DNA of 64,000 nucleotides, taken from assembly GCF_011302055.1 (NCBI RefSeq), contig NZ_CP049871.1:1446501-1510500 (forward strand), in the 5' to 3' direction. Within the stretch, counting starts at the first letter, position 1. Every line of letters starts with the position of its first letter. The notes beneath the pieces are model-generated. The model was not told the DNA's origin. It did not search any database and saw nothing but the letters and a program-made list of their open reading frames with translations. This DNA is from Sphingomonas sinipercae (GTDB lineage Bacteria; Pseudomonadota; Alphaproteobacteria; Sphingomonadales; Sphingomonadaceae). A program made the position numbers and the translations under genes. This document shows positions 1 through 64,000 of the stretch, in pieces.

Positions 1-403
1 CCGTCGAGCAATTGGGGTTGGCGATGATGTTCTTGGCGCGATAGCCGGCGATCGCTTCCGAATTCACTTCCGGCACGATCAGCGGCACGTCGGGGTCCAT
101 CCGGTACAGCGAGCTGTTGTCGATAACGGTGCAGCCGGCCGCGGCGCCCCGCGGCGCATGGACTTCGCTGACCTTCGACCCAGCGGCGAACAACGCAATG
201 TCCCAGCCTTCGAAATCGAAATGCTCGAGGTTGCGAACCTTCAGCTCGGTGCCGCTGTCGCCGAAATCGATAACGTCGCCCGTCGACCGCGCGGAAGCCA
301 GCGCAGCCACCTCGTCGGCGGGGAATTGCCGCTCAGCCAGGATATTGAGGATTTCCCGGCCGACGTTGCCGGTGGCGCCTACGACGGCGACGCGATAGCC
401 CAT
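1..403 (-). CDS. asd: Aspartate-semialdehyde dehydrogenase, N-terminal part (gene runs off the window start)
   Basis: This enzyme reduces aspartyl phosphate to aspartate semialdehyde in the lysine/threonine/methionine pathway. The minus-strand reading frame opens with ATG at 403 and stays open to base 1, so only about the first 134 residues are present. It starts MGYRVAVVGATGNVGREIL, the GxTGxVG dinucleotide-binding motif of the family. It continues with FAAGSKVS and VIDNSS and ends at NPNCST, where the Cys is the expected catalytic nucleophile. The gene is divergent from the M28 peptidase gene across an 88-nt gap. Identification rests on the N-terminal half only. Confidence 0.93.
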   Translation of the reverse strand, partial: MGYRVAVVGATGNVGREILNILAERQFPADEVAALASARSTGDVIDFGDSGTELKVRNLEHFDFEGWDIALFAAGSKVSEVHAPRGAAAGCTVIDNSSLYRMDPDVPLIVPEVNSEAIAGYRAKNIIANPNCST

Positions 404-490
404 TTTCTAATCTCCACGGGGGATGCTGCGCCCCTATCGCAATGCTCCCGTTAAATCGATACGCTCGGACGCCGGCACAAGGGGGGAAGG

Positions 491-2698
491 ATGCGACGCG
501 ACGCCTGGCTGGCGCTTATCGTACTGGTCGCCGTCCTGGCAGCGATGGCCTCCAAGTCGATGCTGGTCTCGATCCCGCCGGTCCGGAGCCACGCGGTCGA
601 GGGCGGGTTCGACACCCGGTCGGCCAAGGCGCGCCTCCAGCGAATCCTCGGCGACGAACGTCCGCACCCGTCCGACAGCGAAGCGAACGACGCGGTTCGC
701 GGGCGGCTGGTTGCCGAGCTGAATGCGATCGGGCTGAAGCCCATCGTTCGCGACCAGTTCGCCTGCAACGATTTCGCCAAGGCGCGAACCGTGTCCTGCA
801 CCCGCGCCCGTAACGTCATCGCCGTCCTCGGGCCGCCGGCCGGCAAGGCGCTGTTGCTGAACGCGCATTACGACAGCGCGCCCGCGAGCCCGGGTGCCGC
901 GGACGATGGCATCGGTGTCGCAACCCTGCTGGAGGTTGCCCGGCTGATGAAGGACAGGCAGCTTCAACGGCCGGTCGTCTTCCTGTTCAACGAGGGCGAG
1001 GAGCTTGGGCTGGTCGGCGCCCGCGCCTTCCTGCGGGACCCGCTCAGCCGCAACGTCGATTCGGTCCTCAACTTCGAAGCGCGCGGCATCACCGGGCCCG
1101 TCGTGATGTTCGAGACGAGCGCGCCCAACGGGGCTGCGGTCAAGGCGTTCGGGGACGCCGTCGACCGCCCCTTCGCAAGCAGCATGGCGACCGACCTTTA
1201 CCGGCTGCTGCCCAATGGCACCGACGTCACCACCTTCAGCGAACGCGGCTGGCTTGCGCTCAATTTCGCGATGGTTGGCAACGAAACCCGCTATCACAGC
1301 CCCGGCGACAACCTTGCCGCGCTCGACGACCGTTCGCTGCAGCATATGGGCGACCAGGCACTGGCGATGACGGAACGGCTGGCCGACGGCGTGCCCGAGG
1401 CGAAGGGCGACCGCATCTTCGTCGACGTCCTTGGCCGCTTCCTGGTGCAGATGTCGCTGGCGGTCGGGCTGGCGATCTTCGCTGCACTTGCGATCGCCGT
1501 GTCGGTCCTGGCAATCAAGCGGAGGGCCTGGTTCCGGGCGCCCCTGGCGGTGCTGCTTGCGCTGGTCCTGGCGACCGCTCTGGCATGGCTTGGCGACTTC
1601 GTCATGAGCGCCCTGCGCCCCGGGACCTTCTGGCGAGCGCATCCGGAGCTGACCCTGTCTGCCGTCTATGCCTCGGCCATGCTGGGAGCACTCATCCCCC
1701 TGCGCACGCTCGCCGCGGGCATCGAGCGGGAGCGCATGCGGCTGGCATATTGGCTCGTCTTCCTGCTGCTTGGCGCTGCGCTCGCCAGCGTCGCGCCCGG
1801 CGCGATCATCTACTTCATGCTCCCGCCGCTGATCGTTCTGGCCGGCGTGGGCTTGCGGCGGTGGCGCCGTCGGGCCGAGGACGTTGCCGCGCTCGTTGCA
1901 CTGGCGGTGTTGTTTCTCACCTGGGGCGAGATGCTTGCCCAGGTCGAGCAACTGTTCAGTCCCGGGCCGCAATGGGTCGTCGCGCCGGTCGGGGCACTGG
2001 TCATGATCGCCGCGCTGGTCGAAGCGGGCCCGCTGCTGCAGCGGGCGGGACGCGCGCTCGTGCTCGTCGGCGCTGCCATCCTCGCGCTGGCCGGCTGGGC
2101 GGTGGTAGGCGTCGCCCCCGCTTACGCGCAGGACCGGCAGCAGATGTTTTCGGTCCAGCACGTGACCGCGCCTGATGGCCGCGCCAGTTGGGCCGTCTCG
2201 AACGATCGTGCGCCGCTGCCCCACGGTTATGGGAATGGGGCGAAGTGGGAACGCGAGGCGCTGCCCCATGGCAAGCGCAAGCTGTGGACGACGCCCGCGC
2301 CAACCGCCCGCATCCGGCCGGTCACTGTCGAGGTGCTGGGCAGCCGCAATCTCGGCGCCAGGCGCGCGGTCCAGCTGCGCCTGCGAAGCAACGGCGCGAT
2401 GCAGGTCGCCCTTCGCGCTCCCGCCAACTCCAGGCTTGAGCGGGCCGGAACGGAAGGGTTCATGCGGCCTTTGGGAGCGGGCGGCGATGAATTCACGGTC
2501 GCTTGCGTCGGACGCAGCTGCGACGGCGCAGTCCTGACCCTTGTCTTCGCAACCTCAAGGCCAGCGCCGCTAACCGTCATCGGCACGCGGCCGGGCCTGC
2601 CGCCGGGCGGTGAAGCCCTGCTCCGGCAGCGCCCGCGACATGCCCAGCCGCAATATTCCGCCGACCAGACGGTCGTCGTGAGCAAGATCAAAATCTGA
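491..2698 (+). CDS. Membrane-anchored M28-family metallopeptidase
   Basis: This is a 735-residue protein with an N-terminal hydrophobic signal/anchor (residues 7-25), a zinc aminopeptidase domain, and a long membrane region. The expected M28 metal ligands are visible: H126-Y-D128, D138-D139, E170-E171 in NEGEELG, Glu in NFEARG, and His in RYHSPGDN. Hydrophobic helices fill roughly residues 320-545, followed by a C-terminal domain of about 190 residues, probably periplasmic. The layout resembles ER-metallopeptidase/Fxna-type M28 proteins. The ATG at 491 follows a strong GGGGGAAGG ribosome-binding site. The peptide substrate is unknown. A long antisense open frame over this gene is a GC-rich shadow. 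Confidence 0.88.
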   Translation: MRRDAWLALIVLVAVLAAMASKSMLVSIPPVRSHAVEGGFDTRSAKARLQRILGDERPHPSDSEANDAVRGRLVAELNAIGLKPIVRDQFACNDFAKARTVSCTRARNVIAVLGPPAGKALLLNAHYDSAPASPGAADDGIGVATLLEVARLMKDRQLQRPVVFLFNEGEELGLVGARAFLRDPLSRNVDSVLNFEARGITGPVVMFETSAPNGAAVKAFGDAVDRPFASSMATDLYRLLPNGTDVTTFSERGWLALNFAMVGNETRYHSPGDNLAALDDRSLQHMGDQALAMTERLADGVPEAKGDRIFVDVLGRFLVQMSLAVGLAIFAALAIAVSVLAIKRRAWFRAPLAVLLALVLATALAWLGDFVMSALRPGTFWRAHPELTLSAVYASAMLGALIPLRTLAAGIERERMRLAYWLVFLLLGAALASVAPGAIIYFMLPPLIVLAGVGLRRWRRRAEDVAALVALAVLFLTWGEMLAQVEQLFSPGPQWVVAPVGALVMIAALVEAGPLLQRAGRALVLVGAAILALAGWAVVGVAPAYAQDRQQMFSVQHVTAPDGRASWAVSNDRAPLPHGYGNGAKWEREALPHGKRKLWTTPAPTARIRPVTVEVLGSRNLGARRAVQLRLRSNGAMQVALRAPANSRLERAGTEGFMRPLGAGGDEFTVACVGRSCDGAVLTLVFATSRPAPLTVIGTRPGLPPGGEALLRQRPRHAQPQYSADQTVVVSKIKI

Positions 2699-2768
2699 AA
2701 TTGCGGGTTCGATCGGACTTTACCTCCACAATTCCCGACCTATCGTTCGGCACAGGGGGACTTGATTG

Positions 2769-3989
2769 ATGACTCGGACGATGAAGTTGGCGGCTTTGCT
2801 CGCCTGTGCGACCGCGCTTTCCGGCCAGAAGGCGCCACCGCCCGATCCGATGACCATCATCAAGGCGCAGATTCAGCCCATCACGACCGACGGCCAGGGA
2901 CACTTTTCCGGCCACGCGTGGAACGCGCTGGTCGCCGATGGCGCCGCCGCCCAGTTCACGATGATTGGCGAGCAGCACGGATCCGGCAGCATCGCGCTAT
3001 TGGAAGCGGCGCTTCAGCGGGACCTGGCCCGCCGGGGTTACACGCATTCGGCGCTGGAAGTGGGGCCAGATTCGACAGCCTTCGTCGAACGGCTGATCCG
3101 GCGCGGTCCGGGTCAGATCCAACGGTTCATCGGCGCGCCCGGTCACGGCTTTACCATCCCGTTCCTGTTCTTCGGCGAAGAAGCGGACATGGCCGAAGCG
3201 ATGGTCCGTTCGTCGCCGGACCGACGGCAGGCCTTGTTCGGCCTCGACCAGGAATTCGTCGGCGGCGGCCCCATCCTGGTCGAAAACCTGCACCGGCTCG
3301 CCCGAACCGCGGCGGAGCGGAAGGCCGTCGCAACCCTGCGCGCGGCTTCGGCCAAGGACCCGATGATGCTCGGTTCGATGTCGGAGCAGCAGCTGGCCGC
3401 CCTGGAAAAAGGCTTCAGTGGAAATGCGCCAGCCTTGAAGGTGATCGACGCGGTCCGGACCAGCGTCGCGATCTACCGGCCGTATATGGGCGGCTCCGGA
3501 AGCTTCTACGATTCCAATCTCGCGCGCGAAAACTACATGAAGACCAACTTCGTGCGGCAGTTTACAGAGGCAAAGCGGCGCAACGGCAAGGCGCCCAAGG
3601 TCTTCTTTAAGTTCGGTGGATATCACGCGATGCGCGGCCTGGGCGGCACCAACGTCCCAGCGCTGGGCAACTTCCTGGGCGAATGGGGGCTCCCCCAGGG
3701 TTATCGGCTGGTCAACGTGATGATCGATTGCGACGGCGGCGAAGCGATGAACCCGCAAACCAACAAGGCCGGGCCGTGCGAATCCTATTTCTCGAAAGAC
3801 GCGCTGCTGTCCCGCGCCATGGCTGGCGGGCCCGCGGTACAGATCGTCAACTTGCGCGAACTCCGGCCCCAGCTCGATGCGCTCAAGTCGGCCGACGCCG
3901 AGACCAGGAAATTGATCCTGGCGTTCGACTATTACATCGCGGTGAAAGGCGGCCGAGCAGCCAGGCCGCTCGGCACGCTGCCCTCTTAG
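2769..3989 (+). CDS. Secreted EreA/ChaN-like putative hydrolase
   Basis: A 406-residue protein with a short N-terminal signal; LLAC at residues 10-13 could be a lipobox, but cleavage type is uncertain. The mature part carries the scattered motifs of the erythromycin-esterase/ChaN-like superfamily: GEQHGS near residue 68, [16 protein letters not shown], a REN motif, and FKFGGYHA near residue 285. Members include esterases and haem/iron-related proteins; no specific substrate can be assigned. Translation most plausibly starts at ATG 2769, since an in-frame TTG three bases upstream has no better context. Its TAG overlaps the convergent rplS stop by four bases. Confidence 0.6.
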
Positions 3990-4405
3990 GCTTCGGTCTT
4001 GGCGTCGCCCTTGTCGGCGGTCGCGGCCGGAGCGGCGTCGCGGCGGACGTCGCGGCGTTCGGCGATACGCGCCGACTTACCGGTACGGCCACGCAGGTAA
4101 TAAAGCTTGGCGCGGCGAACGACACCGCGGCGCACGACTTCGATCGAATCGACGGCCGGCGAGTAGAGCGGGAACACGCGCTCGACGCCTTCGCCGAAGC
4201 TGATCTTGCGGACCGTGAAGCTCGATCCGACCCCCTTGTTCGAGCGGGCGATGCACACGCCTTCGAAGTTCTGGACGCGGCTGCGTTCGCCTTCGACGAC
4301 CTTCACGCCGACCCGAAGCGTATCGCCAGGGCGGAATTCCGGGATCTTCTTGTCGGCGGTCAGCGCCTCGATGGCTTCGCGCTCAAGCGTCTCGATCAGG
4401 TTCAT
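3986..4405 (-). CDS. rplS: 50S ribosomal protein L19
   Basis: L19 lies at the interface of the large and small ribosomal subunits. The 139-residue product contains the family core, including [45 protein letters not shown] and [14 protein letters not shown]. About 25 Ala/Asp/Lys-rich residues are added at the C-terminus. The start lies 23 nt inside the 3' end of trmD, indicating cotranscription and probably coupled translation. The stop (TAA) overlaps the convergent TAG of the EreA/ChaN-like gene. Confidence 0.98.
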
Positions 4406-5144
4406 TGGTCTTCAAGCCTCTATTTCGTTGCCGCGCGCCAGAGGGCGGTGCCTGCGATGCGCCCCCGTGGCGCTCGATCAGGTCCGGCCGCCATAGCCGT
4501 GTGTGGTCCAGAGCGCGCTCGTGTCTCCACGCCGCGATCCTCGCATGATCCCCCGATCGCAGCACTTCGGGGATCGTGCGCCCTTCCCATGTGACTGGTC
4601 GGGTATAATGCGGATATTCCAGGAGGCCGCTTTCGAAGCTCTCCTCCTCTCCGCTGGAGGCCGCGCCCATTACTCCGGGGAGCAGCCGAACGCAAGCATC
4701 CAGCACGATCATGGCGCCAAGCTCGCCGCCCGACAGGACATAGTCGCCGATCGAGACCGGCTCGATGTCGCGAGCTTCGAAGATTCGCTCGTCAAACCCT
4801 TCGAACCGTCCGCACAGCAGGATCACGCCCTCGCTCGCTGCCAACTCCCGCACCCGAGCTTGGGTCAGCGGCTTGCCGCGAGGCGTCAGCGCGAGCAGCG
4901 GCCGACCGTCGGCAACGCTGTCGATCGCGGCGCCAAGCACGTCGGCGCGAAGCACCATCCCCGCACCGCCGCCGGCGGGGGTGTCGTCGACCGTGCGATG
5001 CTTGTCGGTGGCGAAGTCGCGGATGTGGACGGTATCCAGCGACCACCGCCCTTCGTTGAGCGCCCTGCCCGCCAGGCTGATTCCCAGCGGCCCGGGAAAC
5101 ATCTCCGGGTAAAGGGTCAGGACGGTGGAGCGGAAGTTCACCAT
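4383..5144 (-). CDS. trmD: tRNA (guanine-N1-)-methyltransferase TrmD
   Basis: TrmD makes m1G37 in tRNAs reading CNN codons and prevents +1 frameshifting. The 253-residue protein has the SPOUT trefoil-knot signatures: [13 protein letters not shown] around residue 115, and [16 protein letters not shown] followed by a LLPGVMG segment. It starts [19 protein letters not shown] after the ATG at 5144. The gene overlaps the upstream membrane-protein gene by 7 nt and the downstream rplS start by 23 nt. In most bacteria rimM immediately precedes trmD; here a divergent flavoprotein gene and a small membrane-protein gene lie between them. Confidence 0.97.
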
Positions 5145-5476
5145 GGATCGTCGTCAGAACCGAAGCGACGATAGGCCAGTCGCGCGCCTATTAGCCCCGG
5201 GACCACGAGAACCACGGCGAGCGTGGTCAGCACCAGCCCAGCTAAGATGCCCATCCCGCACGCATCAACACCGCATTGCTCCGCCGACATCAGCGATATT
5301 CTAAGGAAGCTGGCGCAGCATAGAGCCAAAATGAGCACCGGCAGCACGAGAGCAGCAGAGCGGATGACGCGCTTCTTAGACCATGTCGGCTTGTAACGTA
5401 TTAGTGCCACCGAAGCCGCGGCGGCGAAAAGCACGGCAAACAAAACGACTGCCATCAGGAAAAGAATATCGGCCAC
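5138..5476 (-). CDS. Small three-helix membrane protein upstream of trmD
   Basis: A 112-residue hydrophobic protein not assigned to a family. It has predicted transmembrane segments at about residues 3-25, 38-58 and 77-98. A short loop with two Cys (EQCGVDACG) lies between segments 2 and 3. The C-terminus is acidic and ends DDDPW. It starts with GTG at 5476 and overlaps trmD by 7 nt, so it looks like the first gene of a trmD-rplS operon. The 58-nt gap to the divergent flavoprotein gene probably holds promoters for both directions. It may only mark where the ribosomal operon was split. Confidence 0.6.
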
Positions 5477-5534
5477 CCGAGTGTTTTAGCATCGACATTC
5501 TGGAACCGCCATTTCCTCGGCGCGCTTGGTGTTC

Positions 5535-6509
5535 ATGGACGAAGACGACATCCTCGACTGCCTGATCATTGGGGGCGGCCCCGCCGGACTGACTGCCGCC
5601 ATTTACCTCGCCCGTTTTCACCTGGACATTCGCGTCGTCGATGCCGGCAAGAGCCGCGCCGGCTGGATCCCCTGCAGCCACAACCATGCGGGATATCCGG
5701 ACGGGATCAATGGCAAGGAGCTGCTTCGGCTGATGCGCGAACAGGCTCAGAAATATGGGGCCAAGATCATCCAGGATCGCGTGACGAAGCTCGAGCGCGA
5801 TGACGAGACTGGCGTGTTCACCGCCACTTGGGGCTCCGGCGGCGAGCGGGCGCGATCAATCCTGCTTGCGACAGGCGTCACCAATCGCAAGCCGCCGATG
5901 GACGAGGACCTGCACGACGAGGCGCTCGCCAACGGACTTATCCGCTACTGCCCGATCTGCGACGGTTACGAAGTCACCGACAAGAAAGTGGGCGTCATCG
6001 GCAGCGACAGCCACGGCGTCGCCGAAGCGCTGTTCATCCGCAGCTTTACCGCGGACGTGACGCTCATCGCGCCGGACGCCGCGCTTCGCCTGTCGGAAGA
6101 AGACCAGCAGAAACTGAAGGAAGCGGGCATCGAGTGCATCGACGGGCCGGCGCAAGCCGTCGCCGTGGCGGACCAGTGCATCGTCGTCGATACTGCCGAG
6201 GGCCGCCACGCTTTCGACAGCGTGTACCCGGCACTCGGCTCGGACACGCACACCCAGCTCGCCGAAATGGTCGGCGCAACCCTTAGCGATGACGCCTGCG
6301 TCAAGGCCGACAGCCATCAGCGGACGACTGTGCCGGGCCTCTATGCGGCGGGCGACGTTGTGCTTGGCCTCGACCAGATCAGCCACGCGATGGGCGAAGG
6401 CGGGGTCGCGGCGACCACCATTCGCAACGACCTCGCCAGGCAGCGGCCGCTCTTCAGGGAAGCGGCGATCTCCGAGCCGACGCTGGAGGAAGCGGAAACC
6501 GGCTCCTAG
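5535..6509 (+). CDS. Thioredoxin-reductase-like FAD/NAD(P)-dependent oxidoreductase
   Basis: A 324-residue flavoprotein with the FAD-binding motif [12 protein letters not shown] near residue 12. It has a central CPICDGYEV motif, whose CxxC is in the position of the thioredoxin reductase redox pair, and a [14 protein letters not shown] nucleotide-binding segment. A C-terminal FAD motif ([22 protein letters not shown]) is also present. It likely reduces a thioredoxin-like or low-molecular-weight disulfide, but the partner is not evident. The ATG at 5535 fits the family better than in-frame TTG/GTG codons just upstream. It sits in opposite orientation between rimM and trmD, and its stop shares a CTAG with the rimM stop. 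Confidence 0.87.
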
Positions 6510-6994
6510 GCGAGAAAATCCGGATCGATGACGATCCGGCCATCGGCGAGGTCTGCCACGCCGTCGCGGAACGGGATGAGCGCGCGTTTGCCGGCCGGGC
6601 TTTCGACCTCCAGCAGGTCGCCGGCACCGAAGTTCTCGACGGCCACGACGCGCCCGAAGTCGCTACCCGCGGCATCCACGCACGCCAGGCCAACCAGGTC
6701 GGAGTGATAATATTCGCCGTCCTCGAGCGGAGGCAGCGCGGCGCGATCGATTTCGATCACCGATCCGCGCAGCAACTCGGCGGCCGACCGGTCCGCCACG
6801 CCCTGGAAACGGGCAACCGCGCCGCCGCTGGCCGGGCGAACGCTTTCCAGCTGACGCTCGGCCCCCGCCACGAACACACGCCGGTGGCACGCCAAATTTT
6901 CGACGCTGTCGGTGAACAGCTTCAGCCGCACTTCGCCCCTGACGCCGTGCGCTCCAGCGACGGCGGCAAGGGCGATGCGGTCGGTTTCAGCCAA
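6506..6994 (-). CDS. rimM: Ribosome maturation factor RimM
   Basis: RimM assists assembly of the 30S head by binding S19. The 162-residue protein has the N-terminal RimM motif ([16 protein letters not shown]). The C-terminal PRC-barrel part includes [10 protein letters not shown] and [12 protein letters not shown]. It begins with TTG at 6994, nine bases after the rpsP stop, the normal rpsP-rimM order. The last codon shares CTAG with the convergent flavoprotein stop. trmD no longer follows directly, unlike the usual operon. Confidence 0.96.
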
Positions 6995-7003
6995 GGCTGA
7001 AGC

Positions 7004-7690
7004 TTACTCGGCCTTCTCGGCGCCTTCTGCCGGAGCGTCCTCGGCCGAACCTTCAGCAGGCTCGTCGGACGATTCCGCAGCGGCCGGAGCTTCGGCGGTC
7101 GCAGCCGACTGGTCGGGCGTTTCGGCGCCTTCAGCGGGCGTGTCCTCGACGGCGCCTTCCGCCGGCTCGTCGGTCGACTCGCCAGTGGCTTCGGCTGCCG
7201 GAGCCTCTTCAGCAGCGGGTGCTTCCTCGGCGGCCGCGGCGTCATCGGCGGCAGGCATTTCAGCAGCAGGTGCCTCGTCAGCGGCAGTGGCTTCCTCGGC
7301 CGGCGCCTCTTCGGCGGGCGCGGCAGCGGCTGCAGCAGCAGCTTCAGCGGCCTCGGCAGCCTTCGTCTCGCGCTCCTCGACGCGCTCCTTGGCCTTTTCG
7401 CCCGGCTGGCCCTTATTCGGGTTGTTGCGCGCGGCGCGCTCCTTGATGCCCGCGGCATCCAGGAAGCGGAGGACTCGGTCCGACGGCTGCGCGCCGACGC
7501 TCAACCAGTGCGAAATGCGATCGGCGTCCAGCTTCACGCGCTCCGGCGAATCCTTGGCCAGCAACGGATTGTAGGTACCGACCTTCTCGATGAAGCGGCC
7601 GTCACGGGCGTTGCGGCTGTCGGCAACGACGATGCGGTAATAAGGGCGCTTCTTGGCGCCGCCACGGGCGAGACGAATTGAAACTGCCAT
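7004..7690 (-). CDS. rpsP: 30S ribosomal protein S16 with a long Ala/Glu/Pro-rich tail
   Basis: S16 stabilises the 5' domain of 16S rRNA. Residues 1-85 are a canonical S16: [20 protein letters not shown], then [14 protein letters not shown] and a [14 protein letters not shown] motif. Residues 86 to 228 form a low-complexity acidic tail built of repeated EAPAEE/AAEEAPA-type units, more than doubling the usual length of about 80-90. Moderately extended S16 tails occur in alphaproteobacteria; this one is at the long end. The gene follows ffh by 25 nt and precedes rimM by 9 nt. Confidence 0.97.
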
Positions 7691-7715
7691 TTTGTATTCC
7701 TTTCAGTGCGTTCTG

Positions 7716-9176
7716 TTATTTCTTTGAAAATTTGTCGAAACCGGGGGGAAGATTGAAGCCGCCGGCACCGCCGCCAAGGCCCGGAAGCCCGCCGGCCGAC
7801 ATTCCGCCGGGGACCATCCCGCCCAGCGCGCCTTCAAGCCCACCCTTCCCGAACATCGCAGCCAGCTTGCCGAGGCCGCCCATCTTCTTGAGCCGCTTCA
7901 TGGCATTGGCCATTTCCTGGTGCATCTTGAGCAGCTTGTTGACCTCCTGAACGGTGGTGCCGCTGCCCTTGGCGATGCGGATCTTGCGCTTGGCATTGAT
8001 CAGCTCGGGCTTGGCCCGCTCCTTGGCGGTCATCGAGCTCATCATCGCCTCGAGGTGGACCAGCGCCTTGCCGTCCTGGGCCTTGTCGATCGCGCCCTTC
8101 ATCCCCTTGATGCCGGGCATCATCGACGCCAGTGCGCCAAGGCCGCCCATGCGCTGCATCTGGCCGATCTGCATGCGCAAGTCGTCGAGGTCGAACTTGC
8201 CCTTGGCCATCTTGGCGGCGAGCTTTTCCGCGTCTTCGACCTGGATTGTCTCCGCCGCGCGCTCGACCAGGCTGACGACGTCGCCCATGCCAAGGATGCG
8301 TCCGGCGACCCGTTCCGGGTGGAACGCCTCCAGCTTGTCGAGCGCCTCGCCAACGCCGGCGAATTTGATCGGCTGGCCGGTGACGGCGCGCATCGACAGC
8401 GCCGCGCCGCCGCGGGCATCGCCATCCATCCGGGTGAGGATAACGCCAGTAAGATCGACTTCGGCCGAGAAGCCCTTGGCGACGTTGACGGCGTCCTGGC
8501 CGGTCAGGCTGTCGACCACGAGCAGGGTCTCGGTCGGGGTCGAAGCGGCGGCAACCGCCTTCATCTCGCCCATCAACTGGTCGTCGACGTGCAGCCGTCC
8601 GGCGGTGTCGAGCAGGACGACGTCATACCCCTGCAGCTTCGCGGCCTGCAGCGCCCGCTTGGCGATGTCGACCGGCTGCTGGCCGGCGACGATCGGAAGC
8701 GTTTCGACACCGGTCTGGCGGCCGAGCACCGCGAGTTGCTCCTGCGCGGCCGGGCGGGCCACGTCGAGCGAGGCCATCAGCACCCGCTTGCGGTCCTTTT
8801 CGGTCAGCCGCTTGGCAAGCTTGGCCGTGGTCGTCGTCTTGCCCGACCCCTGCAGGCCGACCATCATGATCACTGCCGGCGGATTGACGTCGATGCGCAA
8901 TTCGGCGGTTTCGGCGCCCAGCGTCTCGACTAGTTGGTCGTGGACGATCTTGACGACCATCTGCCCCGGCGTGACCGACCGCAAGACTTCCTGGCCCACG
9001 GCCTTTTCGGTCGCCTGGTCGACGAAATCGCGGGCCACCGGCAGCGCGACGTCCGCTTCGAGCAGAGCCACGCGAACTTCGCGCATCGCAGCGCGCACGT
9101 CGGCCTCAGAGAGGGCGCCGCGGCCGCGAAGCTTGTCGAACACGCCGCCAAGGCGGTCGCTCAGGGTATCGAACAC
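7716..9176 (-). CDS. ffh: Signal recognition particle protein Ffh
   Basis: Ffh binds 4.5S RNA and signal sequences and targets nascent membrane proteins to FtsY. The 486-residue product has the NG GTPase domain: P-loop GLQGSGKTTTTAKLA near residue 105, DTAGR, and TRMDGDARGG. A methionine-rich M domain follows from about residue 325 (MPGIKGMKGA, KLLKMHQEMANAMKRLKKMG). The end is Gly-rich. It begins with GTG at 9176 and heads ffh-rpsP-rimM. The receptor gene ftsY is 2.6 kb away on the other strand. Confidence 0.98.
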   Translation of the reverse strand: MFDTLSDRLGGVFDKLRGRGALSEADVRAAMREVRVALLEADVALPVARDFVDQATEKAVGQEVLRSVTPGQMVVKIVHDQLVETLGAETAELRIDVNPPAVIMMVGLQGSGKTTTTAKLAKRLTEKDRKRVLMASLDVARPAAQEQLAVLGRQTGVETLPIVAGQQPVDIAKRALQAAKLQGYDVVLLDTAGRLHVDDQLMGEMKAVAAASTPTETLLVVDSLTGQDAVNVAKGFSAEVDLTGVILTRMDGDARGGAALSMRAVTGQPIKFAGVGEALDKLEAFHPERVAGRILGMGDVVSLVERAAETIQVEDAEKLAAKMAKGKFDLDDLRMQIGQMQRMGGLGALASMMPGIKGMKGAIDKAQDGKALVHLEAMMSSMTAKERAKPELINAKRKIRIAKGSGTTVQEVNKLLKMHQEMANAMKRLKKMGGLGKLAAMFGKGGLEGALGGMVPGGMSAGGLPGLGGGAGGFNLPPGFDKFSKK

Positions 9177-9359
9177 TCAAACTCTCCCGATGGTCGAGCC
9201 GCCCACATAAGACGCGACAACGCATTTTGCGCCGGCGGACGAAACCTCGTCGGCCGGCGTGCGCCCTCGGGCGCGACCATCCTTATCTGTCGAAAACGAC
9301 AAGCGGGCGGTTAGGGGAATTATCCGCGACAATCAACCGCGGCCGCACATCGTGCGTCC

Positions 9360-9788
9360 TTAGACGAGCTTCGGCTTGCCCTTCGGCTTTCGCCTCGGCC
9401 CGCCGCCGGGGCCGGAGCCCGGGCCACGCGGACCACGCGAGTTCGGGTCGCGCGGCGGACCCGACGGTCGTGGCCGCCGGTCGCCTGGAGGACCCCTGCG
9501 GTCGCGCTCAGGTACGCGGTCCATCGGCCGCGCCTGCTGCATCTGCTGGCGCGGGCCGACCGCATAGCCGTCCTTGAGCAATTGGGTGAACGCGCCCCGC
9601 GTGCTCTCTGCAATCGCGTCCTGCAGCGGCTTCGGAAGGTCGGCGAAGGTCACGTTCGGGTGGATCGCCTGCACGTCGCGAAGCAATTGGTTGGGAAGCC
9701 CCCCGGACGCACCCTTCAACGCCGCGATGGCGTCCAGCACAGCCGAGAAGATCACCGACTGCATCACTTCGTTCGCTGATCTTGTCAT
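9360..9788 (-). CDS. Hypothetical protein with Arg/Pro/Gly-rich tail
   Basis: A 142-residue protein of unknown function. Residues 1-75 look like a small helical domain (SANEVMQSVIFSAVLDAI, then a LLRDVQAIHPNVTFADLP segment). From about residue 85 the sequence is low complexity, dominated by Arg, Pro and Gly, ending in a Lys-rich KPKGKPKLV. Such basic disordered tails often bind nucleic acid or ribosomes, but that is inference. ATG 9788 is preferred over an in-frame TTG nine bases upstream. It is divergent from dapF and is followed by a 183-nt non-coding stretch before ffh. Confidence 0.65.
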   Translation of the reverse strand: MTRSANEVMQSVIFSAVLDAIAALKGASGGLPNQLLRDVQAIHPNVTFADLPKPLQDAIAESTRGAFTQLLKDGYAVGPRQQMQQARPMDRVPERDRRGPPGDRRPRPSGPPRDPNSRGPRGPGSGPGGGPRRKPKGKPKLV

Positions 9789-9849
9789 GGCTCTCAAAAA
9801 CTCACGGGTGGTGGACTAAGCATCGGCGGCTGCCTAACTGCGCCGGCAG

Positions 9850-10650
9850 ATGCAACTCCACTTCCACAAGATGCATGGCCTCGGCAACGACTTCGTGATC
9901 GTCGACGCCCGCGAACAGGCGGTGACGATGGCGCCGCAGCTCGCCCGCGGCATCGCCGACCGCCACCGCGGGGTCGGTTGCGACCAGGTGATCGTGATCG
10001 GCAAGTCGGACCAGGCGGACGTGTCGATGCGCATCTGGAACCACGACGGCGGAGAGGTTGAATCCTGCGGCAACGCCTCGCGCTGCGTCGTTGCACTAAC
10101 CGGCGCCAAAACGATCGAGACCCCGGCCGGGATCATCGAAGGCTCCACCGCCGGACGCGAGTTCGAGGTTTCCACGGTCGAACCGCGGTTCGGCTGGGCG
10201 GACATACCGATCGCTTATCCAATGGATACCGCCTCACTGCCGCTGCAATGGGGCGAGTTGAAGCATGGCTTCACGGTCAACGTCGGCAACCCGCACATCG
10301 TCTTCTTCGTCGACGATCCGGCCACGATCGAGCTCGACCACCGCGGACCGGAGATCGAGAACGACCCGGTGTTTCCGGAGCGGATCAATATCCACGTCGC
10401 TGTGGTCCGCGAAAACGGCATCCACATGCGCTCCTGGGAGCGCGGCGCCGGCCTGACCCTCGCCTGCGGCACCGGTGCGTGCGCCACGGCCGTGGCGGCC
10501 ATCGTCACCAAGCGGGTCGACAGCCCGGTGGCGGTGCACATGCCCGGCGGGTCGCTGACGATCGCATGGGAAGCGGGGCAGCCGGTGCGAATGCGCGGCG
10601 CGGCGACCCACGTGTTCGAAGGAACGCTGGAAACGGACGCGCTGGCTTGA
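9850..10650 (+). CDS. dapF: Diaminopimelate epimerase
   Basis: DapF converts LL- to meso-diaminopimelate for lysine and peptidoglycan synthesis. The 266-residue protein has the two Cys-containing motifs of the family: ESCGNASRCV near residue 72 and LACGTGACATA near residue 208. These supply the paired catalytic cysteines. It also has the N-terminal FHKMHGLGNDFVIVDAR. Its TGA overlaps the TTG start of mtaB (TTGA), beginning a chain of overlapping genes that runs to the ABC permease. Confidence 0.98.
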   Translation: MQLHFHKMHGLGNDFVIVDAREQAVTMAPQLARGIADRHRGVGCDQVIVIGKSDQADVSMRIWNHDGGEVESCGNASRCVVALTGAKTIETPAGIIEGSTAGREFEVSTVEPRFGWADIPIAYPMDTASLPLQWGELKHGFTVNVGNPHIVFFVDDPATIELDHRGPEIENDPVFPERINIHVAVVRENGIHMRSWERGAGLTLACGTGACATAVAAIVTKRVDSPVAVHMPGGSLTIAWEAGQPVRMRGAATHVFEGTLETDALA

Positions 10651-11786
10651 GCATCGAGACCATTACCCTGGGTTGCCGTCTCAACTTCGCGGAAAGCGAA
10701 GCGATGGCCCGCGCCCACCGCGACGAGGCGCTGATTATCGTCAACAGCTGCGCGGTCACCAACGAAGCCGTGCGCCAGACTCGGCAGGCGATTCGGCGCG
10801 CCCATCGCCGGCGTCCCGACGCGCGGATTCTCGTCACCGGCTGCGCATCAGAGCTCGACCGCGCCGCCTTTGAAGCCATGCCCGAAGTCTCGAGCGTCCT
10901 TCCCAAGACCGACGCCATGGCGTCAACGGTTCCGGCCGGATTCCAGGGACATGTCCGCAGTTTCGTCGCGGTCCAGACCGGCTGCGACCATCGCTGCACC
11001 TTCTGCACCATCTGGCAGGCACGCGGCGAAAGCCGGTCCTACCCCTTTGAAGCGATCCGCGATGCAGTGGCGAAGGAGATCGACCGCGGAGCGCGCGAGA
11101 TCGTCCTGACCGGCGTCGATATCACCGACTACGAAGGCGGCCTGGGCAAGCTGTGCCAACGGTTGCTTGCCGCCGAACCGCGCTTGTCCCGGCTGCGGCT
11201 CTCATCGCTCGACAGCATCGAGATCGACGGCGCGTTAATGGAGCTGGTCGCGGGGGAGCGGCGCCTGATGCCGCACTTTCACCTGTCGTTGCAGGCCGGC
11301 GACGACATGATCCTGAAGCGGATGAAGCGCCGCCATGACCGGGCTGACGCGGTCCGCACGGTCGAGCAAATCAAGGCCGTGCGGCCCGACGCCACCATCG
11401 GCGCCGACCTCATCGCCGGCTTTCCCACGGAAACTGAGGATATGTCGCTTAACAGCCTGAGATTGATCGACGATTGCGATATCGTCGCGGCCCATGTCTT
11501 TCCCTATTCGGCACGTCCAGGCACCCCGGCGGCAAGAATGCCTCAGCTTGCCCATGAGGTCGTGAAGGCCCGCGCATCCCGCCTTCGCGAAGCCGCCGCA
11601 GCCCGCCGGGAGGCATGGCTCGACTCGCTGGTCGGCACCAGCCAGCAAGTGCTGATCGAGAACAAGTCCAAGGGTCACGGCCAGTCCTTCGCGCCCGTAA
11701 GCGTGGCGGGCAGCGCGCGCGGCGACCTCATCGAAGCTCGGATTGTCGAGCGCGACGGCGGCCAACTGGTCGGAGTAGCCGCATGA
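10647..11786 (+). CDS. mtaB: tRNA t6A37 methylthiotransferase MtaB
   Basis: A radical-SAM enzyme that converts t6A37 of tRNA to ms2t6A. The 379-residue protein has the N-terminal UPF0004 domain with its cluster-binding Cys (TLGCRLN, VNSCAVTNEA, VTGCASE). The radical SAM motif is GCDHRCTFCTI near residue 112. It ends in a TRAM-like segment. TTG 10647, overlapping the dapF stop, is the sensible start. The frame is open for 400 nt further upstream but only as a shadow inside dapF. It overlaps ftsY by ATGA. Confidence 0.95.
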   Translation: MSIETITLGCRLNFAESEAMARAHRDEALIIVNSCAVTNEAVRQTRQAIRRAHRRRPDARILVTGCASELDRAAFEAMPEVSSVLPKTDAMASTVPAGFQGHVRSFVAVQTGCDHRCTFCTIWQARGESRSYPFEAIRDAVAKEIDRGAREIVLTGVDITDYEGGLGKLCQRLLAAEPRLSRLRLSSLDSIEIDGALMELVAGERRLMPHFHLSLQAGDDMILKRMKRRHDRADAVRTVEQIKAVRPDATIGADLIAGFPTETEDMSLNSLRLIDDCDIVAAHVFPYSARPGTPAARMPQLAHEVVKARASRLREAAAARREAWLDSLVGTSQQVLIENKSKGHGQSFAPVSVAGSARGDLIEARIVERDGGQLVGVAA

Positions 11787-12700
11787 GTTGGCTCGACCGC
11801 CTGCGTGGCGGCTTTTCCAAGACTGCCGAGCGGGTTGCCGACAATCTGACGGGCCTCACCGGCCGCGCCGCGCTGGACACCTCGACCCTCGACGACATCG
11901 AGGAAGCGCTGATCGCCTCCGACATCGGTCCCGAAGCGTCCCGGCGTATCCGCGAGGCGATCGCCCGGCAAAAGTTCGACAAGCTGGATGAACGCGGACT
12001 TCGCACCATCCTTGCCGAAGAGATTGAGAAGATCCTCGCCCCGGTCGCCAAGCCGCTTGCGGTCTGGGGCTTCCCGCGTCCCCACGTGATCCTGGTCATT
12101 GGCGTCAACGGGTCCGGCAAGACGACCACCATCGGCAAGCTCGCCCACTGGCTGAAGGAACAGGATTACGGCGTCCTGCTTGCCGCCGGCGACACCTTCC
12201 GGGCGGCCGCGATCGAGCAATTGAAGATCTGGGGCGACCGCATCGGCGCGCCGGTCATCACGGGCAAGGAAGGCGGCGACGCTGCCGGAATCGTCTTCGA
12301 CGGGGTCAAGCAAGCCACCGCGACCGGCATCGACTGCCTGATTGTCGACACTGCCGGCAGGCTTCAGAACAAGACCCACTTGATGGAAGAGCTTTCCAAG
12401 ATTCGTCGAGTGCTGGGCCGCCTTAACCCCGAAGCGCCGCACGACGTGCTGCTCGTCCTCGACGCCACGACCGGCCAGAATGCGCTGAACCAGGTTGAGG
12501 TGTTCCGCCAGACGGCGAACGTCACCGGCCTCATCATGACCAAGCTGGACGGCACCGCCCGCGGCGGCGTGCTCGTGGCGGCCGCCGAACGCTTCGGCCT
12601 TCCGATCCACGCGATCGGCGTCGGCGAGCAAGCCGACGACTTGCGCCCATTCGACCCGCGCGCCGTCGCTCGCGCCATCGCAGGACTGCCCCCGGAATGA
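11783..12700 (+). CDS. ftsY: Signal recognition particle receptor FtsY
   Basis: FtsY is the SRP GTPase receptor that docks Ffh-ribosome complexes at the membrane. The 305-residue protein has a short N domain and lacks the long acidic A domain of E. coli, as is common in alphaproteobacteria. The GTPase motifs are GVNGSGKTTTIGKLA near residue 111, AGDTFRAAAIEQL, DTAGRLQNK and TKLDGTARGG. ATG overlaps the mtaB stop and its own TGA overlaps the yciB start, so expression is coupled along the chain. Confidence 0.98.
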   Translation: MSWLDRLRGGFSKTAERVADNLTGLTGRAALDTSTLDDIEEALIASDIGPEASRRIREAIARQKFDKLDERGLRTILAEEIEKILAPVAKPLAVWGFPRPHVILVIGVNGSGKTTTIGKLAHWLKEQDYGVLLAAGDTFRAAAIEQLKIWGDRIGAPVITGKEGGDAAGIVFDGVKQATATGIDCLIVDTAGRLQNKTHLMEELSKIRRVLGRLNPEAPHDVLLVLDATTGQNALNQVEVFRQTANVTGLIMTKLDGTARGGVLVAAAERFGLPIHAIGVGEQADDLRPFDPRAVARAIAGLPPE

Positions 12701-13314
12701 ACGAAGCCAAACAGGAACCGGGCAGCGGCGCGCAGCTGTTGATCGACGTCGGACCCTTGCTGGTCTTCTTCGCCGTCAACTTCCTTGCCCCGGTGCCCGC
12801 CGCGCTCAAGATTTTTGTCGCCACCGGCGCCTTCATGGTCGCGATGATCGCCGCGATGATCTACTCGGCGATCCGCTTCCGCCGCATCTCGCCGATGCTC
12901 TGGTTCTCGGGCATCATGGTGGTAGTGCTCGGCGGCGTCACCATCTGGCTCCACGACGAGACCTTCATCAAGGTGAAGCCAACGCTCTATTACCTGTTCG
13001 TCGCGGGCATCCTTGGCTTCGGACTCCTCACTGGCCGCTCGTTACTTAAGAACGTGCTTGGCGGCGCCTATCCCGGGCTGGATGCCGAGGGCTGGCGCAA
13101 GCTGACCCGCAACTGGGCCTGGTTCTTCGCCGTCATGGCCGCGCTGAACGAATTCGTCTGGCGCAACAGCACCACCGATTTCTGGATCGGGTTCAAGCTG
13201 TGGGGCGCCCTTCCCCTCACTTTCATCTTCGCTGCCTTGAATATTCCGATGCTGCTGAAACACGGGCTGACGCGCGACGAAGCGGCGCCCGCAGAACCAG
13301 GACCAGTCGATTGA
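12697..13314 (+). CDS. yciB: Inner-membrane-spanning protein YciB / intracellular septation protein A
   Basis: A 205-residue polytopic membrane protein of the YciB/IspA septation family. Visible signatures are [16 protein letters not shown] near the N-terminus, a five-helix pattern, and [18 protein letters not shown] with the conserved NE. The family contributes to cell-envelope or septum integrity by an unresolved mechanism. Its start overlaps the ftsY stop by four nt and its stop overlaps the TTG of the ABC ATPase. Confidence 0.93.
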
Positions 13315-14252
13315 GCGATCCAATCCTTTCCATCCGCGGCGTCCGCAAATCCTACGCCAGCGGCACCGAAGCGCTCAAAAGCGTCGACCTCGATATTCGG
13401 CGCGGAGAGATCTTCGCACTGCTCGGCCCCAACGGCGCCGGCAAGACGACGTTGATCAGCATCATTTGCGGCATCGTCACCGCGACCGCGGGCGAAGTGC
13501 TGATCGATGGCAAGGACTGGCAGCGGCACTATCGCGAAGCGCGCAAGCGGATCGGCCTCGTTCCCCAGGAACTGACCATGGACGTGTTCGAGCCGTTGCT
13601 GAACACCGTCAGCTTCAGCCGCGAATTGTTCGGCCGCAAGCCCGACCCGCAAAAGGTCGAGCAGATCCTTCGCGACCTGTCGCTGTGGGACAAGCGCAAG
13701 GCGATCCTGAAAGACTTGTCGGGCGGCATGAAGCGCCGCGTGATGATTGCCAAGGCGCTGGCCCACGATCCCGACATCCTGTTCCTCGATGAGCCGACGG
13801 CCGGCGTCGACGTCGAACTTCGCCGCGACATGTGGGAGCTGGTTCGCCGCCTGCGGGAGCGCGGGACCACCATCATCCTGACCACCCACTACATCGAAGA
13901 GGCCGAGGAGATGGCCGACCGCGTCGGCGTCATCAACAAGGGCGAGCTGATTCTGGTCGAAGAAAAGCATGCCCTGATGCAGAAGCTCGGCCGCAAGATC
14001 CTGCACCTGCAGCTGACCGAGCCGCTCGACGCGGTGCCGGACGCGCTTGCCCAGTGGTCCCCGACGCTGACCGACAACGGCAACACGCTGCGCTACGAGT
14101 TCGACGCGAAGGCCGAGCGCACGGGCATTCCCTCGCTTCTCAGCGCGATGCGCGAGGCGGGCATCGCCTTCAAGGATCTCGATACCAAGCAATCGAGCCT
14201 GGAAGACATTTTCGTCAACCTGATCCATGAGCGCCGGGAGCAAGCAGCATGA
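13311..14252 (+). CDS. ABC transporter ATP-binding protein
   Basis: A 313-residue ATPase with Walker [12 protein letters not shown] near residue 42, signature [15 protein letters not shown], Walker [14 protein letters not shown], and the H-loop ([10 protein letters not shown]). The drug/polysaccharide-export type layout and the next gene suggest an ABC-2 exporter. The start is TTG at 13311, overlapping the yciB stop. It overlaps the permease gene by ATGA. The substrate is not indicated. Confidence 0.93.
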
Positions 14253-15010
14253 ACTGGCGGGGCGTCTGGGCGATCTACAAGTTTGAAATGCACCGCTTCC
14301 GGCGGACGCTGTGGACCGGCCTTGCGGTGCCGGTCATTACGACATCGCTTTACTTCATCGTCTTCGGTGCCGCGATCGGCAGCCGGATGAGTGAAATCAA
14401 CGGCATCGACTACGGCAGCTTCATCGTCCCCGGTTTGATGATGCTGTCGCTGTTTACCGAGAGCATCTTCAACGCCAGCTTCGGCATCCACATGCCGCGC
14501 TTCACCGGCACCATCTACGAATTGCTGTCGGCGCCGCTGTCGGCATTCGAAACGGTGCTCGGCTACGTCGGCGCAGCGGCGTCAAAGGCGATGAGCGTGG
14601 CGCTGGTGATCCTGATTACGGCCAACCTGTTCGTGCCGGTGCATATCGAACATCCGCTGCTGATGCTGCTTTACCTGATCCTGGTGGCCAGCACCTTTTG
14701 CCTGTTCGGCTTCATCGTCGGCATCTGGGCGAAGGGGTTTGAGCAGCTGCAGATCATCCCGCTGCTGGTCGTCACGCCGCTGACTTTCCTCGGCGGCGCA
14801 TTCTATTCGATCGAGATGCTGCCGGAGCCCTGGCGAACGATCACCTTGTTCAATCCCGTGGTCTATCTGATCAACGGCTTTCGCTGGACCTTCTTCGGTC
14901 AGGCCGACGTGCCGGTGGGCCTCAGCCTGGCCGCGACCTTCGCCTTCTTCCTGGTCTGCCTTGCCGCCATCTGGTGGATCTTCCGGACGGGCTACCGGCT
15001 CAAGCAGTAG
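14249..15010 (+). CDS. ABC-2 type transporter permease
   Basis: A 253-residue membrane protein with six hydrophobic segments. It contains the typical ABC-2 features [20 protein letters not shown] near the N-terminus, a [16 protein letters not shown] motif, and the terminal FRTGYRLK. It pairs with the preceding ATPase to form one exporter. It ends the overlap chain dapF-mtaB-ftsY-yciB-ATPase-permease and faces sodB convergently 15 nt away. Confidence 0.92.
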
Positions 15011-15025
15011 CCCGTCCCGACCGGA

Positions 15026-15649
15026 TTAACCTTTCTGGTCGGCCCGGCTGGCGCCGTTGCCGTCGAGGTTCTGGGCCACAAAGTCCCAGTTGATGATGTT
15101 TTCGAGCACCGTCTTGAGGAAGCGCGGCCGCTCGTTGCGGTAATCGATGTAATAGGCATGTTCCCAGACATCGACGGTCAGCAGCGGCGTCATGCCGTGT
15201 GCGACCGGCGTGTCCGCGTCATGCAGCGAAGTGACTTCCAGCTTGCCGTTGTTGAGCACCAGCCAGCCCCAGCCGCTGGCGAAATGGTTGGCGCTTTCCG
15301 TCGCCAGTTTCTCCAGCAGCGCATTCTGTCCGCCGAAGTCGCCGTCGATCATGTCCTTGAGCCGGCCCGACGGGGCGGTGGAGCCCTGCGGCGCCAGGCA
15401 TTGCCAGAAGAAGCTGTGGTTCCAGATCTGCGCGGAATTGTTGAACAGGCCCTTGTCGCCCTTGTCCTTGGCGGCCTTGATGACCTCGATCAGCGACGCG
15501 CCTTCCAGGCCCTTCTCACCCAGCATGCCGTTGGTCTTGTCGACATACGCCTTGTGGTGCTTGCCGTGGTGGTAGTCGAACGTTTCCGCCGACATGTGCG
15601 GCTGCAGCGCGTCCTTGGAATAGGGCAGTTCGGGAAGGATGAAAGCCAT
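15026..15649 (-). CDS. sodB: Superoxide dismutase, Fe/Mn family (iron type likely)
   Basis: A cytoplasmic enzyme that dismutates superoxide. The 207-residue protein shows the metal ligands in FDYHHGKHHKAYVDK (first His), IWNHSFFWQCL (second His), and VDVWEHAYYIDYRN (Asp and last His). It resembles iron-type enzymes, but metal choice cannot be proven from sequence. It is monocistronic by context, upstream of and co-directional with pspF's strand. Confidence 0.96.
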   Translation of the reverse strand: MAFILPELPYSKDALQPHMSAETFDYHHGKHHKAYVDKTNGMLGEKGLEGASLIEVIKAAKDKGDKGLFNNSAQIWNHSFFWQCLAPQGSTAPSGRLKDMIDGDFGGQNALLEKLATESANHFASGWGWLVLNNGKLEVTSLHDADTPVAHGMTPLLTVDVWEHAYYIDYRNERPRFLKTVLENIINWDFVAQNLDGNGASRADQKG

Positions 15650-15725
15650 GGGTTGCTCCTCGTCGCGTTGTGGCGTGGTTGGAAGCGCACCTAGGACGCG
15701 GCCCGCCCTTGTTCAATTGCGCGAC

Positions 15726-16811
15726 TCAGGCGCTTTCCTGTCCCAGCAGCTTGTGGCGCTTCAGCGCGTGGCGAAGTTGGTCGTAACTCAGCCCGAGCGC
15801 GGCAGCGGCGGCGCGCTGGTTGAACCGGTGCCGCGCGAGCGCATCCTCAAGCAGGGTGCGCTCATAGGACGTGACAGCGGTGCGGAAATCCGACGTGCTG
15901 GTCGGCGGCGCGGCGCCTTCCCCACTGGGCGCTTCCGGAGCAGCCTCTTCGGCCGCCGTTGCGGGTGCGGGAGGCGGCACTGAAACGGCGTTCGCCTTTT
16001 TAGGTGTCCACGGCGAATGAAACGGGTCGAACTGGATCGAATCGATCGGGCGTTCGGCATCTTCCCAGCGGTACACTGCGCGCTCCACCACGTTGCGCAG
16101 CTCGCGCACGTTCCCCGGCCAATCGTAGCGCTCAAGCTCGCCCATCGCCGCCGGAGAGAAACCGGGCCAGTTGGGCCAGTCGAGCTCGACGGTCATTCGC
16201 CGACCGAAATGCTCGACCAGCAGCGGGATGTCGCCGGTGCGAACGCGCAGCGGCGGCAATGTCACGACTTCGAAGGAGAGCCGATCAAGCAGGTCCGCCC
16301 GGAACCGCCCCTGGTCGACCAGGGTCGGCAAATGCTCGTTGGTCGCGGCCACGATCCGGACATCCACCTTCACCGGCTTCGACGCGCCGATACGGGTGAC
16401 TTCGCCATATTCGACCGCACGCAGCAGCCGGTCCTGGGCCGGCGACGACAAGGTCGCCAGTTCGTCCAGGAACAAGGTCCCGCCGTCCGCTTCCTCGAAC
16501 CTGCCGTGACGAGTCTTGGCGGCGCCGGTAAAGCTGCCCGCCTCATGTCCGAACAGCTCCGCCTCGATCAATGTCTCCGGAAGCGCGGCACAGTTCATCG
16601 TTACCAGCGGCCCCGCCCAACGCGGCGACAGATGGTGGAGGCGCTCGGCAATCAGCTCCTTGCCGGTGCCGCGCTCGCCGATCACGAGGACCGGCCGGTT
16701 CAGTGCAGCGGCGCGGCTCGCGCGTTCGACCGCGTCGAGCACCGCATTGCTTTGTCCGACGAAAGTCTCTTGCCGCTCCACGCGCTGATTGTTGGTGACA
16801 AATGCCACCAC
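15726..16811 (-). CDS. pspF: Psp operon transcriptional activator PspF (sigma-54 enhancer-binding protein)
   Basis: PspF drives sigma-54 transcription of psp genes and is normally held inactive by PspA. The 361-residue protein starts directly with the AAA+ domain, with no receiver domain: FVGQSNAVLDAVERA, Walker A GERGTGKE near residue 47, and Walker B GGTLFLDEL. The sigma-54-contacting loop reads GSFTGA instead of the usual GAFTGA. A Pro/Ala/Glu-rich linker (about residues 265-305) precedes a Fis-type helix-turn-helix ending LSYDQLRHALKRHKL. It is divergent from pspA. The start is GTG 16811 or 16808, immediately beside the proposed activator site. Confidence 0.93.
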   Translation of the reverse strand: MVAFVTNNQRVERQETFVGQSNAVLDAVERASRAAALNRPVLVIGERGTGKELIAERLHHLSPRWAGPLVTMNCAALPETLIEAELFGHEAGSFTGAAKTRHGRFEEADGGTLFLDELATLSSPAQDRLLRAVEYGEVTRIGASKPVKVDVRIVAATNEHLPTLVDQGRFRADLLDRLSFEVVTLPPLRVRTGDIPLLVEHFGRRMTVELDWPNWPGFSPAAMGELERYDWPGNVRELRNVVERAVYRWEDAERPIDSIQFDPFHSPWTPKKANAVSVPPPAPATAAEEAAPEAPSGEGAAPPTSTSDFRTAVTSYERTLLEDALARHRFNQRAAAAALGLSYDQLRHALKRHKLLGQESA

Positions 16812-16819
16812 TTGGCAAG

Positions 16820-16835
16820 ATATTTCGCCAGCAAA
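16820..16835. promoter_or_regulatory. Putative PspF upstream activator site, psp operon
   Basis: The motif ATATTT-N4-AGCAAA lies 48 nt before the sigma-54 promoter of pspA. The same motif with identical arms lies upstream of the sigma-54 promoter of the distant PspC-domain gene (60745-60760). It is partly palindromic (TTTcGC/GCAAA). Assignment to PspF is inference from position and recurrence. Confidence 0.5.
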
Positions 16836-16883
16836 ACTGCCGAAAAACGGAGGTTTTGTTGTTTATCCGCGCAATCGCCAGTT

Positions 16884-16900
16884 TTGGCACGGAGCTTGAA
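16884..16900 (+). promoter_or_regulatory. Sigma-54 promoter of the psp operon
   Basis: TTGGCAC-N5-TTGAA matches the -24/-12 sigma-54 consensus (TGGCAC-N5-TTGC), with the GG exact and the -12 GC changed to GA. It lies 46 nt before the pspA ATG at 16946 and downstream of the divergent activator gene pspF, which is the classic psp arrangement. Confidence 0.8.
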
Positions 16901-16945
16901 TAGCTTTTTGCAGACAGGGCCCGGAATCGAATACGAGGTTAGTGA

Positions 16946-17617
16946 ATGAGCATTTTTTCCCGCACGCGGGACATCTTCGCAGCCAACATGACCGAGCTGC
17001 TCGATCGCGCCGAAGATCCCGCCCGGATGATCCGCATGATCATCCTGGAAATGGAGGAGACTCTGGTGGAAGTGCGGGCGAGCGCTGCCAAGTCCATCGC
17101 CGACGGCAAGGACATGCGGCGCACGCTCTCGCGGCTCGACGAGCTTCAGTCGAGCTGGACGGAGAAGGCGGAACTGGCTTTGTCCAAGGATCGTGAAGAC
17201 CTTGCCAAGGCGGCGTTGGTGGAGCGTCAGAAGGCCGCGGACATGGCCGTCGGTCTGAAGGCGGAAATCGACCTGATCGACGATACGCTGCGCAGCTACG
17301 AAGCGGACATCGCCAAGCTTCAGGCCAAGCTGCGCGAGGCACGCGCCCGCCAGAACGCCATCGCCCACCGGCTCGAAAGCGCGGTCACCCGCGCCAAGGC
17401 GCGCGAGTTGCTGAACGGCAATCGCACCGAGGACGCCTTTAGCCGGTTCGAGGTTTTGGAACGGCATGCCGACTTCGCCGAAGGCCGCGCCGACGCACTT
17501 GGAATGACCGGACCGAAGAGCCTTGAGGAAGAGATTGCCGAGTTGCGCTCATCCGACCAGGTCGATGCCGAACTCGAAGCCATGAAGGCCGCGCTCGCCG
17601 CGAAGGGGACTAAGTAA
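16946..17617 (+). CDS. pspA: Phage shock protein A (PspA)
   Basis: PspA is an ESCRT-III-related membrane-binding coiled-coil protein. It protects membrane integrity and inhibits PspF. The 223-residue product is helical throughout, with IFSRTRDIFAANMTELLDRAEDPARMIRMII at the N-terminus reading as the usual amphipathic start and DPARMI motif. An alternating charged coiled coil continues to about residue 185. It is the first gene after the sigma-54 promoter and abuts pspB with no gap. Confidence 0.96.
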   Translation: MSIFSRTRDIFAANMTELLDRAEDPARMIRMIILEMEETLVEVRASAAKSIADGKDMRRTLSRLDELQSSWTEKAELALSKDREDLAKAALVERQKAADMAVGLKAEIDLIDDTLRSYEADIAKLQAKLREARARQNAIAHRLESAVTRAKARELLNGNRTEDAFSRFEVLERHADFAEGRADALGMTGPKSLEEEIAELRSSDQVDAELEAMKAALAAKGTK

Positions 17618-17914
17618 ATGGACGAATTCTTGCTGCCGATCGTGATCTGCGGAATGCTGTTCATCGGCTTCCCGTGGATCTTCTTCCACTACATGACCAA
17701 GTGGAAGCAGGCGAAGACCCTGACCGGCGCCGATGAAAAGCTGCTCGACGACCTGCACGACATGGCGCGCCGCCTCGACGACCGGCTGTGCAGCATCGAA
17801 CGCATCATGAATGCGGAGAATCCGAACTGGCGGCAAAGCTGCCTGCCGGATTCGACCAGCGGCCTGTCCGAAGACCTGGCATCCGCACGCCTGCGCCGGG
17901 GAGAACGCCTGTGA
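17618..17914 (+). CDS. pspB: Phage shock protein B-like membrane protein
   Basis: A 98-residue protein with one N-terminal transmembrane helix (residues 4-26, ending WIFFHYMTKWK) and a cytoplasmic helical part. PspB and PspC relay membrane stress to PspA-PspF. The segment RLCSIERIMN around residue 62 is the first occurrence of a short motif that recurs in the next four gene products. It is followed by an extra tail of about 30 residues. It begins one base after the pspA stop and overlaps pspC by GTGA. Confidence 0.88.
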   Translation: MDEFLLPIVICGMLFIGFPWIFFHYMTKWKQAKTLTGADEKLLDDLHDMARRLDDRLCSIERIMNAENPNWRQSCLPDSTSGLSEDLASARLRRGERL

Positions 17915-18300
17915 GCACGCAACCCCCGAGCCGCACGAAATTCTATCTCGACAAAAAGCGCGGCAAGGTCATGGGCGTCTGCGCCGGCCTTGCCGACTAC
18001 ACCGGCTTCGATGTTTCGCTGGTCCGGATCCTGTTGGTGCTCGGCATCTTCATGGGCGGCGGCGCGCTCCTGCCAATCTATTTCATCGCCGGATGGATTG
18101 CCGACGACAAACCGGATTCGTTGCGCGCGACCGACCCCGAAGAGAACCGCTTTTGGCAGGGCGTCCGCGCTTCCCCTGCCCGCTCCGCCAGTGAAATCAG
18201 GTCGACGCTTCGCTCGATCGACCGCCGGCTTGCGGACATCGAACAATATGTGACCACCGAAAACCGCTCGCTCGCCCGCGAGATCGAACAACTGCGCTAG
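17911..18300 (+). CDS. pspC: Phage shock protein C
   Basis: A 129-residue PspC-domain membrane protein. KFYLDKKRGKVMGVCAGLADY and the following VSLVRILLVLGIF hydrophobic stretch are the family core. A short cytoplasmic tail follows, ending RLADIEQYVT ... LAREIEQLR. GTG 17911 overlaps the pspB stop. The tail shares its motif with the neighbouring small proteins, pointing to a common partner or an interacting coiled coil. Confidence 0.92.
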   Translation: MSTQPPSRTKFYLDKKRGKVMGVCAGLADYTGFDVSLVRILLVLGIFMGGGALLPIYFIAGWIADDKPDSLRATDPEENRFWQGVRASPARSASEIRSTLRSIDRRLADIEQYVTTENRSLAREIEQLR

Positions 18301-18313
18301 GGGATCAGCACTG

Positions 18314-18637
18314 ATGGGAATTCCGTTTCATGTGATCGCGCCCATTTTCATGATCGTCGGACTGGCCGCCGTTGGCGGCTGGGTTCTGACGACCTGGATG
18401 CGCGTCAAGCACGGCTATCCGCTCGACGGCGGCTGGGGCCAGCCAATCTATCCCAAGAGCGACTCCGAATCGATCGAGCGGATCAAGCTGCTGACCGGCG
18501 AGAATGCGCAGCTTCGCGCCGAGCTCGGCTCGCTGAAGGATCGCCTCGAGACCATCGAACGCATCGTCACCGACCAGCCGTCCCGACTGGAGCGCGAGAT
18601 CAACGCGCTGGTGACCGACAAGGCTGGCCACGCCTGA
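18314..18637 (+). CDS. Psp-operon small membrane/coiled-coil protein 1
   Basis: A 107-residue protein with one transmembrane helix (about residues 6-28) and a basic turn. A Pro/Gly segment (YPLDGGWGQPIYPKSD) follows. The coiled coil ends RLETIERIVT ... LEREINALV, the same C-terminal pattern as PspC. No family name recognised. Its last base overlaps the next ATG (TGATG). The context argues for a role in the phage-shock membrane-stress complex. Confidence 0.72.
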   Translation: MGIPFHVIAPIFMIVGLAAVGGWVLTTWMRVKHGYPLDGGWGQPIYPKSDSESIERIKLLTGENAQLRAELGSLKDRLETIERIVTDQPSRLEREINALVTDKAGHA

Positions 18638-18909
18638 TGGACGATATCTCCAGCTGGATCTGGGTGCTCATCCCACTCGCCGCGATCGGCATCGCGCCGT
18701 TCAAGATGTGGCTTCGGATGAAGGAAAAGCAGATCGACGCGCAGACCAGCCTCGCTGCCGAAAAGAGCGCGCAATATGCCGCGCACGTCGAGCGGTTAGA
18801 GGCCCGGCTGCGCGTGGTTGAGCAGATCGTCACCGATGCGGGCGCCCAGACCGCCTCCCAGATCGAGGCGCTTCGCGACCAGAAGAAAATCGAAAGCAGA
18901 GAGTTTTGA
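18637..18909 (+). CDS. Psp-operon small membrane/coiled-coil protein 2
   Basis: A 90-residue protein with an N-terminal transmembrane helix (residues 6-26, SWIWVLIPLAAIGIAPF). A charged coiled coil follows, containing RLRVVEQIVT ... QIEALRD. It looks like a PspB-type molecule: helix, then KxWLRMKEKQ, then coiled coil. It is translationally coupled to both neighbours by overlapping stop/start codons. Confidence 0.72.
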   Translation: MDDISSWIWVLIPLAAIGIAPFKMWLRMKEKQIDAQTSLAAEKSAQYAAHVERLEARLRVVEQIVTDAGAQTASQIEALRDQKKIESREF

Positions 18910-18911
18910 GC

Positions 18912-19148
18912 ATGAACCCGTTTGAAATGGTGGTGATCATTGTCGCGATCGTGATGATCGCCAGCGTGCTCAAGGCGCGTTCCGGCGGGCGATTGCGTGG
19001 CGACTCCAATCCGGCCGCCGACGCCGAGAACCTTCGTCTTCGTGAGGAGGTCAAGGAACTCAAGGAGCGGATCAAGGTGATCGAGCGGATTACGGTCGAA
19101 AAAGAGAACAGCTTGTCACGCGAGATCGAAGAGCTTCGCGACCGCTAG
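18912..19148 (+). CDS. Psp-operon small membrane/coiled-coil protein 3
   Basis: A 78-residue protein (80 if the overlapping TTG at 18906 is used). It has one transmembrane helix at residues 4-21 and a highly charged coiled coil (RLREEVKELKERIKVIERIT ... LSREIEELRDR). It is the last psp-operon gene. The 33 bases after it contain a short CGGCC/GGCCG inverted repeat before sufE. Function is inferred from context only. Confidence 0.7.
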   Translation: MNPFEMVVIIVAIVMIASVLKARSGGRLRGDSNPAADAENLRLREEVKELKERIKVIERITVEKENSLSREIEELRDR

Positions 19149-19181
19149 AACGGCCAACCGGCCGCTGCTAGGCGGCTGGCC

Positions 19182-19595
19182 ATGACCCTGCCGCCGCTCG
19201 CCGACATCCTCGAGGAATATGAACTGCTCGACGGCGACGACCGCTATCGGTTGCTGATCGACCTTGGCCAACAGCTGGACGCAATGCCCGACGCACTGAA
19301 GACTGACGCGACCAGGGTGCGCGGCTGCTCGGCATCCGTCTGGGTCTACCCGACCACGACTGCCGACGGGCGCCTGCACTTCCTGGCCGACAGCAATGCG
19401 GCGATCACCAAGGGCATCGTCGCGCTGGTCCTCGCGGCGGTTCAGGACCGGCCGGCGGCGGAGGTCGCAGGCACCGACATCGCGGCAGAGCTCGCTCCGT
19501 TCGAACTTTCGCGCCAGCTCAGTGCCAATCGGACCCAAGGTGTCCCCAACATGATCGAGCTGATCCGGACGACCGCGGAGCGGCTGGCTGGATGA
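19182..19595 (+). CDS. sufE: Cysteine desulfuration protein SufE
   Basis: SufE accepts persulfide sulfur from SufS for Fe-S cluster assembly. The 137-residue protein contains the active Cys in VRGCSASVWV near residue 48 and the flanking DRYRLLIDLGQQL and LNxxRxxG-type C-terminal region (LSANRTQGVPNMIELI). It overlaps the thioesterase gene by ATGA. No other suf genes are in the window. Confidence 0.93.
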   Translation: MTLPPLADILEEYELLDGDDRYRLLIDLGQQLDAMPDALKTDATRVRGCSASVWVYPTTTADGRLHFLADSNAAITKGIVALVLAAVQDRPAAEVAGTDIAAELAPFELSRQLSANRTQGVPNMIELIRTTAERLAG

Positions 19596-20032
19596 GCAGC
19601 CCGCTCGATGCCGACGGCGCCTTCGACGCGGCCCGCTTCGTGTCGGCTGCACGGCAGCTTGGCCACACGCGGGCGCTCGGCCTCGAATATGGCGGCCATG
19701 GCGATAATTGGGCGGAGCTCTCCCTGCCCTGGCGGCAAGAGCTGGTCGGGGTCGCGGAAACCGGCGTGCTCGCCTCCGGGGCGATCGTGAGCCTCGTCGA
19801 TACGGCGAGCGGTCTCAGCGTCTGGGTAACGCTGGGGCGCTTCTCGCCGATCGTCACGCTCAACCTGCGCCTCGACTATCTCCGTCCCGCGGCGAAGGGG
19901 GAGACGATCGTCGCCCACTGCACTTGCGAAAAGCTGACCCGGCGCATCGGCTTCGTTCGCGGCATTGCCCATGGCGGCGACCCGGAGCGCCCGATCGCGC
20001 TGAGCAGCGCGACCTTCATGCTCAATCGGTAG
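19592..20032 (+). CDS. PaaI-family hot-dog thioesterase
   Basis: A 146-residue hot-dog-fold protein. Features are GALASGAIVSLVDTASG-like helix residues (here TGVLASGAIVSLVDTASGL), TLNLRLDYLRPAAKGETIVAHC, and a terminal beta strand with the GxxSxATFMLN end. Substrate is unknown, probably an acyl-CoA. It is coupled to sufE by an overlap and converges on the J-domain gene with an 11-nt tail overlap. Confidence 0.85.
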   Translation: MSSPLDADGAFDAARFVSAARQLGHTRALGLEYGGHGDNWAELSLPWRQELVGVAETGVLASGAIVSLVDTASGLSVWVTLGRFSPIVTLNLRLDYLRPAAKGETIVAHCTCEKLTRRIGFVRGIAHGGDPERPIALSSATFMLNR

Positions 20033-20567
20033 CTGGCCGGGCCTCGCGCCGTTCCTCGCTTCGGCGCAGCACCTCATAGGCGGTCTGCACCTTCTGGAAG
20101 CGCTTTGCCGCTTCCTCGTCACCCGGCTTGAGGTCCGGATGGTTTTCCTTTGCCAGCCGCCGGTAGGCCGCCTTTACTTCTTCGAAGCCAGCGTCGGATT
20201 CCAGCTCGAGCGCGTCCAGCGCGCGCATTTCGTCGCGGGTCCGAGTGCCGTCGCCGGGGCCGCCCCACTGCCAGTGCGAAGATTGCCGAAAGCCGCCGGC
20301 ATCGCGTTCCTCGCCCGCGGCACGCTTGGCCGCTTCCGCTTCGGACAGCCCGGCGAAGTAATTCCAATTCTTGTTATATTCGGCCGCGTGCGCTTCGCAG
20401 AAATACCAGCGTTCCGGGCTGTTGGGCGCCTTGGGCGCCGGCCGGTCGCCGGCCTCGCTGCAGCCCTCGCGGTCGCACAGGCGCACTTTCGCCGCCCCTC
20501 GGCCCTTGTCGCCGTAGCTTCGCCAGCGGGGGAAACCCCAGTCGTCCGACCGTCTCTGCTTCGCCAT
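20022..20567 (-). CDS. J-domain (DnaJ-like) protein with N-terminal Cys motif
   Basis: A 181-residue protein. Residues 1-80 carry a possible zinc site (LCDREGC ... YFCEAHAAEY). Residues 118-175 are a J domain with the HPD tripeptide (KENHPDLKPGDEEAAKRF), which stimulates DnaK ATPase. ATG 20567 is chosen because the frame upstream runs through rnpB and is not coding. A sphingomonad-type DnaJ co-chaperone is likely; the client is unknown. Confidence 0.88.
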   Translation of the reverse strand: MAKQRRSDDWGFPRWRSYGDKGRGAAKVRLCDREGCSEAGDRPAPKAPNSPERWYFCEAHAAEYNKNWNYFAGLSEAEAAKRAAGEERDAGGFRQSSHWQWGGPGDGTRTRDEMRALDALELESDAGFEEVKAAYRRLAKENHPDLKPGDEEAAKRFQKVQTAYEVLRRSEERREARPATD

Positions 20568-20614
20568 TACCTGTCCAACTAATCGCGCGCGGATTGGTCC
20601 GCCACCGCTAAGAA

Positions 20615-20988
20615 TATGCCAGAGGGCCTGTAAGCCGGGTTCTGTCCACCGCCTTCGCGGATGGGCGACCATTCCTCTAGGAGGCAGGTTGCCCTGCCCC
20701 TCAAGCGACCAACCCGGGCGCCGAGCCGGAACAGGCTCATGCGGCGCCCCTATTCGGTCTTGCACCCGGTGGGGTTTACCGTGCCGCCCCTGTTGCCAGG
20801 CGCGCGGTGCGCTCTTGCCGCACCCTTTCGACCTTACCCGTCCGAAGCCGGGCGGAATCCTTTCTGTGGCACTATCCCTCGAAGAGCGAACTCTCCGGCC
20901 GGGCGTTACCCGGCACCGTTATTCCGTGGAGCCCGGACTTTCCTCGCCGGAGACAAGTCCCCGCCGCGGCCGCCCAGCCCTCTGGCGA
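20615..20988 (-). ncRNA. rnpB: RNase P RNA (class A)
   Basis: The minus strand contains the conserved P4/CR-I sequence GAGGAAAGTCCGGGCTCC near the 5' end, and the near-universal 3' segment ending AGAACCCGGCTTACAGG. The two ends form P1: GCCAGAGGGCT (20986-20976) pairs with GGCCCTCTGGC (20628-20618). The length of about 370 nt fits. Ends are set from the P1 pairing and may be off by a few bases. The RNA is the ribozyme that matures tRNA 5' ends. It is read in the same direction as the J-domain gene just downstream. Confidence 0.95.
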
Positions 20989-21113
20989 GGGCGATATAGG
21001 GGAAAGCCGATACGGTTGCCAGTGAAGAGCCGCGCAGCGCAGCACTCGCAATAATCTATTCGAGCGGGCAGGCGCCTGCCATTGGCGTCCAGTGAAGTCG
21101 CGTGGATCAGGTC

Positions 21114-21503
21114 ATGGAATTTATCTTCGAGATCATATTTCAGTTTCTCGCGGAGTTGCTTCTCCAGGCCCTGTTCGAAATGCTCGCGGAATTGGGATTT
21201 CGCAGCCTCGCCGACACGTTGAAAAGGCCAAGAAACCCAGCCCTGTCGACCGTTGGCTTCATCATCTGGGGAACTGTGGCCGGCGGCCTGAGTCTTTGGA
21301 TTTTCCCAGCGTCCCCCATTCACAATCCACTGTTCCGCATGGTCAACCTGGTGGTGACGCCGGTTTGTCTCGGGTTCGCTATGATGCTCATAGGAAAAGT
21401 AAGGCGGAGGAAGGGCCAAGACCTCGTTCGGCTGGACCAATTCGGATACGCATTCGTCTTCGCTTTTAGCATGGCCCTCGTGCGGTATATTTGGGCGAGC
21501 TGA
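21114..21503 (+). CDS. Hypothetical membrane protein
   Basis: A 129-residue protein (133 if GTG 21102 is used). It has an N-terminal amphipathic/hydrophobic helix (FIFEIIFQFLAELLLQALF) and then predicted transmembrane segments at about residues 46-62, 78-97 and 112-127. No family recognised. It stands alone between rnpB and the convergent amidase gene. Base composition is a little less GC-rich than the neighbours. Confidence 0.6.
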   Translation: MEFIFEIIFQFLAELLLQALFEMLAELGFRSLADTLKRPRNPALSTVGFIIWGTVAGGLSLWIFPASPIHNPLFRMVNLVVTPVCLGFAMMLIGKVRRRKGQDLVRLDQFGYAFVFAFSMALVRYIWAS

Positions 21504-21517
21504 GGACAGCCGGAAGG

Positions 21518-22198
21518 CTATTGCGGCCGTGGCAGCAACAGTGACAGCAGCTTGGCCCGGCATTCGCCGTCGATGATCCCGTCGATCATGTCCGGGCGGA
21601 AGCGGCGCTGGAAGGCGATCACCGCCTTTTGCGGATCGGTCACGTCATAGCCGAAGCGCTCCAGCGCCAGCAGGAAGCCGGCGTCGGTCCAGAACGGGTC
21701 GACCAAATCGCGGGTTGGGCTCGGCAACGCGAGCCGCCGCTTGGCCAGCGCTTCCCACGGAAACAGCTCGCCCGGGTCTTCCTTGCGCGCCGGCGCGATG
21801 TCGGAATGGGCGACGACGTTGCCCCGCCCGATCCCGTGCCGTTCCTTGATGTCGGCGACGAGGGGGATCAGCGCAGCGATCTGCTCGTCGGGAAACGGGC
21901 GATAGCCGAATTCATGGCCCGGATTGACGATTTCGATGCCAATGCTTGCCGAATTGATGTCGGTCATGCCGCGCCAGCGCGACTTGCCCGCGTGCCACGC
22001 GCGCTTGCCTTCATCGACCATGCGGAAGACCGTGCCATCTTCGTCGACGCAATAATGGGCGGAGACCTTGGCCTCGGCCGAGCACATTCGCGCCAGGGCA
22101 CCTTCGCAATCGGGCATCCCGGTATAGTGGAGCACGATCATCGACACCGGCAGCGCCCGTTCGTCGAAGTTGGGCGATGGGCGGTCGATCATGGTCAT
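21518..22198 (-). CDS. N-acetylmuramoyl-L-alanine amidase (AmpD/AmiD type)
   Basis: A zinc amidase that cleaves the MurNAc-L-Ala bond of peptidoglycan or muropeptides. The 226-residue protein has the Amidase_2 motifs: VLHYTGMP (zinc His), SAHYCVDEDGTV, WHAGKSRW, SIGIEIVNPGH, and VVAHSDIAPARKEDPGELFPW (zinc His and catalytic Lys/Asp region). A peptidoglycan-binding-like tail follows (residues 165-226). No signal peptide is obvious with the ATG at 22198, favouring a cytosolic recycling role. It follows cheR by 32 nt on the same strand. Confidence 0.9.
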   Translation of the reverse strand: MTMIDRPSPNFDERALPVSMIVLHYTGMPDCEGALARMCSAEAKVSAHYCVDEDGTVFRMVDEGKRAWHAGKSRWRGMTDINSASIGIEIVNPGHEFGYRPFPDEQIAALIPLVADIKERHGIGRGNVVAHSDIAPARKEDPGELFPWEALAKRRLALPSPTRDLVDPFWTDAGFLLALERFGYDVTDPQKAVIAFQRRFRPDMIDGIIDGECRAKLLSLLLPRPQ

Positions 22199-22230
22199 GG
22201 GGTCAATGGCGCATGAATCGCGCCGCGCGG

Positions 22231-23103
22231 TCAAGCCTTTGCCGCTGCCCGCCGGTCGCCGGCGCGCTTTTCGACGATCGCATCGCCATCGGTGCGGCGG
22301 TAAAGCCCGCGGGCGTCCACATCCGAGCCGAACCGCGTGGTCTGGCCGATCACCGTCTCGCCCGCGCCAAGCATGAGCCATCCGTCGGTCGCAACGGCGG
22401 AGGCAAAGCGTTCGAACGCCAGCGTCCGCTTTTCCGCCGTCAGGTAAAGCAGCACGTTGCGGCACAGGACGATATCGAACTCACCCGGGTGCGGCGGAAC
22501 TTCGAGGAGGTTGTGCACCTGGAAGCGGACGCTCTTGCGCAGGGCTTCGACCGCGCGCCAACCGTCATTCGCTTCTTCGAACCAGCGAATCATCTGCTGG
22601 ATGCCAAGCCCGCGCTGGACCTCGAACTGGGTGTAGGTCCCGCTGCGGGCGCGATCGACCACGGCCGGCGACACGTCGGTGCCGAGGATGTCGATCTGCC
22701 AGCCGCGCCACGGCACCGGATTTTCGGCGAACAGCATCGCCAGCGAATAGATTTCCTGTCCGGTCGAGCAGCCGGCCGACCAAATCCGCAACCGGCGCTG
22801 GGCCTGCCGGCGCTGGGCAAGCTGCGGCAGCGCGTGGCGGGAAAGAAGGTCGAACGGCGTGCGGTCGCGGAAGAAATAGGTTTCGTTGTTCAACAAGGCT
22901 TCCACGACGCGCTCCGACAGGCCGGGCTCCTTGCCCATGACGAGAATGGTGATCAGTTCATCGAGAGTCGCGATGCCGCGCTCGCGCATCAGCCCGGCAA
23001 GCGCAGTCTCGATCCGCCAGCGCCGGTTCATCGTCAATTGCTGCCCCGTGCGCGCTTCCAATAGGCCGGCGAGGATCCGGCTCGAGCTATCGCTTACTTG
23101 CAA
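22231..23103 (-). CDS. cheR: Chemotaxis protein methyltransferase CheR
   Basis: CheR methylates chemoreceptor glutamates using SAM. The 290-residue product has an N-terminal helical domain and the catalytic domain, with NNETYFFRD, the SAM motif IWSAGCSTGQEIYSLAM, GTDVSPAVVDRARSG and the CRNVLLYL segment. The start is TTG 23103, which lies 10 nt inside the end of cheB; no ATG is available near the correct N-terminus. Confidence 0.95.
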   Translation of the reverse strand: MQVSDSSSRILAGLLEARTGQQLTMNRRWRIETALAGLMRERGIATLDELITILVMGKEPGLSERVVEALLNNETYFFRDRTPFDLLSRHALPQLAQRRQAQRRLRIWSAGCSTGQEIYSLAMLFAENPVPWRGWQIDILGTDVSPAVVDRARSGTYTQFEVQRGLGIQQMIRWFEEANDGWRAVEALRKSVRFQVHNLLEVPPHPGEFDIVLCRNVLLYLTAEKRTLAFERFASAVATDGWLMLGAGETVIGQTTRFGSDVDARGLYRRTDGDAIVEKRAGDRRAAAKA

Positions 23104-24200
23104 GGATTGTCTCCGGTACGCGAGGCAATGCGGCGCGCGATCTGGTCCGGCGGCATGACCGCGCTGGCAAGACCGGCTTCGATGACGGCGCGCGGCATTC
23201 CCCACACCGCGCAGCTGGCTTCGTTCTGCGCCAGCACGGAGCCGCCGCAACTGACGAGACGCTTCGCGCCTTCGACCCCGTCGCGGCCCATTCCGGTCAG
23301 GACGACGCCAAGCGCGGCGGCGCCGAAAGCTGCGCCGACGGAAGCGAGCATCGGATCGACCGAGGGCAGGCAGCCGCTGGCGACCGCGCCGCGAGTCAGC
23401 TTGACCATGTGACCGCTGGCACATTGCTCGATGGTGAGGTGCGCGTCCCCTGGGGCGATGATGACCCGGTCGGGCGTCAGCAGCATGCCGTCGCTTGCGA
23501 CCAGCGCCTCGCGCCGGGCGGCGATGCCAAGCTGGCGCGCGAACACGCTCATGAACGGGACGGGCAAATGCTGGGTGACCAGGATCGGTACGCCAAGCCT
23601 CGGCGGCAGTGCCTGGAACAGGCTTGCAAGCGCGTGGATGCCCCCGGTCGAGGCGCCGATGGCAAGAATCCCGATCGGGTCGGTCGGCGACGCGCGCAGC
23701 GGCGCATAGCCCTGCAGCCGGATCGGCTGCTTCAACGGCGGCGGGTCGTCGGCGTAGCCCAAAGCTTTGAGCTTGCTGATCAGGACTTCCGAAAAGCGGC
23801 CGTTGAAGCGGCCGGTCCCGGGCTTCGGGATTGCGTCGGCGGCGCCATGGGCAAGTGCGGCAACGGTATGCTCCGCCCCTTCGTCGGCAAGCGACGACAC
23901 GATCATGACTCGTGCGCCGTTGGACGCGCGCAGGATTTCAGGGATCAATTTAAGACCGCCGGCGCCCGGCATCTCGAGGTCCAGCAGCACCGTATCGACC
24001 TGGACGGTGGCCAGCGCATCGATGGCGTCTTCGGCGGTCCCGGCGACCGCGGCGATTTCGAACCCGCCGTCGGCTTCGATCATTCGCCCAAGCACGGCCC
24101 GGGCGATGATCGAATCGTCGACGATCATCAGCCGGATGGGATTGCGCTTGGCGGTTCGGTCGTCCTCTCGGCGCCGCGGTGTTGCGAGCGCCCGCTCCAT
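23094..24200 (-). CDS. cheB: Chemotaxis response regulator / protein-glutamate methylesterase CheB
   Basis: CheB demethylates chemoreceptors when phosphorylated by CheA. The 368-residue protein has a receiver domain (IVDDSIIARAVLGRM, phospho-acceptor Asp in VLLDLEMPG) and a CheB esterase domain. The catalytic triad is Ser in IGASTGG, His in VTQHLPVPF and Asp in GMGRDGVEG. It is translationally coupled to cheR by a 10-nt overlap. A 20-residue basic N-terminal extension precedes the receiver. Confidence 0.96.
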   Translation of the reverse strand: MERALATPRRREDDRTAKRNPIRLMIVDDSIIARAVLGRMIEADGGFEIAAVAGTAEDAIDALATVQVDTVLLDLEMPGAGGLKLIPEILRASNGARVMIVSSLADEGAEHTVAALAHGAADAIPKPGTGRFNGRFSEVLISKLKALGYADDPPPLKQPIRLQGYAPLRASPTDPIGILAIGASTGGIHALASLFQALPPRLGVPILVTQHLPVPFMSVFARQLGIAARREALVASDGMLLTPDRVIIAPGDAHLTIEQCASGHMVKLTRGAVASGCLPSVDPMLASVGAAFGAAALGVVLTGMGRDGVEGAKRLVSCGGSVLAQNEASCAVWGMPRAVIEAGLASAVMPPDQIARRIASRTGDNPCK

Positions 24201-24210
24201 TGAGCGGGCC

Positions 24211-24576
24211 TCAGGCTACGCCGACGAGCTGAAGCTTTACGTGCAGCGTCTCGCGGTCGAACGGCTTCATCACATACTCGTCGGCACCGGCTTCAAGCGC
24301 GGCGCGGATGTGCGCCATGTCGTTCTCGGTGGTGCAAAAGACGACCTTGGGCTGGTCGGAATGGCCGCGCTGGCGAAGCAGGCGCAAGAACTCCATCCCG
24401 CTCATCACCGGCATGTTCCAGTCGAGCAGGACGACGTCCGGCATCTTCTCTTCGCAGCGAGTCAGGGCTTCTTGTCCGTCACCGGCCTCTTCGACGTTGA
24501 ATTCCAACGTTTCGAGGATGTGCCGGGCGACCTTGCGGATCACCTTGGAATCATCGACGATCAAACAGCTCTTCAT
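24211..24576 (-). CDS. cheY: Single-domain response regulator CheY
   Basis: A 121-residue receiver with the acidic pair IVDDSKVIRKVARHIL, phospho-acceptor Asp in VLLDWNMPVMSGMEF, the Thr of FCTTEND, and Lys in VMKPFDRETL. It is the diffusible output of the CheA kinase, acting on the flagellar motor or an equivalent target. It lies 10 nt upstream of cheB; 59 nt separate it from cheW. Confidence 0.95.
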   Translation of the reverse strand: MKSCLIVDDSKVIRKVARHILETLEFNVEEAGDGQEALTRCEEKMPDVVLLDWNMPVMSGMEFLRLLRQRGHSDQPKVVFCTTENDMAHIRAALEAGADEYVMKPFDRETLHVKLQLVGVA

Positions 24577-24635
24577 GCTTCAGGCTTCCCGCTTTGCGTT
24601 GCCGACAGGTCTATTCAACAAGAGTAACGAAGAGC

Positions 24636-25073
24636 TTAAGCCGCGCGTGCTTCGGCTCCGGAAATCAGGGCCGCGACATCGACCAGCAGCAGCGGGCCGG
24701 TCTCCGTTTCCACCATGCCCGTCGAAACCCGCTCCCAGCCCGGGCCCATCGCCGCGCGCACGGGCGTCGGATCGGCCAGCGCCTCCACCACGTCTTCGAC
24801 CAGGTCGACCAGCAAGGCGTAATGGTGCCCGTCCAGCTCGACCACGGCCGCTTCGCGAATTGCCGCTGCGCTGTCGGTCAGGCCAAGCTCGAGCGATCGC
24901 CGGCAATCGATCACCGTCAGCACCCGGCTGCGCAGGGCGGACAGCCCGGCGACATGGGGCGCTGCACGCGGCACGGGGATGAGGGCGTCGAGCTCGACCA
25001 CCGATTCCACGACGGCGGCCGGCAAGGCGACGCGCTCGCCGGCAATGGTGACGATCAGCAGCAGCTCGTTCAC
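24636..25073 (-). CDS. cheW: Chemotaxis coupling protein CheW
   Basis: A 145-residue single CheW domain that couples chemoreceptors to CheA. It begins VNELLLIVTIAGERVALPA and contains VPRAAPHVAGLSALRSRVLTV, the usual RG(x)-type hinge with the receptor-binding loop, and HYALLVDLVEDV. The GTG start overlaps the cheA TGA (GTGA). Confidence 0.92.
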   Translation of the reverse strand: MNELLLIVTIAGERVALPAAVVESVVELDALIPVPRAAPHVAGLSALRSRVLTVIDCRRSLELGLTDSAAAIREAAVVELDGHHYALLVDLVEDVVEALADPTPVRAAMGPGWERVSTGMVETETGPLLLVDVAALISGAEARAA

Positions 25074-27433
25074 TTGCCCCTCCCGGCGCGCTTCGGATTG
25101 CCGCCAACGCTCGCCGCGGCCTTCAGGGCCATCAGCAGTCCGGCACGGTCGTAACGGTAAATCGTGTCGTCATCGTCGCCGGCACCTTCGGGCTCCGCGC
25201 GAAGGACGATCTTGCGCGAAGCCGAAGCGACCGGCGGCTTGCCGTCGGTGGCAATGACGAGGTCCGCTTCGACTGCCTCGTCATCGTCGACCACGCGATA
25301 GCCGGCGGCTTCGACAATCGGGCGGAGCATGTTTTGCATCCACGGGTCGCTTGCGGGCAGGCAGCAGACCGGCTGGTCGCCCGATCGGCGCGCGGCGACG
25401 CCCAGATGCCTGGCGAACAGCCAATGGGCATCGACGAGCTCGGCCGGCTCCCCGCCGATCAGGCTCACGCCCGAAATCTCGCCCGGGCTGTCACTGCGAA
25501 TGACGTCGTTGTCGACTGCCGACAGGTCGATGACCTCGCGGAAGACATAGCCGATCTCGCTGACGCCGTCGTTGAGCCGGAACACGCGCACCTTGTCGTC
25601 CGGCATCTCGCCATTGGCGCCGGCGAGCGGGAGGATCGCCTCGCCAAGCTGGACCCGCAGCTGGCCCGCAGCCTGCCTGATCGCGGTCGCGGGCACTTCT
25701 TCGATCCGGTCGACGACGGCGAGCCGAAGCGCGCGACGCGATCCGTCGAGGCCCCGGAACAGCAAGACCGGCGTTGCCTGCTCCTCGTTCTTGGCAGGGC
25801 CGGCGGCAACGCGCGCCGTACGCTCCTGCGCCTCGAGCCTGACGCCGCCGACCTCGGCCAGTCCAGCAGGGTCGAATAAAAGGATCGGGCTGCCGTCGTC
25901 GGCAAGCGTGGTGCCGGCGTATAGGCCGGTCGCCATGACCGCCGGCGCGGCGGGCTTCACCACCAATTCCTCGTGATCGTGAATCTTGTCGACCGCCAAG
26001 GCATAGACATCGCCGCCGGCAGGCCGAAGCACCACCAGGTTGCGCTCCTCCTCCGGGATTTCGCTTTCGATGCCCAGAATGTGGGCAAGCGCGACTTCCG
26101 GCACTCGGCGTCCGCGGATCGTCGCGACCCCTGCGCCGCCCAGGCTGTCGAGCCTGACCGATTCCCCGTTCGCGCGGACGATCTCCTCGATCGCCGAGCG
26201 CGGGATCGCGAAATGCTGCGAACCGATGGATACGGTCAACGCCGGGATGATGGTCAGCGTCAGCGGCACGCGCAGGGTCATCCGCGTGCCCTGCCCCGGC
26301 GTACTGTCGACTTCGACGATGCCGCCGATCCGTTCGACGTTCGAACGCACCACGTCCATCCCGACACCGCGGCCGGAAATCGCGGTGACTTCCTTCGCGG
26401 TCGACAGGCCTGCTTCGAAAATCAGCGCCAGTTGCTCGCGCGGCGAAAGCAGCGCGGCCTGGGCCTTGTCGATGATGCCTGCGGAAACTGCCTTTTCGAC
26501 CAGCCGCTTGCCGTCGATACCGCGGCCATCGTCCTGGATGTCGATCAGGATCTGGTTGCCCGACTGGCGCGCGGAAACGGCAAGGATGCCGATCTCGCGC
26601 TTGCCGGCCTTCAGCCGGTCGGCGGGATTTTCGATGCCGTGATCGACCGCGTTGCGAACGATGTGGGTCAGCGGGTCGCGGATCATCTCGATCATTTCGC
26701 GGTCCAGCTCGACGTCACCGCCTTCGACGTCGACCAGCACTTGCTTGCCAAGCTCCGCCGACAGGTCGCGGACCATGCGCGGCAGCGCCACAAACAAGTT
26801 CTCGATCCGCTGCATTCGGGTGCGGGTGATCGCGTCGCGCATCTCCGCGATGATCGACGACAGCCGCTCGAACGCTCCGTCGACCGAGACGTCGGTGGAC
26901 GTTTCGCGCAGGCGTCGGGCAAGCTCGTTGCGGGCCAGCACCATGTCGGAAACTGTGCTCATCACGCGATCGAGCAATTCCACCGAAAGCCGGATCGTGC
27001 GCGGCGCTGAAGTGCGGCCGTTGGCTTCTGCCACCAGCGTTGCCGCCGGGACTATCGCGCCCTCGGCTCCCGGTTCGAGCGCCTCGATCAGGTCGCTGTC
27101 GCCGCCGGCCGGGAAATCCGTCCCGTCGTCGATCGCCGCGATCATCTCGCCGATGCGGTCGATGACCGCCAGTACGGCGCTGACCAGCGGTCCGTCCGCC
27201 TGGCGCCGCCCTGCCCTGACGTCCGCCAGCGCATCCTCTGCGGCGTGGCTCAGCGCTTCCAGGCGCGGGAAGTCGAAGAAGCCGCAATTGCCTTTGACGG
27301 TGTGAACAAACCGGAAGATGCTATCGAGGCGCGCGCGGTCGTCGGGCGCCGCTTCCCAGGCGACGATCTCGCTGCCCAGCGCTTCCAGCATTTCCCGCGC
27401 TTCGGCGACGAAATCGGCAATCAGGTCGTCCAT
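25070..27433 (-). CDS. cheA: Chemotaxis histidine kinase CheA with duplicated CheW-like and degenerate receiver C-terminus
   Basis: A 787-residue kinase. Residues 1-105 are the Hpt domain with phospho-His in FVHTVKGNCGFFDFP. A short linker replaces the usual P2 domain. The dimerisation and HATPase domains follow (VRNAVDHGIE N-box, DDGRGIDG, GRGVGMDVV), then a P5 CheW domain (residues about 390-520). A second CheW-like domain lies at about 540-660. A final segment of about 110 residues resembles a receiver (VCCLPASDPWMQNMLRPIV ... VVDDDEAV) but lacks a clear phospho-acceptor site. It phosphorylates CheY and CheB. Confidence 0.95.
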   Translation of the reverse strand: MDDLIADFVAEAREMLEALGSEIVAWEAAPDDRARLDSIFRFVHTVKGNCGFFDFPRLEALSHAAEDALADVRAGRRQADGPLVSAVLAVIDRIGEMIAAIDDGTDFPAGGDSDLIEALEPGAEGAIVPAATLVAEANGRTSAPRTIRLSVELLDRVMSTVSDMVLARNELARRLRETSTDVSVDGAFERLSSIIAEMRDAITRTRMQRIENLFVALPRMVRDLSAELGKQVLVDVEGGDVELDREMIEMIRDPLTHIVRNAVDHGIENPADRLKAGKREIGILAVSARQSGNQILIDIQDDGRGIDGKRLVEKAVSAGIIDKAQAALLSPREQLALIFEAGLSTAKEVTAISGRGVGMDVVRSNVERIGGIVEVDSTPGQGTRMTLRVPLTLTIIPALTVSIGSQHFAIPRSAIEEIVRANGESVRLDSLGGAGVATIRGRRVPEVALAHILGIESEIPEEERNLVVLRPAGGDVYALAVDKIHDHEELVVKPAAPAVMATGLYAGTTLADDGSPILLFDPAGLAEVGGVRLEAQERTARVAAGPAKNEEQATPVLLFRGLDGSRRALRLAVVDRIEEVPATAIRQAAGQLRVQLGEAILPLAGANGEMPDDKVRVFRLNDGVSEIGYVFREVIDLSAVDNDVIRSDSPGEISGVSLIGGEPAELVDAHWLFARHLGVAARRSGDQPVCCLPASDPWMQNMLRPIVEAAGYRVVDDDEAVEADLVIATDGKPPVASASRKIVLRAEPEGAGDDDDTIYRYDRAGLLMALKAAASVGGNPKRAGRGK

Positions 27434-27501
27434 CAGCGCTTACTCGAGCCCCCAACCGGCGAAGTTGCGGGCCCTTATGCGCAGCAGGAGTTAATGTGCC
27501 G

Positions 27502-28164
27502 TTATCCCTGCGCGGGAGGCGTGGGTTGCCCCTGCACGGGCAGCGTCGCCCCGATCACCAGGACGCCATCGCCCGGTTCCATCAGCTGGATCTCGCCGCC
27601 GGCCTCCTGGGCCAGGCTATGCGCCAGCCACGCCCCGGCCGAGCGCGGCTCGACCGCGTCGTCGCCGCCATCGACCAGCATCGCCTTGACCCCGCTATCG
27701 ATAACGACTCGTGGGCCCTCCGCGCGGATGACGATTTCCAGGCCGTTCGCCCCGGTCTCGGCGCCGATATCCAGTCGACCGCCGCGCACCAACGCGTCAC
27801 CGGCAATCAGCGCCAGGTTGAGCAGAAGCTTGGTCGCGCCCTTCGACAATTTGGCGTCGCCGACCATCCAGCCGGTCTCGATCCGCTTGTCGGCGCCGAA
27901 CAGCCCTTCGACGGCAGTCCGCGCTTCGGAAGTGTCGATGGCTTCCCCGAACCCGCCGGCCGCCCCGAACGCGAGGCGGAAGAACTTGAGCTTGTTGGCG
28001 GAGGTTCGAGCGCTTTCCGCAAGCAGGTCCATGCATCGGTCGCGCATCGCCGGGTCGTGCTCGTCAGCAAGCAATTCGACGCCATTATTGAGTGCCCCGA
28101 CCGGCGACATCAGGTCGTGGCACAGGCGGGAACAGAGCAGGCTTGCAAGGTCGATGGGGTTCAT
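27502..28164 (-). CDS. chpT: Histidine phosphotransferase ChpT
   Basis: A 220-residue protein with the ChpT dimerisation/phospho-His helix LCSRLCHDLMSPVGALNNG (His at about residue 16) and a degenerate HATPase-like domain. In Caulobacter ChpT relays phosphate from CckA to CtrA and CpdR. Here it is the first gene of the strand that continues with cheA, 68 nt away. It could serve the CckA pathway, the che system, or both. The ATG at 28164 begins MNPIDLASLL, typical of the family. Confidence 0.88.
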   Translation of the reverse strand: MNPIDLASLLCSRLCHDLMSPVGALNNGVELLADEHDPAMRDRCMDLLAESARTSANKLKFFRLAFGAAGGFGEAIDTSEARTAVEGLFGADKRIETGWMVGDAKLSKGATKLLLNLALIAGDALVRGGRLDIGAETGANGLEIVIRAEGPRVVIDSGVKAMLVDGGDDAVEPRSAGAWLAHSLAQEAGGEIQLMEPGDGVLVIGATLPVQGQPTPPAQG

Positions 28165-28238
28165 GGGCTGCTGAATGGGGCAGCGGTCGCGGCCGCGCAA
28201 GGCGCTACGATCTTGAAGAAGGCCGATCGCAATCCAAC

Positions 28239-29192
28239 ATGGCGTTCGGGATGGGGGAAAACAGCACGATCGACATACGCCTGGAGTCCGGTCATGCCGG
28301 CTGGCGGCTGGATCGTGCGCTTGCCGACGCCGTGCCCACCCTGTCGCGCGAGCGGCTTAAGGCGCTGATCCGTGCCGGTGCGCTTGAACCGGCCGTTCGG
28401 GACCCCGCAACCAAGGTCCGCGGCGACGAGGCGTTCCAGCTCCAGGTCCCGGAACCGGAGCCGGCGCACAACGAAGCGCAGGACATTCCGCTCAAGATCG
28501 AATTCGAAGACGAACATTTGCTGGTGCTCGACAAGGACGCTGGCCTCGTCGTGCACCCCGCCGCCGGCAATGCCGACGGGACTTTGGTCAATGCGCTGCT
28601 TCACCATTGCGCCGGCCAGCTTTCGGGGATCGGCGGCGTTGCCCGCCCGGGCATCGTCCATCGCATCGACAAGGATACGTCGGGCCTACTGGTCGTCGCC
28701 AAGACCGATGTTGCGCACGAGGGGCTGGCGAAGCAGTTCGCCGCCCATTCCATCGACCGGCGCTACCTGGCGATCGTCTCCGGCGTGCCGAAGATCGCGC
28801 AGGGAACGGTCGATGCCCCGCTCGCCCGCTCGACCACCAACCGCAAGAAGATTGCGGTGACCACGCCCGGCCGGGGCAAGCGTGCGGTGACGCATTGGAA
28901 GCGGATTGAGTTGCTGCGCGATTCGGCACTGGTCGAATGCGCGCTGGAAACCGGCAGGACTCACCAGGTGCGCGTACACATGGCGTCGATCGGCCATCCG
29001 CTGCTTGGCGACCCGGTTTACGGTGGTTCCGGCAAGGCCAACCGCGACCTGCTGAAATCGCTGAACTTCGAACGGCAGGCGCTGCACGCGGCGACGCTTG
29101 GCTTCACTCATCCGGTGACGAAGCTCCGACTGTCGTTTCACAGCGGCATGCCGGCGGACATGCAGGAACTGTTCACTGCCCTTATGGTATAG
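28239..29192 (+). CDS. RluD-family 23S rRNA pseudouridine synthase
   Basis: A 317-residue (or 313 from ATG 28251) enzyme with an S4-like N-terminal domain (WRLDRALADAVPTLSRERLKALI). The catalytic domain has the active Asp in VHRIDKDTSGLLVVAKT, and a C-terminal ETGRTHQVRVHMASIGHPLLGD motif. By similarity it modifies helix 69 uridines of 23S rRNA (RluD), though RluC-type specificity cannot be excluded. It lies just before rpoH. Confidence 0.93.
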   Translation: MAFGMGENSTIDIRLESGHAGWRLDRALADAVPTLSRERLKALIRAGALEPAVRDPATKVRGDEAFQLQVPEPEPAHNEAQDIPLKIEFEDEHLLVLDKDAGLVVHPAAGNADGTLVNALLHHCAGQLSGIGGVARPGIVHRIDKDTSGLLVVAKTDVAHEGLAKQFAAHSIDRRYLAIVSGVPKIAQGTVDAPLARSTTNRKKIAVTTPGRGKRAVTHWKRIELLRDSALVECALETGRTHQVRVHMASIGHPLLGDPVYGGSGKANRDLLKSLNFERQALHAATLGFTHPVTKLRLSFHSGMPADMQELFTALMV

Positions 29193-29240
29193 GTTTGGAT
29201 TGGCTACGGATGACGGTAAGAGCGTCCGGGCCCTTGGAGA

Positions 29241-30161
29241 ATGGAAGCAATGGCGACGCGAAAGGCTGGGGCAGTATCGATCCCCGCATCGGGCGGAGAG
29301 GCTGGCCTCAACCGGTACTTGGCCGAGATCAAGAAATTCCCGATCCTCGCCCCTGAGGAGGAGTTCATGCTCGCCAAGCAATGGCGCGAGCATGGCGATA
29401 CCGAGGCGGCGGCGAAGCTCGTCAACTCGCACCTGCGCCTCGTCGCCAAGATCGCCATGGGCTACCGCGGCTACGGCCTGCCGGTCAGCGAGCTGATCAG
29501 CGAGGGCAATATCGGCCTGATGCAGGGCGTGAAAAAGTTTGAGCCCGACCGCGGTTTCCGCCTCGCCACTTATGCGATGTGGTGGATTCGCGCCTCGATC
29601 CAGGAATTCATCCTGCGCAGCTGGTCGCTCGTGAAGATGGGCACCACCGCCGCCCAGAAGAAATTGTTCTTCAACCTTCGCCGGATGAAGAACCAGATCA
29701 ACGCGTTCGAAGACGGCGACCTGAAGCCGCAGGACGTGACCAAGATCGCCACCGACCTCGGCGTGACCGAGGACGAAGTGATTTCCATGAACCGTCGCAT
29801 GGCGATGGGCGGCGACACCTCGCTCAACGTCAGCCTGAAGGGCGACGAGGGCGGCGAAAGCCAGTGGCAGGACTTCCTGGTCGACAATGGCCCGCTGCAG
29901 GACGAGCTGATCGCCGAGGACGAGGAAAGCCGGGTCCGGCACGACCTCCTGCTGTCGGCGATGGACTCGCTCAACGATCGTGAAAAAAACATCCTGACCG
30001 AGCGCCGCCTGTCAGACGATCCCAAGACCCTGGAGGAATTGAGCCAGGTCTATGGCGTCAGCCGCGAACGCATCCGCCAGATCGAGGTGCGCGCGTTCGA
30101 AAAGCTGCAGGGCGCGCTGATCCGCCTCGCCACCGACAAAAAGCTACTCGCAGCCGCGTAA
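29241..30161 (+). CDS. rpoH: RNA polymerase sigma-32 (heat-shock) factor RpoH
   Basis: RpoH directs transcription of heat-shock genes. The 306-residue protein has region 2 with NSHLRLVAKIAMGYRGYGLPVSELISEGNIGLM and FRLATYAMWWIRASIQEFILRSWSLVKM. The RpoH-box-type segment QKKLFFNLRRMK follows. Region 4 reads [27 protein letters not shown]. It starts MEAMATRK; either ATG 29241 or 29250 may be used. Its last codons and stop lie in a 38-bp unit that is repeated in tandem. Confidence 0.97.
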   Translation: MEAMATRKAGAVSIPASGGEAGLNRYLAEIKKFPILAPEEEFMLAKQWREHGDTEAAAKLVNSHLRLVAKIAMGYRGYGLPVSELISEGNIGLMQGVKKFEPDRGFRLATYAMWWIRASIQEFILRSWSLVKMGTTAAQKKLFFNLRRMKNQINAFEDGDLKPQDVTKIATDLGVTEDEVISMNRRMAMGGDTSLNVSLKGDEGGESQWQDFLVDNGPLQDELIAEDEESRVRHDLLLSAMDSLNDREKNILTERRLSDDPKTLEELSQVYGVSRERIRQIEVRAFEKLQGALIRLATDKKLLAAA

Positions 30162-30235
30162 GCGGCGTCAGCGACAGCTTTCTGCTCGCAGCCGCGTAAG
30201 CGGCGTCAGCGACAGCTTTCTGCTCGCAGCCGCTT
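30147..30235. repeat. Tandem 38-bp repeat at the rpoH 3' end (2 full units plus a partial third)
   Basis: Two identical 38-bp units (30147-30184 and 30185-30222) and a partial third copy (30223-30235) begin CTCGCAGCCGC. Unit 1 supplies the last residues and stop of rpoH (LAAA then TAA). Each full unit contains GCCGC-GTAA-GCGGC, a perfect 5-bp stem with a GNRA-type tetraloop placed on the stop codon. The partial third unit ends in TTAG, which carries the convergent YihY stop. The array may serve as a bidirectional terminator or is a recent slippage duplication. Confidence 0.85.
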
Positions 30236-31286
30236 AGCCTTTGTCCTCCAGCTTGGGCGGATCGGGCGTCGCATCGGCCATGGTCGGCGCTTCGCGGCGG
30301 TCGGGCTCGTCGCTGGTAGCGACATTGTCCGCCGCCCAGGCGCCGCGCTGCCCCAAAGGTACCGGCGGCCCGGTGGTGCTGTCCTTCGCGGTCTGATGCT
30401 CGATTTCGCTGTTCAGCTCGGCACCGAAGATTAGGGCGTAAGCGGACAGGTAAATCCACGTCAGTAGCGCGATGATCGTCCCAAGCGATCCGTACGTCGC
30501 GCTATAATCGGTAACCTGCGTCACATAGACGCCGAACAGTGACGTCAGGAGCAGCCATGACCCCGCCGCGAATAGCGAACCCGGCGTAATCCATGTCCAC
30601 TTCGCATTTTCTCGGGACGGCCCGTAGCGATACAATGACGCCGCGATCCCCGCCGCGGCCACGGTCATCGCCAGGTAGGCGCCGGCTTTCGCCCCGAACA
30701 CGGCCATCGGCGAAGCGTCGCTCGGTCCCGTTCCGAAATAGGAAATCGCGGCCGTGGCTCCAAGCGCGACGATCGCCAGCACCACCGCCACCACGGTCAT
30801 GGTCATGGCGATGGCGTAGAAGTGCAGCAGCGTGCGCTTCTCCTTCTCCTCGTAAGCGATGTTCATCGCGGTGATGATCGCGCCCGCGCCGTTGGTCCCG
30901 CCATAAAGCGCGACCAGCAGCGCCGCGACGAGGCTGAAGCCCTTGGTCTGCTCGGACGTCTGCACCGCCGCGATCAATTGCTCGGCGATCCACTTGGCGA
31001 CGTCGGGCGGCAGCACGTCGGTCAGCGACCGGACGTTGCTGACCACCGTCGAGGCGTCGGCGATCAGTCCGTAGAGGAGGACGATGATGCCGAGCAGCGG
31101 CACCAGGGCCAGGAACCCGTAATAGGTCACCCCCGCGGCGACGAGGCCGACATTGTCCTGCCACGTCCGGATCCAGGTTCGCCGGGCGATATCCTTCCAC
31201 GCGGCGGGCGGCATTTGCCAGGGCGATTCGGCTCGATGCCCCCTGTCTCCCGCCCTGCCCGCCGCTTGCTTTCGCTGTGCATCCAT
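30234..31286 (-). CDS. YihY/BrkB-family inner membrane protein
   Basis: A 350-residue polytopic protein of the YihY/virulence-factor-BrkB family (once mislabelled RNase BN). It has an N-terminal cytoplasmic stretch, about six transmembrane helices between residues 45 and 285, the motif VAAGVTYYGFLALVPLLGI, and LLTWIYLSAYALIFGAELN near the end. A Pro/Asp-rich soluble tail of about 65 residues follows. Physiological role is unclear. It is convergent with rpoH. Confidence 0.88.
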   Translation of the reverse strand: MDAQRKQAAGRAGDRGHRAESPWQMPPAAWKDIARRTWIRTWQDNVGLVAAGVTYYGFLALVPLLGIIVLLYGLIADASTVVSNVRSLTDVLPPDVAKWIAEQLIAAVQTSEQTKGFSLVAALLVALYGGTNGAGAIITAMNIAYEEKEKRTLLHFYAIAMTMTVVAVVLAIVALGATAAISYFGTGPSDASPMAVFGAKAGAYLAMTVAAAGIAASLYRYGPSRENAKWTWITPGSLFAAGSWLLLTSLFGVYVTQVTDYSATYGSLGTIIALLTWIYLSAYALIFGAELNSEIEHQTAKDSTTGPPVPLGQRGAWAADNVATSDEPDRREAPTMADATPDPPKLEDKG

Positions 31287-31475
31287 CCGGCATTAAACCG
31301 CGCGACGCCGGCGCGTTCCGGGCAAGGTCCGATCCACGAGCGCTTCCGCCGGCGATTAGGCCCAGGAGCCTCTTGCCAAGCCGGCAAAAGAGTCCGAGCG
31401 TGATCTTTCGGTGCGCCAGTTCGCGCCTTCTACCGCGACTCGCGCGCCCGCTGACACGGACGAGAGGAGAGTCGC

Positions 31476-33509
31476 ATGCCCCATGGAGCCCACGCCAACG
31501 GTACTCGAGTCATCGCGCTGGTCGGACCGGCCGGCGCGGGCAAGACCAGCTTGGCCGAAGCGATGCTTCATGCCGCCGGCGCGACCGACCGTCTGGGCTC
31601 CACCGGCAACGGCACCAGCGTTGGCGACAGCAGCCCGGAAGCGCGGGCGCGCGGCGGCTCGACCGAGCTCAACCTTTACCATTTCGACTATCTCGGCGAC
31701 CGTTTCGCGCTGATCGATTGCCCCGGTTCGATCGGCTTCACGGCTGACGGCGCGCGCGGAGTCGCCATTGCCGACATGGCGATCGTGGTCGTCGACCCGG
31801 ATTCTTCGCGCGCCCCGCTGGCAGCGCCGGCGCTCAGGATGCTCGACGAGCTGGGCATCCCGCACCTGATTTTCGTCAACCGGATCGACCAGGCGCACGG
31901 GCGCATCCGCGACCTCCTCTCCGCGCTTCAGCCAATGAGCGTTTCGCCGCTGATCGCACGCCAGATCCCGATCCGCGAAGGCGACAGGGTGACCGGCTTC
32001 GTCGACGTCGCGCTTGAACGCGCCTTCCATTACCTGCCCGGCAAGGACAGCGAGCAGATCGATATTCCCGGCGATGTGCAGGAACGCGAAACGCAGGCGC
32101 GCACGCAATTGCTGGAGCAGCTCGCGGACCATGACGACGAACTTCTGGAACAGCTCCTCATGGACCAGGCGCCCGAGCCGGAGCGCGTTCTCAAGGATCT
32201 CGCCCGTGAGACGAGCGAGAGCCTCGGCGTGCCCGTCCTGTTCGGCTCCGGCGGCAGCGGCTGGGGCATCGGCCGCCTGTTGAAGGCTCTGCGCCACGAA
32301 GCGCCCGATCCGCAAAGCAGCGCCCGACGCCTCGGGGTCACCGACGCCTCGCTCTACGTCTTCAAGGTCCACAATGGCGGCACCATCGGCCGCCTCGCTT
32401 ACGCCCGCGCGCTCGGCGGGCGGATCGCCGAAGGCTCCGACCTGAAGACTGCGGACGGTGGCACGGCACGGCTCGGCGCCATCTTCTCGGTGCAGTGCGA
32501 AAAGACCCAGAAGGTCAGCGAGGCCAAGCCCGGCGACATTGTCGCGCTCGCGAAGATCGAAAACGTGAAAAGCGGCGAGTGGCTGAGCAGCGGCGCGCTG
32601 CCGGCGCCGGTTGAGGTCGACTATCCGGCGCGCAATTGCGCCTTCGCCATCGAGCCCGCCGACCGCAAGGACGACGTCAAGCTGTCCGGCGCGTTGCAGA
32701 AGCTGCTTGAGGAAGATCCGGCGCTGCTGCTTGAACAGCATGAGGGCAGCCACGAAATGCGCCTGAAGGGCGTCAACGACGAGCATCTCAACACCGTCAT
32801 TGCGCGCCTGAAACGCCGCTACGGCGTTGAGGTGAAGTCGCATCCCCCGACCGTGGGCTATCGCGAGAGCATCCGCCGGACCGTCACGCAAAAGGGCCGC
32901 CACAAGAAGCAGTCGGGCGGCCATGGCCAGTTCGGCGACGTCGTCATTGAAGTCCGCCCGCTCGCACGCGGCGAAGGCTTCCGCTTCGAGGAGAAGATCC
33001 ACGGCGGCGCAATCCCCAAGCAGTGGATACCAGCGGTCGAGCACGGCGTGCGCGATGCGATGCGCAAAGGCCCACTCGGCTTCGAAGTGGTCGATGTCGC
33101 CGTGACCCTGGTCGACGGCAGCTACCACAGCGTCGACAGTTCGGAACTCGCCTTCCGCACCGCCGGCCGGATCGCAATGGCCGAAGCGCTCTCCGCCGCC
33201 GCTCCGCACCTGCTGGAGCCGGTGCACAAGCTGACCGTCGTCTGCCCGTCGAGCGCTACCAGCCGCGTGACCTCGGCGGTCGCCAGCCGCCGCGGCCAGA
33301 TGCTCGGCATGGCGCCGCGCGATGGCTGGACCGGCTGGGACCGGGTCGACGCCTTGCTGCCGGAGGCGGAGCTTGGCGGCCTCGAAGCGGAACTTCGCTC
33401 GCAAAGCCAGGGACTTGCCAGCTACGAAGCCGACTTCGACCATCTGTCGGAACTCAACGGCACGCTGGCGGACAAAGTCGTGCAGCAGCGGACGCCAGAG
33501 CTGGCATGA
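31476..33509 (+). CDS. Elongation factor G-like translational GTPase paralogue
   Basis: A 677-residue protein with the five-domain EF-G layout. The P-loop is GPAGAGKTS (residues 17-25) and the G4 motif NRID (135-138). Domain II starts near residue 285 and domains III-V continue to the end (SGGHGQFGDVVIEV). Two departures stand out. The G3 motif is DCPGS (81-85), replacing the catalytic His of DxPGH. The switch I region reads ARARGGSTELN instead of the ERGITI type. It belongs to the EF-G-like family (FusA paralogues) and probably does not act as the normal translocase. GAGAGGAG is a good ribosome-binding site. Confidence 0.9.
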   Translation: MPHGAHANGTRVIALVGPAGAGKTSLAEAMLHAAGATDRLGSTGNGTSVGDSSPEARARGGSTELNLYHFDYLGDRFALIDCPGSIGFTADGARGVAIADMAIVVVDPDSSRAPLAAPALRMLDELGIPHLIFVNRIDQAHGRIRDLLSALQPMSVSPLIARQIPIREGDRVTGFVDVALERAFHYLPGKDSEQIDIPGDVQERETQARTQLLEQLADHDDELLEQLLMDQAPEPERVLKDLARETSESLGVPVLFGSGGSGWGIGRLLKALRHEAPDPQSSARRLGVTDASLYVFKVHNGGTIGRLAYARALGGRIAEGSDLKTADGGTARLGAIFSVQCEKTQKVSEAKPGDIVALAKIENVKSGEWLSSGALPAPVEVDYPARNCAFAIEPADRKDDVKLSGALQKLLEEDPALLLEQHEGSHEMRLKGVNDEHLNTVIARLKRRYGVEVKSHPPTVGYRESIRRTVTQKGRHKKQSGGHGQFGDVVIEVRPLARGEGFRFEEKIHGGAIPKQWIPAVEHGVRDAMRKGPLGFEVVDVAVTLVDGSYHSVDSSELAFRTAGRIAMAEALSAAAPHLLEPVHKLTVVCPSSATSRVTSAVASRRGQMLGMAPRDGWTGWDRVDALLPEAELGGLEAELRSQSQGLASYEADFDHLSELNGTLADKVVQQRTPELA

Positions 33510-33542
33510 CAGGCCCCGGCCGCGCCTCTATGAGGGCGGCCG

Positions 33543-34475
33543 ATGGGGAAGCCGCGGGTTTGGGTGCTGCTTGGCGGCCGCAAGGGGGACAATAACCAGC
33601 TGCTCGCCCTTGCCGGCGCGCTCGGCTGGCCGTTCGAGGCCAAGCCGCTGCGCTACAATCGCCTGCGCTTGCTGAGCAAGCGGCTGCTTGGGCCTACGCT
33701 GGCGGTGCTCGACGAGCCGTCGCGGCAATCGCTGGGTGGGCCGCTTCCAGACTTCGTGCTGGCCTCCGGCCACCGTTCGGTTCCGGTAGTGCGCGCTTTG
33801 CAAGACAGGTCCGGGGGCCGCCTCCAGTCCGTCCATATCGGCAACCCGCGCGTCTCGCCTCGCCACTTCGGCCTGGTCGTCACGACGCCGCAATATCCCG
33901 TTCCCGACGGCCCCAATGTCCTGCGGCTACCGATCAGCCTCTCGCCGCCGGCCAAGCTGGCGAAGGCGCGGGGCAAGCGGCCGACGCGCCTTCTCGCGCT
34001 TGGCGGCCCGACCGCCTTCTGGCGGCTGGACGAAGAGGCTTTGGCACAGGCCGTTCGCACGCTGTCTGCTGCAGCCACAAAGGACGGCGGCCGACTAGTG
34101 ATATCGGCAAGTCCACGCACGCCGCCGGCACTGTCAAAGCAGTTGCAAGCCACAACGACGCCCTTCGCGGACCTGCTTGCCGAAGCCGACGAAGTCTTCG
34201 TCACCGCCGACAGCGTCGCTATGATTTCCGAAGCCATCGCCACCGGCAAACCGGTCGGCATCATCCCCGTCCGGCCGACCGCCGCCGGCCGGATCGCCTT
34301 GGCCGTGGCGGATGCGCTCGGGCGGCCCGCCTTTCCGCGCGACCTGCGTCGTTTCTGGGCCGGGATCGATCGCCTTGGGCTTGCCGGTACCGTCGAAGCT
34401 CCGCGTCGCGGCGATGTCCCTGACGTTCTTGCCCAGGCGGTTGCCCGCGTGAAATCGCTGGCGTTACCGCAATGA
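33543..34475 (+). CDS. ELM1/GtrOC1-family (DUF1022) protein, copy 1
   Basis: A 310-residue protein with a GT-B-like fold family signature: GGRKGDNNQLLALAGALGW at the N-terminus, FVLASGHRSVPVVRAL, IGNPRVSPRHFGLVVTTPQY, and VTADSVAMISEAIATGKPVG. In plants ELM1 acts in mitochondrial fission; bacterial members sit in envelope-glycan loci and are presumed glycosyltransferase-like. It overlaps the flippase gene by ATGA. A second copy lies 3.1 kb downstream. Confidence 0.82.
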   Translation: MGKPRVWVLLGGRKGDNNQLLALAGALGWPFEAKPLRYNRLRLLSKRLLGPTLAVLDEPSRQSLGGPLPDFVLASGHRSVPVVRALQDRSGGRLQSVHIGNPRVSPRHFGLVVTTPQYPVPDGPNVLRLPISLSPPAKLAKARGKRPTRLLALGGPTAFWRLDEEALAQAVRTLSAAATKDGGRLVISASPRTPPALSKQLQATTTPFADLLAEADEVFVTADSVAMISEAIATGKPVGIIPVRPTAAGRIALAVADALGRPAFPRDLRRFWAGIDRLGLAGTVEAPRRGDVPDVLAQAVARVKSLALPQ

Positions 34476-35773
34476 GGCGCTGGCTGCAGGACGAGCACTT
34501 CCGGTCGCTGCTGAAGAACAGCGGCTATCTCGCCGCGTCCAAAGCCGTCGCCGGAGTCACCGGCTTCATTACCCTGGCGCTGGCTGGCCGAAGCCTCGGC
34601 GTCGCCACCTTCGGGATGCTGATCCTGGTCGCCAGCTACGCCCAGGCGGTCGGGGGAATCGCCAAGTTCAACAGCTGGCAGGTCGTCGTCCTCTACGGCT
34701 CGCCAGCCATCGAGCGGGGCGACCTCCACACCTTTCGCCGGGCCACCGATTTCGCCGTCGGCCTCGACCTCGTCAGCGGCCTTGTCGCCCTCGCCGGCTC
34801 GCTCCTCATCCTGCCGTTCGTCAGCCAAACCTTCGGCATCCCGCCGCAATATGTCGCCTACGCGCTGATCTACTGCTTGCTCGTGCCGACCATGGGCTCC
34901 GCCTTCACCGGCGTCTTGCGCGCCTTCGACCGCTTCGACCTGCTCAGCTGGCAAGGCACCATCCAGCCGAACCTGCGCGCGGTGCTGGCCGCGATCGGCT
35001 GGTGGCAGGGCTACGGCTTCGATTACTTCTTCGCCATCTGGTTCGTCACCGACGTCATCGCCGCGCTTGCCACCTTCCTGTTCGCCCGGCGCGAGCTCAA
35101 GCGCCATTCGGTCGGCCGTATCCGCCCGTCGCTCAGCGCCCGCGACCTGCCCAACGGCTGGCGCTATGCGATCAACGTCAACGTTAACTCGACGGTCAGC
35201 ACCAGCTGGGGCCCGGTCGGTCGCTTGCTCATCGGCGGCCTGCTCGATGCGGCGTCGGCGGGCCTCTACCGCGTCGCCTCCTCGGTCGCCGACGCGGTGC
35301 AGAAGCCGACGATCCTGCTGACCAAGGCGCTGTATCCGCAATTGCTCCGCCTCGACCCCAGGACCAAGGCGCCCTGGCGGCTGCTATTCCGGGTGATCGT
35401 CTCCTCGGGCCTGCTCAGCCTGCTGCTGATCCTGGTCGCCGCTTTGTTCGGCGAATGGGTGCTGGCCGCCGCCTTCGGTGCGGAGTTCATCGGCGCTTAC
35501 AAGGTGCTGCTGATCCTGCTCGGCGCGTCGCTGTTCAGCCTGGTCAGCTTCCCGATGCCGCCGATGCTGGAATCGCTTGGGCGGATCGGCATCCCGACCG
35601 CCGCGAACATCGCCGGGGCGATCGCCTATCTCGCCGCTTTCTACCCGCTCACCACCAGCTTCGGCCTGGTCGGCGCCGGCCTTGCCTTCCTCATCGGCAA
35701 GCTGGTCGTCACCATTTACATGACGGCGGTGCTGGCATCGGAACGCGAACGCCTTCATCGGGACAACCCGTGA
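34472..35773 (+). CDS. Oligosaccharide flippase-like membrane protein (MATE/MVF superfamily)
   Basis: A 433-residue protein with 12-14 hydrophobic helices and the N-terminal SGYLAASKAVAGVTGFITLAL pattern of polysaccharide/lipopolysaccharide flippases. It likely moves a lipid-linked sugar across the inner membrane for a surface polysaccharide. The ATG overlaps the preceding ELM1 gene and its stop overlaps the GTG of the next gene, so the four genes are one unit. Confidence 0.85.
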   Translation: MRRWLQDEHFRSLLKNSGYLAASKAVAGVTGFITLALAGRSLGVATFGMLILVASYAQAVGGIAKFNSWQVVVLYGSPAIERGDLHTFRRATDFAVGLDLVSGLVALAGSLLILPFVSQTFGIPPQYVAYALIYCLLVPTMGSAFTGVLRAFDRFDLLSWQGTIQPNLRAVLAAIGWWQGYGFDYFFAIWFVTDVIAALATFLFARRELKRHSVGRIRPSLSARDLPNGWRYAINVNVNSTVSTSWGPVGRLLIGGLLDAASAGLYRVASSVADAVQKPTILLTKALYPQLLRLDPRTKAPWRLLFRVIVSSGLLSLLLILVAALFGEWVLAAAFGAEFIGAYKVLLILLGASLFSLVSFPMPPMLESLGRIGIPTAANIAGAIAYLAAFYPLTTSFGLVGAGLAFLIGKLVVTIYMTAVLASERERLHRDNP

Positions 35774-36666
35774 AGAAGTGGCTCAAGGAAACGTGGCCGG
35801 GGCGGGTTTACCGGCACTGGCACGACAATGCCGTCTTCGGGTGGCAGCACCGGCGCGTCCGCCACGCCGTTGCGAGAGCGTTCGCCGCGACCGAGCCCCT
35901 GGCGCTTCATCGCGCTATTGCGGTGGGCGGCAGCTGGCCGGACGCGCAGGATGAGCGCCCTCTTCTATTCGCCGCGTGCGACGCCGCATATTTTCGCCGC
36001 TTCGCCCGCTATCTCGCGATTTCCAGCATCGTTCGAAGCCCCGGCACCCGCGTCCACCTGCACGTCTACGAGCCGGCCGACGATGCCATCGCGGAGATAG
36101 AAGCACTCAACGTCCGCTGGCCCGGGCGGCTGACCGTCAGCCACGAACCGGCCGCTCGCAACCCCTACGCCGGCCCCAGCAAATTCTATTTCGCCGCCGC
36201 GCGCTTCGCGATTTCCGCGCGCCTGCGCGAGACGACTGCAGCGCCGATCATGATGATCGATGCCGACGGGCTGGTGGTGCGCGACCTGCTCCCCGGCTTT
36301 GCCGCTTTTGCCGACGCGGAAGCCGGGTTCATCCACCAAAGCGGCAGCGTCGCGCCGTACCGCCAGATCCTCGCCTCAGCCATTTACCTCGGCCGCGACG
36401 GCGCCGACTTTTTCACGCGGTTGGCGGACGCCATCGGCCTCGCGCTGCGGGATCGCGGCCGATACCATGTCGACCAGATCGCCATTCATTACGCGCTCGA
36501 ATATTGCGCCGCCCACGGCCGCCGGATCCACGAGCAGGACGTCGATATGCGCTGGAGCGACAGCGACTTCGCGCCCGACGCGCTGATCTGGTCGACGCGC
36601 GGTCCGCGCAAGGTCCGGTTCGAGGAGCTTCTGGCGACGTTCAAGGACCTCGATGTCGCCGGCTGA
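35770..36666 (+). CDS. Putative glycosyltransferase in the glycan locus
   Basis: A 298-residue protein with a nucleotide-sugar transferase look. DERPLLFAACDAAYFRRFA is followed by RVHLHVYEP and MMIDADGLVVRD near residue 160, where DAD is a candidate DxD metal site. It later has RYHVDQIAIHYALEY. No precise family recognised, so the call rests on motif pattern and context. It starts at GTG 35770, overlapping the flippase stop, and runs 14 nt into the second ELM1 gene. Confidence 0.6.
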   Translation: MKKWLKETWPGRVYRHWHDNAVFGWQHRRVRHAVARAFAATEPLALHRAIAVGGSWPDAQDERPLLFAACDAAYFRRFARYLAISSIVRSPGTRVHLHVYEPADDAIAEIEALNVRWPGRLTVSHEPAARNPYAGPSKFYFAAARFAISARLRETTAAPIMMIDADGLVVRDLLPGFAAFADAEAGFIHQSGSVAPYRQILASAIYLGRDGADFFTRLADAIGLALRDRGRYHVDQIAIHYALEYCAAHGRRIHEQDVDMRWSDSDFAPDALIWSTRGPRKVRFEELLATFKDLDVAG

Positions 36667-37651
36667 CCGCCGCCTGCCGCGCATCTGGGGCTTCCTCGGC
36701 CACCGAGTCGGTGACAACAACCAGTTGCTCGCGCTGTGCGAAGCGCTCGCGCTCCCGTTCGAGACTCGGACGTTGAGCTACAATGCCATGCGCCGCCTCG
36801 AAGGCTTTCACCCGCGCAGCTTCGCCAGTCTCGAACGCAGCGCTCGGCGCACGCTCCAGCCTCCCTGGCCGGACCTGCTGATCACCGTCGGTCGCCGTTC
36901 GGTCCCGGTCGCGCGCAACGTGAAAAGGCTGAGCGGCGGGCGCACCCGGCTGGTGCTGATCGGCCACCCGCGCGTCGATCCGGGCGACTTCGACCTGGTC
37001 ATCACCACGCTGCAATATCCCCGGCCCGACCATCCGAACGTGCTGGTCCAGCCGCTGGCGATGAGCCGGATTGGCAAGCCGCCCAAACCCACCGACGCGG
37101 AACGCGCCTGGCTGGACCGCGCTGCCGCCCCGCGCCTGCTGATGGTGGTCGGTGGATCGACCAAATATCATGACCTCGACCCCCACCGCATGGCCGAGGC
37201 GGCGGTGCGGCTCGCGCGCCGTGCCCAGGCGCGCGGCGGGACCCTGATCGTGACCGGCTCGCCCCGGACCGACCCAGCGGTGCTCGCGGCAATCGAAGCG
37301 GCGGTCGCGCCAATGGAACAGGTCGTCGTCCGCGACCGCCATCCCCGCTTCCCGGTGCTGGTGAATGACGCCGCGGAAAACTTCGTCACCGCGGACAGCT
37401 TCGCGATGATCTCCGAAGCGGTCCTGACCGGCAAACCGGTCGGCCTGATCCCGGCTTCGCTCAACGCCACGGGACGCCGTTGGCTTGGCGACGAAGGGAA
37501 AGTCGGCGGCAAGCGGCGGGACATGCGCCGGGTTTGGGACGATCTGGCCCAACGCGGCTGGATCGGGACGATGGATGAACCGCGCGCTGCCAAGGCGGAC
37601 AATCCGACCGACGCCGCCGCTGCTCGCGTGCTCAGCTTATTGAACGGCTAG
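36653..37651 (+). CDS. ELM1/GtrOC1-family (DUF1022) protein, copy 2
   Basis: A 332-residue paralogue of the protein encoded at 33543. It has GHRVGDNNQLLALCEAL, LLITVGRRSVPVARNV, IGHPRVDPGDFDLVITTLQYP, and VTADSFAMISEAVLTGKPVG. It has a longer C-terminal part than copy 1. The two copies flank the flippase and the glycosyltransferase-like gene. Its TAG shares a CTAG with the convergent HAD gene stop. Confidence 0.82.
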   Translation: MSPADRRLPRIWGFLGHRVGDNNQLLALCEALALPFETRTLSYNAMRRLEGFHPRSFASLERSARRTLQPPWPDLLITVGRRSVPVARNVKRLSGGRTRLVLIGHPRVDPGDFDLVITTLQYPRPDHPNVLVQPLAMSRIGKPPKPTDAERAWLDRAAAPRLLMVVGGSTKYHDLDPHRMAEAAVRLARRAQARGGTLIVTGSPRTDPAVLAAIEAAVAPMEQVVVRDRHPRFPVLVNDAAENFVTADSFAMISEAVLTGKPVGLIPASLNATGRRWLGDEGKVGGKRRDMRRVWDDLAQRGWIGTMDEPRAAKADNPTDAAAARVLSLLNG

Positions 37652-38451
37652 GCCATCCCCTCGACGACCAGGACGGGCTTCCAGTCGCCTAGGCCGTTCG
37701 TCTCTGCAAAGTCCTCCGGGAACGGCTCTCCCGCATGGATGCCCCCAGTGACGAAGACCGTGTCGAGGCCCATGCGCGCTGCGCCAAGGATATCGGTCTG
37801 AAGTCCGTCGCCGACCGCCAGCACTTGTGCCTTCGGCGGATCGCCGGCCAGCTTCAGCGCATGGGCGTAGATCGCCCGGTGCGGCTTGCCGTACCAGGTC
37901 GCCGCTCCGCCTAGCGCCTCGTAAACATCGGCCAGCGCTCCCGCGCACGGTTCGGTCACGCCGCCGCGCACGACGACCCGGTCGGGGTTAAGGCAATGGA
38001 AACGCACGCCCCGCGCCGCCAGGTCGGCCAGCTGCTGGCGATAATCCTCGACCCGCGGCCGATCCTCGCTGAGGCCGGTACAGGCAAGGTCGGCAAAGGT
38101 GTCGTCCGGCGAAAAGCGGACCCCCGCCCCTTCCAGGATCGATCGATCTGCGGCGGTGCCAAGGAATCCGACCGGCTCCGCCAACGCCTTGAGGCCGGCG
38201 ATCCCCGCCTCTCCGCTGGTCGCGATCGCGTCCCAATGGTCCCTGGTCAGGCCGATGCGCTGCAGTTGCCGCTCGACGGCATCGGCGGTGCGCGGTGCGT
38301 TGGTCAGAAGGATGACGAAGCGCCCCTGCTCCCGCCACTCGCGGAGCCGGTCGGCGGCGCCGGGGTAGAGCGTCACGCCATTGTGAATGACGCCCCAGAC
38401 GTCGCACAGGATGACTCGATAGTTGGGATCAAGCGACTGGAGCGGATTCAC
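37648..38451 (-). CDS. HAD-family hydrolase, TIGR01459/NagD-like
   Basis: A 267-residue phosphatase-like protein. The HAD motif I is ILCDVWGVIHNG, with Asp nucleophile near residue 16 but the second Asp replaced by Trp-Gly, as in this subgroup. Motif II is LLTNAPR and the C-terminal motif is VLAVGDGLQTDILGAARMG. The substrate is unknown. GTG 38451 overlaps the kdsB stop, placing it at the end of kdsD-kdsB-HAD. Confidence 0.85.
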   Translation of the reverse strand: MNPLQSLDPNYRVILCDVWGVIHNGVTLYPGAADRLREWREQGRFVILLTNAPRTADAVERQLQRIGLTRDHWDAIATSGEAGIAGLKALAEPVGFLGTAADRSILEGAGVRFSPDDTFADLACTGLSEDRPRVEDYRQQLADLAARGVRFHCLNPDRVVVRGGVTEPCAGALADVYEALGGAATWYGKPHRAIYAHALKLAGDPPKAQVLAVGDGLQTDILGAARMGLDTVFVTGGIHAGEPFPEDFAETNGLGDWKPVLVVEGMA

Positions 38452-39245
38452 TCGAGCCCCGCGTCCGCTAATGCCTGCTCGATCGGGTCGACATCTTCGG
38501 GGTTGTTGAGTTCGCGCAAGGCGAATGACGGAGTCGCGACTTCGACAACGGCCACCGGCACGCCGGCAACTAGGAAACGGAGCTGCTCCAGCCCCTCCAA
38601 CGTTTCCAATTCGCTGACCGGGGTCGCGACATAGCGCTCCAGCGCTTCGGGGCGGTAGGCATAGACCCCGACGTGCAGCCGAATCGGCGACACGTCCGCA
38701 TTCAGCGCGCCTGCCGGCAGGTGCGGGATCAGGCGCTTCGAGAAATATAGCGCCTGCCCGCGAGCGTCCGTGACCACCGATGTGCCGCCGACCCTGCCGG
38801 CGGCCTCCTCCGCCTGCAGCGCCTGCACTTCGCTGCGGCGAAGGCGCAGCGCCGGCGTTGCCACGAGCGCGTCAGAATTATCGGCCATGCGCGCCGCCAG
38901 CGCCTCGACGAAGCCGGGCGGCGTGAGCAGCGCATCGCCCTGCAAATTGACAACGAGATCGACGTCGCCAAGCTGGCCAAGCGCTTCGGCGCAGCGCTCG
39001 GTCCCGTTGCGGCATTCGGGCGACGTCATGATGACGCTCGCGCCGAATTCGCGCGAAGCCTTCGCAATCCGCTTGTCATCCGTGATCACGTGGACGGAAT
39101 CGACGCCCGAAACCCGCTGCGCCGCCTCATAGCTGCGCTGGATCAGCGGCTTGGGCGCACCGCCGGCGCCACGCAGCGGCACCAGCGGTTTTCCGGGGTA
39201 GCGCGAGGATTGGTAACGCGCCGGGATCAGGATTGCGGTCTTCAC
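38448..39245 (-). CDS. kdsB: 3-deoxy-manno-octulosonate cytidylyltransferase (CMP-KDO synthetase)
   Basis: KdsB activates KDO with CTP for lipopolysaccharide inner-core synthesis. The 265-residue protein has the nucleotide-binding start TAILIPARYQSSRYPGKPL and MTSPECRNGTERCAEA. It also has VVNLQGDALLTPP (QGD with metal Asp) and LHVGVYAYRPEAL. The GTG start overlaps the kdsD stop (GTGA). A longer frame upstream runs through kdsD and is a shadow. Confidence 0.95.
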   Translation of the reverse strand: MKTAILIPARYQSSRYPGKPLVPLRGAGGAPKPLIQRSYEAAQRVSGVDSVHVITDDKRIAKASREFGASVIMTSPECRNGTERCAEALGQLGDVDLVVNLQGDALLTPPGFVEALAARMADNSDALVATPALRLRRSEVQALQAEEAAGRVGGTSVVTDARGQALYFSKRLIPHLPAGALNADVSPIRLHVGVYAYRPEALERYVATPVSELETLEGLEQLRFLVAGVPVAVVEVATPSFALRELNNPEDVDPIEQALADAGLE

Positions 39246-40213
39246 CGGAGCGCCGGGCAATCGTGGATGTGAAGCACGCCGACCGGCTTCTTGCCGCTCT
39301 CGTCTTCCTCGACGACGAACAGCACCGTGATCTTGTGCTCGTCGAACAGCAGCAAGGCATCGTCGACCAGCGCATCGGGGGCGACGGTCACCGGGTCCTT
39401 CGTCATGAAATCGCTCGCCGGATGATCGAGGCCTCGCTCGACATTGCGGCGCAAGTCGCCATCCGTAATCACGCCGATCAGGCAGCCCTGCGCATTTGTC
39501 ACGCCGATCGCGCCGAGGCGCTTGGCCGTCATCTCGACGACCGTCTCGTGCATCGAACTGTCGCCGGAAATCAGCGGTAGGTCGCGGCCGCCGTGCATCA
39601 GCTTGCGGATCGGCTTCAGGCGCGCGCCGAGCGATCCGCCGGGGTGCAGCCGCCCGAAGTCCGTCCGCGTAAAGCCGCGCTGCCGCATCACCGTCATCGC
39701 CAGGGCGTCGCCAAGCGCCAGCGTCATCGTCGTCGACGTCGTTGGCGCCACCGCTTCCGGCCCCGCTTCCGCCCAGTGCGGCAACACCAAGGGAGCGGCG
39801 GCGGCCTCGGCGAGCATCGAGGCCGGGTTGCCGGTGATCCCGATGACCGGGATCGCCACGCGCTCGAAATGATCGATGACGGGCTCGAGCTCGGCCGTTT
39901 CGCCGCTTTGCGAGATGAGGATCGCGACGTCGCCCTGCGCGGCCATGCCAAGGTCGCCGTGGATCGCTTCGGCGAGGTGGAGGAAGATCGACGTCGTGCC
40001 GGTGGACGCAAAGGTCGCGGCGATCTTGCGCCCGATGTGGCCGGACTTGCCGAGCCCGCACACGATCAGCTTGCCCTTGCACGTGAAGATCAGCTCGACC
40101 GCGCGCTCGAATTCCGCGCCCAGCCCGTCGGCCAGCGCCTCCAACGCGCGCGCTTCGTCGCGCAGAATGTCGCGCCCCCACTCGACCGTGTCGGATGTCG
40201 CTTCGTCTGCCAT
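39242..40213 (-). CDS. kdsD: Arabinose-5-phosphate isomerase
   Basis: KdsD makes D-arabinose 5-phosphate, the precursor of KDO. The 323-residue protein has an SIS domain (VCGLGKSGHIGRKIAATFAS, LISQSGETAEL). Two CBS domains follow from about residue 200 (IGVTNAQGCLIGVITDGDLRR; TVLFVVEEDESGKKPVGVLH). It overlaps kdsB by four nt. With kdsB it connects this block to lipopolysaccharide synthesis, next to the glycan locus. Confidence 0.95.
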   Translation of the reverse strand: MADEATSDTVEWGRDILRDEARALEALADGLGAEFERAVELIFTCKGKLIVCGLGKSGHIGRKIAATFASTGTTSIFLHLAEAIHGDLGMAAQGDVAILISQSGETAELEPVIDHFERVAIPVIGITGNPASMLAEAAAAPLVLPHWAEAGPEAVAPTTSTTMTLALGDALAMTVMRQRGFTRTDFGRLHPGGSLGARLKPIRKLMHGGRDLPLISGDSSMHETVVEMTAKRLGAIGVTNAQGCLIGVITDGDLRRNVERGLDHPASDFMTKDPVTVAPDALVDDALLLFDEHKITVLFVVEEDESGKKPVGVLHIHDCPALR

Positions 40214-40302
40214 ATGCGCGCCCTAGCCGAAGCTGCTCGCGGCTGTGAAGCTTGACGCGAGCGGGCGCGGCGTCTTGTGTCGCTCCACAACAGGGGAATT
40301 GC

Positions 40303-41619
40303 ATGGCGACGAAGCTTACCAGGTTCATCCTTATCGGCCTGGTCCTTGGGATCATCGCGGGTTGGGCGATCAACGTATCGGTCGCCGACGGCACGCCCGC
40401 CGGCGATGCGCAGCTCAAGACGATTGCCGGCTATTTCTCCATCCTGACGACGGTGTTCCTGCACCTGATCAAGATGATCATTGCGCCGCTGGTGCTTTCG
40501 ACCATGGTCGTGGGAATCGCCCACATGGGCGACACGACCGCGCTGGGCCGGGTCGGCATCAAGGCGTTCGGCTGGTTCGTTTGCGCCAGCCTGATTTCGC
40601 TCAGCCTCGGCCTCGTCCTGGTCAATGCGCTGCAGCCGGGCGTCGGCCTGGCGCTGACCATCCCGCCGGCCGACGCGGCCAGCGGTGTCGACCGTTCCGC
40701 CTTCGACCTCGCCAAGTTCATCGCGCACATCTTCCCGACCTCGATGGTCGACGCGATGGCGCAGAACGACATCCTCCAGATCGTCGTCTTCTCGCTCTTC
40801 CTAGGCGTCGCGATCACCGCTGTCGGGGAACCGGCGCGGCCCCTGGTCCGGGCGCTCGAAGCCCTGGTCAAGGTGATGCTTCAGGTCACCGATTACGTGA
40901 TGCGCTTCGCCCCGGTCGCGGTGTTCGCGGCCGTGACCGCCAGCATCGCCGAGCGCGGCATCTCGATCCTCGCCACCTACGGCTATTTCATGGGCAGCTT
41001 CTACATCGGTCTGGCGATCCTCTGGATCCTGCTGATCGGGGTCTGCTTCCTCATCGTCGGCGGGCGCACGCGCCACCTCGTGCGTTACATCCGCGACCCG
41101 ATCGTGCTCGCCTTCTCCACCGCATCGTCGGAAGCGGCCTTCCCGCGCACGCTGGAGGCGCTCGACCGCTTCGGCGTTCCGCCGCGGATCGCCAGCTTCG
41201 TGCTGCCGCTCGGCTATTCGTTCAACCTCGACGGGTCGATGATGTACATGACGTTCGCGTCGATCTTCATCGCCCAGGCCTATGGCATCGACCTGACGAT
41301 CACGCAGGAAATCCTGATGCTCCTGACGCTGATGATCACGTCGAAGGGGGTCGCCGGGGTCCCACGCGCCAGCCTGGTGGTGATCACCGCAACGCTTGCC
41401 CAGTTCAACATCCCCGAGGCCGGGATCCTGATGATCCTTGCCGTCGATCACTTCCTCGACATGGGGCGGTCGGCGACCAACGTCGTCGGCAACGCTGTCG
41501 CCAGCACCGTGGTGGCCAAGTGGGAAGGCGAGCTCGACCCGCCCGAACCGGTCGATATCGAGCCGCCCCACGCGCCGTCGCATCGGCCCCCTCCGCCCCC
41601 AGGGGACGAGCCCTTCTGA
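40303..41619 (+). CDS. Dicarboxylate/amino acid:cation symporter (DAACS family)
   Basis: A 438-residue transporter with the family pattern: IKMIIAPLVLSTMVVGI, the Ser-rich re-entrant motif AFSTASSEAAFP, PLGYSFNLDGSMMYMTFASIF, and a DHFLDMGRSATNVVGNAVAS cation/substrate region. It probably takes up C4-dicarboxylates or acidic amino acids with Na+ or H+. The start is ATG 40303 after a GGGGAA. It ends in a Pro-rich tail, two nt from the convergent methyltransferase stop. Confidence 0.93.
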   Translation: MATKLTRFILIGLVLGIIAGWAINVSVADGTPAGDAQLKTIAGYFSILTTVFLHLIKMIIAPLVLSTMVVGIAHMGDTTALGRVGIKAFGWFVCASLISLSLGLVLVNALQPGVGLALTIPPADAASGVDRSAFDLAKFIAHIFPTSMVDAMAQNDILQIVVFSLFLGVAITAVGEPARPLVRALEALVKVMLQVTDYVMRFAPVAVFAAVTASIAERGISILATYGYFMGSFYIGLAILWILLIGVCFLIVGGRTRHLVRYIRDPIVLAFSTASSEAAFPRTLEALDRFGVPPRIASFVLPLGYSFNLDGSMMYMTFASIFIAQAYGIDLTITQEILMLLTLMITSKGVAGVPRASLVVITATLAQFNIPEAGILMILAVDHFLDMGRSATNVVGNAVASTVVAKWEGELDPPEPVDIEPPHAPSHRPPPPPGDEPF

Positions 41620-41621
41620 AA

Positions 41622-42458
41622 TTATTGTGGCAGCGCGGCGGCGCTCCAGATCCAGGCGGAGGCGGGAAAGCGCACTTCCCCGTCCTTTGCGTAGCGCTCG
41701 ATGACTGGCTTCATTCGGGCGACTGCCGCCGGACGCTTCGCTTCGTCCATCTGGCGAAGCACCGCCGACGCCGGCCCGATCGTACAAAGGTAATCCAGCG
41801 CTTCCGCCACCGCCTCGCGGCCCGCGCCGGCGACGTAGGTAAAATCCACGGCCTCGGCGGCGATTGCGGTCCACCCCGCGCCGGAAAGCAACTGCCGCAC
41901 GTAATCGGGGTCGGCAAAGGCGAATCCGCCAGCCTCTCGGCCGGGGGATGGAAGCGGCTGGTCGGCAGCCGCCGAGCCCAGTTCCGATGCCCAGGCATTC
42001 GCCTGCCAGTCGCGAAAGCAGGAAAAAACCAGCTTCGCGCCCGGCGTCGCCGCATTGGCCAGCGTGCGGAAGGCGCGCTGCGGATCGTCGAAGAACATGA
42101 CGCCATGCCGCGAGTAGATAAGATCGAACGGACCATTGTCGGCCGCGATATGCTCGGCATCGCCGACCGCAAAGGTGACGGAAGATTCACGCGCAAGCCG
42201 CTGCCGTGCCACCTCAAGCAAGTCGGCCGAGACATCGGCGGCAACGATCGTCGCGTTCGGCAGTGCTGCGGCGACGTCCGCCGTGGTCGCGCCCGCGCCA
42301 CAACCGATTTCGAAAGCGCGAAACCTTCGGTCGGGGGCAGCAGCCCTTATGCGTTCGACCAATGGGGCTTCGATCCCGGCCAGCCCGCGGTCGGTTTGCC
42401 GCCACCGCGCCGCCCAAACCACACCACCGGCGCTCGCCCAATCGCTTGCCGCGCTCAT
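41622..42458 (-). CDS. Class I SAM-dependent methyltransferase
   Basis: A 278-residue Rossmann methyltransferase. Motif I is FEIGCGAGATTADVAA near residue 44, the acidic loop VAADVSADLLEVA, and motif II/III FDLIYSRHGVMFFDDPQRAF. It resembles trans-aconitate/small-molecule methyltransferases, but the acceptor is unknown. It is divergent from the MFS transporter gene with a 49-nt gap and convergent with the symporter gene. Confidence 0.85.
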   Translation of the reverse strand: MSAASDWASAGGVVWAARWRQTDRGLAGIEAPLVERIRAAAPDRRFRAFEIGCGAGATTADVAAALPNATIVAADVSADLLEVARQRLARESSVTFAVGDAEHIAADNGPFDLIYSRHGVMFFDDPQRAFRTLANAATPGAKLVFSCFRDWQANAWASELGSAAADQPLPSPGREAGGFAFADPDYVRQLLSGAGWTAIAAEAVDFTYVAGAGREAVAEALDYLCTIGPASAVLRQMDEAKRPAAVARMKPVIERYAKDGEVRFPASAWIWSAAALPQ

Positions 42459-42507
42459 TTTCCGCCCCTTGCATGTTCGTTACCGCTGCGCCAGCAGCAG
42501 CGCCCTC

Positions 42508-43776
42508 ATGTCATTCCAGATCGAACAGACCGCGGGCAAGCCGCGCCCGCCCGGCACGCGCGAGATGACGGCGCTGCTCGCCGGCCTAATGGCGCTCAAC
42601 GCCTTCGCCATCGACGCGATGATCCCTGCCCTGCCCGACATCGGCCGGGCATTGAACGTCGCCCATGAAAACGATCGGCAGCTGGTCGTCGTCGCCTACA
42701 TGCTCGGCTTTGGCGCGACGCAGCTGATCTGGGGCCCGCTTGCCGACCGCTTCGGGCGCAAGCCGATCCTTGCCGCCGGGGTCACGCTTTATGCCATCTT
42801 CGCGCTGACCTGCGCCTTTGCCGGCACTTTCGCGCTGCTGATCGCCGGCCGGGCCGCGATGGGCGCGTCGGCCGCGGTGACCCGGGTGCTCGTCGTGGCC
42901 ATGGTCCGCGACCTGTTCGAAGCCGAAGCCATGGCCCGGGTGATGAGCCTGGTGTTCATGGTCTTCATGCTGGTCCCCGTCCTTGCCCCCAACATCGGCC
43001 AGGCGATCCTGCTATTCGCGCCGTGGCGCGCGATCTTCGTGGTGCTCGCGGTTTATGCGGTGATCATGTTCACCTGGTCGTGGATCCGCCTGCCGGAAAC
43101 CTTGCACCCGGAATTCCGGCGCTCGCTCAACTGGCGGGAAATCGGCGACGCTGCCTGGGAAACGCTTCGAGAGCCGCAATCGCGCGGCTACACGATCGCC
43201 CTGACCGTCACCTTTTCGGCGCTGGTCGCCTACATTTCCTCGGTCCAGCAGATCGTCTTCGACGTGTTCGACAAGCCGCAGCTGATCGGCCTGGTGTTCG
43301 CGGCGGTGGCCGCGCCGATGGGCGTCGCGTCCTGGGCCAATTCAAAGGTGGTCGGCCGTTTCGGCCTGCGCCGGGTCGGCCATTCCGCAGCGGTCGGCTT
43401 CGCGCTGGTGACCGCCCTCCATGCCGCGATTGCGCTCGCCGGCCACGAAACGCTTGCCACCTTCATCATCCTGCAAGGGCTGACGATGGCCTGCTTCGCC
43501 TTCACCTCCTCCAACCTGGGGACGCTGGCGATGGAGCATATGGCGCCGATCGCCGGCACTGCGTCCTCCGTCCAGGGCGTGATCGGCACGGTCGGGGCCG
43601 CTATCGCCGGCTTCTTCATCGGCCGCGCGTTCGACGGGACGGCGACGCCCTTCCTGGTCGGGACGGCTGCCTGCGCCAGCGCGGCCCTGCTGGTAATTGT
43701 CCTAACCGAACCCAAGCGCCTGTTCGCGCCGATCCGGGTCGACACCGGCGAACCGACGGAGCGGGCGGAAGCCTGA
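42508..43776 (+). CDS. MFS multidrug exporter, Bcr/CflA type
   Basis: A 422-residue protein with 12 transmembrane helices and the Bcr/CflA drug:H+ antiporter motifs. These are AFAIDAMIPALPDIG in helix 1, FGATQLIWGPLADRFGRKPIL (motif A), and RAAMGASAAVTRVLVVAMVRDLF. It exports drugs or toxic metabolites. ATG 42508 is preferred; the frame upstream is a shadow of the divergent methyltransferase gene. Confidence 0.92.
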   Translation: MSFQIEQTAGKPRPPGTREMTALLAGLMALNAFAIDAMIPALPDIGRALNVAHENDRQLVVVAYMLGFGATQLIWGPLADRFGRKPILAAGVTLYAIFALTCAFAGTFALLIAGRAAMGASAAVTRVLVVAMVRDLFEAEAMARVMSLVFMVFMLVPVLAPNIGQAILLFAPWRAIFVVLAVYAVIMFTWSWIRLPETLHPEFRRSLNWREIGDAAWETLREPQSRGYTIALTVTFSALVAYISSVQQIVFDVFDKPQLIGLVFAAVAAPMGVASWANSKVVGRFGLRRVGHSAAVGFALVTALHAAIALAGHETLATFIILQGLTMACFAFTSSNLGTLAMEHMAPIAGTASSVQGVIGTVGAAIAGFFIGRAFDGTATPFLVGTAACASAALLVIVLTEPKRLFAPIRVDTGEPTERAEA

Positions 43777-43798
43777 GCCGCCGCCCGCCCTCGCGGCC

Positions 43799-44878
43799 TT
43801 ATTCGGCGCCTTCGTCCTCGCCCGTAGGCCCGACCATCAGCGCTTCGCCGACTTCCTCGGTCTTGCCCCGGATCGCCCTTTCGATCCGGTTGGCGATCTC
43901 GGGATTTTCCGTGAGATACTGCTTGGAGTTCTCGCGCCCCTGGCCGATGCGGATCGAGTCATAGCTGAACCACGCGCCCGACTTCTCGACCAGGCCGGCC
44001 TTGACGCCGAGGTCGAGGATCTCGCCGACCTTCGACACGCCCTGGCCGTACATGATGTCGAATTCGACCTGCTTGAACGGCGGCGCGACCTTGTTCTTGA
44101 CCACCTTCACCCGGGTGGTGTTGCCGACGATATCGTCGCGGTCCTTGATCTGGCCCGTGCGGCGAATGTCGAGGCGGACCGAGGCGTAGAACTTCAGCGC
44201 ATTGCCGCCCGTCGTCGTCTCCGGGTTGCCGTACATGACGCCGATCTTCATCCGTACCTGGTTGATGAAGATGACGGTGCAGCGCGAACGGCTGATCGAT
44301 CCGGTCAGCTTGCGCAGCGCCTGGCTCATCAGGCGGGCCTGCAGGCCGACGTGGCTGTCGCCCATCTCGCCCTCGATTTCCGCCCGCGGCACCAGCGCAG
44401 CGACCGAATCGACCACCAGCACGTCGACGGCATTCGACCGCACCAGCGTGTCGACGATTTCCAGCGCCTGCTCGCCCGTATCCGGCTGCGATACGATCAG
44501 CTCGTCGATGTCGACGCCAAGCTTCTTCGCATACACCGGGTCGAGCGCATGTTCCGCGTCGACGAAGGCGGCGGTCCCACCAACCTTCTGCGCTTCGGCA
44601 ATCGCGTGCAGCGCAAGCGTCGTCTTGCCAGAGCTTTCCGGCCCGTAAATCTCGATCACCCGGCCGCGCGGCAAGCCGCCCACGCCAAGGGCGATGTCGA
44701 GACCGAGCGAGCCGGTCGAGACCACTTCGATTTCCATTTTCTCGCGGCTGCCCAGCTTCATTGCCGAGCCCTTGCCGAATGCGCGGTCGATTTGCGCAAG
44801 CGCCGCCTCGAGCGCCTTTTGCCGATCCATGCTTGCTGATTCCAATCCGCTGCCGATGACCTTGAGCTGCGCTGCCAT
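43799..44878 (-). CDS. recA: Recombinase RecA
   Basis: RecA catalyses homologous strand exchange and activates the SOS response. The 359-residue product has Walker [14 protein letters not shown] near residue 83, [18 protein letters not shown], the Walker B region [16 protein letters not shown], and [21 protein letters not shown]. An acidic C-terminus ends GEDEGAE. An SOS-box sequence lies 74 nt upstream. A 22-nt gap separates the convergent MFS gene. Confidence 0.99.
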
Positions 44879-44951
44879 GACCCCTGTCTCCCGTCAACGA
44901 GCGGCCGAGCTCCGCTCCAATAAACAGCCACGTACTATGTTTGTTCTTCCG

Positions 44952-44966
44952 GAACAAGTAGGGAAC
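44952..44966 (-). promoter_or_regulatory. LexA (SOS) box upstream of recA
   Basis: Read on the recA strand the site is GTTC-CCTACTT-GTTC, an exact match to the alphaproteobacterial LexA operator GTTC-N7-GTTC. It lies 74-88 nt before the recA GTG/ATG region, where it could overlap the -35 area. The adjacent GTTC-N5-GAAC inverted arrangement on the plus strand is also present but has the wrong spacing. Confidence 0.8.
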
Positions 44967-45057
44967 GAAAGCCGCGAAAAAGTCCGCTGCGCCGCCGCCG
45001 GCATTAACCATTTTTTGTCAGGCGTCCGTCTATCCGCCCTCCGACAGGGAGGACAGC

Positions 45058-45663
45058 ATGCACACGAACAGGATTCTTGATTGGGGCGAGCGGCTTTTCC
45101 TCGTCGCCTTGGCGGCAACCTTCCTGCAGGCGATCCTGCCGCGGGTGTTCGAGCATCCCTACGTCATTCTCCTGGCGATTTCGGAGTGCCTTCCCGTCGT
45201 CCTGATCCTGATCCGCAAGCCGGGCACGATGACCCGCGACCCGCTCGCCTGGCTCTTCGCCTTCCTCGGCACCGCCGCGCCCTTGCTGGTGCGTCCGGCC
45301 CCGGGCGGCTTCGCGATGATTCCCGAGCCGGTGGTCGCGGCGATGATGATGAGCGGCGTTGCCGTGAACATCCTGGCCAAGGTCGCTTTGTGGCGCAGCT
45401 TCGGCCTGGCGCCGGCGAACCGCGGGGTCCGCAGCGGCGGCCTGTACCGCCTCGTCCGGCACCCGATGTACCTCGGCTATTTCATCAGCCAGCTTGCCTT
45501 CCTGTTGGCCAATTTCACCGTCGGTAACATCGTCAAATATGCGCTGACCTGGTCGATGCAGCTGCTGCGCATCCGTGAAGAGGAAAAATTCCTTTCGGCC
45601 GACCCTGCCTATCGCGAGCTTCAGGGCCGCGTTCGCTATCGGGTGCTTCCGGGCCTGTATTGA
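45058..45663 (+). CDS. Isoprenylcysteine carboxyl methyltransferase (ICMT)-like membrane protein
   Basis: A 201-residue membrane protein with five hydrophobic segments. The ICMT/PEMT C-terminal motif is GGLYRLVRHPMYLGYFISQLA, followed by RIREEEKFLSADPAYRELQGRVRYRVLP. Bacterial members may methylate small isoprenoids or lipids; the substrate is unknown. The ATG follows GGGAGG. Its stop overlaps the next TTG, suggesting a two-gene unit. Confidence 0.85.
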   Translation: MHTNRILDWGERLFLVALAATFLQAILPRVFEHPYVILLAISECLPVVLILIRKPGTMTRDPLAWLFAFLGTAAPLLVRPAPGGFAMIPEPVVAAMMMSGVAVNILAKVALWRSFGLAPANRGVRSGGLYRLVRHPMYLGYFISQLAFLLANFTVGNIVKYALTWSMQLLRIREEEKFLSADPAYRELQGRVRYRVLPGLY

Positions 45664-46880
45664 TCGTGCAGCCGGCGGCACACGCAGGAAAGGCCGGCCT
45701 CCGCCGCCGGTGGCTCGATCACGCGCTCGCCCTTGGCGAGGCTGACCCGGGCCCCTGCTTCGCCTGGCATAGTCGGGTGGCGTTCGTGCTCACCCTGCTG
45801 TCGTTCCTGACGCTGCTTGGCGGGGCCTATGTCTACAGCAAGGCCGCGCCGGGCGTGGACTTCACGAGCTTCTGGTCGGCCGGGCACCTGGCCGTCACCG
45901 GGCACCCGGCCCTGGCTTACGACCAGGCCGTCCATCGCGCGGTGCAGATGACGGTCGCGCACATGGGCGGCGCAATGCCCTTTCCCTACCCGCCGCCGTT
46001 CCTGCTGGTGGTGATGCCGATCGGCTTCCATCCTTTCTGGCTGGCCTATCTGGTCTGGGTCGCGGTCGGTGCGACGCTCTTCCTGCTGGCGACCCGGCGC
46101 TTGATGCCGGCAACCTACGCCTTGTCGCACCCGGCCGCCTTCATGAACGTCGTTGGCGGGCAGAACGGATTCCTGACCTGCTCGGTGTTCATTGCCGCCT
46201 TTGCCGCGCTCGAACGCCGCCCGTTGCTTGCCGGCGCGCTGTTCGGCCTGTTCGTCTGCAAGCCGCAGCTCGCCTGCCTGGTGCCGATTGCCTTTATCGC
46301 CGGCGGTCACTGGCGCGCCTTCTTCGCCGCGGCCGCCTCGGGGCTCCTGGTCCTGCTGCTCGGGCTCGCGCTGTTCGGCGTCGAATCCTACCGCGGCTTC
46401 TTCGCCATGAGCGCACATTTCGCCGGCCTGATCGAAAACAGCGCCTGGCGCTGGAACCAGCTCGCCAGCGTCTTCGCCTTCGCCCGCTTCTTCGGCATCG
46501 CTCAGGGACCGGCGTTCGTGGCGCAAGCGTTGGCGGCCATCGCCGCCATCGTGCTGACCTGGCGCGCATGGGCTTTGAAGCACGACCAGCGGGTCCCGAT
46601 CCTTGCCGCATCGACCATGCTGATTTCGCCCTATTTGTTCACCTACGACACGCTGCTCCTGATCATCCCGCTGGCCGCCTTCCTGCAGCAGCGCCAGGCC
46701 GGGCGCTTTGTCGCTGTGTGGATGGGGTCGTTCCTGACGGTGCTGTGCTTCACCGGCGCCTTTGCGATGCCGATCCCGAACCTCACGCCCATCGCCGCGA
46801 TTGCGAGCCTGTTTTGGCTTCACAATTGCGACCTTCGCTTGCTGCTCCCAAATAGGTCCAGGGTTTCGGCCGCCGCCTGA
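45660..46880 (+). CDS. GT87-like (DUF2029) membrane glycosyltransferase
   Basis: A 406-residue polytopic protein with about ten hydrophobic helices. It has the Asp-containing first loop VDFTSFWSAGHLAVTGHPALAYD typical of DUF2029/GT87 polyprenol-phosphate-mannose-dependent mannosyltransferases. The motif FPYPPPFLLVVMPIGF follows, and VVGGQNGFLTCSVFI is also family-like. It starts with TTG 45660 (overlapping the ICMT stop) or GTG 45666. Substrate is not defined. Confidence 0.8.
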   Translation: MIVQPAAHAGKAGLRRRWLDHALALGEADPGPCFAWHSRVAFVLTLLSFLTLLGGAYVYSKAAPGVDFTSFWSAGHLAVTGHPALAYDQAVHRAVQMTVAHMGGAMPFPYPPPFLLVVMPIGFHPFWLAYLVWVAVGATLFLLATRRLMPATYALSHPAAFMNVVGGQNGFLTCSVFIAAFAALERRPLLAGALFGLFVCKPQLACLVPIAFIAGGHWRAFFAAAASGLLVLLLGLALFGVESYRGFFAMSAHFAGLIENSAWRWNQLASVFAFARFFGIAQGPAFVAQALAAIAAIVLTWRAWALKHDQRVPILAASTMLISPYLFTYDTLLLIIPLAAFLQQRQAGRFVAVWMGSFLTVLCFTGAFAMPIPNLTPIAAIASLFWLHNCDLRLLLPNRSRVSAAA

Positions 46881-46911
46881 TTATCGGCTCGGCACAGCCG
46901 CGATCCCGAAC

Positions 46912-47046
46912 GTTGAGGGGTATCGCGTGATACGCTTCTGGAACAATGATGCGCGGGAGCGAATCGGAGGAAGGGTTGCGGTGATCGAGGAGGCGTTGAA
47001 CGATGGGCGCTTCCTCACGCCCGCCGCCGACGGGGGGCGCCGGTGA
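46912..47046 (+). pseudogene. C-terminal remnant of a DUF559 (Vsr-like) endonuclease-domain gene
   Basis: The open frame just before dnaG encodes EGYRVIRFWNND followed by a helix (RVAVIEEALNDGRF). This matches the usual end of DUF559 proteins (GYRVLRFWNNEVL ... VLERI). The rest of the domain is missing: upstream, the frame runs into the GT87 gene in another register. The stop overlaps the dnaG GTG by GTGA. It is probably decayed, although ribosomes reading it could couple into dnaG. Confidence 0.65.
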
Positions 47047-48908
47047 CCCTCTCCCCCGCCTGGCTGGACGAGCTTCGCGCCCGCACCGTGCTGTCCGCCA
47101 TCATCCAGCCGTCGGTGAAGCTCACTCGCGCCGGGCGCGAGTGGAAGGCGTGCTGCCCGTTCCACAATGAAAAGACGCCCAGCTTCACGATCAACGACGA
47201 AAAGGGCTTCTACCATTGCTTCGGCTGCGGCGCGCACGGCGATGCGATCCGCTTCCTGACCGAAGCGCGGGGCCTTCCGTTCATGGACGCGGTCAAGGAA
47301 CTTGCCGGCAAGGCGGGCATGGACGTCCCCGCCCCCGACCCGCGCGCCGCCGCCCAGGCCGAACGGACGTCATCGCTGACCGATGTCATGGCGGCCGTGC
47401 AGCGCTGGTTTGCCGAACAGCTCGGCGGAATCGACGGCGCCTCGGCGCGCGAATATCTCAAGGGGCGCGGCATCGACGCGGCGACCGTGGCCCGCTTCGG
47501 CATCGGCCTGGCGCCGGATAACCGAACCGCGCTCAAGCGCGCGCTGGCCGAGCTTGGCGAGGACCGGCTGGTCGAAACCGGGATGCTGGTCAAGCCCGAC
47601 GAAGGCAAGGACACGTACGACCGCTTCCGCGGGCGGCTGATGATCCCGATCCGCGACCAGCGCGGGCGAGTCATCGCCTTCGGCGGGCGGATCCTGGGCG
47701 ACGGCGAGCCCAAATATCTCAACTCCCCCGACACGCCGCTCTTCGACAAGGGCCGCACCCTCTACAATATCGACCGTGCCGGCCCGGCCAGCCGGCAAGC
47801 CAAGAGGCTGATCGTCGTCGAAGGCTATATGGACGTCATTGCCCTCGACCGCGCCGGCATCAGCGAAGTCGTCGCGCCCAACGGCACCGCGGTGACCGAA
47901 GCGCAGCTGGAGCGGATGTGGCGGCTCGATCCGGCGCCGATCCTCTGCTTCGATGGCGATGCGGCGGGCCGCAAGGCCGCGATCCGCGCCGCCGCCCGCG
48001 CCTTGCCCCACATCGGGCCCGACCGGACTTTGCGCTTCGTCGAGCTTCCCGCCGGGCAGGACCCGGACGACATCGTCCGCGCTGGCGGGCCGGAAGCGAT
48101 GAATGCGCTCCTTGCCGAGCCCGAAGCGCTCGACCGCCGCTTGTTCCGGCACGAACGCGATGCCGCCGCGCTGACCACGCCCGAGGCCCGCGCCGGCCTT
48201 CGCCAGCGGCTGATCGAACATTCGCAATCCATCCAGCATCCCGACCTTCGCCGCCTCTACCGCGACCAGTGGATGGACGCTTTCCAGGCGGAGATGGACC
48301 AGGCCCGCCCGCCCCGCCGCCAGTGGCAGCCCGGGAGCGGCGGTGGGCCGCAGCGTCCGCGCGGAAGCTTCAAGAACGGGCGCTTCACTCCGCCTCCTTC
48401 CCCGCCCAGCGACACCGCGCGGCGCATCGCCAGCGGCGGAATCGACGCCTCGACCGCGCGCGCCTTGATCCTCGGCTTCATCAATTTTCCCGCCGCTTTG
48501 CCCGAACATTGCCAGCAGCTCGCCCACCTCGGCATCCGCGACCGCACCCTCTCCGCCCTTCGCGAACGGCTGGTCGAAGCGGCACTCTCCCGGCAAACGC
48601 TTGATCGGGAAGAGCTTGTCACCATATTGCAACACGCCGGACCGGCTTCGGGCCTTGCGCCCGCGGCCAATTCCGGCGGAATCGGCTTTTCCTTCACCCG
48701 TAGCGACGCCGAGCCCGAGCGGGCCGTGCGTGACCTGGGCGTCGCCATCGACGCCCTTGCCGCGGAGGAGGAGATCGGCGCCGCGCTTCTCGAAGCGACC
48801 GAGCGCCTGAAAGCCGGGGACGAAGATGCGTTCGACGAGCAGCGCCGGCTGCACGTCGCGCGTGAAGAAATCATGCAACGGCTGGCGTCTCTCGCCGGCA
48901 CTGAGTAA
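47043..48908 (+). CDS. dnaG: DNA primase DnaG
   Basis: DnaG lays RNA primers at the replication fork. The 621-residue protein has the N-terminal CHC2 zinc site ([12 protein letters not shown] ... HCFGCGAHG). The Toprim core includes [17 protein letters not shown] and [13 protein letters not shown]. The C-terminal helicase-binding region starts at about residue 450 after a Pro-rich linker. It begins with GTG 47043 and precedes rpoD by 14 nt, part of the conserved dnaG-rpoD pair. Confidence 0.97.
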
Positions 48909-48922
48909 GCGGCACCGCAACC

Positions 48923-50953
<2,031 letters not shown>

Positions 50954-50963
50954 GGCAGCCCTA

Positions 50964-51884
50964 GTGTCACTTGGCGCTGACTTGGCAGAAATTGAACGGC
51001 GACGACCTTCGCCACCTGCCGAGTTATTCAAGTACGTCGTCAGCGACAGGATCGATGTTTTAGAAAACGCGCTCATACGTTTTTCGCCTCCGCTGAATAC
51101 CAATGACATCTTTGAAGTACGACAGACTTTCGATCTTATTATGGGACCGAAGATGCAGCTGCTTTTTGAAGAAGCGGCTGCAGAAGCGGACGTTGACGGG
51201 GGCATCAGTGACGCGCTTCGTGAATCCCCATTATCCGCGCTGAATGTCGATCAGGCCAAGCAAATGATGTCGGCAGTTACAGGCGCCAACGTTGAGCACC
51301 TGATGCGACGTCTTTTAGGCGATTTCATCGCTCAAATGCCTGCTCAGATGAACGCGCCTGAGAATATAGACCGACTTATTGATCGAGTGGCGGGGAAACA
51401 ACTTCTACTGTCGTTGAGCGAAAAATCAGACAGCTCCCCAATGTGGGCGCATTACGCTGGAAACTCGTCAGGGTTCGTCATTGCGTTTGACACCAGCTCG
51501 GATTTTTTTCGGCGGGGAGAAAATTACGAACTGCAGGGTCTTCATAAGGTCGCGTACTTCGACGGAAGAGTGCCTGAAATTATGGATAATCCGTATGGAG
51601 CTTTAATCTCCAAACAGGCCGATTGGAGCTATGAAAGGGAATGGCGGCTATACGCTAAGGTTGAAGATGCGTCAGTGATCACCAAAGTACAGCACGAGCA
51701 AATTCACCTAGTCCCATTTCCCCACGCTGCCGTGAGGCGAGTGATACTTGGTAGTCGCGCATCCGACGAGTTAAAGTGCAGTATTAAGTCGCTGATCGAA
51801 AGAGGCTATCCAGGAGTTCATCTGACACGAGCGACGCCCGACCGACGCTCTGCAACTCTCATCGAACTGCCTGTCGAAGATTAG
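50964..51884 (+). CDS. DUF2971-family protein, first gene of an AT-richer cassette
   Basis: A 306-residue protein with the DUF2971 pattern. The N-terminal LFKYVV ... IRFSPPLNTNDIFEV is the usual 'KY ... f..p..lNDpFe' block. KSDSSPMWAHYAGNSSGFVIAF and ISKQADWSYEREWRLYA follow in order. The family has no firm biochemical function; members are often in mobile or defence-rich regions. The start is GTG 50964, 11 nt after rpoD. Codon use (many A/T third bases) contrasts sharply with rpoD, indicating transfer. Confidence 0.78.
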   Translation: MSLGADLAEIERRRPSPPAELFKYVVSDRIDVLENALIRFSPPLNTNDIFEVRQTFDLIMGPKMQLLFEEAAAEADVDGGISDALRESPLSALNVDQAKQMMSAVTGANVEHLMRRLLGDFIAQMPAQMNAPENIDRLIDRVAGKQLLLSLSEKSDSSPMWAHYAGNSSGFVIAFDTSSDFFRRGENYELQGLHKVAYFDGRVPEIMDNPYGALISKQADWSYEREWRLYAKVEDASVITKVQHEQIHLVPFPHAAVRRVILGSRASDELKCSIKSLIERGYPGVHLTRATPDRRSATLIELPVED

Positions 51885-51939
51885 CACTCAAATTCAGCGG
51901 CGCTTGTTCACGGGCTGTTCCAGTCCTATAAGGCTCCTG

Positions 51940-53040
51940 ATGAAATGCGAGATCGAGTTCCTTGCAGTTGGCGACGCTAGCTGCGCTGGTGATGCAATTA
52001 TCGTCCGGTACGGGGACGAGCGACTGTGGGAGCTCATGCTAGTGGATGGCGGCCATGCCGCTACCGGCGAGAAGATTGTCGGTCACCTCAAGACATACTT
52101 CGGTGCCGATGTGACGCTCGAACACGTAGTACTGACGCATTCAGACGGAGATCATGCATCAGGCTTACGGAAGGTGCTGGAGGAAGTGCACGTTAGAAAC
52201 GTGTGGCTGCACATTCCGTGGTTTTCAGCAGATCCGACCCTTTTCGACTCGGCTTGGTCAGCAGAAGGCCTCCAAAAAGCCATTCAGAGAGAATATGACA
52301 TTATATCGGAGATCGTTGACCTCGCACATTCGCAGGGTTCAGTTCTGCACTACCCATTCACCGGCGCGTTGATTGGACCATTCTTCGTCTGTTCACCAAC
52401 CCTGTACGCTTACCAGAACCTGCTTCCGCAGTTCGACAAAACGCCTGACCCGAATGAAGCTGTGATCCGGGCGAGAAACATGTGGCTTGGGAAAGAGTCT
52501 CTCGCCCAACGGATATTTGGCGCAGCGCGCACATCGGTAGCAGGCTGGACCGCAGAAGACTGGCTCGATGAGCGCCTTCAAGACGGAGGGTTAACCAGCG
52601 CGAGCAATGAAAGCAGCGTCGTGCTCTACGGCCGGTTCGATCAAGGCAACGTCTTGTTGACTGGTGACGCCGGCATCAACGCGCTTACTTGGTCTGCCAA
52701 CTACCTTGAATCTCAGCAATTACCTTTACGACAATTCAGCTTTGTTCAGGTTCCTCACCACGGGAGTCGTCGCAACGTTGGGCCGACGATCCTCAATCGA
52801 GTTTTGGGGCCGATAGCAGAACCTGGCAGCGTACCTCACTTTTCTGCATTCGTGTCCGCTCCAGCTGACGACGCTAAGCACCCGCGTCGAATAGTAACGA
52901 ATGCCTTCCGACGTCGGGGCGCGAGAGTTATAGCCACCCAAGGGCAGGATAAAATACACTACGGCGGCTTCGGTAAGCGGGCCGGTTATGTCGATGTGAC
53001 ACCTCTGCCATTTTTCGACATCGTTGAGGAGTACGACTAG
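51940..53040 (+). CDS. ComEC-type metallo-beta-lactamase-fold hydrolase
   Basis: A 366-residue protein. Its metal motif THSDGDHASGL supplies H67, D69, D71 and H72. Further family marks are MLVDGGH near residue 34, a late GNVLLTGDAG with a metal Asp, and VPHHGSRRN. These match the hydrolase domain of ComEC/Rec2-like proteins, which degrade nucleic acids or nucleotides, but no competence channel is attached. ATG 51940 is preferred over an upstream extension. It lies 55 nt after the DUF2971 gene and 43 nt before a membrane-protein gene, all on one strand with AT-richer codons. Confidence 0.85.
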   Translation: MKCEIEFLAVGDASCAGDAIIVRYGDERLWELMLVDGGHAATGEKIVGHLKTYFGADVTLEHVVLTHSDGDHASGLRKVLEEVHVRNVWLHIPWFSADPTLFDSAWSAEGLQKAIQREYDIISEIVDLAHSQGSVLHYPFTGALIGPFFVCSPTLYAYQNLLPQFDKTPDPNEAVIRARNMWLGKESLAQRIFGAARTSVAGWTAEDWLDERLQDGGLTSASNESSVVLYGRFDQGNVLLTGDAGINALTWSANYLESQQLPLRQFSFVQVPHHGSRRNVGPTILNRVLGPIAEPGSVPHFSAFVSAPADDAKHPRRIVTNAFRRRGARVIATQGQDKIHYGGFGKRAGYVDVTPLPFFDIVEEYD

Positions 53041-53083
53041 TCACACGGTTAGCTATCAGTAGGGCGGTCGATGGGAGGCACGC

Positions 53084-53590
53084 GTGGACAAGCTGATCGA
53101 CAAGATCGATTCATATAACATTTTCAATTACTTCGTTCCAGGAGCGGTAGTTTTCGAGTTCGTAAGGGCGTTCCTTGGCAGTGCGGAGTCGACGGACATC
53201 CTATCTCGTTTGCTGCTTTACTACCTCACGGGCCTAACAGTTAGCCGACTAGGTTCGCTAGTTCTGGAGCCGCTTTTCAAGATGCTTAAGCTTGTGACGC
53301 ATTCGGACTACACTTCCTACGTTCTGGCCTGCGAACGCGACAAGAAAATTGAGCTATTTGTTGAGATCGCCAACATGTACCGAACAATCTATGTCGGGGC
53401 TTTAGTGTGTTTGGTGATAACGTTCGTTCTGAGTCCTCCTCCGTATTTTGTGGAGAACTTAATCAGCATCAGGATTGCTCTTGGGCTGCTAGCGATATTG
53501 TTCTTTTTATCGTATCGAAAACAGTCTGGGTACGTGAACAAAAGAGTTATAGTTTGCTCAAGGCCTGAAACGACGGTTTCAAGTGCTTGA
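53084..53590 (+). CDS. Small membrane protein ending the cassette
   Basis: A 168-residue protein with no family recognised. It starts DKLIDKIDSYNIFNYFVPG, then hydrophobic segments at about residues 16-32, 42-62, 103-122 and 128-145. A charged middle (YVLACERDKKIELFVEIA) and a short tail follow. GTG 53084 has a good GGGAGG site. It is the third member of the AT-richer unit; a membrane effector or anchor for the metallohydrolase is possible but unproven. Confidence 0.7.
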   Translation: MDKLIDKIDSYNIFNYFVPGAVVFEFVRAFLGSAESTDILSRLLLYYLTGLTVSRLGSLVLEPLFKMLKLVTHSDYTSYVLACERDKKIELFVEIANMYRTIYVGALVCLVITFVLSPPPYFVENLISIRIALGLLAILFFLSYRKQSGYVNKRVIVCSRPETTVSSA

Positions 53591-53597
53591 ACTCGCC

Positions 53598-53700
53598 ATG
53601 TCGTCACGGGAGTAAATCCCGTGACGTCGAAGCTGTCACCCTACGGGCGCAGCCCGGCCGGCACCCGATGGCTCTTCGCCAGGGCACAGCTCTCTTCGTC
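53598..53700 (-). repeat. REP-like two-hairpin element, copy D
   Basis: It contains GTCACGGGA-5 nt-TCCCGTGAC (53603-53625), a perfect 9-bp stem. This is linked to a GCCGGCCGGGCTGCGC-type core on the minus strand and a weak second hairpin. It has the same orientation as copy C and is inverted relative to copies A and B. Confidence 0.7.
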
Positions 53701-53711
53701 GGTGCGCTCCC

Positions 53712-54107
53712 CTACCCCCGCGCCTTCCGCGTCACCGTGACGTTGAGCACGCAAATGTCGACAAAGGTGAAGTCGAGCGCGCCGAGGTCGGGCGGGGTTT
53801 TGTACCAGGCCCACAGGTTCGACCCGGTTACCAGTTGGCACAGTGCGGTGAGCTTGATTTCCGGATTGTCCTTGCCCGGCTCGTCGGGGATGCCGACGCT
53901 AACGCCGCGCCACGGTCCGAAGCCCGTTCCCGCTTCGTAGCAGATCCGCAGGGTATAGATCGCCGACAATCCGGGGGCGACGTTTGCCGTCAGTTCCGTC
54001 GGCGCCGTGCGGATCACCTCGCGATAACAGTGCGGGTCGAGGTTCTGCAGCGTTACTTCCGGCGCCGGCTGGAGAAGCAGGCCGGCCAGCAGGATCGCCG
54101 TCTTCAC
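53712..54107 (-). CDS. Small secreted protein, paralogue 1 of a tandem pair
   Basis: A 131-residue protein beginning with GTG 54107 and a signal-like stretch (VKTAILLAGLLLQPAPE). It shares with its upstream neighbour the block IYTLRICY, then VGIPDEPGKDNP and an internal Cys in CQLV, and a terminal DICVLNVTV. The conserved Cys residues suggest a disulfide-containing periplasmic protein. No family recognised. It overlaps the stop of the neighbour by GTGA. Confidence 0.6.
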   Translation of the reverse strand: MKTAILLAGLLLQPAPEVTLQNLDPHCYREVIRTAPTELTANVAPGLSAIYTLRICYEAGTGFGPWRGVSVGIPDEPGKDNPEIKLTALCQLVTGSNLWAWYKTPPDLGALDFTFVDICVLNVTVTRKARG

Positions 54108-54511
54108 CGCCCGGCTCCCTCGATCGCCGCGGTCGGTGCGTCGCCGATCACCGCCATGCCGAGCACGCAGATGTTCATCGACGGGGTCGTGTAGGTTGCC
54201 GGCGGCGCTGGCGGAGTCAGCCACATCAACATCTTCGTGCCGCTGACCAGCTTGCAATCGGCGGCGATCAAAGTGTCCGGGTTGTCCTTGCCCGGCTCGT
54301 CGGGAATGCCGACGCGCACCGCCCGCAGCGGTTTATAATCGGCATAGCAGATGCGCAGGGTATAGATCGTCGTCGGGTCGGCCGGCATCTGGCCGGTCAG
54401 CTGCACCGGCGTCGGATGGGCGATCGTTCGATAGCAATTGGGCTTGAGCGTCGTCGGCAATTCCATCGTCACCGGCTGGGCCGCCAGAGCCATCAGCAAC
54501 ACTGCCTTCAT
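54104..54511 (-). CDS. Small secreted protein, paralogue 2 of a tandem pair
   Basis: A 135-residue protein with an N-terminal signal (MKAVLLMALAAQPV). It has the same body as the next gene: KPNCYRTIAHPTPVQL, IYTLRICYADY, VRVGIPDEPGKDNP, CKLVSG, MNICVLGMAV. The pair evidently arose by tandem duplication and is cotranscribed. No function recognised. Confidence 0.6.
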   Translation of the reverse strand: MKAVLLMALAAQPVTMELPTTLKPNCYRTIAHPTPVQLTGQMPADPTTIYTLRICYADYKPLRAVRVGIPDEPGKDNPDTLIAADCKLVSGTKMLMWLTPPAPPATYTTPSMNICVLGMAVIGDAPTAAIEGAGR

Positions 54512-54549
54512 TGATCGCTCCCCCTGCCCCGAGCAATCGCAAGCTAGCG

Positions 54550-54656
54550 CAGCCGTCATGGGAGTAAATCCCGTGACGTCGAAGCTGTCGGTCGCTTCGC
54601 GCCCGCAGCCCGGCCGGCATGCAGCGTCTCTCAGCTAAGCTGGCGCTTAGCTTCGG
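54550..54656 (-). repeat. REP-like two-hairpin element, copy C
   Basis: Hairpin GTCATGGGA/TCCCGTGAC (54555-54577, one G-U pair) and a second hairpin GCTAAGC-TGGC-GCTTAGC (54634-54651). They are joined by the shared core read GCCGGCCGGGCTGCGGGCGC on the minus strand. It lies between the secreted-protein pair and the HTH-like gene. Confidence 0.75.
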
Positions 54657-54703
54657 CGCTTTATGCTGTCCTACACCCCCCCTTTTATGGCTTATCCTGT
54701 TGG

Positions 54704-55423
54704 ATGCAGACCAAAGACAAGCCAGCCGCCGCCCGCGCGGAGCAGGGCCCGCCCGAGCCGCCGTTCGATTTCTTCAACCCCCACTACAATCCTGAAAAGG
54801 CCGCCGCCGGCGACCCCTTCCCGTTCGACACCGCGCAGTACGGGCTGGTCGATCCGGATCCCGATCGCGTCGTCGATTTCACGCCCGTCCCGCGCCTGCG
54901 CAAGCGCAGGAACGGCTGGGACGAGCAGACGCAGCGCCTGTTCATCCTTGCCCTCTCCGAATGCGGTTGCGTGTCCCATGCGGCGCGGGTGGTTGGGCGC
55001 ACGCCCAGCACCGCTTACCGGCTGCTGGAGGCGGACGGGGCGGAGAGCTTCGCCAAGGCGTGGGACAATGCCATCGCGCTCGGCATCGACCGGCTGCGTG
55101 CCGACGCGATGGATCGCGCGATTCGCGGCGCCTGGGTGCCGGTGGTCCGCCGCGGGCGGCTGGTGCGGTTCGAACATCGCCGCAACGACCGGCTCGCCAT
55201 CGGGCTGCTGTCCGGCCGCGACCACTCGATCGCGGAGCGGCGCGAGCAGGCCGCCACGCGCCGCCTCTACCGGATCAAGCTCAAGGAACGCGCCCGCTAC
55301 GAAGCCAAGCTGAAGGCGCATCGGGAGGCGATCTGGGCCCAGCACCAGGCGATCCTCGACCGGATCGAGCATGAAAAAGCCAACCCGCCCCCGCGCCCAA
55401 TGCCCCGCATCCGGCGGCTCTAA
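54704..55423 (+). CDS. HTH-like conserved protein of unknown function
   Basis: A 239-residue protein. Residues 65-130 hold a helix-turn-helix-like segment (RLFILALSECGCVSHAARVVGRTPSTAYRLL, then AFAKAWDxAI-type FAKAWDNAIALG). I associate this block with a sphingomonad hypothetical-protein family resembling small-terminase or transposon-type HTH domains. The rest is basic and helical (RIKLKERARYEAKLKAHREA). It probably binds DNA; role unknown. The stop lies in the left arm of a hairpin (55420-55458). Confidence 0.7.
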   Translation: MQTKDKPAAARAEQGPPEPPFDFFNPHYNPEKAAAGDPFPFDTAQYGLVDPDPDRVVDFTPVPRLRKRRNGWDEQTQRLFILALSECGCVSHAARVVGRTPSTAYRLLEADGAESFAKAWDNAIALGIDRLRADAMDRAIRGAWVPVVRRGRLVRFEHRRNDRLAIGLLSGRDHSIAERREQAATRRLYRIKLKERARYEAKLKAHREAIWAQHQAILDRIEHEKANPPPRPMPRIRRL

Positions 55424-55458
55424 AGTCACGAAAATGCAGCACAACCGCGTGACTTTAG
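55420..55458. terminator. Hairpin over the stop codon of the HTH-like gene
   Basis: An 11-bp perfect inverted repeat, CTAAAGTCACG (55420-55430) and CGTGACTTTAG (55448-55458), with a 17-nt loop. It includes the TAA of the preceding gene. There is no U-run, so its role as a terminator is uncertain. GTCAC is shared with the nearby REP-like elements. Confidence 0.5.
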
Positions 55459-55473
55459 TGACCTTAAGCGACC

Positions 55474-55568
55474 GCGCAGAAGCGCAGCTTCTGTCGAAGA
55501 GATCGCGCAAGCCGGCCGACGACCGGCAAAGCCGCGTCGATCGACGTCACGGGCCGCCCCGTGACGGC
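55474..55568 (+). repeat. REP-like two-hairpin element, copy A
   Basis: First hairpin CAGAAGC-GCA-GCTTCTG (55477-55493), a core GCCGGCC, and a second hairpin GTCACGGG-CCGC-CCCGTGAC (55546-55565). It is followed directly by copy B in the same orientation. Confidence 0.8.
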
Positions 55569-55580
55569 CAAGCCACCGAC

Positions 55581-55690
55581 CACAAGCGAACGCTTCGAAG
55601 AAGCGAAGCTTGTGCGAAGAGTTGGCGAGTATCGGCCGGCCTGCGCGAAGCGACAGGACCGACGTCACGGAATTCACTTCCGTGACGGCC
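55581..55690 (+). repeat. REP-like two-hairpin element, copy B
   Basis: First hairpin of nested arms CACAAGC ... CGCTTC-GAA-GAAGCG ... GCTTGTG (55581-55614), core CGGCCGGCCTGCGC, and second hairpin GTCACGGAA-TTCAC-TTCCGTGAC (55664-55686). It is the most complete copy. Confidence 0.8.
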
Positions 55691-55710
55691 CCTCAACCCC
55701 GCTCGAACCC

Positions 55711-55968
55711 TCAGCCCGGCGGGTCGCCCATCGCGGCGCGCACCGCCTTGGTGGCGATGCCCTTCTCGACCCGCTCGAGCACGCTTGCTCGCGCCGACCA
55801 GCTCGCCGCGCTGGTTTCCAACCGGGTGCGCTGGTTGGCGTTGATCATCGCCGCCGATGCCAGCAGGTCGGCTTCCGCCCGCGCCCGGCACGCCAGGGCG
55901 GTGTCGCGCTTGACGCCGATGTTCCGCGCCGACGCGGCGGGCAGGTTGATGTCGAAAGCCCCGTTCAC
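55711..55968 (-). CDS. Small conserved hypothetical protein
   Basis: An 85-residue Ala-rich helical protein (NGAFDINLPAASARNIGVK at the start, then TRLETSAASWSARASVLERVE). No domain recognised. GTG 55968 overlaps the stop of the next upstream gene, so the two small genes form a unit. The protein is short but the coupling makes it likely real. Confidence 0.55.
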   Translation of the reverse strand: MNGAFDINLPAASARNIGVKRDTALACRARAEADLLASAAMINANQRTRLETSAASWSARASVLERVEKGIATKAVRAAMGDPPG

Positions 55969-56171
55969 GCGACGATCTCCACGGTGCGGATCGCCACGAC
56001 CAGGCCGGGGTCGGGCCGGTCGGCCGCGGGCGCCGGGTTCCTGGCCGCGCGGATCTGTGCGGCATAGCCTTCCGCCAGCGCCAGATGCGCCGCCCGGCCC
56101 GGCTCGCTCCCGGCCTTTCCAGCCATGTGGAGCGCGATCTGGTGACGGTGATACAGGTGATTGAGGTCCAT
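55965..56171 (-). CDS. Small conserved hypothetical protein (MDLNxLYHRHQ type)
   Basis: A 68-residue protein starting MDLNHLYHRHQIALHMAG and continuing with a helical Ala/Arg-rich region ending IRTVEIVA. Proteins with an N-terminal MDLNxLYHRxQ are, to my knowledge, recurring small hypotheticals in Sphingomonadales. Its function is unknown. It overlaps the downstream gene by GTGA. Confidence 0.65.
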   Translation of the reverse strand: MDLNHLYHRHQIALHMAGKAGSEPGRAAHLALAEGYAAQIRAARNPAPAADRPDPGLVVAIRTVEIVA

Positions 56172-56388
56172 GGGTGCGCTCCGTCGGCTGCAAGCGGGAG
56201 CACAAGTCGGGTCTCTCTGTCGCGCCTTGGCTCGTGGCAGTCGGCGCGATGGGCTTGGCTTAGCACGCCGGGGCGCGGGCGCCTAACCATTCCCGTCTCA
56301 CGCAATACCGTTGCGCAGCCGAAACGCTTGGCACCAGGTCGCTTGCCCGGCGTTGGGAAAGCCAAAGTAGTTGAAAGAGTTATATACG

Positions 56389-56565
56389 ATGGACCAGTCG
56401 CTCTTGGTGTCCATCGGCTTGCTTGACCGGAATGACGCGCGGCTGTTGAACCCGTCATTCGAACAAATCTGGCCTCTCGAAGAGACGCCATGTTTTGACG
56501 GCTTACTCCGGAAGATCGACCAGGCCGATCGGCAGTCGAAAGAACAACCCCGCGCCCTTCATTAG
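56389..56565 (+). CDS. Possible small protein (58 aa)
   Basis: ATG 56389 opens a 58-codon frame (DQSLLVSIGLLDRNDARLLN ... CFDGLLRKIDQADRQ). An AAAGAG stretch lies 14 nt upstream. The mixed, non-repetitive composition is unlike that of GC-rich shadow frames. No family recognised. It occupies part of an otherwise gene-free 480-nt stretch (56172-56654). The rest of that stretch shows nothing else I can support. Confidence 0.45.
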   Translation: MDQSLLVSIGLLDRNDARLLNPSFEQIWPLEETPCFDGLLRKIDQADRQSKEQPRALH

Positions 56566-56654
56566 GGCGTTGGGGATTAAGGCGGGCGCAGACGACCCAC
56601 CTTGACGGGCGCTACAATTGTAGTACGAATCGTGCCCAGCCAAGGAGGATTGTC

Positions 56655-57242
56655 ATGCGCTGGATCGTCCCACTGCTCATCGTCGCAACGCCCGCCGCCG
56701 CCCTTTATGCCGCGTCCAACGATGGCATGAGTTATGTCCTCCTGACCGGCAAGAACGGCACCAGCAGCGTCCAGCTGAACGGCTCGTGGAACGATGCCGA
56801 GCGGGCCAAGGCCTTCCGCTCCGGCGACGGGCCTTTGCTCTACGTGCGCGACGGCGGGAAGGCCTATGTCATTCGCGACGCCGACATCCTTCGCCGCGTC
56901 GAAGCGATCATGCAGCCGCAGCAGGCGCTCGGTGCTCGCCAGGGCGCGCTTGGCGCGCAGCAGGGTGCGCTCGGCGGCCGCCAGGGCGCGCTGGGTGCGG
57001 AGCAAGGGCGCATCGGCGCAATGATGGCCGGCGCGGACGCTTCGCGCGCGAACCTGCTCGGCAAGCAGATGGCGGCGCTCGGCCAGAAGCAGGCTGCGCT
57101 CGGGCAGCAGCAGGCGGCGCTTGGGCGCCAGCAGGCCGAGCTCGGCCGTGAGCAGGCGCGCCTCGCCGATCAGGTCAAGCCGCAGGTGCGCGCCCTGGTG
57201 ACCGAGGCGATCCGCCGCGGCGTCGCCAAGCGGGTCGACTAG
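56655..57242 (+). CDS. Exported protein with seven-residue Gln/Gly repeats
   Basis: A 195-residue protein with a signal peptide (MRWIVPLLIVATPAAALYAA). A short N-terminal domain (residues 25-80, YVRDGGKAYVIRDADIL) is followed by heptads of the type xxQGALG or xxQxALG (about residues 90-165). It ends with a charged helix. Such QxALG repeats occur beside BlaR1/M56-like sensor domains in sphingomonads and suggest a coiled coil or filament. The repeated units lie at exact 7-residue spacing. Confidence 0.7.
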   Translation: MRWIVPLLIVATPAAALYAASNDGMSYVLLTGKNGTSSVQLNGSWNDAERAKAFRSGDGPLLYVRDGGKAYVIRDADILRRVEAIMQPQQALGARQGALGAQQGALGGRQGALGAEQGRIGAMMAGADASRANLLGKQMAALGQKQAALGQQQAALGRQQAELGREQARLADQVKPQVRALVTEAIRRGVAKRVD

Positions 57243-57286
57243 ACCGCAGGCACTCAAAGGCAGGGCAGGGTTGGGGGACTCGGGGG

Positions 57287-58009
57287 ATGCTCGACGAACT
57301 GCTTGGTAGCGTCGCCATCGCCGCCATCCTCATCGGTGCGGGGCTGGTCGCCGGGGTCGCCGACCGCCGCAACTTCGACTTCAAGTGGCTGCTGGTCGCG
57401 GCCGCCTTGTTCCTGGTCAACGATGTCGCGCTGACGCGCGGACTATGGCTGATCCCGGCCGTCCCCGGCCTCGACGAGACATGGAATTGGTCGGGCAAGT
57501 TCCTTGCGCTTGCGGTGACGCTGGCGATCGCTGCCTTGCCAATCTTCGGGTGGCGACGGATCGGCCTGACCTGGAAGCAGGAGCAGCTGCGCGGGGCCCT
57601 CCTCGTCTTTGCAGCGCTGGTCGCCGTCTATTCGACCATGGCCTGGTTCATGGGTGAAGGCGGCGGCAATCGCGAAGCCATCCTCTACCAGCTGACCATG
57701 CCAGGGCTGGAGGAAGAGATTTTCTTCCGCGGCCTGTTCCTTGTCGCCTTGAACCGCGCCTTCGCCGGCCATGTCCGGATCGGCGGCGCGGCGATCGGCT
57801 GGGCGCTGCCGCTCAATGCGCTGGTCTTCGGGCTGGTCCACGGGCTCGGCGTCCAGCAGGGCGTCTGGAGCTTCGACGCGATGAGCTTTGCCTTGCCCTT
57901 CCTGGGCGCCATTCCCGCCGTCTGGCTGCGCGAAAAAACCGGCAGCCTGGTCCTGCCGATCATCCTGCACAATTTCGTCAACACTGCGTTCGTGCTGCTC
58001 CCGCTATAG
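57287..58009 (+). CDS. CPBP-family intramembrane glutamic endopeptidase
   Basis: A 240-residue membrane protein with about seven hydrophobic helices. The three CPBP motifs are EEEIFFRGLF near residue 147, LVFGLVHGLG near residue 183, and ILHNFVNTAF near residue 225. These provide the catalytic Glu pair and His residues of Abi/CAAX-type proteases. Members process prenylated or membrane proteins and bacteriocin-related peptides. It stands 10 nt before the SRAP gene. The target is not indicated. Confidence 0.88.
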   Translation: MLDELLGSVAIAAILIGAGLVAGVADRRNFDFKWLLVAAALFLVNDVALTRGLWLIPAVPGLDETWNWSGKFLALAVTLAIAALPIFGWRRIGLTWKQEQLRGALLVFAALVAVYSTMAWFMGEGGGNREAILYQLTMPGLEEEIFFRGLFLVALNRAFAGHVRIGGAAIGWALPLNALVFGLVHGLGVQQGVWSFDAMSFALPFLGAIPAVWLREKTGSLVLPIILHNFVNTAFVLLPL

Positions 58010-58019
58010 GCTGAGCCGC

Positions 58020-58625
58020 ATGTGCAATCTCTACACCCAGGCCAAGTCGGTCGACGAAGTGGCCAAAATCTTTCGCGACCTGCAGGTGCCGATCGCCTTC
58101 CCCGAAGGCGCCCCGAACCTTGCGCCGCGCGATATCGCAATCACCGACCCCGCCCCGATCGTCCGTTCGGCGGCGGGCGTGCAGGAGATGGTCGTTCGCC
58201 GATGGAGCTGGCCGGGGCCAGGCGGCAGGCCGGTCTACAACTTTCGATCCGACGGCCGCCAGTTTCCGTCCGGGCGCTGCCTGATCGTCGCCGACGGATT
58301 CTACGAATTCACCGCGCCGGCCGACCCCAGGCAAAAGCGCAAGGACCGCTGGCTGTTCACTGCCGCCGCAGACGGCGTCCTGGGCGGGACCACGGGGTTG
58401 CTGGGCATCGCCGGGCTGGTCCGCACCCAGCCGGACGTGGAGGAAGCGTTCACGATGTTGACCGCAGAGCCGGGTCCCGACGTCGCGCCTTACCATGCGC
58501 GGCAAGTCTGCGTCTTACCGCCGGATTGCTGGCAGCGCTGGCTCGACCCGCAAGTCCCGGCGAGCGAGCTGCTGACGCCCCTCCCCGCCGGCAGCCTGTT
58601 GGTCAGGCCGGCGGTTCGAAGCTAA
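58020..58625 (+). CDS. SOS response-associated peptidase (SRAP/YedK/HMCES)-like protein
   Basis: A 201-residue SRAP-domain protein that shields abasic sites in single-stranded DNA by a DNA-protein crosslink through Cys2. It begins [11 protein letters not shown] with Cys at position 2. It has [10 protein letters not shown] with the conserved Glu, and [15 protein letters not shown] in place of the usual His-x-RMP block. ATG 58020 fits this exactly. Its TAA shares a CTAA with the convergent panD stop. Confidence 0.88.
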
Positions 58626-59035
58626 GCGGCCAGGTCGCCGCGCTTCTGGTCCGATCCCGGAACCGGTTCGGCCGGATCGTTGCCCAGCTTCACCACGCGG
58701 TTGCCTTCATCGACGTGAACGACGACCGGCTGGTAAGATCGGGCTTCCTCTTCCTCCATCATCGCGTAGCTCATGATGATGACCATATCGCCGGCGTGAA
58801 TCAGGTGCGCGGCAGCGCCGTTGATTCCGATGAGGCGGCTGCCCCGTTCGGCCGGGATGCAATAGGTTTCGATCCGGGCGCCGTTCGTGATGTCCACGAT
58901 CGCGACCTGCTCGCCTTCAATCAGGTTGGCGGCGTCGAGGAGGTCGGCGTCGATCGTGACCGACCCGACATAATGCAGGTCGGCCTGCGTCACCGTCGCG
59001 CGGTGGATCTTCGACTTCATCATGATCCGCATCAC
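58622..59035 (-). CDS. panD: Aspartate 1-decarboxylase
   Basis: PanD makes beta-alanine for pantothenate. It is a pyruvoyl enzyme that self-cleaves at Gly24-Ser25, visible here as HYVGSVTID. Other marks are the N-terminal [24 protein letters not shown] and [12 protein letters not shown]. The protein is 137 residues, with a 10-15 residue C-terminal extension. Confidence 0.96.
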
Positions 59036-59141
59036 GGCAGAAACGTCCTTCTAGAAGCGCCCCAGGGCGGCGCGCCCTCTAGCATATGTGTGGGGCAAGG
59101 CCAGCCGCGACAAGGTTCGCAGGCTTTGCTAGCAAAGGCGA

Positions 59142-60716
59142 ATGACTGACACGATCTTCATCGGCGCCGAGAGCGGCGGAGCGAACCGGCAGGACCTGCA
59201 ATTGTCGAGAGCGAACCGCCACGGGCTGGTCGCCGGCGCAACCGGAACCGGGAAGACGGTGACTTTGCAGGGGCTAGTCGAAGGGTTCGCCGACGCCGGC
59301 GTCCCGACCTTCGTTGCCGACGTGAAAGGCGACCTCGCCGGGTTGGCGATGCCCGCCTCCGCGGATGCCAGGACCGACGCGCCGTTCCGCCAGCGGAGCA
59401 CGGACATCGGTTACCGCGAATGGCAGTATCGTGGCTATCCGGTGCAATTCTGGGACCTGTTCGGCCAGCAAGGCCACCCGGTCCGCACCACCGTCAGCGA
59501 GATGGGGCCACTGCTCTTGTCCAGGCTGATGAGCCTGAACGAGGTCCAGGAAGGCGTCCTGACCATCGTCTTCCAGGTCGCCGACAAGGACGGGCTGCTC
59601 CTCCTCGACCTCGACGACCTGCAATCGATGCTGGTCGAGGTCGGCCAGCGCGCCGACGAACTGACGCTGCAATATGGCAATGTGTCGAAGCAGTCGGTCG
59701 GCGCCATCCAGCGGTCGTTGCTGCAGCTGCGCGCCCAGGGCGCGGAGCATTTCTTCGGCGAGCCGGCGCTCGACCTGACCGACCTGTTGAGCCTCGACGA
59801 CCAGGGCCACGGGACGGTCAACGTGCTCGCCGCCGACCGGCTGATGCAAAGCCCGCGCCTCTATTCGACCTTCCTGCTCTGGCTGCTGTCGGAGCTGTTC
59901 GAGACGCTCCCCGAGGTCGGCGACTTGCCGAAGCCGAAGCTCGTCTTCTTCTTCGACGAGGCGCATTTGCTGTTCGAGGACGCGCCGCCGGCGCTGCAGG
60001 ACAAGATCGAGCAGGTCGTCCGGCTGATCCGGTCGAAGGGGGTCGGCGTCTATTTCATCACCCAGAACCCGATCGACATTCCGGACAAGGTCGCGGGGCA
60101 GCTGGGCAACCGCGTTCAGCACAAGCTCAACGCCTTTACGCCCCGCGACCAGAAAGCGGTGCAGGCCGCGGCCGAGACGTTCCGGCCCAATCCCGGCATC
60201 GACGTCGCTTCGGCAATCACCGAGTTGAAGATCGGCGAAGCGCTGGTTTCGCTGCTCCAACCCGACGGATCGCCCTCCCCGGTCCAGCGCGTGCTGATCA
60301 AGCCGCCGGCATCCCGGGTCGGGCCCTTGTCGGCCCAGGAACGCGCGATCCTGGTCGGAAGCGATGCCATCGGCACCAAATACGACCAGGTCAGCGACCG
60401 GGAATCGGCTGAAGAGCTGCTCGCGGCGCGGGCCAGCGAAGCGGCGCAGGCCGCCGCGGCCGCCAAGCAGGAGGCGGACGCTCAAAAAGCCGCCGCGGCC
60501 CAAGCCAAGATGGACGCGGCCCAGGCCAAGGCCGACGCCGCTGCACGCCGCGAAGCGGAGCGCGTCGAGGCGCGCGCTGCCCGCGAGGCGGCCAAGCCGA
60601 CGATGGCGGACAAGATGATGCAGTCAGCCGGACGGGCAGTGGCCAGCTCGGTCGGCCGCCAGATCGCCAACCAGTTGTTGCGCGGGCTCCTGGGTGGACT
60701 GCGCCGCGGGCGGTAA
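59142..60716 (+). CDS. HerA/DUF853-type ATPase
   Basis: A 524-residue protein of the helicase HerA-like (DUF853) family. Walker A is GATGTGKTVTLQGL near residue 34. Further marks are VADVKGDLAG, the FFFDEAHLLFED Walker B near residue 268, and QNPIDIPDKVAGQLGNRVQHKL with the arginine-finger area. From about residue 425 the protein is an Ala/Lys/Glu coiled coil. The biological role of the family is unresolved. Confidence 0.9.
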   Translation: MTDTIFIGAESGGANRQDLQLSRANRHGLVAGATGTGKTVTLQGLVEGFADAGVPTFVADVKGDLAGLAMPASADARTDAPFRQRSTDIGYREWQYRGYPVQFWDLFGQQGHPVRTTVSEMGPLLLSRLMSLNEVQEGVLTIVFQVADKDGLLLLDLDDLQSMLVEVGQRADELTLQYGNVSKQSVGAIQRSLLQLRAQGAEHFFGEPALDLTDLLSLDDQGHGTVNVLAADRLMQSPRLYSTFLLWLLSELFETLPEVGDLPKPKLVFFFDEAHLLFEDAPPALQDKIEQVVRLIRSKGVGVYFITQNPIDIPDKVAGQLGNRVQHKLNAFTPRDQKAVQAAAETFRPNPGIDVASAITELKIGEALVSLLQPDGSPSPVQRVLIKPPASRVGPLSAQERAILVGSDAIGTKYDQVSDRESAEELLAARASEAAQAAAAAKQEADAQKAAAAQAKMDAAQAKADAAARREAERVEARAAREAAKPTMADKMMQSAGRAVASSVGRQIANQLLRGLLGGLRRGR

Positions 60717-60744
60717 CCCTTGAAACACTTGGCGCGGATTCCCA

Positions 60745-60760
60745 ATATTTGCGTAGCAAA
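60745..60760. promoter_or_regulatory. Putative PspF activator site, PspC-domain gene
   Basis: ATATTT-N4-AGCAAA, identical in arms and spacing to the motif upstream of pspA at 16820. It contains the perfect palindrome TTTGC-GTA-GCAAA. It lies about 70 nt before the sigma-54 promoter of the PspC-domain gene. Confidence 0.5.
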
Positions 60761-60829
60761 CGCGAACTAATCGCTGCTGCGAGCGGGTCGGTTCGCGCTA
60801 ACCCACTGAAAAACAGAGATACCAAGGTT

Positions 60830-60846
60830 CTGGCACGGCGCTTGCT
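60830..60846 (+). promoter_or_regulatory. Sigma-54 promoter of the PspC-domain gene
   Basis: CTGGCACGGCGCTTGCT matches the sigma-54 consensus YTGGCACG-N4-TTGCW at every defined base, including the -24 GG and the -12 GC. It lies 48 nt before the ATG at 60894. It is closer to consensus than the psp operon's own promoter. Confidence 0.85.
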
Positions 60847-60893
60847 TATTGTTTGACGATAGGCAGCCACCGGCCCCGCCAGAGGAGTTTGAC

Positions 60894-61217
60894 ATGCAAG
60901 ACGCCAGCGAGATCCAGCCCGAGCAACCTGCGGTTGACGAGCGCAACGTGGCGCTGCCGATGCGCAACGACACGATGCTTGGCATCTGCCAGGGCCTGGG
61001 CGAAGATTTGGGCATCCACCCGAACCTGTTGCGGGTGATGTTCGGCGCGATCGTCTTTTTCGACGTCAAGCTGGCGGTGATCGCTTACCTGACGGTCGGC
61101 GTTTTCGTCGCTGCCTCGCGCTATTTCTTTCCGAAGCCGAAAACGACGGCGATCGAAGACCATGCCGCGCTCGCCGATGCGGCCAACAGCGAGGTCGAAT
61201 ATCAAGTCGCGGCCTAA
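60894..61217 (+). CDS. PspC-domain membrane protein outside the psp operon
   Basis: A 107-residue protein with the PspC core RNDTMLGICQGLGEDLGIHPNLLR, then a hydrophobic stretch (residues 50-82) and a charged tail. AGAGGAG precedes ATG 60894. Its sigma-54 promoter and shared upstream motif put it in the same regulon as pspABC. It may partner with PspA or sense membrane stress at another place. Confidence 0.82.
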   Translation: MQDASEIQPEQPAVDERNVALPMRNDTMLGICQGLGEDLGIHPNLLRVMFGAIVFFDVKLAVIAYLTVGVFVAASRYFFPKPKTTAIEDHAALADAANSEVEYQVAA

Positions 61218-61336
61218 GCCGGTTACCGAACAGCCTCACCAAAAACCTAAGCCGGCATAAACCTCGTCTTTACGCCCTGCGCCTACAAACCCTGCATTAG
61301 GCCGACCCGTTCTGGGGCCTGGCAGGGGAGTTTCGA

Positions 61337-62008
61337 ATGGCGATCAATCGGTTCGTCGACCGTCAAGCGGTTAGCGCTGCCGAGGCTCACCTTGCGCGCG
61401 TTGCCGGCGAAGGCAGCGCGAAGCATCGCTACGTCCACTCCCTCGTCGAAGCGTCCGGCCCGAGCGCCGCACGGGACATTGCCGATTGCGTCCACCTGCT
61501 GTGCAAGATTCACGGCAGCCATCCGGGCCTCGTCGAGCTCGCCTTGTCGCTGGCCTCGTCCGGCGCGTCACAGCGGTGGCTCGAGCGGGCCTCCGACGCG
61601 TTCGAGCGCGAACGCCTGTACTTGGTCCGCCTAACGTCGGCCGTCGGCCCGATCCCGAGCACTCCCGGTGCGGCGGAGACGGAATCGACGCTGGTGGCGC
61701 AACGCCACGCCCTGGAAATCCTTGCCCGGTCCGAACGCCGCGGTTGCGCGCTTGGCGCCGCGACCGCGCTGGTCAGCGACTGGTGGCCCATTCGCCGCCT
61801 GCTCGACCGCGCCGCCGCGCGCATCGGCATCGAATGCCCAGCGCCATCGCTGCCGGACGAAGCTTCGGTGCTGGAAGTGATCGACAGCGCCTGCGACGAT
61901 CCATCGAGCGAGCGCGCCCTGGCCTTCGGCGGCGAGCAATTGCTGCTGCAGCACCGCGGGCTCTTCGACCTATTGGAAGCAAGGGCGTCCGCGCGCGACC
62001 GCTGGTAA
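61337..62008 (+). CDS. Hypothetical helical protein
   Basis: A 223-residue protein, predicted all-alpha, without signal or membrane segments. The motifs VHSLVEASGPSAARDIADCVHLLC, HPGLVELAL and LAFGGEQLLLQHRGLFDLLEAR suggest a compact helical bundle. No family recognised. GCAGGGGAG lies before ATG 61337. It sits between the PspC-domain gene and a methyltransferase gene, with a 119-nt upstream gap. Confidence 0.6.
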   Translation: MAINRFVDRQAVSAAEAHLARVAGEGSAKHRYVHSLVEASGPSAARDIADCVHLLCKIHGSHPGLVELALSLASSGASQRWLERASDAFERERLYLVRLTSAVGPIPSTPGAAETESTLVAQRHALEILARSERRGCALGAATALVSDWWPIRRLLDRAAARIGIECPAPSLPDEASVLEVIDSACDDPSSERALAFGGEQLLLQHRGLFDLLEARASARDRW

Positions 62009-62081
62009 TTGCGCGCGGCCCACGGCCGACTTTCGAATCGATAGCTAGTGCCCCAAGATCGCCAGCGCTAAGGGTGCGGCG

Positions 62082-62792
62082 GTGGCGACTTCGTACGAAC
62101 AGCGGCAAGCGCAAATGGAAAGCTGGTACGACCAGCTGCTGAACCGCGACGACCGCGAGGCGGTCTTACTGGAAGATTACGCGCCATATGCCACCGAGCT
62201 TCGCGAGCTGAACGGGCACATCGTCGACATCGGCGGCGGCGCCGGCGTTTCCGCCCGCTTCCTCGACCCGGCAGTTGACCTCGTCGTCGTCGAGCCGGCT
62301 GCATCCTGGCAGACCCCGGAATGGATGGCATTTGGCGAGAAATTTCGACGGTCCGGGCCAGTCCCCCAATTCGTCCATGCGCCGGGCGAGGCCCTGCCGT
62401 TTGCCGATGGCGAGTTCGACGCGGCCCTGTCCTTCTGGACGCTCAACCATGTGGCCGACATCGGCCGCTGCGTCGACGAGATGGCGCGCGTGCTTCGCCC
62501 CGGCGGCGTTGCGTTCCTGGTGATCGACGACATTGAGCCGAGCTGGCTCGACCTCGCCCGGGAAGCTTTTCCGCGGGTCGTCGCCCGCTTGCGCAACGGC
62601 ACTTACGAGGCGCGGATCCTGAAACCATTGCGCGGCGCGCTGCGCGAAAAGTGGCGCGGCGACTGGCGCATCCAGCCCGACCATCTGCGCATCGAAGAAA
62701 GTCGCCTGCTCGACATGCTGGCGAAGCAGTTCAGGCTTGAACGGCGGCAGTGGGTCGCCGGGTCGCTCAAGTACCGACTGACCCGGACCTAG
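62082..62792 (+). CDS. Class I SAM-dependent methyltransferase
   Basis: A 236-residue methyltransferase. Motif I is HIVDIGGGAGVSARFL near residue 45, then VVVEPAASWQTPEWM, FADGEFDAALSFWTLNHVADIGR, and VLRPGGVAFLVIDDIEPSW. It resembles ubiquinone/small-molecule methyltransferases. The substrate is unknown. Start GTG 62082. Confidence 0.85.
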   Translation: MATSYEQRQAQMESWYDQLLNRDDREAVLLEDYAPYATELRELNGHIVDIGGGAGVSARFLDPAVDLVVVEPAASWQTPEWMAFGEKFRRSGPVPQFVHAPGEALPFADGEFDAALSFWTLNHVADIGRCVDEMARVLRPGGVAFLVIDDIEPSWLDLAREAFPRVVARLRNGTYEARILKPLRGALREKWRGDWRIQPDHLRIEESRLLDMLAKQFRLERRQWVAGSLKYRLTRT

Positions 62793-62803
62793 GCGACGCC
62801 CTT

Positions 62804-64000
62804 TTATTCGTCGCGGTAGGCGAGCTCGAAATTGCCCCAGCGCCGCCCCTTGAAGTGAAGCGGCACGAACACGTTCTTCACCGGAATGAAGCGGTCGCCA
62901 AGCTCCATGCGGTACGTCGCAAGCGTTGCCGGGCTTTCGCTGGCGAGCGCGTTGCGCGTGGTGTCGTCGATGAGGATCCGGCGGTTGCGGCAGTTCGCGT
63001 CGTTCCAGACCGGGTCACCGGCGCGCTGCGGCAGGCTGCGTTCCGACAGGTGCGTCGGCAGATAGCCGTTCATGTCGCCGATGGCCGAGCCGATGATCCG
63101 GTTGTCCTGGCCCTTGGTGCGGTCGAGGATCGGGCGGACGTACTGGTCGGCGGCATCGTTGAAGCCGGCCGAATATTGCACCGGGTTGCTTCCTTCGATC
63201 AACTTGTAGTCGCGGTCGAACACCTGATCGACGGTGACTTCGCCATCATCGATCGCGCGCTCGATGGCGATCATGATTTGCCGGGCGGCGTCCTGCGCCT
63301 TGAGGATGAACGGCGTGTCGTCGATCTCGGCGCCGGAATTGGCCAGCGTGTCGAGCATCGTGTTCGACAGCAGCTCGAGATGGCCCAACCGCTTCTCCGC
63401 GTTCAGCAGCTGCTGCCCGTTCTCGCGCGCATCGGCGGAAAATTCGGTCAGGCCAGCCTTCACGCGGTCGACGCTGGTCTGGATCATGCTGGTCGAATGC
63501 GCGATGCCCTCGGTCTGCCGGTCGACCATGCCGACGATCTCGGAGACTTCGCGCACCGTGTCGCTGATCTGGCCGAAGCCGGACTGGGCGGCGCGGCTGC
63601 GCTCGACGCCGGTCTTGATCTCGGTAGTAACGGCGCCGGCTTCGCGGGTGAGTTCGCCGATGGTCGATGCGATCTGGCTGGTGGCGGCGCGGGTGTCGTG
63701 AGCGAGCTTTTTCACTTCGGCGGCAACGACCGCGAAGCTTCGGCCGGCGTCACCGGCGCGGGCGGCCTCGATGGTCGCATTGAGCGCCAGCATGTTGGTC
63801 TTGCGGGCGATCACTTCGATGGTCGAGGAGACCATCTGCACCTGGTTCATCGCCGAGGCGAAGCCGGCCATGCGCTCACCGAGCTGGACGACCAGTTCGG
63901 TCAGGCCCTTGAACCCGTCGATCGTACCCTCGATGGCCTCGCGGCCGGCGTCGAGCTTCGCCTTCGCCTGTTCCGACAGCAAGCGCGCCTCGTCGGTGGA
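62804..64000 (-). CDS. Methyl-accepting chemotaxis protein, C-terminal part (runs off the window end)
   Basis: The visible 398 residues start inside the signalling domain. The highly conserved hairpin tip [18 protein letters not shown] is followed by [19 protein letters not shown]. The coiled coil continues to about residue 190. A C-terminal domain of about 190 residues then carries [11 protein letters not shown] and [12 protein letters not shown], a known sensor-like module in MCPs. It ends [16 protein letters not shown]. The N-terminus and any transmembrane segments are beyond base 64000. It could signal to the CheA at 25-27 kb. Confidence 0.93.

Follow-up and report, generated by a model that had tools for sequence, protein, structure and literature searches.

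A ComEC-type hydrolase and a predicted small membrane protein beside rpoD form a recurrent two-gene module, a candidate for anti-phage defence

A low-G+C three-gene cassette adjoins rpoD

The window, that is, the whole stretch of 64,000 nucleotides (64 kb) of Sphingomonas sinipercae DNA that was analysed, contains three co-directional genes just 3′ of rpoD. As had been described in an initial annotation made from the sequence, the first of them starts at the 11th base past the rpoD stop (50953), and the intergenic gaps are 55 nt (genes 1 and 2) and 43 nt (genes 2 and 3). The features are the following.

50964..51884, + strand: gene 1, DUF2971 protein (PADLOC PDC-S31), GTG start, 306 aa
51940..53040, + strand: gene 2, ComEC-type metallo-beta-lactamase (MBL)-fold hydrolase (PDC-M48B), predicted DNA nuclease, ATG start, 366 aa
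52138..52155, + strand: metal-binding motif HxDxDH of gene 2 (H67, D69, D71, H72), invariant in 32 aligned sequences
52198..52584, + strand: residues 87-215 of gene 2, possible active-site gate, part of an interval longer than that of ComEC
52666..52668, + strand: metal-ligand Asp of gene 2, D243 (TGDAG), invariant in 32 aligned sequences
52753..52767, + strand: PHHGS motif of gene 2 (H273, H274), invariant in 32 aligned sequences
53084..53590, + strand: gene 3, small predicted four-helix membrane partner (PDC-M48A, phrog_11864), GTG start, 168 aa

The mechanical open reading frame of gene 2 begins at TTG 51904 (378 aa); residues are numbered here on the 366-aa version from ATG 51940, in which H67 and D71, proposed earlier as active-site residues, are correctly numbered.

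The cassette is A/T-richer than its surroundings, with a G+C content of 0.518 as compared with 0.654 for the window and 0.641 for rpoD. The absence of such a difference had been set beforehand as a refutation; on calculation, the difference is present. None of 562 same-size windows outside the cassette (100-nt steps, within the 64 kb) had a G+C content as low, and third-position G+C amounted to 0.51, 0.58 and 0.56 for the three genes, versus 0.88 for rpoD. An MBL gene was found in 1 of 61 relatives, and among 396 genomes of the order a single one carries it at full length. These findings support the view that the cassette was horizontally acquired and inserted beside a core gene.

We also considered whether a palindromic repeat marks the borders of defence cassettes. 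The case for it seemed strong at rpoD loci and in an initial set chosen by hand, and was then unsupported in a further sample of 20 repeat-centred regions, hand-picked from the remaining copies: A/T blocks were present in 4/20 of these and in 4/20 controls (3/19 without one masked control; Mann-Whitney p 0.52).

Gene 2 encodes an MBL-fold hydrolase related to ComEC

Gene 2 matched Pfam Lactamase_B (1.4e-8) and, far more strongly, the PADLOC profile PDC-M48B (PDLC04676; 2.4e-90, residues 15-375 of the 378-aa ORF). Its closest solved relatives, in a profile search against the PDB, are ComEC proteins (9ic4, E 3.2e-14; 30bt, 1.2e-11), and a weaker profile kinship was found in PADLOC with LmuA (1.9e-21), RTasMBL (5e-17) and Avs1a (2.1e-10). 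The 366-aa chain consists of the MBL part only: no ComEC channel domain was detected with Pfam and NCBIfam profiles, and the NCBIfam ComEC model scored 37 bits, below its cut-off of 190. The annotation as an MBL-fold hydrolase devoid of the DNA-uptake channel was thus borne out.

A role of the HxDxDH motif in metal binding is assigned by analogy with the MBL superfamily. The blocks matched with ComEC end at residue 84 and resume at 216 in the hydrolase, versus 84 and 142 in 9ic4, so that the interval is about 74 residues longer in the hydrolase. Residues 87-215, which are less conserved than the hydrolase core, fall within this interval; the additional residues between the two metal-binding blocks, which ComEC lacks, could form a gate. 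The gene 2 product is predicted to be a DNA nuclease, although MBL-fold enzymes act on many substrates besides DNA.

Gene 3 encodes a predicted membrane partner, one of several types

The third gene had been annotated as a short multi-helix membrane protein, in agreement with the four long helices predicted in its AlphaFold2 model (pLDDT 88.6). It matched PADLOC PDC-M48A (PDLC04670; 1.3e-44 over residues 1-155) and phrog_11864 (4.7e-34), and no Pfam family at E ≤ 1. Charged or polar residues are conserved in the helices of this family (R55, N97, R100 and K146), which has no conserved His or Cys. Neither a recognisable fold nor a related PDB chain was detected for the partner, so that a tether, a sensor, a pore and an antitoxin are not separable.

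At least three membrane-partner families lie beside related hydrolases, and two of these match no PADLOC family and no Pfam family above cut-off (6 proteins tested), an observation that is new here. On a quick tree, the distribution of the short partner type requires five gains or losses.

The hydrolase and a membrane protein form a recurrent two-gene module

Of 47 genome loci, 45 have a membrane-protein gene next to that of the hydrolase; one of the remaining two is at a contig edge and the other holds an MBL fragment. The 47 loci were found by peptide patterns of this one hydrolase and are therefore an uneven sample. A neighbour with at least two hydrophobic segments was present within 150 nt of 30/43 MBL genes, as compared with 7/153 other genes coding for 300-450 aa. 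On viral contigs, the partner of the type found in the window adjoins a metallo-hydrolase in 18 of 19 loci, the 19th being cut by the contig end. Conversely, 28 of the 34 strong MBL loci on viral contigs have a partner at 500 nt or less from the MBL gene. Of the six loci lacking a partner profile within this distance, two (L152 and L179) are on contigs that end inside the MBL gene, one (L172) has a different membrane gene directly 3′ of it, one (L168) has its nearest partner match 4.5 kb off, and two (L155 and L178) gave no partner match in the profile search. Many viral loci are near copies (the MBLs of L061-L064 are identical), and 14 contigs are common to both viral scans.

The order of the two genes is variable (convergent, divergent, partner first or partner last), so the link between them is not that of one inherited stretch. 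Genes 2 and 3 therefore represent a recurrent two-gene module.

The module is carried by P2-like prophages and plasmids

In P2-like prophages of E. coli, the pair occupies the interval flanked by the replication gene (gpA) and the portal gene (gpQ), which has been described as an anti-phage hotspot (PMC9122126). According to the same paper, this interval holds many anti-phage systems, and also partition and other non-defence genes; the words lactamase, MBL and competence are absent from its main text. The site alone is therefore not decisive for defence. One variant of the pair was matched in 44 of 5426 E. coli genomes. The hydrolase was also found in 45 plasmid and 4 phage records; a 5.5-kb Citrobacter plasmid carries the pair, and on a 9.9-kb Acinetobacter plasmid the hydrolase gene is next to one for a 249-aa hypothetical protein. 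Due to its recurrence on plasmids and in the P2 anti-phage hotspot, the pair is likely to be a small mobile defence module.

A membrane-held nuclease as the favoured reading

The recurrence of the pair, the invariant metal residues, the kinship with ComEC, the carriage on plasmids and at the P2 site and the variety of membrane neighbours led us to hypothesize, with a probability of about one half, that genes 2 and 3 are an anti-phage module in which a membrane-held ComEC-type hydrolase, a predicted nuclease, cuts entering phage DNA. The earlier suggestion that a nuclease-like hydrolase with a membrane partner has a defence-like make-up agrees with the PADLOC candidacies PDC-M48 and PDC-S31 and with the P2 hotspot. 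The predicted four-helix partner would bind the hydrolase at the inner membrane and would keep it off the chromosome or block its active site, the extra stretch between the metal-binding blocks perhaps acting as the gate. Phage entry would disturb the membrane, the partner would release or position the hydrolase, and the latter, presumably a DNA-cutting enzyme, would cut phage DNA as it enters at the cell membrane.

More tentatively, the pair may be one member of a modular immune family of wide distribution, whose constant ComEC-type nuclease is combined with interchangeable four-helix membrane proteins of at least three sequence families. ComEC would in effect have been divided over two genes and its role changed from taking up DNA to destroying incoming phage DNA, and the type of membrane protein would determine which entry event is sensed.

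We considered the possibility that the membrane protein is instead the killer, opening or depolarising the inner membrane in an abortive infection, and that the hydrolase makes, destroys or senses the trigger. The predicted four helices with their conserved charged and polar residues are consistent with this, and in known systems the transmembrane proteins are believed to act as effectors (PMC9122126). If this were so, the killer should be constant and the sensor changing. Yet the reverse was observed, with a constant hydrolase and a membrane part of at least three families, and the ComEC kinship of the hydrolase points to DNA; we regard this explanation as unlikely, though it survives best among the alternatives.

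Less probable again is a toxin-antitoxin or a plasmid or prophage maintenance module, in which a DNase would be kept harmless at the membrane. The Citrobacter and Acinetobacter plasmids and the carriage by prophages would fit such a function. Against it, the defence proteins to which the hydrolase is most closely related are parts of anti-phage systems, and many such systems occupy the P2 site, albeit together with partition and other genes (PMC9122126).

All three genes could instead form one defence system, as the initial annotation had suggested, with DUF2971 as a third effector; co-occurrence of the trio elsewhere had been set in advance as a test. Their tight co-directional spacing argues for this, as do two contig sizes shared among metagenome matches: the best DUF2971 and the best partner match after the window's own share size 2807 and come from the same source, and a DUF2971 and an MBL match share size 4528. 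Such coincidences exceed expectation among the top-ranked matches (1 versus 0.12 and 1 versus 0.07 expected, with rank limits chosen after viewing the lists), but show a small excess at most in the whole lists (1 versus 0.57 and 2 versus 1.13). In contrast, DUF2971 was near the pair in 0/47 genome and 0/34 strong viral MBL loci, an MBL or partner was present in 0/80 viral DUF2971 loci, and neither was present in the 17-18 kb around each of the two DUF2971 proteins of the order that are closely related to gene 1 (50% and 52% identity). A three-gene system thus appears very improbable, though all three genes may be kept together in a few close relatives. The trio recurred in none of the readable loci. 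To the accompanying remark that no named system with this trio was known, it should be added that all three families are already PADLOC defence candidates. Gene 1 is indeed a DUF2971 protein (PF11185, 2.8e-8; 35.4 bits, above the Pfam cut-off of 22) and matched PDC-S31 (2e-24). Its best Foldseek match was the tRNA 2'-phosphotransferase 7yw4 (E 0.18), followed by DarT chains (E 1.0-2.6), none significant; both of these enzymes have the ADP-ribosyltransferase (ART) fold. We predict that DUF2971 is an independent passenger, a separate second candidate sharing the site 3′ of rpoD. No paper linking DUF2971 to defence was found in a search of literature other than preprints and most subscription journals, in which the domain was named in a genome reannotation.

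Equally improbable is a role outside defence, in metabolism or housekeeping, for a membrane-anchored hydrolase that is mobile by chance: MBL-fold enzymes are diverse, but the patchy presence (full-length in a single genome of the order), the P2 hotspot, plasmid carriage and PADLOC candidacy argue against it.

Comparison with known systems

The adjacent genes 3 and 2 match both profiles of PADLOC PDC-M48, PDC-M48A and PDC-M48B, which we read from their names as a two-part system. PDC-M48 is a computed, uncharacterised candidate, and no paper naming it was found in the same range of literature. That search, extended to MBL proteins with a membrane partner, gave only protease-paired nucleases as relevant.

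The latter are the gated MBL pro-nucleases HamM, Avs1a and CanC, from protease-Hachiman, AVAST 1 and Canu, respectively, which have been likened to the ComEC nuclease (PMC12799240). Gene 2 shares with them a ComEC-like MBL domain with an intact metal site, and is similar in size to HamM (42 kDa), with extra length relative to ComEC likewise; LmuA, RTasMBL and Avs1a, its weaker relatives, are MBL proteins of kinds of system covered in the same paper (PMC12799240). The pro-nucleases carry active-site-blocking insertions with a protease site; the present hydrolase has about 74 extra residues compared with ComEC between the two matched blocks. Their partner is a protease, whereas that of gene 2 is a predicted membrane protein. 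No trypsin-like, caspase-like or other protease family was detected in genes 1-3 with Pfam, PADLOC and NCBIfam profiles. If our reading is correct, the MBL nucleases known from Hachiman, AVAST, Lamassu and Canu would gain a protease-free branch, in which a nuclease is controlled by a membrane partner and neither protease nor ATPase is needed. This would be a compact defence (about 1.7 kb) common to bacteria, plasmids and P2-like prophages, and the variety of membrane partners would offer a direct handle on what decides specificity. ComEC/Rec2 itself differs in that the present hydrolase has no channel domain and its membrane counterpart is encoded separately, by a short gene; channel-less proteins named 'ComEC/Rec2 family competence protein' may then be misnamed.

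SNIPE embodies a common working idea, an inner-membrane nuclease that cuts DNA during injection, in a single chain that combines DUF4041 and a GIY-YIG nuclease with a TM helix (PMC13190303). Neither DUF4041 nor GIY-YIG was among the Pfam matches of genes 1-3. Kiwa and Zorya profiles were likewise unmatched by these genes in PADLOC, which includes Kiwa models (Kiwa at E ≤ 1). As in the pair, Kiwa (KwaA and KwaB) and Zorya combine a membrane protein with a DNA-acting part; KwaB does not cleave DNA, (PMC12904381), whereas the enzyme here is an MBL hydrolase. By analogy, the pair would resemble SNIPE, Zorya and Kiwa in its combination of a membrane component with one that acts on DNA, and MBL nucleases would, if our reading holds, join the class of systems that act at the membrane during injection.

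Position and composition of the cassette

The three genes directly following rpoD have the location, order and spacing given in the initial annotation, as checked with their reading frames:
50964-53590, +: cassette; gene 1, DUF2971 protein; gene 2, metallo-beta-lactamase (MBL) hydrolase; gene 3, small membrane protein

They had also been described as richer in A/T, and this was borne out by a G+C content of 0.518, versus 0.654 for the window. None of the 562 equally long stretches sampled at 100-nt steps elsewhere in the window had so low a value, and third-position G+C was 0.51-0.58 for the cassette genes and 0.88 for rpoD. For the hydrolase, ATG 51940 is the most likely start codon, giving a product of 366 aa, because the alignment of most relatives begins there.

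Genes 1 and 2 were assigned to the Pfam families DUF2971 and Lactamase_B, respectively, and a Pfam search with gene 3 returned no family. In PADLOC-DB 2.0, the three genes matched PDC-S31 (2e-24), PDC-M48B (2.4e-90) and PDC-M48A (1.3e-44), where we take 'PDC' to mean phage-defence candidate. Gene 2 also matched, more weakly, LmuA (1.9e-21), the MBL protein of a defence reverse-transcriptase system (5e-17) and Avs1a (2.1e-10). Since PDC-S31 and PDC-M48 are listed separately, the trio, judged by these profiles, is two candidates side by side: PDC-S31 adjoining a two-part PDC-M48, each in its own right.

The 3' end of rpoD is a variable site

The genome of S. sinipercae is a single 2.07-Mb contig. 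The hydrolase was found in this genome only among 61 relatives and, at full length, in this genome only among 396 genomes of the order, which gave three weak partial matches besides. The partner (gene 3) was found among 385 genomes of the class in this genome, plus one weak partial match. Thirteen relatives that were compared have rpoD in common, with similarity reaching to within 13 bases of the rpoD stop in 12 of them, and 50964-53590 aligned to none of the 13. The genes after rpoD vary widely between genomes of the genus (loci L121-L133 and L136-L143), some being A/T-rich and defence-like. Found downstream of rpoD were:
DUF4238: L139, and L122 below cut-off
TIR-TPR protein: L130
STAND-like ATPase: L136, below cut-off
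TPR protein: L137

Because rpoD is common to these genomes, the following genes differ and the cassette is unaligned in the 13 relatives, the 3' end of rpoD is a variable site in the genus.

Other features around this site were noted. A palindrome, GTCACGGGAGTAAATCCCGTGAC, occurs in the window at:
53603-53625, +
54555-54577, +
55664-55686, -

The palindrome has five copies in the 2.07-Mb genome (up to two mismatches), including three in the 5 kb that follow rpoD. Across 31 genomes of the genus, copy numbers are low (0-6 per genome), yet several of these genomes have a copy downstream of rpoD; stem changes in variants of the palindrome are paired, and no general tie to A/T-rich cargo was seen. 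Elsewhere in the genome, copies at 2349 and 10879 of locus L284 flank genes that, by eye, look like a type I restriction system with HsdM, HsdS and HsdR (3713-8702 of the locus; C1 about 1809712-1814701). Further reading frames near the palindromes are:
53712-54257, - and 54104-54559, -: two overlapping frames of similar appearance that match no Pfam family and may have arisen by tandem duplication
54704-55423, +: helix-turn-helix-like protein (HTH_29, below cut-off), of which the genome encodes two distant relatives at other sites

A palindrome copy follows about 90 nt after the 3' end of the 53712-54257 frame, and the 5' end of the 54104-54559 frame shares bases with a different copy. Proteins resembling the 54704-55423 product by eye are encoded near the palindrome in L122 and near DUF2971 in L135.

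The hydrolase and a membrane protein recur as a pair

A genome scan gave 47 hydrolase loci, whose record titles range over Proteobacteria, Actinobacteria, Acidobacteria, Nitrospira and Saccharibacteria. Within 1500 nt of the hydrolase, 37 had a partner profile of the long type (about 250 aa) and 3 that of the short type, to which gene 3 belongs; one lay at a contig edge and 6 had neither. Five of these 6 encode a third kind of membrane protein, of about 235 aa, directly downstream, the sixth (L045) being an MBL fragment. Thus, a membrane partner is present in 45 of 47 loci. A neighbour of 120-320 aa with at least two hydrophobic segments lay within 150 nt of 30/43 MBL genes and of 7/153 control genes, the controls being non-MBL genes of 300-450 aa from these loci. 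In one locus, from a Castellaniella MAG (L025), hydrolase genes stand in tandem (8419-9489 and 10001-11062), and long and third-type partner profiles both match.

A peptide-pattern scan found relatives of gene 3 on at least 19 viral contigs, which include several near copies and so cannot all be counted as independent. When the window's hydrolase served as query, an MBL neighbour was detected on 15 (weakly on L065); the neighbouring MBL matches PDC-M48B profiles on L058 and L066, the neighbour on L059 resembles the L066 hydrolase by eye, and L056 stops just past the gene 3 relative. Viral sequences were also scanned from the hydrolase side; this gave 54 loci, of which 34 were strong, and 14 contigs were common to both scans. 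The partner profile was found within 500 nt of the MBL gene in 28 of these 34 strong loci and anywhere in the locus in 29. L168 has a match only at 4.5 kb. Two contigs end within the MBL gene (L152, L179), one has yet another membrane gene immediately 3' of it (L172), and L155 and L178 had no partner-profile match in the locus.

The initial annotation had proposed that all three genes form one system. This was not supported: the DUF2971 profile was found in 0/47 genome MBL loci (flanks of up to 10 kb) and 0/34 strong viral loci, and the pair in 0/80 viral DUF2971 loci (flanks of up to 5 kb; 80 kept of 113 matched). The order holds two close relatives of the DUF2971 protein (50% and 52% identity), and these had no MBL or partner gene within 17-18 kb. 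In metagenome searches, DUF2971 and the partner both hit contigs with a length of 2807, and DUF2971 and the MBL both hit contigs with a length of 4528; these coincidences were near background over the whole lists and above it among the top ranks. A few close relatives may keep all three genes. The DUF2971 protein is confidently modelled (pLDDT 93.3); Foldseek gave tRNA 2'-phosphotransferase as best match (E 0.18) and four DarT chains in the best 24 rows. We take both to be ART-fold enzymes, and an ART-like effector is a lead only.

The pair is carried by prophages and plasmids

In two annotated E. coli prophages, the pair is convergent and lies between a replication endonuclease gene and a portal gene. 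The same order was seen by eye on several viral contigs, and in phage record LR595885 the pair lies 3' of the replication gene, the record stopping before any portal gene. The gpA-gpQ interval of P2-like prophages is a hotspot for anti-phage systems, P2 itself having old and tin there, and is also occupied by partition and other genes (PMC9122126). Because of these other occupants, the gpA-gpQ location supports a defence role but does not prove it.

A search with one E. coli variant matched 44 of 5426 genomes at 45 places, all chromosomal (by record, 21 with at least 99% identity and 23 with 60-80%), and a second variant, from another viral contig, gave no match. Among 72,556 plasmid and 50,697 phage records, the hydrolase was found in 45 and 4, respectively, and the pair on a 5.5-kb Citrobacter plasmid. 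Of note, E. coli, plasmid and phage annotations (e.g. L144 6525-7610, L073 2381-3466) call the hydrolase 'ComEC/Rec2 family competence protein' or 'competence protein ComEC', and one phage record 'tail protein'; no channel was seen in the relatives examined.

The hydrolase is constant and its partner variable

Eight residues (D36, H67, D69, D71, H72, D243, H273 and H274) are unchanged across 32 aligned hydrolases, including the window's, with identity down to 32%. Because of this invariance, selection probably acts to keep the protein a metallo-hydrolase. From the PDB, its profile retrieved ComEC nuclease domains first (9ic4, 3.2e-14; 30bt, 1.2e-11), with class B beta-lactamases lower. The interval between the two matched blocks is 131 residues, versus 57 in 9ic4, and is less conserved than the core.

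Gene 3 is predicted to form long helices at 13-31, 39-67, 88-115 and 126-159 (pLDDT 88.6, pTM 0.81); fold and PDB-relative searches found none. Most of the conserved polar or charged residues of its family (Y11, N12, R55, D86, K88, N97, R100, K146, Q147, R154) would be cytoplasmic by the positive-inside rule. The protein is no obvious protease, because its family conserves no His or Cys. Comparison could not demonstrate homology of short and long partners, and six long or third-type partners matched no PADLOC family and, above cut-off, no Pfam family.

A maximum-likelihood tree of the quick kind was built for 59 hydrolases; it has no bootstrap and some long branches, so counts are approximate. 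On it, the three partner types require 8 changes against a possible minimum of 2 (9 versus 3 with one unlabelled row as a state), and the short type requires 5 gains or losses, each imposed by starred branches. The window's hydrolase, with its short partner, is closest (about 60% identity) to Methylobacterium hydrolases with the third type and a Dyella hydrolase with the long type. Partner types nevertheless cluster (none of 200 shuffles gave so low a count), so exchange, as read from this tree, is repeated but not free. Since partner types change repeatedly, the enzyme is the constant part and the membrane protein the variable part.

Comparison with known defence systems

By profile, the pair is a member of PDC-M48. 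We consider it a candidate defence module on the basis of its PADLOC candidate status, hotspot location, carriage on plasmids and phages, and kinship with defence nucleases. In the reading we favour, it would be a ComEC-type nuclease under membrane control that acts on entering phage DNA. For SNIPE, membrane anchoring has been shown to spare the chromosome (PMC13190303). Kiwa and Zorya also couple a membrane component with one that acts on DNA (PMC12904381).

In the MBL nucleases of Hachiman and AVAST, insertions occlude the active site until a partner protease cleaves them, and by the evidence of the same paper the Canu nuclease likewise has blocking insertions removed by a protease (PMC12799240, whose main text does not use the word 'membrane'). 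No protease is encoded among the cassette genes, where the MBL hydrolase has a membrane protein instead. We infer that the extra segment of the hydrolase may be an active-site gate and that the membrane protein may take over the protease's role in controlling the enzyme. Compared with the characterised systems, the pair is a new form, because its predicted MBL nuclease is partnered by a membrane protein in place of a protease.
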